From Desulfocapsa sp. (GTDB taxonomy: Bacteria > Desulfobacterota > Desulfobulbia > Desulfobulbales > Desulfocapsaceae), in the NCBI GenBank assembly GCA_029934915.1, contig JAOZLI010000020.1, forward strand, positions 1 to 18,562: a stretch of 18,562 nucleotides of DNA. The letters are read 5' to 3'. This document shows positions 1 through 18,562 of the stretch, in pieces (the stretch's first letter is position 1; the number at the start of each line of letters is the position of its first letter). The notes beneath the pieces were generated by a model, which was not told the DNA's origin, did no database searches, and saw nothing but the letters and a program-made list of their open reading frames with translations. The position numbers were made by a program, and so were the translations under genes.

Positions 1-641
1 CAGCCCATATTTCCAGCAACGGGCTCTACAATAACACAAGCGATGGAATCACTTTTTTCCCGCAGGGTTTTCTCCAACACCTCTTCATCATTGTAAGGAA
101 TTGAGATTGTATTCTTGACAACATCCTCAGGGACACCAGGACTGCCGGGGATGCCGAGCGTAATGACTCCAGACCCGGCTTTAATAAGAAAAGAATCCGC
201 ATGTCCGTGGTAACAGCCATCAAATTTAACGATTATGTCCTTTCCGGTATATCCCCGGGCAAGACGTACCGCGCTCATGGTAGCCTCAGTACCCGAGTTC
301 ACAAAACGTACCTTCTCAATAGAAGGGACCGCTTCCACAACCATGGAGGCGAGGGCCATTTCTTTAGTTGTCGGCGCCCCAAAAGATGTGGAATCGTCAG
401 CAGCTTCCTTTACAGCCTCAATGATTTCGTCATTTGCATGTCCATGGATCATCGGCCCCCAGGAACAAACAAAATCAATATATTCATTGCCATCTATATC
501 GTAGAGTTTTGAACCTTTAGCCTTTTGGATAAATATCGGATCACAGCCAACTGAGCGGCATGCCCTGACAGGACTATTCACGCCTCCGGGGATAACTTCC
601 TTGGCCTTTTCAAACATCTTACTTGAAATCGTTGTATTCAT
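1..641 (-). CDS. hemL: Glutamate-1-semialdehyde 2,1-aminomutase, 5' half (runs off the window)
   Basis: This is the first 213 codons of a PLP enzyme that converts glutamate-1-semialdehyde to 5-aminolevulinate, the committed step of C5-pathway tetrapyrrole synthesis in the cytoplasm. The start is the ATG at 641-639, preceded on the minus strand by GGAG five bases upstream. The N-terminus carries the family signature [11 protein letters not shown], followed by [31 protein letters not shown] and the CYHGHAD stretch of class III aminotransferases. About half of the usual length of roughly 430 residues is present; the PLP-binding lysine lies beyond the window edge. The gene is divergent from trxA across a 333-base gap. 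Identity is firm because HemL is distinguished from other class III aminotransferases by the N-terminal [10 protein letters not shown] motif. Haem and sirohaem demand fits an anaerobe with cytochromes or sulfite reductase, but that link is inference. Confidence 0.95.
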
Positions 642-702
642 TTTGGCTCCATTTTCTTTGGGAAAAGTGTTCTTTTATCTGGTCGCTACAAAGAAAAGCA
701 CC

Positions 703-725
703 TGTCTCAAAAGTGCCTTGAGACA
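703..725. promoter_or_regulatory. Perfect 8-bp inverted repeat in the hemL leader region
   Basis: TGTCTCAA (703-710) and TTGAGACA (718-725) are exact inverted complements around a 7-base spacer. It lies 62 bases upstream of the hemL start, so it is either a hairpin in the hemL leader RNA or a repressor-type operator. There is no T run after it in either direction, which argues against a terminator. Confidence 0.4.
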
Positions 726-821
726 TTAGATATTTCGTAGTAGCCTTCAATTTTTAAAAAAGAATATAGCACGAGTTATAAAAAAGTGTCAAACAGCTTC
801 CTTCCCTTGACCTTTTCACAA

Positions 822-873
822 TGGTACACATTGTATTGGCCTGTACTCTTATGTGTACCAGAATGGTGCACAT
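822..873. promoter_or_regulatory. Operator-like cluster: three copies of TGGTRCACAT upstream of trxA
   Basis: TGGTACACAT (822-831), its exact reverse complement ATGTGTACCA (851-860) and TGGTGCACAT (864-873, one change) form a half-site plus a near-perfect palindrome of two 10-bp arms around GAA (861-863). The two same-orientation copies are 42 bp apart, close to four helical turns. This is typical geometry for a dimeric regulator binding a main operator and an auxiliary half-site. The palindrome ends eight bases before the best trxA -35 candidate. The regulator is not identifiable from the sequence. Confidence 0.5.
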
Positions 874-880
874 ATTTTCC

Positions 881-909
881 TTGTCATGAAAAACTGCAAG
901 GGGTACATT
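881..909 (+). promoter_or_regulatory. Candidate sigma-70 promoter for trxA
   Basis: TTGTCA (881-886) and TACATT (904-909) are separated by 17 bases, matching the -35 and -10 consensus at 5/6 and 4/6. Transcription would begin near 916 and give a leader of about 60 bases. A weaker alternative is TTGACC (807-812) with TTGTAT (831-836). Confidence 0.35.
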
Positions 910-910
910 A

Positions 911-925
911 TTATAATTATTATTA
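911..925. promoter_or_regulatory. PerR-like box near the trxA transcription start
   Basis: TTATAATTATTATTA matches the 15-base Bacillus-type PerR consensus TTATAATNATTATAA at all defined positions but one. It would overlap the predicted trxA transcription start, a repressing position. The surrounding DNA is very AT-rich, so a chance match is quite possible. Confidence 0.25.
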
Positions 926-974
926 AGTTTTTGCTCTTTTAGATTCTTAAAAAAAGAAAACATGGAGAAAATCA

Positions 975-1298
975 ATGAGCGACAAAGTAAAAGAAGTAAG
1001 CGATGCTGATTTCGAGTCTATAATTGCCTCAGACACCCCTTGCCTTGTGGACTTTTGGGCCCCTTGGTGTGGCCCCTGCAAAGCTATCGGCCCTGTTGTT
1101 GAGGCCCTGGCCGACGAATATGATGGGAAAGCAACCATCGTTAAAATGAATGTGGACGACAACCCGACCACTCCCGGACAATTTGGTATCCGTGCGATTC
1201 CCACCCTTATCCTTTTTAAGAGCGGAGAGAAAGTTGATCAGGTTACAGGTGCAGTTGGCAAGGCTCAGCTAATTGAGCTTATAGAAAAAGCGCTATAA
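975..1298 (+). CDS. trxA: Thioredoxin
   Basis: This 107-residue protein is a classical cytosolic thioredoxin that reduces protein disulfides using electrons from thioredoxin reductase. The redox centre WCGPC is at residues 31-35 (C32, C35), and the cis-proline loop is IPT at 75-77. Length and motif spacing are those of E. coli TrxA. There is one extra cysteine, C23, upstream of the active site. The ATG is supported by GGAG at 964-967, seven bases upstream. The gene is followed by an intrinsic terminator and then trxB, so the pair is adjacent but probably not always co-transcribed. Upstream lie a repeated operator-like motif and a PerR-like box, suggesting regulated expression, although the regulator is unknown. 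Confidence 0.97.
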   Translation: MSDKVKEVSDADFESIIASDTPCLVDFWAPWCGPCKAIGPVVEALADEYDGKATIVKMNVDDNPTTPGQFGIRAIPTLILFKSGEKVDQVTGAVGKAQLIELIEKAL

Positions 1299-1319
1299 AC
1301 AACCTGCCATTATTTTAAT

Positions 1320-1355
1320 CAGGCTGTTTACATTCTATATGAACGGCCTGTTTTT
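1320..1355 (+). terminator. Rho-independent terminator after trxA
   Basis: CAGGCTGTT (1320-1328) pairs with AACGGCCTG (1342-1350), nine pairs including one G-U, around a 13-base loop and directly followed by five T (1351-1355). It starts 21 bases after the trxA stop and ends 26 bases before trxB. Confidence 0.8.
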
Positions 1356-1381
1356 GATCATTCCACTGTTGGTACTATTCC

Positions 1382-2311
1382 ATGGCAACGACTCATCATA
1401 AATTGATTATTCTTGGTGGCGGCCCCGCCGGACTCACTGCCGGTTTATATGCTGCACGCGCCAGAATGGACCACCTGCTTATAGAAAAAGGTGCGGAAGG
1501 CGGGCAAGTCCTGCTCACCGATTGGGTGGATAACTATCCCGGTTTCCCGGAAGGTATTTCAGGTTTTGATCTAGCGGAGAAGATGCTGGCTCATGCTAAA
1601 CGATTTGAGCTGAATTCCATGTTTGCTAATGTGCTTTCCATGAATATCAGCCAAAAGCCCATACAACTTGAGCTTGAGGATGGAAACAGCCTCACCTGTG
1701 ACAGCCTCATTATCTGTACCGGTGCTCATCCTCGTCCATTAGATATTCCTGGTGAAAAAGAACTCACAGGAAAAGGGGTTTCCTATTGCGCAACCTGTGA
1801 TGCTCCTTTTTATCGCAATCAGCATGTAGCCGTGGTAGGTGGTGGTAACACCGCAGTTCAGGAAGCCTCCCACCTCACTAAGTTTGCCGACAAAGTAACA
1901 CTTATTCATCGTCGAGATGAGTTACGAGCCACAAAAATTCTTCAGGAAAAGGCCTTTGCTAATTCAAAAATTGAGTTTATCTGGGATAGCACTGTCACAG
2001 CCATCAACGGACAGGATGGTGTTGAAGAACTAGAGCTGCTCAACAAAAATGGTGACACATCCACACTTCAGGTGGATGGAATCTTTGTTCTCGTTGGCGT
2101 ACTCCCAAACAATGAAATGTTACCTCTGACTGAACTCAAAGCAGACACAGGTGGATTTATCCCCACAGACATTGAGACCAGAACTGCAGTGGACGGGGTG
2201 ATGGCTGCAGGAGACATCCGCAGCAAAGAAGTTCGCCAGATAATCAATGCCGCTGGTGAAGGTGCAACGGCAGTACTCGCCGCAGAAAATTATCTTACAA
2301 ATCTTAACTGA
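1382..2311 (+). CDS. trxB: Thioredoxin reductase (NADPH type)
   Basis: This 309-residue flavoprotein passes electrons from a nicotinamide to thioredoxin, the adjacent gene product. The FAD-binding GGGPAG is at residues 12-17, and the redox-active CATC is at 136-139 in the low-molecular-weight TrxR position. The pyridine nucleotide site has GGGNTA at 153-158, with HRRDELRA at 176-183. The HRRxxxRA pattern is the one associated with NADPH-dependent enzymes. The C-terminal FAD motif is seen as AAGDIR. No clear Shine-Dalgarno sequence precedes the ATG, and no alternative in-frame start lies just upstream, so the start is reasonable but not proven. The gene sits downstream of a terminator; either some transcripts read through or an unseen promoter lies between 1299 and 1381. 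bamD begins 15 bases after its stop. Confidence 0.95.
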   Translation: MATTHHKLIILGGGPAGLTAGLYAARARMDHLLIEKGAEGGQVLLTDWVDNYPGFPEGISGFDLAEKMLAHAKRFELNSMFANVLSMNISQKPIQLELEDGNSLTCDSLIICTGAHPRPLDIPGEKELTGKGVSYCATCDAPFYRNQHVAVVGGGNTAVQEASHLTKFADKVTLIHRRDELRATKILQEKAFANSKIEFIWDSTVTAINGQDGVEELELLNKNGDTSTLQVDGIFVLVGVLPNNEMLPLTELKADTGGFIPTDIETRTAVDGVMAAGDIRSKEVRQIINAAGEGATAVLAAENYLTNLN

Positions 2312-2325
2312 ATCAATTTATCATT

Positions 2326-3111
2326 ATGAGCTTTCGTTCTTATCCTCTTGCCACCATCATTGTGGTTCTGACCATATTTTTTTCTTTAAGCAGTTGTGCC
2401 ACATGGAAATCACTATGGGGTGATGACGAAGATGACTCCAGTAATAGTCAGCTTTCTGCCACAACACTGGCTGCCAAGGGTATTGATGAATTTTCTGTGG
2501 GAAAATACCACAAGGCACTGAAGTATTTTGAGGAAATTCTGGACTATTATCCTTTCAGCCCCGAAGCAACACTTGCGCAACTAAAAGGTGCTGACAGTAA
2601 TTACTACATGGAGAATTATGAGGAAGCACTCATGCTCTACCATGAGTTTGAAGAACGCCACCCCACTAACGAGGCCATTCCCTACATTATGTATCAGATT
2701 GCCATGTGTTACTATCAGGGGGTAGATCGTATTGATCGTGATACCAGTGGTGCGGAAAATGCGATCAAAGAATTTTCAAAACTCCTGCGAGCTTTTCCTT
2801 ATTCACCCTACACTGGAGAAGCCAAAGGAAGAATCAGAGCCGCAAATGAGTTTCTTGTAAATCACGAATATTTTGTGGTTGAGTTTTATCTGCGAACTGA
2901 AAAATATGAAGAGGCGATTACTCGCCTCACCTATCTTATCAACACCTATCCAGACGCGACTATCACTCCAAAAGCCAGGACATTACTCAAACGTCTGGAA
3001 GCAGGAGACCCACCGAGCTTCAACCTTTCTGCCTGGTTCCAGGATACCCTTTTACCTGACTGGACTCTTTTTTCCTCTGAGAGTGAGCCCAATCAGACAA
3101 CAGAACAATAA
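2326..3111 (+). CDS. bamD: Outer-membrane assembly lipoprotein BamD (ComL family)
   Basis: The 261-residue product begins with a lipoprotein signal: a hydrophobic stretch (about residues 8-20) and lipobox LSSC (21-24), making C24 the predicted acylated residue. An acidic linker (DDEDDSS) follows, then tetratricopeptide-type repeats from about residue 47 onward, for example AKGIDEFSVGKYHKALKYF and the later YLRTEKYEEAITRLTYLI. BamD is the essential lipoprotein partner of BamA in beta-barrel insertion, on the periplasmic face of the outer membrane. The length is close to the usual 240-260 residues. It lies 14 bases after trxB and probably shares its transcript. There is no strong ribosome site. 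It converges on the NosL-like gene with only 11 bases between stops and no obvious terminator. A generic TPR lipoprotein such as CpoB is less likely, because the repeat spacing and the FPYSPYTGEAKGRI region fit BamD. Confidence 0.88.
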   Translation: MSFRSYPLATIIVVLTIFFSLSSCATWKSLWGDDEDDSSNSQLSATTLAAKGIDEFSVGKYHKALKYFEEILDYYPFSPEATLAQLKGADSNYYMENYEEALMLYHEFEERHPTNEAIPYIMYQIAMCYYQGVDRIDRDTSGAENAIKEFSKLLRAFPYSPYTGEAKGRIRAANEFLVNHEYFVVEFYLRTEKYEEAITRLTYLINTYPDATITPKARTLLKRLEAGDPPSFNLSAWFQDTLLPDWTLFSSESEPNQTTEQ

Positions 3112-3122
3112 TCGTATTTCGA

Positions 3123-4127
3123 TTAATTACTCACCATCGCTGGAGTAAGCTCTGAAAAGGAGACGATTCTACCACCGTTACTCTCCACAAAGACCTGAGC
3201 ATCTTTCTTGATTTTAAAAGGAAGTGCCTCCATCCCCATGGGGCCGTGAACTTTTGAACCAACAACATAGTAGGGACCAAAGGCTGATTCGTACATTCCA
3301 CCTGGAAAAAGAGTGATCCATGCCATTTTAGTCATTACCGGTTTCTTCATGTATCTTGTGGGCTCAGCATTGAAATGAACAAAACAGCTAGTTGAGCAGA
3401 AATGCAGTGTTTCTCCACTCTTGGTCCAAATTTGAGCATTATGTTTCGGATATCTTGCTGGATACATACCACAAACAACACAGCTATCTTTCTCCGTCGG
3501 ATCCTTAATTTTTCCGGTTTTCTTCCGTTTTTTATCAATCATCATTCTGGACTTGGGTAACTCCAGAGTGGCAGCATTGAGGGCACCATTAAAGTCGCTG
3601 ATCTTCCCGCCATAATCGGCCACAAACTTCTCAGCCGCCTGTTTATCCGCAAAGGCTATCTTTGAGTTCATGGTCATGGTTCCTTTGGCTGAAGACCCAA
3701 TGACGTAAACAGCCTTCTCGACAGGAATTATCGTATCCGGATCAAGGTAGACAGCCACCTGAGCAGCAGTTGGTTGAGTTCCGGAATTGACCGCCTTGTC
3801 GGCCATACAGCGGATAGAACATGTTGTAAAATCCCCTTCGGGATGCGTAAAAGAGTGCCTGGTTCGAGCCCACATATTAATCATCATGCCACAGTTAGGA
3901 CATCGTTTGGTTTTACTGTACATCTTGGGCTTCATCATCGGATGTTCAACAGCAGGCCTTTTTGGGTCTCCCTGCATCATCATATGACTGCCCCCCCCCC
4001 TTTTCTTGCCATTCTGTTCCATGGCTGAGGTGACACTCACACTTAGACATGTTAGAAAAATAATGACCACAACAGTGCTCAGCAGTCCACTTCCAATACC
4101 ATTTTTTGTATCCCTTCGACTATGCAT
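3123..4127 (-). CDS. Exported protein with two tandem NosL domains
   Basis: This predicted secreted or membrane-anchored protein has an N-terminal hydrophobic segment with a likely signal-peptidase site near VTSA (about residue 35 from the ATG at 4127). Two homologous halves follow, each with a CxxCGM motif and a second cysteine pair: CPNCGMM with CSIRC, then CVVCGM with CSTSC. Each half also has a GTMTM- or GPMGMEA-type methionine-rich strand and a conserved segment ending in YGG or NGG. NosL proteins bind Cu(I) and help metallate nitrous-oxide reductase. No nosZ, nosD, nosF or nosY is nearby, so a general copper- or metal-binding role is more likely here. I chose ATG 4127 because GGGGA lies five bases upstream; GTG 4139 and ATG 4130 are in-frame alternatives. 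The coding strand has ten consecutive G just after the signal peptide. The gene is convergent with bamD and downstream of regA. Confidence 0.8.
   Translation of the reverse strand: MHSRRDTKNGIGSGLLSTVVVIIFLTCLSVSVTSAMEQNGKKRGGGSHMMMQGDPKRPAVEHPMMKPKMYSKTKRCPNCGMMINMWARTRHSFTHPEGDFTTCSIRCMADKAVNSGTQPTAAQVAVYLDPDTIIPVEKAVYVIGSSAKGTMTMNSKIAFADKQAAEKFVADYGGKISDFNGALNAATLELPKSRMMIDKKRKKTGKIKDPTEKDSCVVCGMYPARYPKHNAQIWTKSGETLHFCSTSCFVHFNAEPTRYMKKPVMTKMAWITLFPGGMYESAFGPYYVVGSKVHGPMGMEALPFKIKKDAQVFVESNGGRIVSFSELTPAMVSN
3991..4000. repeat. Homopolymer tract, ten C on plus (ten G in the coding strand of the NosL-like gene)
   Basis: The run covers the end of an Arg codon, two Gly codons and part of a third, between the signal peptide and the first NosL domain. 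Losing one G brings a TGA within about seven codons; gaining one brings a TGA after about 19 codons. At this length the tract is prone to slipped-strand mispairing, as known for phase-variable genes. Confidence 0.85.
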
Positions 4128-4146
4128 CATCTTCCCCACATAAAAA

Positions 4147-4169
4147 TATTAAAGGTACCTTGAAAAATT
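4147..4169 (-). promoter_or_regulatory. Shared 23-bp element upstream of the NosL-like gene (copy 1)
   Basis: Read on the minus strand it contains TCAAGGTACC flanked by AATTTT and TTTAATA. Twenty of 23 positions match a second copy at 9603-9625, which is also just upstream of a minus-strand gene. Its core AAGGTACCTT (4152-4161) is a perfect palindrome, and the trailing TTTAATATT could act as a -10 region. Confidence 0.35.
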
Positions 4170-4261
4170 GAACGAAACAGTAATTTTGCAAAGCAGCCTT
4201 ACGTTTGTGTCCAGAATTTCCTCAAACCCGTTACGACAAAGGTGAATACCACCTTATCCTA

Positions 4262-4792
4262 TCATTTCGGCGCATACTTATAGAGTTTTCGCTGCAGTGT
4301 TCTTCTGTGAATGCCCAGTTTTTTTGCAGCACAGCTGATATTATCATCGCAATCCGTCAAAACCCTTTGAATATGCTCCCATTCTACTCTGGCCAAAGAT
4401 GGTGGTAGAAGTTCTTCCTGCGAAAAGTCTGGTTCCCGGTCTGTATCGTCACCAAATGCTATGATAATTTCATCAACATCCGCCGGCTTGGCAAGATAGG
4501 AAACAGCACCCAACTTAATTGCCTCTGTTGCAGTGGCAATGGAGCCATAACCGGTCAGTACCACAATGCTCAACTCCGGTACTCTTTTCAAAGCATCTTT
4601 AAGAAGCTGCAAACCGCTTTTCCCTGGCATTTTCAGATCAAACACTGCCAGGAGTGGTTGATGCTCCTCAATAACGTCCATGGCTTCGTCATAACTAGAG
4701 GCTATATAGGTGGCATACCCTCTGCGAATAAATGCACGGTTCATACGATCCAGAAAAAACTGTTCATCATCCACCAGTAGAATCTTTTCCAT
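4262..4792 (-). CDS. regA: RegA/PrrA/ActR-type redox response regulator
   Basis: This 176-residue regulator has a receiver domain (residues 1-115) with acidic pocket D8-D9, phospho-acceptor D52 in FDLKMPG, T80 and K102. A short linker leads to a Fis-type helix-turn-helix (about 150-176). The recognition helix HRRTLQRKL with terminal YAPK is the hallmark of RegA/PrrA/ActR regulators, which control respiration, carbon and nitrogen fixation and photosynthesis in response to redox state. The ATG is preceded by GGAG six bases upstream. It lies 35 bases downstream of its cognate kinase gene in the same operon. It is slightly shorter than the roughly 184 residues typical of alphaproteobacterial RegA. 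Downstream, AAGGTG/CACCTT (4239-4244/4250-4255) could form a weak hairpin, with no good T run. The family assignment is strong; the target genes here are unknown. Confidence 0.88.
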   Translation of the reverse strand: MEKILLVDDEQFFLDRMNRAFIRRGYATYIASSYDEAMDVIEEHQPLLAVFDLKMPGKSGLQLLKDALKRVPELSIVVLTGYGSIATATEAIKLGAVSYLAKPADVDEIIIAFGDDTDREPDFSQEELLPPSLARVEWEHIQRVLTDCDDNISCAAKKLGIHRRTLQRKLYKYAPK

Positions 4793-4827
4793 TTACTTCT
4801 CCATTAGGCGCTGAAGGCAGTTACCAT

Positions 4828-6171
4828 TTATGCTTCATAAGCCAGCATATCACATGGCAAGGCCATAACTACAGTGGTTCCCTGTCCCGGTTCAGATACA
4901 ATTTCCAGACTCCCATGAAACTGCTCAGCCAGAGTTTTAGCAAGAAAAAGCCCCAAGCCCAGGCCAGACTCTTTTGTGGTAAAGAATGGAGTGATCACAA
5001 GTTCTTTGTCTCCCTCCTCGATTCCCAAGCCATGATCAACGATTTTAATACCTAAAGTGTCTCCCGTGATAAACCATTTCATGACCACCTCGGAATGATC
5101 ATCTGACGCTTCAAGCCCATTGATTAAAAGCCCCTTTACAGTTCGACACACCGAACGTAAAGGAACACGAATCGTACCGATTTGCGGAGCGATATCAACT
5201 TGAACACGACGACGTTGCCCATCACTCAGTTCCTGAAGAATCTGGGAAACGACATCTTTTACTGAGTATCGTTGAATATCTTCTCCCAGGTGCTCTCCTG
5301 CACCTGCGGCCATTTGATACAGTATTTCTTTACAATCAGTAATCTGTTTTCTGATCAGCCGGGCATCCTCAAGAAGCTCGGCACTGCTGCCCTGTTCCTT
5401 GAGAGTATGGATCATCTCATTGGAGACCACCGCTACGGTACTCAGAGGCGTGGATAGTTCATGGGCAGCTCCTGCCGCCAAAGTGGTAAGCGAAGAAAGT
5501 TTTTCATTACGAGCCTCTTCTTTTTCGAGATCCTGCAGTATCGTACGATGTGCCGCCAGCGCTTTTTGGATTTTACTGACAAAAAAGACAATAAAAAAAG
5601 ACGTTATCACAAAGGCCACCCACATTCCCTGGAGGTGGAGTTCAAAAGATCCTGGGAGGCCACCTATGAAATGACATTCTGCCAGATCAGCTAAATGTGC
5701 GGCACCTGATAGGTCGGTAATCACAGGAGGAGGGAAGTAAAAGAGTAGTCCATAACAGAGCAGGGTCGTAATGGTCAGAATCCATGAACAGACTTCCCGA
5801 AGAATAATAGCCCCTAATACAATATGCAGTAAGTAGAGAAAAACAAAAGGATTCATGACCCCGCCAGTTACATACAGCAAAACGGTGAGAAAGATCGTAT
5901 CAAGAAGGAGCATCGCCAGGATAACCTCGTTGGAGATCACCTTATTCGCCTTCTGACGAGAATGGAGATAGAAATTGGATAGCACTTCAAAAAAAATGAT
6001 AAATGCAACTAGAAAACCGGGCACCTGGATATCCAGCAAGAGGACAACCGCAATAATAAGTATTGCCTGGCAGAGTATTTCCCCCCAACGCAGGGCAAGC
6101 AACCAGGGAATAGCCACATCGGCATTTTCTTTTTCCGGATAGAAAACAGATTTTATTTCTGAGAGTTTCAT
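4828..6171 (-). CDS. regB: RegB/PrrB-type redox sensor histidine kinase
   Basis: This membrane sensor kinase phosphorylates the adjacent RegA. Residues here are numbered from the longest reading frame (GTG at 6288). About six hydrophobic segments lie between 60 and 240. GGVMNPF (142-148) is the RegB heptapeptide linked to ubiquinone sensing. H276 lies in the H-box HELSTPLST. C319, in ITDCKEIL, aligns with the redox-active cysteine of Rhodobacter RegB. The ATPase domain has an N-box (LLINGLEAS, N390), D418 in DHGLGI, and GLGLGL (442-447). I prefer ATG 6171 because it leaves about 20 residues before the first membrane segment, as in the family. The 39-residue extension has no family likeness and its GTG touches an inverted repeat. 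However, GTG 6288 has a GGAAAG nine bases upstream and ATG 6171 has no ribosome site, so the start remains open. Confidence 0.87.
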   Translation of the reverse strand: MKLSEIKSVFYPEKENADVAIPWLLALRWGEILCQAILIIAVVLLLDIQVPGFLVAFIIFFEVLSNFYLHSRQKANKVISNEVILAMLLLDTIFLTVLLYVTGGVMNPFVFLYLLHIVLGAIILREVCSWILTITTLLCYGLLFYFPPPVITDLSGAAHLADLAECHFIGGLPGSFELHLQGMWVAFVITSFFIVFFVSKIQKALAAHRTILQDLEKEEARNEKLSSLTTLAAGAAHELSTPLSTVAVVSNEMIHTLKEQGSSAELLEDARLIRKQITDCKEILYQMAAGAGEHLGEDIQRYSVKDVVSQILQELSDGQRRRVQVDIAPQIGTIRVPLRSVCRTVKGLLINGLEASDDHSEVVMKWFITGDTLGIKIVDHGLGIEEGDKELVITPFFTTKESGLGLGLFLAKTLAEQFHGSLEIVSEPGQGTTVVMALPCDMLAYEA

Positions 6172-6274
6172 GAGCTGATATCTATTACAAAATCCAAAGG
6201 GATTCAAAACAAATCGATTAAGCTTTCCTGGAGCAGGTTTACACAACCAGGCCACCCGAGAGGCATTGCACGTG

Positions 6275-6295
6275 CGACAATATGCCACATTGTCG
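6275..6295. promoter_or_regulatory. Inverted repeat CGACAAT-N7-ATTGTCG upstream of regB
   Basis: Perfect 7-bp arms (6275-6281 and 6289-6295) lie in the divergent gap between regB and the small HTH gene, if regB starts at 6171. The left side reads GCGACA, which resembles one half of published RegA/RegR/PrrA sites, but the spacing differs from those consensus sequences. An autoregulatory site is a guess. Confidence 0.35.
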
Positions 6296-6381
6296 AACTT
6301 TCCGCTCTTTGTTATTCTTGAATGGCTCTAGTAGAGAATAGGAAAAAAAAGTGATTAAGCACCCAGGAATAAGGTTACGTT

Positions 6382-6687
6382 ATGAAAAGATCTGACAATA
6401 ACAGTTCACGCTTCACTGATACCAACAAGGGGGCAAGTCCCCAGACAAAGCATATTACTTTACGAAATATTGAAAAATTACAATTACCAGTGATACAAGA
6501 ATATACTCCCGCAAAAATGATTACTATACGGAAAAAAGTCAGATTAAGTCAAGCAGCGCTGGCTAAAGTTTTCAATATCTCTCCATCTGCTGTGAGGAAA
6601 TGGGAGGTAGGCGATAAGAAGCCATCGGGAGCATCAAAAAAACTCTATGACTTGATCGATCGAAGAGGGCTGGAGGTGTTCGTATAA
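6382..6687 (+). CDS. Small XRE-family HTH regulator, antitoxin-like (HigA/NadS type)
   Basis: The 101-residue protein has a polar N-terminus of about 40 residues and then a helix-turn-helix domain. The sequence LSQAALAKVFNISPSAVRKW (55-74) and KKPSGASKKLYDLI (79-92) is typical of the COG2944 group, which includes the antitoxins of HigB/RelE-type toxin pairs. The start is supported by AAGG (6371-6374) seven bases before the ATG. Antitoxins of this group usually follow a toxin gene of about 100 codons; none is upstream on this strand, so it appears to be an orphan regulator. It is divergent from regB and convergent, with nine bases between stops, with yqaA. Short palindromes upstream, such as CTCTA-G-TAGAG (6326-6336), could be its own operator. 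Its role is unknown; regulation of regBA across the shared promoter region is possible but unproven. Confidence 0.75.
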   Translation: MKRSDNNSSRFTDTNKGASPQTKHITLRNIEKLQLPVIQEYTPAKMITIRKKVRLSQAALAKVFNISPSAVRKWEVGDKKPSGASKKLYDLIDRRGLEVFV

Positions 6688-6696
6688 ACCCCGAAA

Positions 6697-7140
6697 TCAG
6701 ATATACGCTGCGGTTGCTATGGCAATAAAGGCATAGCGCCCGAATTTACCAACAAAAACAGGGAAGAAAAAAAGCAATGGCTGCAGACGCAATATTCCTG
6801 CGACCAGACATAGAGGGTCACCAACAATAGGAAGCCAGGCAAAGAAGAGAGAGACGGGGCCGTAACGTTGATACAGTTCCATGGCTCTCGCCGTTTGTTT
6901 CTCATCCACCCGCAAGAATTTTCTCATAAAAAACCCGGAACCCCATACTCCGATTCCATAAGTAATAAAAGCACCCAAAACATTGCCCAGAGTAGCGACA
7001 GCTACCACCTGTGGTGCTGGCACATCCTGGAGTATAAGGGAAATCAGTAACCATTCGGATCCCAATGGCAGAAGAGTGGCAGCCAAAAGACTGAGAAGAA
7101 AAAGTGCCAGAAGGCCGTGATCTAAAAGAATATTTTCCAT
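6697..7140 (-). CDS. YqaA family membrane protein (DedA/SNARE-associated superfamily)
   Basis: This 147-residue integral membrane protein has hydrophobic segments at about 8-38, 45-72, 95-118 and 122-146. It has the conserved YqaA pattern: LPLGSEWLL near residue 25, GNVLGAFITYGIG (52-64) and WLPIVGDPL (102-110) followed by AGILR. The last stretch is the re-entrant region shared with the DedA superfamily, whose members are implicated in lipid flipping and envelope homeostasis; YqaA itself is uncharacterised. It is the last of five genes read on this strand, 61 bases after the DUF3088 gene, and has no clear ribosome site. The gap 7141-7201 shows no strong promoter or terminator. Superfamily membership is confident; function and substrate are not. 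Confidence 0.82.
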   Translation of the reverse strand: MENILLDHGLLALFLLSLLAATLLPLGSEWLLISLILQDVPAPQVVAVATLGNVLGAFITYGIGVWGSGFFMRKFLRVDEKQTARAMELYQRYGPVSLFFAWLPIVGDPLCLVAGILRLQPLLFFFPVFVGKFGRYAFIAIATAAYI

Positions 7141-7201
7141 TTAAAACACTATTGGGATCGTATGGCCAAGCCAGCCGGATGGAGACTACTACAACTTTTT
7201 T

Positions 7202-7549
7202 TTAAGGATGCGGCTTCACCCCATTATAAGCCTCACCTAAAAAATTACAGATCTGAATCGCATCATCTATAAAGTTTTTCCCAGTTGACAAACTTTGACG
7301 AGCCCCTTCTGGTACCTGTACGCCTTCGGCCAAAACAAGAACAGGACTGTCCTGATTTTCAAGCCCAAGATGTTTGACGATCTCATTTCGAGGCCTTACG
7401 AAATCAACCGATATGATCTCAATTGCATTCCTGATCGCAGGTGAATAGGCTAAAAACCCTTCAACAACCCCACAATCAGGGCAATAATAGGGTCCCTGAC
7501 CATCTTCTTCAAACCAGGGGTTCAGCATAAAAAGTGTATGTTTAGCCAT
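7202..7549 (-). CDS. DUF3088 family protein with CxxC motif
   Basis: This 115-residue soluble protein matches my recollection of DUF3088: an N-terminal TLFMLNPWFEEDG, a CPDC motif (C23, C26) followed by GVVEGFLAYSP, a central DFVRPRNEIVKHLG and then SPVLVLAEG. The layout suggests a thioredoxin-like fold: a CxxC at the start of a helix, then a strand of the type PVLVL preceded by a proline. Function is not established for the family; a redox or metal-binding role is inferred from the motif only. It starts three bases after the NIL-ferredoxin stop, so the two are almost certainly co-translated from one mRNA. Confidence 0.75.
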   Translation of the reverse strand: MAKHTLFMLNPWFEEDGQGPYYCPDCGVVEGFLAYSPAIRNAIEIISVDFVRPRNEIVKHLGLENQDSPVLVLAEGVQVPEGARQSLSTGKNFIDDAIQICNFLGEAYNGVKPHP

Positions 7550-7552
7550 TTT

Positions 7553-8002
7553 CTAAACAACCACCTTTGCTTCTGCATCCGTAAAGGCACTGGAAACAGG
7601 AGAAACTTCCATGGCCCGTACAGGACAGATAGGCACACAAAGCGAACAGCCAGTACATTTTTCAGGATCAAAGACCACTTCCATTTCCGGGCGTTTTATA
7701 AACAGGGCACCCACGGGACAAATACCGGTACAGGCTCCACACTGGAAACATTTTTCATCATCACGGTTAATTGCAGCAGCCAGACGTTCCACCTGCACAT
7801 CATAGGATTTCAGATAATCCAATGCTTCTGTAACCTTATCTTTTACTCCCTTTAGCTCAAGGATCATCACCCCTTCACGCTGGGGCAGGATATCAGCCTT
7901 TAAAATATTAAACTCAATGTCATACTTCTTCACCAGTTGGTAGATCATTGGTTCACTGCTGGTTTCCTTGGGAAAGCGTAATATATAAATTCGTGTAGCC
8001 AT
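7553..8002 (-). CDS. NIL-domain ferredoxin with two [4Fe-4S] sites
   Basis: Residues 1-75 form a NIL domain, the ACT-like fold also found at the C-terminus of MetN. Residues 82-130 carry two CxxCxxCxxxCP clusters: C85, C88, C91, C95 and C116, C119, C122, C126. The fourth cysteine of each motif probably completes the other cluster. In methanogens and sulfate reducers, a NIL-ferredoxin and a DUF39 (COG1900) protein are linked to homocysteine synthesis from aspartate semialdehyde and sulfide. No DUF39 gene is in this window, so that role is only a candidate. GAGG lies eight bases before the ATG. It starts 11 bases after the kinase gene and ends three bases before the DUF3088 gene, in a tight operon. 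Confidence 0.88.
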   Translation of the reverse strand: MATRIYILRFPKETSSEPMIYQLVKKYDIEFNILKADILPQREGVMILELKGVKDKVTEALDYLKSYDVQVERLAAAINRDDEKCFQCGACTGICPVGALFIKRPEMEVVFDPEKCTGCSLCVPICPVRAMEVSPVSSAFTDAEAKVVV

Positions 8003-8013
8003 ACTATTTACCT

Positions 8014-8583
8014 CTAATTGTTATTACAAACCGCATCATTAACCTGTTCCACTAAAACCTCGACAGCAGCATCGGTATTAATTGTTATGGTACGCTCCTG
8101 TTTTGTCAGCTCTTGAAAACGTTCCTTTTGTGCCTGGTAAATTTCCCAGTTTCCGTCCGAGACAGCATTCAGATCCTGCGCACGGATTGCCAAACGTTCC
8201 TTTACCACCTGTTCATCACAGATGCAATGTACAAAGACGACACGAATGTTGTTCTCAAATCGTGTGCGGAGCAAATCTCTTTCTTCCAATGATTGGTAAG
8301 AACCATCAAGCACGACACAGGACGCAGGATCCTCTTCGAAATGAGCATCTGCTCTGTCTAGCAATGCATCGTAGGTACGTCTGCTGAATTCGGGAGTATA
8401 AATTCCCTTATCTACCTCTTCCTGCTGTCCACTTTCCGGGCGAATCCCGGCCAGTTCCTTTCGCAGTCGATCGGAATTATAGTAGGGCACCCCAAACTGC
8501 TCTGCCCAGGTAGATGCTAAATAACTCTTACCGGTAGCAATCATTCCCAAAAACACAACAAGCAGATTTTCAGGCCGTTGCAT
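8014..8583 (-). CDS. P-loop kinase, COG0645 type (AAA family ATPase)
   Basis: This is a small nucleotide kinase-like protein of 189 residues from the chosen ATG at 8583. The Walker A motif GMIATGKS is at about residues 13-20, followed by PYYNSDRLRKELAG, which is typical of zeta-toxin/gluconate-kinase-like kinases, and by the strand VVLDGSYQS. The frame is open further up to 8646, but that part overlaps COG2187 codons out of phase and has no family likeness. With ATG 8583, the gene overlaps the COG2187 stop by 14 bases. In many bacteria these two domains form one polypeptide of roughly 500 residues; here they are two frames. The substrate is unknown. Confidence 0.78.
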   Translation of the reverse strand: MQRPENLLVVFLGMIATGKSYLASTWAEQFGVPYYNSDRLRKELAGIRPESGQQEEVDKGIYTPEFSRRTYDALLDRADAHFEEDPASCVVLDGSYQSLEERDLLRTRFENNIRVVFVHCICDEQVVKERLAIRAQDLNAVSDGNWEIYQAQKERFQELTKQERTITINTDAAVEVLVEQVNDAVCNNN

Positions 8584-9583
8584 ATTTCTCAGCCAGCAGA
8601 AAATGTTGTTTAGCCTGTTCCACACAATTCGCTTTGGTGGTTTCATCCACTGCTGGATCTGATGCTGTAAAAAGTGCTATCTTTGCACGCACGTACGTTC
8701 GATAGCATTTATAAAAATTCAACATCTCCAGCAATCCGGTGTCACCAGACTTTTCAACAAACTTGTCGATAAAATAGTTGGAGAGTTCCTCTTCTCCATG
8801 AAAATCAAGATCCATGGCCATAAAGGCAACATCAGCAGCCACATCCGTGTATCGGAATCGCTCATTAAACTCTATGCAATCAAAGATATTAACGGGATCC
8901 GACAGACAAATATTTGCAGAATGCATATCACCATGACAATCCCTGATTTTCCCGGCATCGATACGTGCCTGGAAGCGATCTTCATGACTCAGGAATTCCT
9001 TAGACCAGGCAGAAATTGCATCAAACTGAGCTCTGCTGACTGCCCCCTGATCTATAAAACCTTCGGTTTGTTCAAAATTTTCAAGAACATTTACAGCAAC
9101 TGATTTCGCCAGTCCAAATTCCTGAATCGCAGTGTCCCCTGCCGCTTTTTCATAAAAGGGTACAAGTTTTTCTATTATTTCATCAAGGTGTGCATGGGTA
9201 AGATTACCTGCAGCCATTACTCTGCCCATCATTTTTTCTTCGGGCATCCTGGCCATTTTGATGCCATATTCCACAATCTCACCGCTGCCGTTCAGACAAA
9301 AGCTATCTCCATCGACATTCACAGTAACCAGTTCCTTGTAAATATCAGGACAAAGCCTGCGGTTTAACTCCAGTTCCTGCTCACAGTAGTATTTTCGTTT
9401 TTCAAGACTTGAGAAATTTAAAAAACCAAAATCCACGGGTTTTTTCCATTTGTAGACGGACTCGCCAGCCAACAAGACAAAGGAAATATGGGTCTGCACC
9501 AGAGACACCTCATCTACCGGATGCGGATAATTCTCTGTCTGCTGTAAAAACTGAATATATTGGGGAAGATTACTCTCACTCAT
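8570..9583 (-). CDS. COG2187 aminoglycoside phosphotransferase-like protein
   Basis: The 337-residue protein has a protein-kinase-like/APH fold. VYKWKKPVDFGFLNF (43-57) supplies the phosphate-contacting lysines. The catalytic loop is HGDMHSAN (217-224), with H217, D219 and N224 in Brenner-type positions, and the metal-binding segment is FDCIEF (234-239) with D235. The rest of COG2187 is recognisable, including RYTDVAADVAFMAMDLD. Despite the family name there is no reason to expect antibiotic resistance. Members usually carry a C-terminal COG0645 kinase domain; here that domain is the next, overlapping frame. GGAG lies eight bases before the ATG. It is the first gene of the minus-strand cluster, so the promoter should lie in 9584-9811, where a 23-bp shared element occurs. 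The cellular substrate is unknown. Confidence 0.8.
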   Translation of the reverse strand: MSESNLPQYIQFLQQTENYPHPVDEVSLVQTHISFVLLAGESVYKWKKPVDFGFLNFSSLEKRKYYCEQELELNRRLCPDIYKELVTVNVDGDSFCLNGSGEIVEYGIKMARMPEEKMMGRVMAAGNLTHAHLDEIIEKLVPFYEKAAGDTAIQEFGLAKSVAVNVLENFEQTEGFIDQGAVSRAQFDAISAWSKEFLSHEDRFQARIDAGKIRDCHGDMHSANICLSDPVNIFDCIEFNERFRYTDVAADVAFMAMDLDFHGEEELSNYFIDKFVEKSGDTGLLEMLNFYKCYRTYVRAKIALFTASDPAVDETTKANCVEQAKQHFLLAEKYATA

Positions 9584-9602
9584 ACAATGAACTCCAGATT
9601 AT

Positions 9603-9625
9603 TATTTAGGGTACCTTGATAAATT
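9603..9625 (-). promoter_or_regulatory. Shared 23-bp element upstream of the COG2187 gene (copy 2)
   Basis: On the minus strand it reads AATTTA, TCAAGGTACC, CTAAATA, matching the copy at 4147-4169 at 20 of 23 positions. It lies 20 bases before the COG2187 start, with the ribosome site between them, so it sits in the promoter or leader. Confidence 0.35.
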
Positions 9626-9642
9626 CGTTAAAAGACGGAATC

Positions 9643-9712
9643 ACCATAAAGTACCTGAAGAACATGAAGTTAACAGACTGTTTTTCTTCATGACCTTCAG
9701 GCTCTTCATGGT
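9643..9712. repeat. Large imperfect hairpin element, about 35-base arms
   Basis: The left arm runs from ACCAT (9643-9647) to AACAG (9672-9676) and the right arm from CTGTT (9678-9682) to ATGGT (9708-9712), with a one-base apex. Matched blocks include CCTGAAG with CTTCAGG and CATGAAG with CTTCATG. Both arms are built from 9-base units of the form NCMTGAAGN, giving five related copies. It lies between the divergent COG2187 and larB genes and resembles a REP/MITE-like intergenic element. Confidence 0.6.
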
Positions 9713-9811
9713 TAAATAGGTTTTTGCAGGTTCATCAAACTTTACCTATTGAACAGAACATGCTACTTTAAACCTTTCGCATTCAACTTTCCACCCTAAA
9801 CAATTTCAAGC

Positions 9812-10570
9812 ATGAATCAAGACACTATACAAGAGCTCCTTATGGGAGTTCAACAGGGAAACCATTCAGTTGAACATGCACTGCACAAACTTCGACATAT
9901 GCCCGGGCAATTTGTCAAAGATGCCTGTATTGACCACCATAGAAGCCTGCGCACCGGTATGCCTGAAGTCATCTACGGGGAATCCAAAAGCAGTGAACAG
10001 ATCATAGAAATAGCAAAAACTTTCACTGAGCACAAAACACTTTTTCTTGCAACCCGTGTGGATGCAGAGAAAGCAGGTCAAGTTCAGGACCACCTACCTG
10101 AGCTTTCCTATCACGCAGCAGCACGAATTCTTTCCTCTACCCTTCCACAAGCAGATACGGCAAAGACCCGGGGCACAATTCTTATCCTCTGCGCCGGCAC
10201 ATCAGATATTCCGGTGGCAGAAGAGGCACGAATCACCGCTGCAGCACTGGGGAATCCCGTATCTACTCACTATGACGCGGGAGTTGCCGGATTGCACCGC
10301 CTGTTTAGCAAACAGGATGAGATATCATCGGCATCCGTTATCATCGTGGTTGCCGGAATGGAGGGAGCGCTACCAAGTGTTGTCAGCGGAATATGTTCAG
10401 CCCCTGTGGTTGCCGTTCCCACTTCCGTTGGCTACGGTACAAGTTTTGGTGGAATTACCGCTCTTTTGGGCATGCTCAACAGTTGCGCACCGGGTCTTGC
10501 CGTTGTAAATATCGACAATGGTTTTGGTGCCGCCTGCCATGCATCTGCCATAAATAGAGAACTCCGTTGA
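9812..10570 (+). CDS. larB: LarB: pyridinium-3,5-biscarboxylate mononucleotide synthase
   Basis: This 252-residue protein belongs to the PurE-like LarB family. LarB carboxylates nicotinic acid adenine dinucleotide and cleaves it to the bis-carboxylated mononucleotide, the first step in making the nickel-pincer cofactor of lactate racemase and relatives. Diagnostic segments are AGTSDIPVAEEA (128-139), DAGVAGLHRL (155-164), VPTSVGYGTSFGG (202-214) and VVNIDNGFGA (231-240). C225, in LNSC, corresponds by position to the cysteine reported to attack the substrate in LarB. Length is normal. No larC, larE or larA is in this window, so the gene is isolated from its usual partners. A ribosome site is not obvious. 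The next gene, secDF, has its own promoter. Confidence 0.9.
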   Translation: MNQDTIQELLMGVQQGNHSVEHALHKLRHMPGQFVKDACIDHHRSLRTGMPEVIYGESKSSEQIIEIAKTFTEHKTLFLATRVDAEKAGQVQDHLPELSYHAAARILSSTLPQADTAKTRGTILILCAGTSDIPVAEEARITAAALGNPVSTHYDAGVAGLHRLFSKQDEISSASVIIVVAGMEGALPSVVSGICSAPVVAVPTSVGYGTSFGGITALLGMLNSCAPGLAVVNIDNGFGAACHASAINRELR

Positions 10571-10587
10571 AAAAATAATCCAAACCC

Positions 10588-10615
10588 TTGCAAGATTCAG
10601 GCAGTACGGTATAAT
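10588..10615 (+). promoter_or_regulatory. Sigma-70 promoter for secDF
   Basis: TTGCAA (10588-10593), a 16-base spacer and a consensus TATAAT (10610-10615) lie between larB and secDF. Transcription would start near 10622 and leave a leader of about 57 bases. Confidence 0.6.
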
Positions 10616-10678
10616 CGCCCTGTCTTTTGCCCAATGTATATTATCTGAACCCTAACCATAATACTTCAGGAAGCCTGA

Positions 10679-13255
10679 ATGAACACATCACTCAAGTTAA
10701 AGCTCTCTGCCCTTTTCTTTATTGTTATCCTTTCCGTTATTACCATCGTCCCTTCCTTTTATAAGGGTACGCCGGATTGGTGGCAGAAATATATGTCCCC
10801 GGAAGGGTTACGTTTAGGACTTGACCTCCAGGGTGGAATGCACCTTGTTCTGCAAGTCAACCTCGACAAAGCTGAGGAGGATTCGCTTGAACTTGCTGCA
10901 AGTGAACTGAAAGATACCCTGAAAGAAGAAGGGATTAGTGCCGTCCGCACAAAATCTGATCCCGGCGTTGTGCTCTTCACTTTGCCTAATTCAAGTGCCG
11001 TGGACACCGTCGAGCAACTGGTAAAGGATCGGCTTCAGGAAATTAATATTAAAGTGGACGCCAAGGAAGGATCTTTCCCCAAGATCACCGTGACGCTCAA
11101 ACAGTCTGAGATCGACTTTATCCGCACCCACGCTGTTGAGCAATCCCTTGAAATCATACGAAATCGTATCGATCAGTTTGGTGTTGCGGAACCCGTCATT
11201 ATTCGTCAGGGAGAGGCAGAGATTGTCATCCAGCTGCCTGGTGTCAAAGATCCCAAACGTGCATTAAAACTTATTGGTGATACAGCTCAGCTTGAATTTA
11301 AACGAGTGGCCGATGCTGCTGGTATCAACTTATATCAACTTGCCGATGAAGCCTTAACAGCAAAACAATGGAACGGAGAGTGGAAAGAACGTGCAGAAGT
11401 GGTAAAACTCAACACTGCCCTGCAAAACCGTCTACCTGAAGACACAAAGATTTTTATCGAAAAAGATGTCGATGCGACAACCGGCAGAGAGATCGTCCGT
11501 CCCATCCTTCTTGAAAAACAGATACTCATGACCGGCGAGATGGTCAAAAATGCTCAGGTTCGAATCTCCAACCAGTTTAACGAGCCCTATGTTTCCATTG
11601 ATTTCACTTCTCGAGGTGGAAGGGTATTTGCCAAACTTACCGAAGAGAATGTAGGCAAACGTATGGCCATTGTGCTCGATGGTGTAGTTCGTTCGGCCCC
11701 TGTTATCCGTGAGAAAATCCTTGGTGGCTCTGCCCAGATCAGCGGCAGTTTTACCCATGAGGATGCAGCGGATCTTGCCATTGTCCTTCGTGTTGGTGCC
11801 CTTCCCGCACCGGTTGATATCATTCAAAATATGACCGTTGGGGCCAGTCTTGGCCAGGACTCCATTGACAAGGGACTGACCTCCGGTATTTTCGGCGCAC
11901 TCATTGTTCTGGTCTTTATGACTCTGTATTACCGAATGTCCGGTATCATTGCCAACAGTGCCCTGATTTTAAATATTCTTTTTCTGTTCACCGGGCTGGC
12001 TATTCTGAATGCGACCCTGACCTTGCCGGGTATTGCTGGTATCATCCTTTCTATTGGTATGGCGGTTGATGCAAACGTTCTTATCTTCGAACGAATGCGT
12101 GAGGAATATGCCCTGGGCAAATCGGTTAAATCAAGCGTGGATGGCGGTTTTAGCAAGGCATTCTGGACAATTGTCGATTCCCAGGTGACCACACTTATCA
12201 CTGCCATGGCCCTGTTTATGTTTGGTACAGGCCCCATCAAGGGTTTTGCCATCACGCTTTCCCTGGGTATTATTTTCAACCTGTTCACCGCGCTCTACTG
12301 TTCACGGCTTATGTTTGAGACACTCTACTCCTTCCGTGCGCTGAAAAAGCTTAACTTTATGCAGATTATCAAGAAGCCAAATATTGATTTTATGCGTCTG
12401 CGTACCATCGCCTTCGGCATCTCCGCTGTGCTGGTTAGCATTGGTCTTATCGCCTTTATTCAAATCGCCAGAGGAAAAGCCAATATGGGTGTTGATTTTT
12501 CTGGTGGATCGCTTCTGCAATACAAGGCAAGCCAGGATTTCACCATGGACGAGGTGCGAAAAGTCTTTGCCAGTAATGATATGAAGGATATGAACCTTCA
12601 GGAAGTTGAGGGTGAGCATCGCTTGATTGTTAAAATCAAGAAATCAGCCCATGTGGTGGGTAGTTCCAGTGAACAGATCACTGCGCTCCTGACAACGAAT
12701 CTTGCGGACAAAGGTTTTGCGCTTGAGAGTCAATCTGAGATTGGATCTTCGGTTAGTAAAGTGCTGCGTAACAAAGCAATCCAGGCCATATTTATTTCTC
12801 TATTGGGTGTAATAATCTATCTGGCCATGCGCTTTGATATTCGATTTGGTCTTGCCGCCGCGGTGGCCACCTTCCATGATGTTATTGTTGTGCTGGGCAT
12901 CTGCTGGCTTCTTGATGTTGAAATCACGCTGCTGATCGTCACCGCCCTGCTGACTCTGGCCGGATATTCCCTAAACGATTCGGTGGTCGTATTTGATCGA
13001 ATCCGTGAAAACATGCAGAAGTCTGAGAATCATACCCTGCTAGATCAAATCAATCAGAGTATAAATCAGGTTATGAGTCGTACATTTGTCACATCCCTCA
13101 CCACTGCCATGGTACTTCTGGCACTCTTTTTCTATGGTGGCTCAGTGATTCACAGTTTCTCTCTGACTCTGCTTCTTGGTGTACTCGTGGGTACCTATTC
13201 TTCCATCTTCATAGCAAGCCCACTGCTCAGCATCTGGCCTGCCAAAAAAGCCTAA
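10679..13255 (+). CDS. secDF: Protein translocase SecD-SecF fusion
   Basis: This 858-residue RND-type protein uses the proton gradient to pull proteins through SecYEG. SecD features: an N-terminal membrane segment (10-25), GLDLQGG (47-53), a large periplasmic region, and the membrane helices with GIAGIILSIGMAVDAN, including D464. SecF features begin at about residue 561 (MQIIKKPNIDFM, which looks like a normal SecF N-terminus). They continue with GVDFSGG (604-610), GYSLNDSVVVFDRIREN with D767, and the final membrane helices. There is no stop or frameshift between the halves, so this is a true fusion, as in Bacillus, whereas many proteobacteria keep secD and secF separate. AGGAAG ends five bases before the ATG. 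No yajC is upstream. YkgJ and HAD genes follow closely and may share the transcript. Confidence 0.95.
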   Translation: MNTSLKLKLSALFFIVILSVITIVPSFYKGTPDWWQKYMSPEGLRLGLDLQGGMHLVLQVNLDKAEEDSLELAASELKDTLKEEGISAVRTKSDPGVVLFTLPNSSAVDTVEQLVKDRLQEINIKVDAKEGSFPKITVTLKQSEIDFIRTHAVEQSLEIIRNRIDQFGVAEPVIIRQGEAEIVIQLPGVKDPKRALKLIGDTAQLEFKRVADAAGINLYQLADEALTAKQWNGEWKERAEVVKLNTALQNRLPEDTKIFIEKDVDATTGREIVRPILLEKQILMTGEMVKNAQVRISNQFNEPYVSIDFTSRGGRVFAKLTEENVGKRMAIVLDGVVRSAPVIREKILGGSAQISGSFTHEDAADLAIVLRVGALPAPVDIIQNMTVGASLGQDSIDKGLTSGIFGALIVLVFMTLYYRMSGIIANSALILNILFLFTGLAILNATLTLPGIAGIILSIGMAVDANVLIFERMREEYALGKSVKSSVDGGFSKAFWTIVDSQVTTLITAMALFMFGTGPIKGFAITLSLGIIFNLFTALYCSRLMFETLYSFRALKKLNFMQIIKKPNIDFMRLRTIAFGISAVLVSIGLIAFIQIARGKANMGVDFSGGSLLQYKASQDFTMDEVRKVFASNDMKDMNLQEVEGEHRLIVKIKKSAHVVGSSSEQITALLTTNLADKGFALESQSEIGSSVSKVLRNKAIQAIFISLLGVIIYLAMRFDIRFGLAAAVATFHDVIVVLGICWLLDVEITLLIVTALLTLAGYSLNDSVVVFDRIRENMQKSENHTLLDQINQSINQVMSRTFVTSLTTAMVLLALFFYGGSVIHSFSLTLLLGVLVGTYSSIFIASPLLSIWPAKKA

Positions 13256-13266
13256 GCTGATACCCC

Positions 13267-13992
13267 ATGGAACAGGTACAACTTCCCAAAAATGTAGACC
13301 GGATTGAGGCAGAGGAAACATTTTCCTTTGCCTGCCATCCTGGCGTAGACTGTTTCACCGACTGTTGCAGGCAGCTGGAACTCGCACTTACACCCTACGA
13401 TGTTTTACGACTGACCCGTGAAACAAAAATGAATTCTGGAAGTTTTCTAGAACAGTACGTAATCCAGGAACAGGAAACGGAAGACGTCTTCCCTCGTTTT
13501 TACCTGACCATGGTAGATGATGGGCGTGCATCATGCGTTTTTGTTTCCGATAAAGGATGCACCGTCTATCCGGGAAGACCAGGGGCATGCCGAGCCTATC
13601 CCATGGGAAGAGCTGCCATTCGACAGGAAGATAATTCCATGGAAGATTTCTTTGTCCTCTTAAAAGAACCCCATTGTCATGGTTTTGCTGAAAAAGAAGA
13701 GCAAAACAGTATAAAATATTCCATCGAACAGGGTCTTACAGAATACAACACATTTAATGACGCAGTGGCGTTACTGCTGCAGCATGATAAAATTCGCAAG
13801 GGGTACCAGCTCAGCCCAGAGCAGATCGACTATTTTGTGCTGGCACTCTACGATTTGGATTCATTCAGAAAACAGATGCAGGACGGAACCTTACCCGGAA
13901 GTGAAAAATTTGAGACAACGCTCCATAAAACAAAAGAGCAACTCCTGCTTTTTGGTATTGAGTGGCTTCAGCAGGAACTGTTTACATCATGA
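13267..13992 (+). CDS. YkgJ family cysteine-cluster protein
   Basis: The 241-residue protein carries the YkgJ (Fe-S or zinc cluster) signature. C23, C29, C33 and C34 occur in the N-terminal FACHPGVDCFTDCC. The second part has C90, C98 and C108 within ASCVFV, GCTVYPGRPGACRAYP, and C137 in EPHCHGF follows. LTPYDVLRL (41-49) and the YPxRPxxCRxYP pattern are typical. The family is thought to bind a metal or Fe-S cluster, but no enzymatic role is settled. It starts 11 bases after secDF and overlaps the HAD gene by ATGA, so it belongs to the same operon. There is no strong ribosome site, so coupling to upstream translation is likely. The C-terminal hundred residues are helical, with no known motif. 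Confidence 0.85.
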   Translation: MEQVQLPKNVDRIEAEETFSFACHPGVDCFTDCCRQLELALTPYDVLRLTRETKMNSGSFLEQYVIQEQETEDVFPRFYLTMVDDGRASCVFVSDKGCTVYPGRPGACRAYPMGRAAIRQEDNSMEDFFVLLKEPHCHGFAEKEEQNSIKYSIEQGLTEYNTFNDAVALLLQHDKIRKGYQLSPEQIDYFVLALYDLDSFRKQMQDGTLPGSEKFETTLHKTKEQLLLFGIEWLQQELFTS

Positions 13993-14624
13993 GTAAAAGC
14001 TTAAAGCTGGTTATATTTGATTGTGACGGTGTAATGTTTGATTCCAAATTTGCGAACCAGACCTATTACAATTTTCTGCTCAAGCATTTTAAACGTCCTG
14101 ATATGGATGCAGAAGAATTAGAATATGTACACATTCATAATGTGAATGAATCTACCCGTCATATTTTTCGACACTACCCGGAACAGGATCTGGCAGCGGT
14201 TGATACCTTCCGGCAGGAAACCGGTTACGCTCCGTTTCTGAAATACATGACCATTGAAAGTGATCTTATCCAGTTTCTGGATATATGTAAGCCAAAATAT
14301 CAACTGGCGGTTTCCACCAACCGTATGAATACCATGGAGCCAATTCTTGATCTGTTTAAGCTCGGGAATTATTTCACCAAGGTAATGACTGCAGAGAATG
14401 CAAAGCGCCCAAAACCCGCTCCCGATGCACTCCTTGAAATCCTTGAGCATTGCGACTGTCAGGTTGACGAAGCCATATACATCGGTGACTCTATCATCGA
14501 TCGCCAACACTCGGATGGATGCGGCATGCGCTTAATAGCTTTTCGTAATAAGGCGCTGGCAGCAGAATATCACGTTAACAGTTTTATGGAAATTCTCAAT
14601 TTGGATCCATTTCAGAAAACATAA
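13989..14624 (+). CDS. HAD-superfamily hydrolase, phosphoglycolate phosphatase-like
   Basis: This 211-residue HAD phosphatase has motif I DCDGVMFDS with D11 and D13, motif II STNR (109-112), motif III lysine K142 in RPKPAPDALL, and motif IV GDSIIDRQ with D167 and D171. The inserted helical region between motifs I and II is the C1-type cap of the Gph/beta-phosphoglucomutase group. The substrate cannot be told from the sequence. I chose ATG 13989 because it overlaps the preceding TGA as ATGA, a standard coupled start. The upstream in-frame ATG at 13962 would add nine residues lying inside the YkgJ gene. The gene is followed within seven bases by a strong palindrome that may end the secDF-YkgJ-HAD transcript. 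Confidence 0.88.
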   Translation: MSKSLKLVIFDCDGVMFDSKFANQTYYNFLLKHFKRPDMDAEELEYVHIHNVNESTRHIFRHYPEQDLAAVDTFRQETGYAPFLKYMTIESDLIQFLDICKPKYQLAVSTNRMNTMEPILDLFKLGNYFTKVMTAENAKRPKPAPDALLEILEHCDCQVDEAIYIGDSIIDRQHSDGCGMRLIAFRNKALAAEYHVNSFMEILNLDPFQKT

Positions 14625-14630
14625 GCTATA

Positions 14631-14749
14631 TGCGGCACTGGTAAACGTTTACCAGTACCGCAGATTTGTTCATTTTGAATTGCGTAGCATATGCAGTTAT
14701 ATGTGAGCGAGTCGAAATGGACAAATATGCGGCACTGGTGAACGTTTAC
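14631..14749. repeat. Nested palindromic element between convergent genes (possible bidirectional terminator)
   Basis: Positions 14631-14662 form a 32-bp palindrome with 16-base arms and one mismatch, centred on GTAAACGTTTAC. A larger inverted repeat spans 14641-14678 and 14712-14749, with 33 of 38 positions identical. Three of the five differences become G-U pairs in a plus-strand RNA. Its centre holds CATAT/ATATG. Equivalently, 24 bases at 14629-14652 recur as a direct repeat at 14726-14749 with one change. The right end supplies the TAA stop of the neighbouring minus-strand gene. Confidence 0.75.
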
Positions 14750-15798
14750 TCTTCACCAGCTTCATCTACTCGCTTAATCCCTTCCATCAAAAGCCCCATA
14801 AAATCACCAATCTCTGCAGCTTTCATCTCTTCTGGAGTGAGTCCCGTTGTAAATGTATAGCGACCTTCTTTCTCTTTTAACATGGAGAAAATTGCGAACT
14901 GATTGCGCTCCTCTCCGTATTGTGCATTTATGACACACCCCTCACGAAAAGAAACCATGGCACTTCCCCTGGGCAGCTCCAGAGAAAGAACACCTGTTTT
15001 GCTGTGCATATGAAAAATCTGAAACAACTCAGCGGGCGGCATCTCACGAACCCAGCCACTCATACAGGCATCAAATGTTTCAAAATGACTGGCATTAGAG
15101 AGACTTAAGCGTTGCACTAATACTTTGGCCATAAAAAGTTGCAATTCAGGAATTCGATCAATTAATCGACAAAATGCATCACCGGCAATGGATAAAACTT
15201 CCACCTCGGTAACTGTTCGAACATCTGCTCCTGCAACCTCATTACCAAGATAACTCATTTCGCCACAAATATCGCCGGCCCCCAGAGTTGCAATGGCAAG
15301 GGAACTGTCACCAACGACAAGCTCTCCGCTAAGAATAAGATACAAATACAAAGAACTCTGTCCTTTTAGAATAAGCCTTGAATCAGCAGGCAATTTTTCT
15401 TTTCTAAAACAACGAACGGCTCTCGTAAGTTCAGACTCAGGAATTGCTTTGATTAAGGGAAAATCACGAATCTCTCCCAGTAACGCTTCTCCTTCAGCAT
15501 CCAGAGTCTGATTGTCTTCGATAAGACCATCTTTTTTCGCATCACTCTCCGAAATACAGACAAACTTAATAAGACCTGTGCAGCCACTACAACTGTAAAG
15601 TTCTTCTTCACTTTCGGCATCAGTACCACCAAGGTGGTCAAACAAAAGCTTCGTCATCTCCCGTACCAGGATCAAACACGTCGCCTTGTTTTCCGGAACG
15701 GTCAGAGCCTTTTCGGAAAGTATCAACAATTCTCCTTTTTTATACAGAGGACAATTGTTAACCATTGTGACTTTATAATAGAGTTTAAGAAAATTCAT
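14746..15798 (-). CDS. Cyclic-nucleotide-binding-like and DUF4388 (PATAN) signalling protein
   Basis: This 350-residue soluble protein has three parts. Residues 1-85 are a cysteine-containing domain (NNCPLYKKGE at 14-23, YSCSGCTG at 68-75) that I cannot name firmly; a TIGR04076-like domain is possible. Residues 113-230 are a CRP-type cyclic-nucleotide-binding fold, with GDICGEMSYLG (175-185) as the phosphate-binding cassette. The arginine that contacts the cyclic phosphate in CRP (R82) aligns with A189, so classical cAMP binding is doubtful. Residues 248-340 are a DUF4388 domain (PPAELFQIFHMHSKTGVLSL, then FREGCVINAQYG), common in deltaproteobacterial signalling proteins. There is no DNA-binding domain. 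It is divergent from the E2-like gene and its stop lies inside the palindromic element. The start has no ribosome site; M12 is an alternative. Confidence 0.82.
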   Translation of the reverse strand: MNFLKLYYKVTMVNNCPLYKKGELLILSEKALTVPENKATCLILVREMTKLLFDHLGGTDAESEEELYSCSGCTGLIKFVCISESDAKKDGLIEDNQTLDAEGEALLGEIRDFPLIKAIPESELTRAVRCFRKEKLPADSRLILKGQSSLYLYLILSGELVVGDSSLAIATLGAGDICGEMSYLGNEVAGADVRTVTEVEVLSIAGDAFCRLIDRIPELQLFMAKVLVQRLSLSNASHFETFDACMSGWVREMPPAELFQIFHMHSKTGVLSLELPRGSAMVSFREGCVINAQYGEERNQFAIFSMLKEKEGRYTFTTGLTPEEMKAAEIGDFMGLLMEGIKRVDEAGEE

Positions 15799-16013
15799 TA
15801 CGTTATTAATCTATCACAAATATCCGTCAGTTGAATAAAAAAATACACTTTTCCGCAATAAAAGTGATAAATATTAACAAATGTTTTGTTTTCACGAAAC
15901 TTACTGCTATACTTCAATTATTGATCATGTTCCTCACCCATAGCAGTCTGTTAACTTATGAATTTGACAATTAGGACTTTTTTTTATTACAGCCTCTCAG
16001 CAGACAAATATAT
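15799..16013. promoter_or_regulatory. Divergent promoter region with an inverted repeat
   Basis: This AT-rich 215-base gap serves both the cNMP/DUF4388 gene (minus) and the E2-like gene (plus). CACTTTT (15846-15852) and AAAAGTG (15860-15866) form a perfect 7-bp inverted repeat around seven bases, a possible operator. Plus-strand promoter candidates are TTGTTT (15886-15891) with TATACT (15908-15913) at 16 bases, and a consensus TTGACA (15964-15969) with TATTAC (15985-15990) at a short 15 bases. No small gene is seen. Confidence 0.4.
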
Positions 16014-18476
16014 ATGAACACAACCATCAACCACCTTGAAGAAATTGCCCAGGAAATCGAAGGGTATTTTGCCTCAGTGCCTGGCATCACAGTTACCCCC
16101 GGTGAGGGTTCACCCCCAGAGCAGTATACTATCACGTACAATATCACCGGGGCATGTAAGGATGATAGTGGCGTAATTTCGACCTGCGAGAAACACGTAA
16201 TCTCCATTTCTTTACCCTTTGGGTTCCCCCATTTCCCACCGAACTGCCTCCCCGAAAGTAATACCTTTCACCCTGATTTCGACTCTTCCGCCATTTGTAT
16301 TGGCGAAGCCTGGGACGAATCCAAATCAGTTGTTGAGCTGATTCTCTATATTGGTCGCATGATCGCCGGTCAAGTTTATTCCTCTGCCAATGCTTTTAAT
16401 GAGGAAGCAGCTGCCTGGTACCTAACAAACAGTAAACAGCTCCCATTTGACACCACCGCATTTAAACAAATAGATAGCAACGACGCACCCTCAATTGAGG
16501 AAGCCATAGAAGACGATGTCCAATTTGATAATATCGACACTTTGGATGACGCCGATTTTGATCAGTCTTTTTCTCTTGAAGAGGATGATTCTGATGGTTC
16601 TGATGAATCGACACCCGACATTAAAAGACTACAAGGTATGGCTGCAGACAAACGCTTCTATACTCTTATCCGTGAAATACAAGATATACCTGACGACTTC
16701 GAAGAACGCTCAATACTTGAATCACAGGCACAAGGTGCTATAGATATCAGCCAAAATCTCTTTCGAGAAGCTGAAGAGCTTGAGTTTAACGGTAAGCAGA
16801 AAGAAGCACTTGAAAAGCTTTATACCATTGAAGATCTTGTCTCTGATTACCCGTCACTTGATGAAGCACAAGCCCGGACCAGACAGGCCGTTGAGCTTCT
16901 TGGTGACTGGGTGAATGGAGAAGAAGAAGAATATGAGGGGACGGAAACTGACGCTAATCCTCCACCAGTTGATGAATCAAGCCCACAATCAAATCAAGAG
17001 GCCAAAAGGCAGAGAAAAGCAAATCGTACTTTTTATGAAGAAAAATCGGGTATCAGCCGTAAAGGAATTTATTCTGCATTTGCCATCGGCCTCGTTGCCC
17101 TTGGAGGAACACTTGTCTTCTCGTTTTTTTCCCTCAGCTCAAACCTGAAAAAGGCCGACATAAAATATACTGAATGTGAAACCCTGCTCGACAGTAATAA
17201 TTTTCAAAAGGCAGAAAAGGCATGTGAGAAAGCGCTGGATCTTCTTTCGGAAGTAAAAATAGTAAAACAGAACACAAAAACACAAATTTCCAGCAAAATC
17301 CATGTTCTCCTTGACTCACCAAAGCTGAAGCAGGGATTAGCAGGTAATATTATGTTCGAGGGGCAATATGTTTCCACGTCCACCAAGGAACGTATTCTGA
17401 ATTTCAAGGAAGCGAAAGAAAATGGGGATATCTTTTACAAACAGGAACGATGGGGCGAAGCGACTCACAGTTACAGCAAAGCTCTGGATTTGGCAAAAAA
17501 ACCCAAGGGGATAGACACCAGCGCACTTGCCGATATTAGGAACAAATTACCACGTGCACAATTTAATGGACTGAAACTGGCCGGTGAAAAGGCTCTTGCA
17601 GCCTCTGACTGGGGTGATGCTGCGGACTACTTTGGAAAAGCATTAGCTCTCGCCAAAAAGGATCCCAACGTTCTGCCCAATGATATTACACGCCTGGAAC
17701 GCCTTTCCAGACGAGCTGAGTTTAACGCCTCACGCGACCGTGGACACTTTGCCTTCGACCGTAAAGAATGGGAAACAGCTCTCAAGCACTATCTGCGCGC
17801 ATTGAACCTTGCGAAAAGATATTCTCTGGCCGATGGCCCTACAACTTCAAGTCTCAATGAGAACATCGCCAGAACAAAAATTTATAATGCCATCGAAAAA
17901 GGCAAAAGGGCCTTCACCGCCTCCCAATGGGACGAAGTAATAGCCCAGTACGAAACGGCCATTGTTCTGCTAAAAGAAAACTCTACGCTTCTCAGTAGCA
18001 TAAACACTGTGAAGAGTGGAGATAAACTTTCTCGCATTATGCTGCATGTAGCTATAATACAAGACAAACAGCAACTTGCACAATTCCTCAAAGACGAAGA
18101 CTACAAGGCTGCCGTAAATAAACTGCTGGAGATTAAAGAGACGATTACAGCAAGTCAGTTTGCTGACCAAACAGACTTTATGGAGATCTTGGCAGAGGTT
18201 TCAATACAGATTGAAGAGCACCAGAAGAAGTTACAAATCAGTGACCAAATAAGCTACCTGACCGACAACTTTGAAAAACTATTTCTCAAGCACTATCCTG
18301 CAGCATCCGGTTCAGTACTGAGCACACCCAAGGTTGAATATACTAAAAACATTGGCAACGACTTGCTGTTCAGAATACAATGTACTGAAAAATCTGGTGG
18401 ACGCCCTCTTCGCTTACAGATGGATTACCTCTATTCTCCCGCCAATGGCTCATGGAAATTTTATAGTGAGGAATAA
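16014..18476 (+). CDS. E2 ubiquitin-conjugating-like domain fused to a membrane segment and TPR-like repeats
   Basis: The product has 820 residues. Residues 1-140 match the E2 (UBC) fold: strand SISLPFGFPHFPP (64-76), HPD at 86-88 in place of the HPN motif, a putative catalytic C95 in ICIGEAW, then helix ELILYIGRMI and the terminal FNEEAAAWY seen in E2 proteins. An acidic linker (about 157-200) and helical repeats (205-297) follow. A basic stretch (KRQRKANR, 331-338) precedes one membrane segment (about 351-372). By the positive-inside rule the E2 part is cytoplasmic and residues 375-820 are periplasmic. That outer part has TPR-like units, for example at 466-495, 521-550, 573-604 and 627-657, and a small C-terminal domain (about 745-820). 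No E1, ubiquitin-like or JAB gene is adjacent. The ATG has no clear ribosome site. Its substrate and biological role are unknown. Confidence 0.85.
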   Translation: MNTTINHLEEIAQEIEGYFASVPGITVTPGEGSPPEQYTITYNITGACKDDSGVISTCEKHVISISLPFGFPHFPPNCLPESNTFHPDFDSSAICIGEAWDESKSVVELILYIGRMIAGQVYSSANAFNEEAAAWYLTNSKQLPFDTTAFKQIDSNDAPSIEEAIEDDVQFDNIDTLDDADFDQSFSLEEDDSDGSDESTPDIKRLQGMAADKRFYTLIREIQDIPDDFEERSILESQAQGAIDISQNLFREAEELEFNGKQKEALEKLYTIEDLVSDYPSLDEAQARTRQAVELLGDWVNGEEEEYEGTETDANPPPVDESSPQSNQEAKRQRKANRTFYEEKSGISRKGIYSAFAIGLVALGGTLVFSFFSLSSNLKKADIKYTECETLLDSNNFQKAEKACEKALDLLSEVKIVKQNTKTQISSKIHVLLDSPKLKQGLAGNIMFEGQYVSTSTKERILNFKEAKENGDIFYKQERWGEATHSYSKALDLAKKPKGIDTSALADIRNKLPRAQFNGLKLAGEKALAASDWGDAADYFGKALALAKKDPNVLPNDITRLERLSRRAEFNASRDRGHFAFDRKEWETALKHYLRALNLAKRYSLADGPTTSSLNENIARTKIYNAIEKGKRAFTASQWDEVIAQYETAIVLLKENSTLLSSINTVKSGDKLSRIMLHVAIIQDKQQLAQFLKDEDYKAAVNKLLEIKETITASQFADQTDFMEILAEVSIQIEEHQKKLQISDQISYLTDNFEKLFLKHYPAASGSVLSTPKVEYTKNIGNDLLFRIQCTEKSGGRPLRLQMDYLYSPANGSWKFYSEE

Positions 18477-18562
18477 AGGCACTACACTGGAACGTGTCCT
18501 AATATACAACTGAGATACACTTTGTATCTTCCAGCATTCGCTTAATGATGGTGATGGTGCCC
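18477..18562. other. Window end after the E2-like gene; no gene confidently assigned
   Basis: A 7-bp hairpin, AGATACA (18513-18519) and TGTATCT (18523-18529), follows the E2-like stop by 36 bases but has no T run. On the minus strand a frame is open from the window edge to a TAG at 18501-18499, ending in KRMLEDTKCISVVY. This could be the tail of a convergent gene, but 20 codons are too few to tell. Confidence 0.25.

Follow-up and report, generated by a model that had tools for sequence, protein, structure and literature searches.

A membrane protein of Desulfocapsa sp., encoded by an inherited chromosomal gene that a group of sulphur-cycling bacteria shares, has an inner end folded like a ubiquitin-conjugating enzyme (E2), fused to a membrane segment and repeats, and is probably a single-pass inner-membrane scaffold whose UEV-like cytoplasmic head docks clients, not an enzyme; many relatives lack the catalytic residue, which makes a docking module likelier. 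It would exemplify a bacterial case in which a ubiquitin-type E2 domain left its conjugation pathway and became a fixed, chromosomally encoded module anchored in the membrane; the order concerned includes the cable bacteria. The window (the whole stretch of DNA analysed, 18,562 nucleotides) is an entire contig, and anything said of positions past 18562 is drawn from relatives. The features of the protein and of its divergently encoded neighbour are as follows.

16014..16439, + strand: E2/UBC-fold domain, amino acids 1-142, presumably on the cytoplasmic side
16269..16277, + strand: HPD motif, amino acids 86-88, replacing the HPN of active E2s
16296..16298, + strand: C95, where E2s have the catalytic cysteine; relatives show C, R, K, S, H, Y or A
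16395..16421, + strand: FNEEAAAWY, beginning of the last E2 helix (130-138 in the model)
16467..16607, + strand: acidic disordered linker, amino acids 152-198 (pLDDT < 50)
16620..16913, + strand: pre-membrane helices, amino acids 203-300, in the predicted structure
17073..17144, + strand: single membrane segment, about amino acids 354-377, from hydropathy and a modelled helix (354-393)
17160..18293, + strand: TPR solenoid, amino acids 383-760, presumably periplasmic, from Pfam, the model and Foldseek
18330..18464, + strand: C-terminal beta domain of four strands, amino acids 773-817, in the predicted structure
15799..16013, no strand: intergenic region common to the divergent pair
14746..15798, - strand: divergent partner gene (CPLY...CxGCxGLIKF, cNMP-binding and DUF4388 domains), from Pfam, conserved neighbourhood and co-occurrence
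15511-15795, - strand: CPLY...CxGCxGLIKF domain of the partner
15154-15399, - strand: cNMP-binding domain of the partner (Pfam)
14758-15057, - strand: DUF4388 of the partner (Pfam)

The head was modelled as an ordinary UBC fold, and all 50 matches listed in a structure search with it were E2s, on which ground an RWD fold was rejected. The initial annotation had recognised an E2 layout, with a cysteine at the catalytic place, on a protein continuing into a membrane segment and repeats, and this observation is confirmed in its fold, in C95 and in the architecture. Pfam UQ_con scores the window protein at 18.4 bits against a cut-off of 27, and exceeds the cut-off in 10 of 16 genomes, in three of these through a protein other than the orthologue. 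Among the 120 homologues listed out of 344, some are named 'ubiquitin-protein ligase' by JGI, which is probably misleading for such proteins. The membrane segment corresponds to a Kyte-Doolittle maximum of 2.07 at amino acid 356 (next best in the protein, 1.10), Pfam TPRs cover amino acids 383-621 and Foldseek also returns TPR matches for the solenoid; no identity was found for the C-terminal beta domain. Presumably, the E2 head is cytoplasmic and the TPR/beta part periplasmic.

The active site sets the family apart from active E2s. Position 88 shows Asp without exception in the 142 rows bearing a letter (alignment including duplicates), so that HPD stands where active E2s have HPN, and two divergent members of family f6 (L143 and L144) have HPA together with Ala at site 95. 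A first 38-row alignment, in which H86, P87, D88, W100 and N129 are unvarying, has at site 95 C in 33 rows, S in two, and T, F and N in one each. Among 114 distinct domain sequences, fragments included, the residues are C73 S2 R1 Y1 H1 in the group labelled f1, C6 K4 R1 in f13 (hence K/R in 5 of 11), C1 in f15 and R in 24/24 of f6; the named loci L002-L076 were all put in f1 by default, and L048 (Desulfobulbus sp. Tol-SR) at least may belong elsewhere. Some genomes occur twice (L072 = L130 and L074 = L131, with identical domains), and other fetched genomes may repeat named loci. Catalysis, which the initial annotation had envisaged, is not supported as the family function, given R, K, S, H, Y or A at the site in many orthologues or paralogues: the window protein has the cysteine, and many relatives, like UEVs, do not. 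A fold other than UBC, or loss of C95 throughout, had been named as what would make the domain a non-catalytic binding one; the fold is a true UBC fold, and C95 is missing in whole clades, yet not throughout. Fifteen residues (P68, F69, G70, P72, H73, F74, P76, P80, H86, P87, D88, W100, F128, A132 and W135) do not vary in either the 76 rows of an f1 set or the 24 rows of the Arg family, and hence the core and surface loops are retained and the nucleophile is not, which agrees with a binding domain. Within f1, C95 is retained in 71/76 sequences (rank 41 of 149 positions), which argues against free drift of the site there. The Cys, Ser, Tyr, His, Lys, Arg and Ala found at this position may offer a natural series for the transition from E2 to binding domain.

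At least 344 homologues were found at E<=1e-3 (7996 scored from a larger set of candidates). The 75 loci in named genomes include Desulfocapsa, Desulfofustis, Desulforhopalus, Desulfopila and Desulfobulbaceae among their titles, partial proteins of cable bacteria (Candidatus Electrothrix) match too, and within the class 170 of 257 genomes have the gene; in an even draw over the phylum, 12/395 genomes match, 10 of them, the window's own included, within the same order. In the named loci the E2 gene lies between secDF-CxxCxxCC-HAD and KdsD/KpsF-like, metK, ahcY, birA and dsrAB genes (names beyond Pfam, from KdsD/KpsF-like to dsrAB, being assigned by reading), and the same flanking genes across these loci indicate an inherited chromosomal gene.

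On the tree, the proteins of the order group together in a single clade, to which the standalone bacterial E2s are external (SH-aLRT 99, quick method). The tree was built from 88 hand-chosen rows with column 95 kept in, and 35 of its 85 inner branches are open; it omits L019, L071, L075, L076, L143-L145, the short repeat loci L077-L096, L137-L140 and L001, and roughly half of the Cys-bearing f1 rows. L141, L142, P0159, L074 and L068 are on long branches, and the standalone rows do not fall on one side of a branch (P0159 groups with L141). Cys is present in 7/7 standalone outgroup rows and so is most simply ancestral, with the root assumed and one standalone row falling with L141, and at least six Cys/not-Cys changes are required within the order (rows sampled, column 95 removed). 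Second, shorter copies with open frames of ~525-540 amino acids were seen at L131/L074 (G125), G126:C1:5607053 and G127:C1:298180; that of G125 has Arg at site 95 and no partner gene, and the main copy of G125 has Ser.

Of the 115 loci examined in the order, 90 have the partner gene divergently upstream of the E2 gene (f1 62/80, f6 17/23, f13 10/11, f15 1/1), always on the opposite strand and, where partner open reading frames were found, across a gap of 88-830 bases (median 246.5, start codons called mechanically); five of the 25 partner-less loci, all f1, are truncated by contig ends. It is the sole f1 neighbour retained in place in f13 and f15: the other f1/f6 neighbours are missing from their positions in both families, and the proteins of two of these clusters occur elsewhere in one and two f13 loci. 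A strong partner orthologue (a match of ~94 bits or more) is present in 125/170 genomes with the E2 gene versus 1/87 without it (Fisher p 4e-33, uncorrected for kinship), and its absence from the other 45 of the 170 makes the partner non-obligatory. Weaker partner paralogues are more widespread, with some match in 178/257 genomes. By these sequence comparisons, the E2 gene and its divergent partner likely form a functional unit, which puts a name to a candidate partner for an E2-like scaffold. For DUF4388/PATAN, no literature showing DUF4388 was found among the matches listed, and the contexts of the partner paralogues in six fetched stretches had no common theme; two of the six share, by reading, a molybdopterin oxidoreductase-like/Rieske-like/cytochrome-like set and an Hsp20-like pair.

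We favour a scaffold as the probable function, operating as follows. The UBC head, related to an E2 family that has HPN and Cys in other bacteria, would serve as a binding module for which the cysteine is unneeded, also in members that bear it, and would dock a client in the cytoplasm, for which the CxGC-(cNMP)-DUF4388 protein of the divergent gene is the likeliest candidate; the membrane segment would then transmit the state of the head to the TPR/beta part, which may hold envelope proteins.

The initial annotation had considered the E2-like protein unlike known bacterial E2 systems, which stands as regards E1, Ubl and JAB neighbours, none of which was recognised nearby, and not as regards close bacterial relatives, which exist as standalone E2s and in the L142 cluster. 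The standalone family numbers 2170 proteins at E<=1e-3 (the P0153 family, with the JGI name 'ubiquitin-protein ligase'; two named sources are Planctomycetes and Verrucomicrobia) and shares with the window's family a UBC domain of ~150 amino acids, the HPx...CIGD spacing and a similar C-terminal tail (YNxKSPLN against YSxxNAFN); standalone E2s are, however, single-domain proteins with HPN and Cys (nine rows read, with Cys in a C-I-G/A-D context), whereas the window's family has HPD, a dispensable Cys, a membrane segment and TPRs. The L142 cluster, outside the order, encodes a 361-amino-acid E2 related to the window domain (104 bits) and bearing Cys, which suggests the origin of the latter, but this E2 has no TPR match and sits beside ThiF, JAB, Prok-RING_1 and FHA genes. 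The order there (L142:3904-14217) is E1-JAB-FHA-RING-like-E2, followed by DnaJ-like zinc-ribbon, AAA ATPase and subtilisin-like genes (the last three by reading). L141, also outside the order, is a long repeat protein of 1054 amino acids that begins with an E2 head, in which Asp occupies the site (UQ_con above the cut-off, TPR matches below it, membrane segment read by eye); this combination of head, helical repeats and a non-Cys site supports docking, but L141 retains HPN and has other neighbours, with no partner gene found, and its very long branch leaves its placement on the tree unsure. Its gene (L141:5281-9918) adjoins, on the same strand, one for a 473-amino-acid TPR protein with a lipoprotein-like start.

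UEVs are soluble proteins that act together with an active E2 as a pair, and in CBASS Cap2 an E2-type domain is linked to an E1. The window head resembles UEVs and the bacterial RWD-like Cys-less E2s in having a UBC-like fold that probably needs no catalytic Cys, and Cap2 and Bil in having an E2-type domain with a cysteine, but, unlike in the latter two, no E1/Ubl/JAB gene was recognised beside it. Cys-less E2/RWD-like domains are described in bacterial E1/E2/JAB operons (PMC1779556), an E2 domain (Cap2) in CBASS defence (PMC10097602), and Bil as E1/Ubl/JAB operons of phage defence (PMC11354881); the Cys-less E2s described in PMC1779556 sit in poly-Ubl/E1/JAB operons, unlike the window gene. 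No E2-membrane-TPR architecture was found in a literature search with most subscription journals outside its scope, and a published mention is possible.

We weighed whether Cys-bearing lineages retain an active E2 that would transfer an unrecognised ubiquitin-like protein, via a MoeB/ThiF-type E1, to envelope targets, with activity lost elsewhere. This we regard as unlikely. The Cys occupies exactly the catalytic position, has the same CIGD context and spacing as in standalone E2s, and is kept in most of f1 as given above; against this stand the Asp (Ala in two divergent rows) in place of the HPN asparagine, the whole clades that lack Cys and the ThiF and JAB results given below. The conserved neighbours (secDF, HAD, CxxCxxCC, cNMP-DUF4388, KdsD/KpsF-like, metK and ahcY) include no Prok-E2, Bil or CBASS partner and, in line with the initial annotation, no E1, Ub-like or JAB gene was recognised in the window neighbourhood, where a small Ub-like gene could escape notice. 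ThiF-fold proteins occur in 16/16 genomes searched, but as 12/14 control genomes have them too, this carries little information. Inspection of the window's genome for E1/ThiF genes, as had been proposed, gave four ThiF matches: a MoeB-like and a TcdA-like one, both under model cut-offs, a ThiS-ThiF fusion exceeding the cut-off of a thiamine ThiF model, and a weak fragment; a dedicated E1 was rejected on this basis. Prok-JAB had matches at E<=1e-3 in 10/16 genomes searched; the window's genome, which is 83% complete, and the single-contig genomes G117, G118, G126, G127 and G056 gave no match. In the five complete genomes with verified C95 (G113, G117, G126, G127 and G128), the only JAB matches are RadC proteins (one in G113, two in G128).

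Among the ThiF and JAB matches, the ThiS-ThiF fusion of the window's own genome (L201, G000:C509:1-3007) has a ThiS-like ubiquitin-fold domain. A second, distant E2-like protein, a 186-amino-acid open frame (L202, G078:C1:3167000-3186000; also L164, L187 and L195), lies in G078, a genome of the order, close to several Prok-JAB matches and a ThiF protein of 760 amino acids, and so belongs to a separate Ub-like cluster; in G077 (L174 and L188) an open frame of ~781 amino acids has Prok-JAB and ThiF matches, apparently a JAB-E1 fusion.

Equally doubtful is a pocket that was remodelled to hold a different ligand or carry out a different activity, built on H86, D88, D90 and H61 and tuned by residue 95. 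H86 and D88 are present in all 142 lettered rows, D90 in 141/143, H61 in 138/142 and W100 in 143 (duplicates included), and Arg is fixed in 24/24 of one family, but two divergent members have HPA, the model is an ordinary UBC fold, and neither an enzyme class nor a metal site suggested itself.

Less probable still is a cysteine that works solely where the partner has a cNMP domain, in an inner-membrane thioester relay or E2-type modification gated by cNMP, with a non-catalytic switch where Cys is replaced by Arg/Lys. The cNMP domain is present in 65/67 partners next to a Cys protein and missing from 20/23 next to a non-Cys protein; some genomes are repeated in these and the partner counts above, and the loci are hence not fully independent. 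This raw coupling hints that site 95 matters, but on the tree it comes down to three independent pairs, which are non-significant, and it is thus retained only as a lead.

A conjugation, defence or mobile-element device, of which the first had been suggested in the initial annotation, is highly improbable: E2 domains are found in mobile-element operons and CBASS (PMC1779556 and PMC10097602, respectively), but the identical chromosomal place over dozens of loci and a plasmid search with no match reject a conjugation or mobile device, largely through synteny, and PADLOC, with 0 families matched at E<=1, a defence system.

Elsewhere in the window, on the - strand, 3123-4139 encodes a protein of two similar NosL-like halves, each with C-x2-C and C-x3-C, and 4262-6288 a response regulator and a membrane histidine kinase resembling the RegA/RegB redox pair (both by reading).
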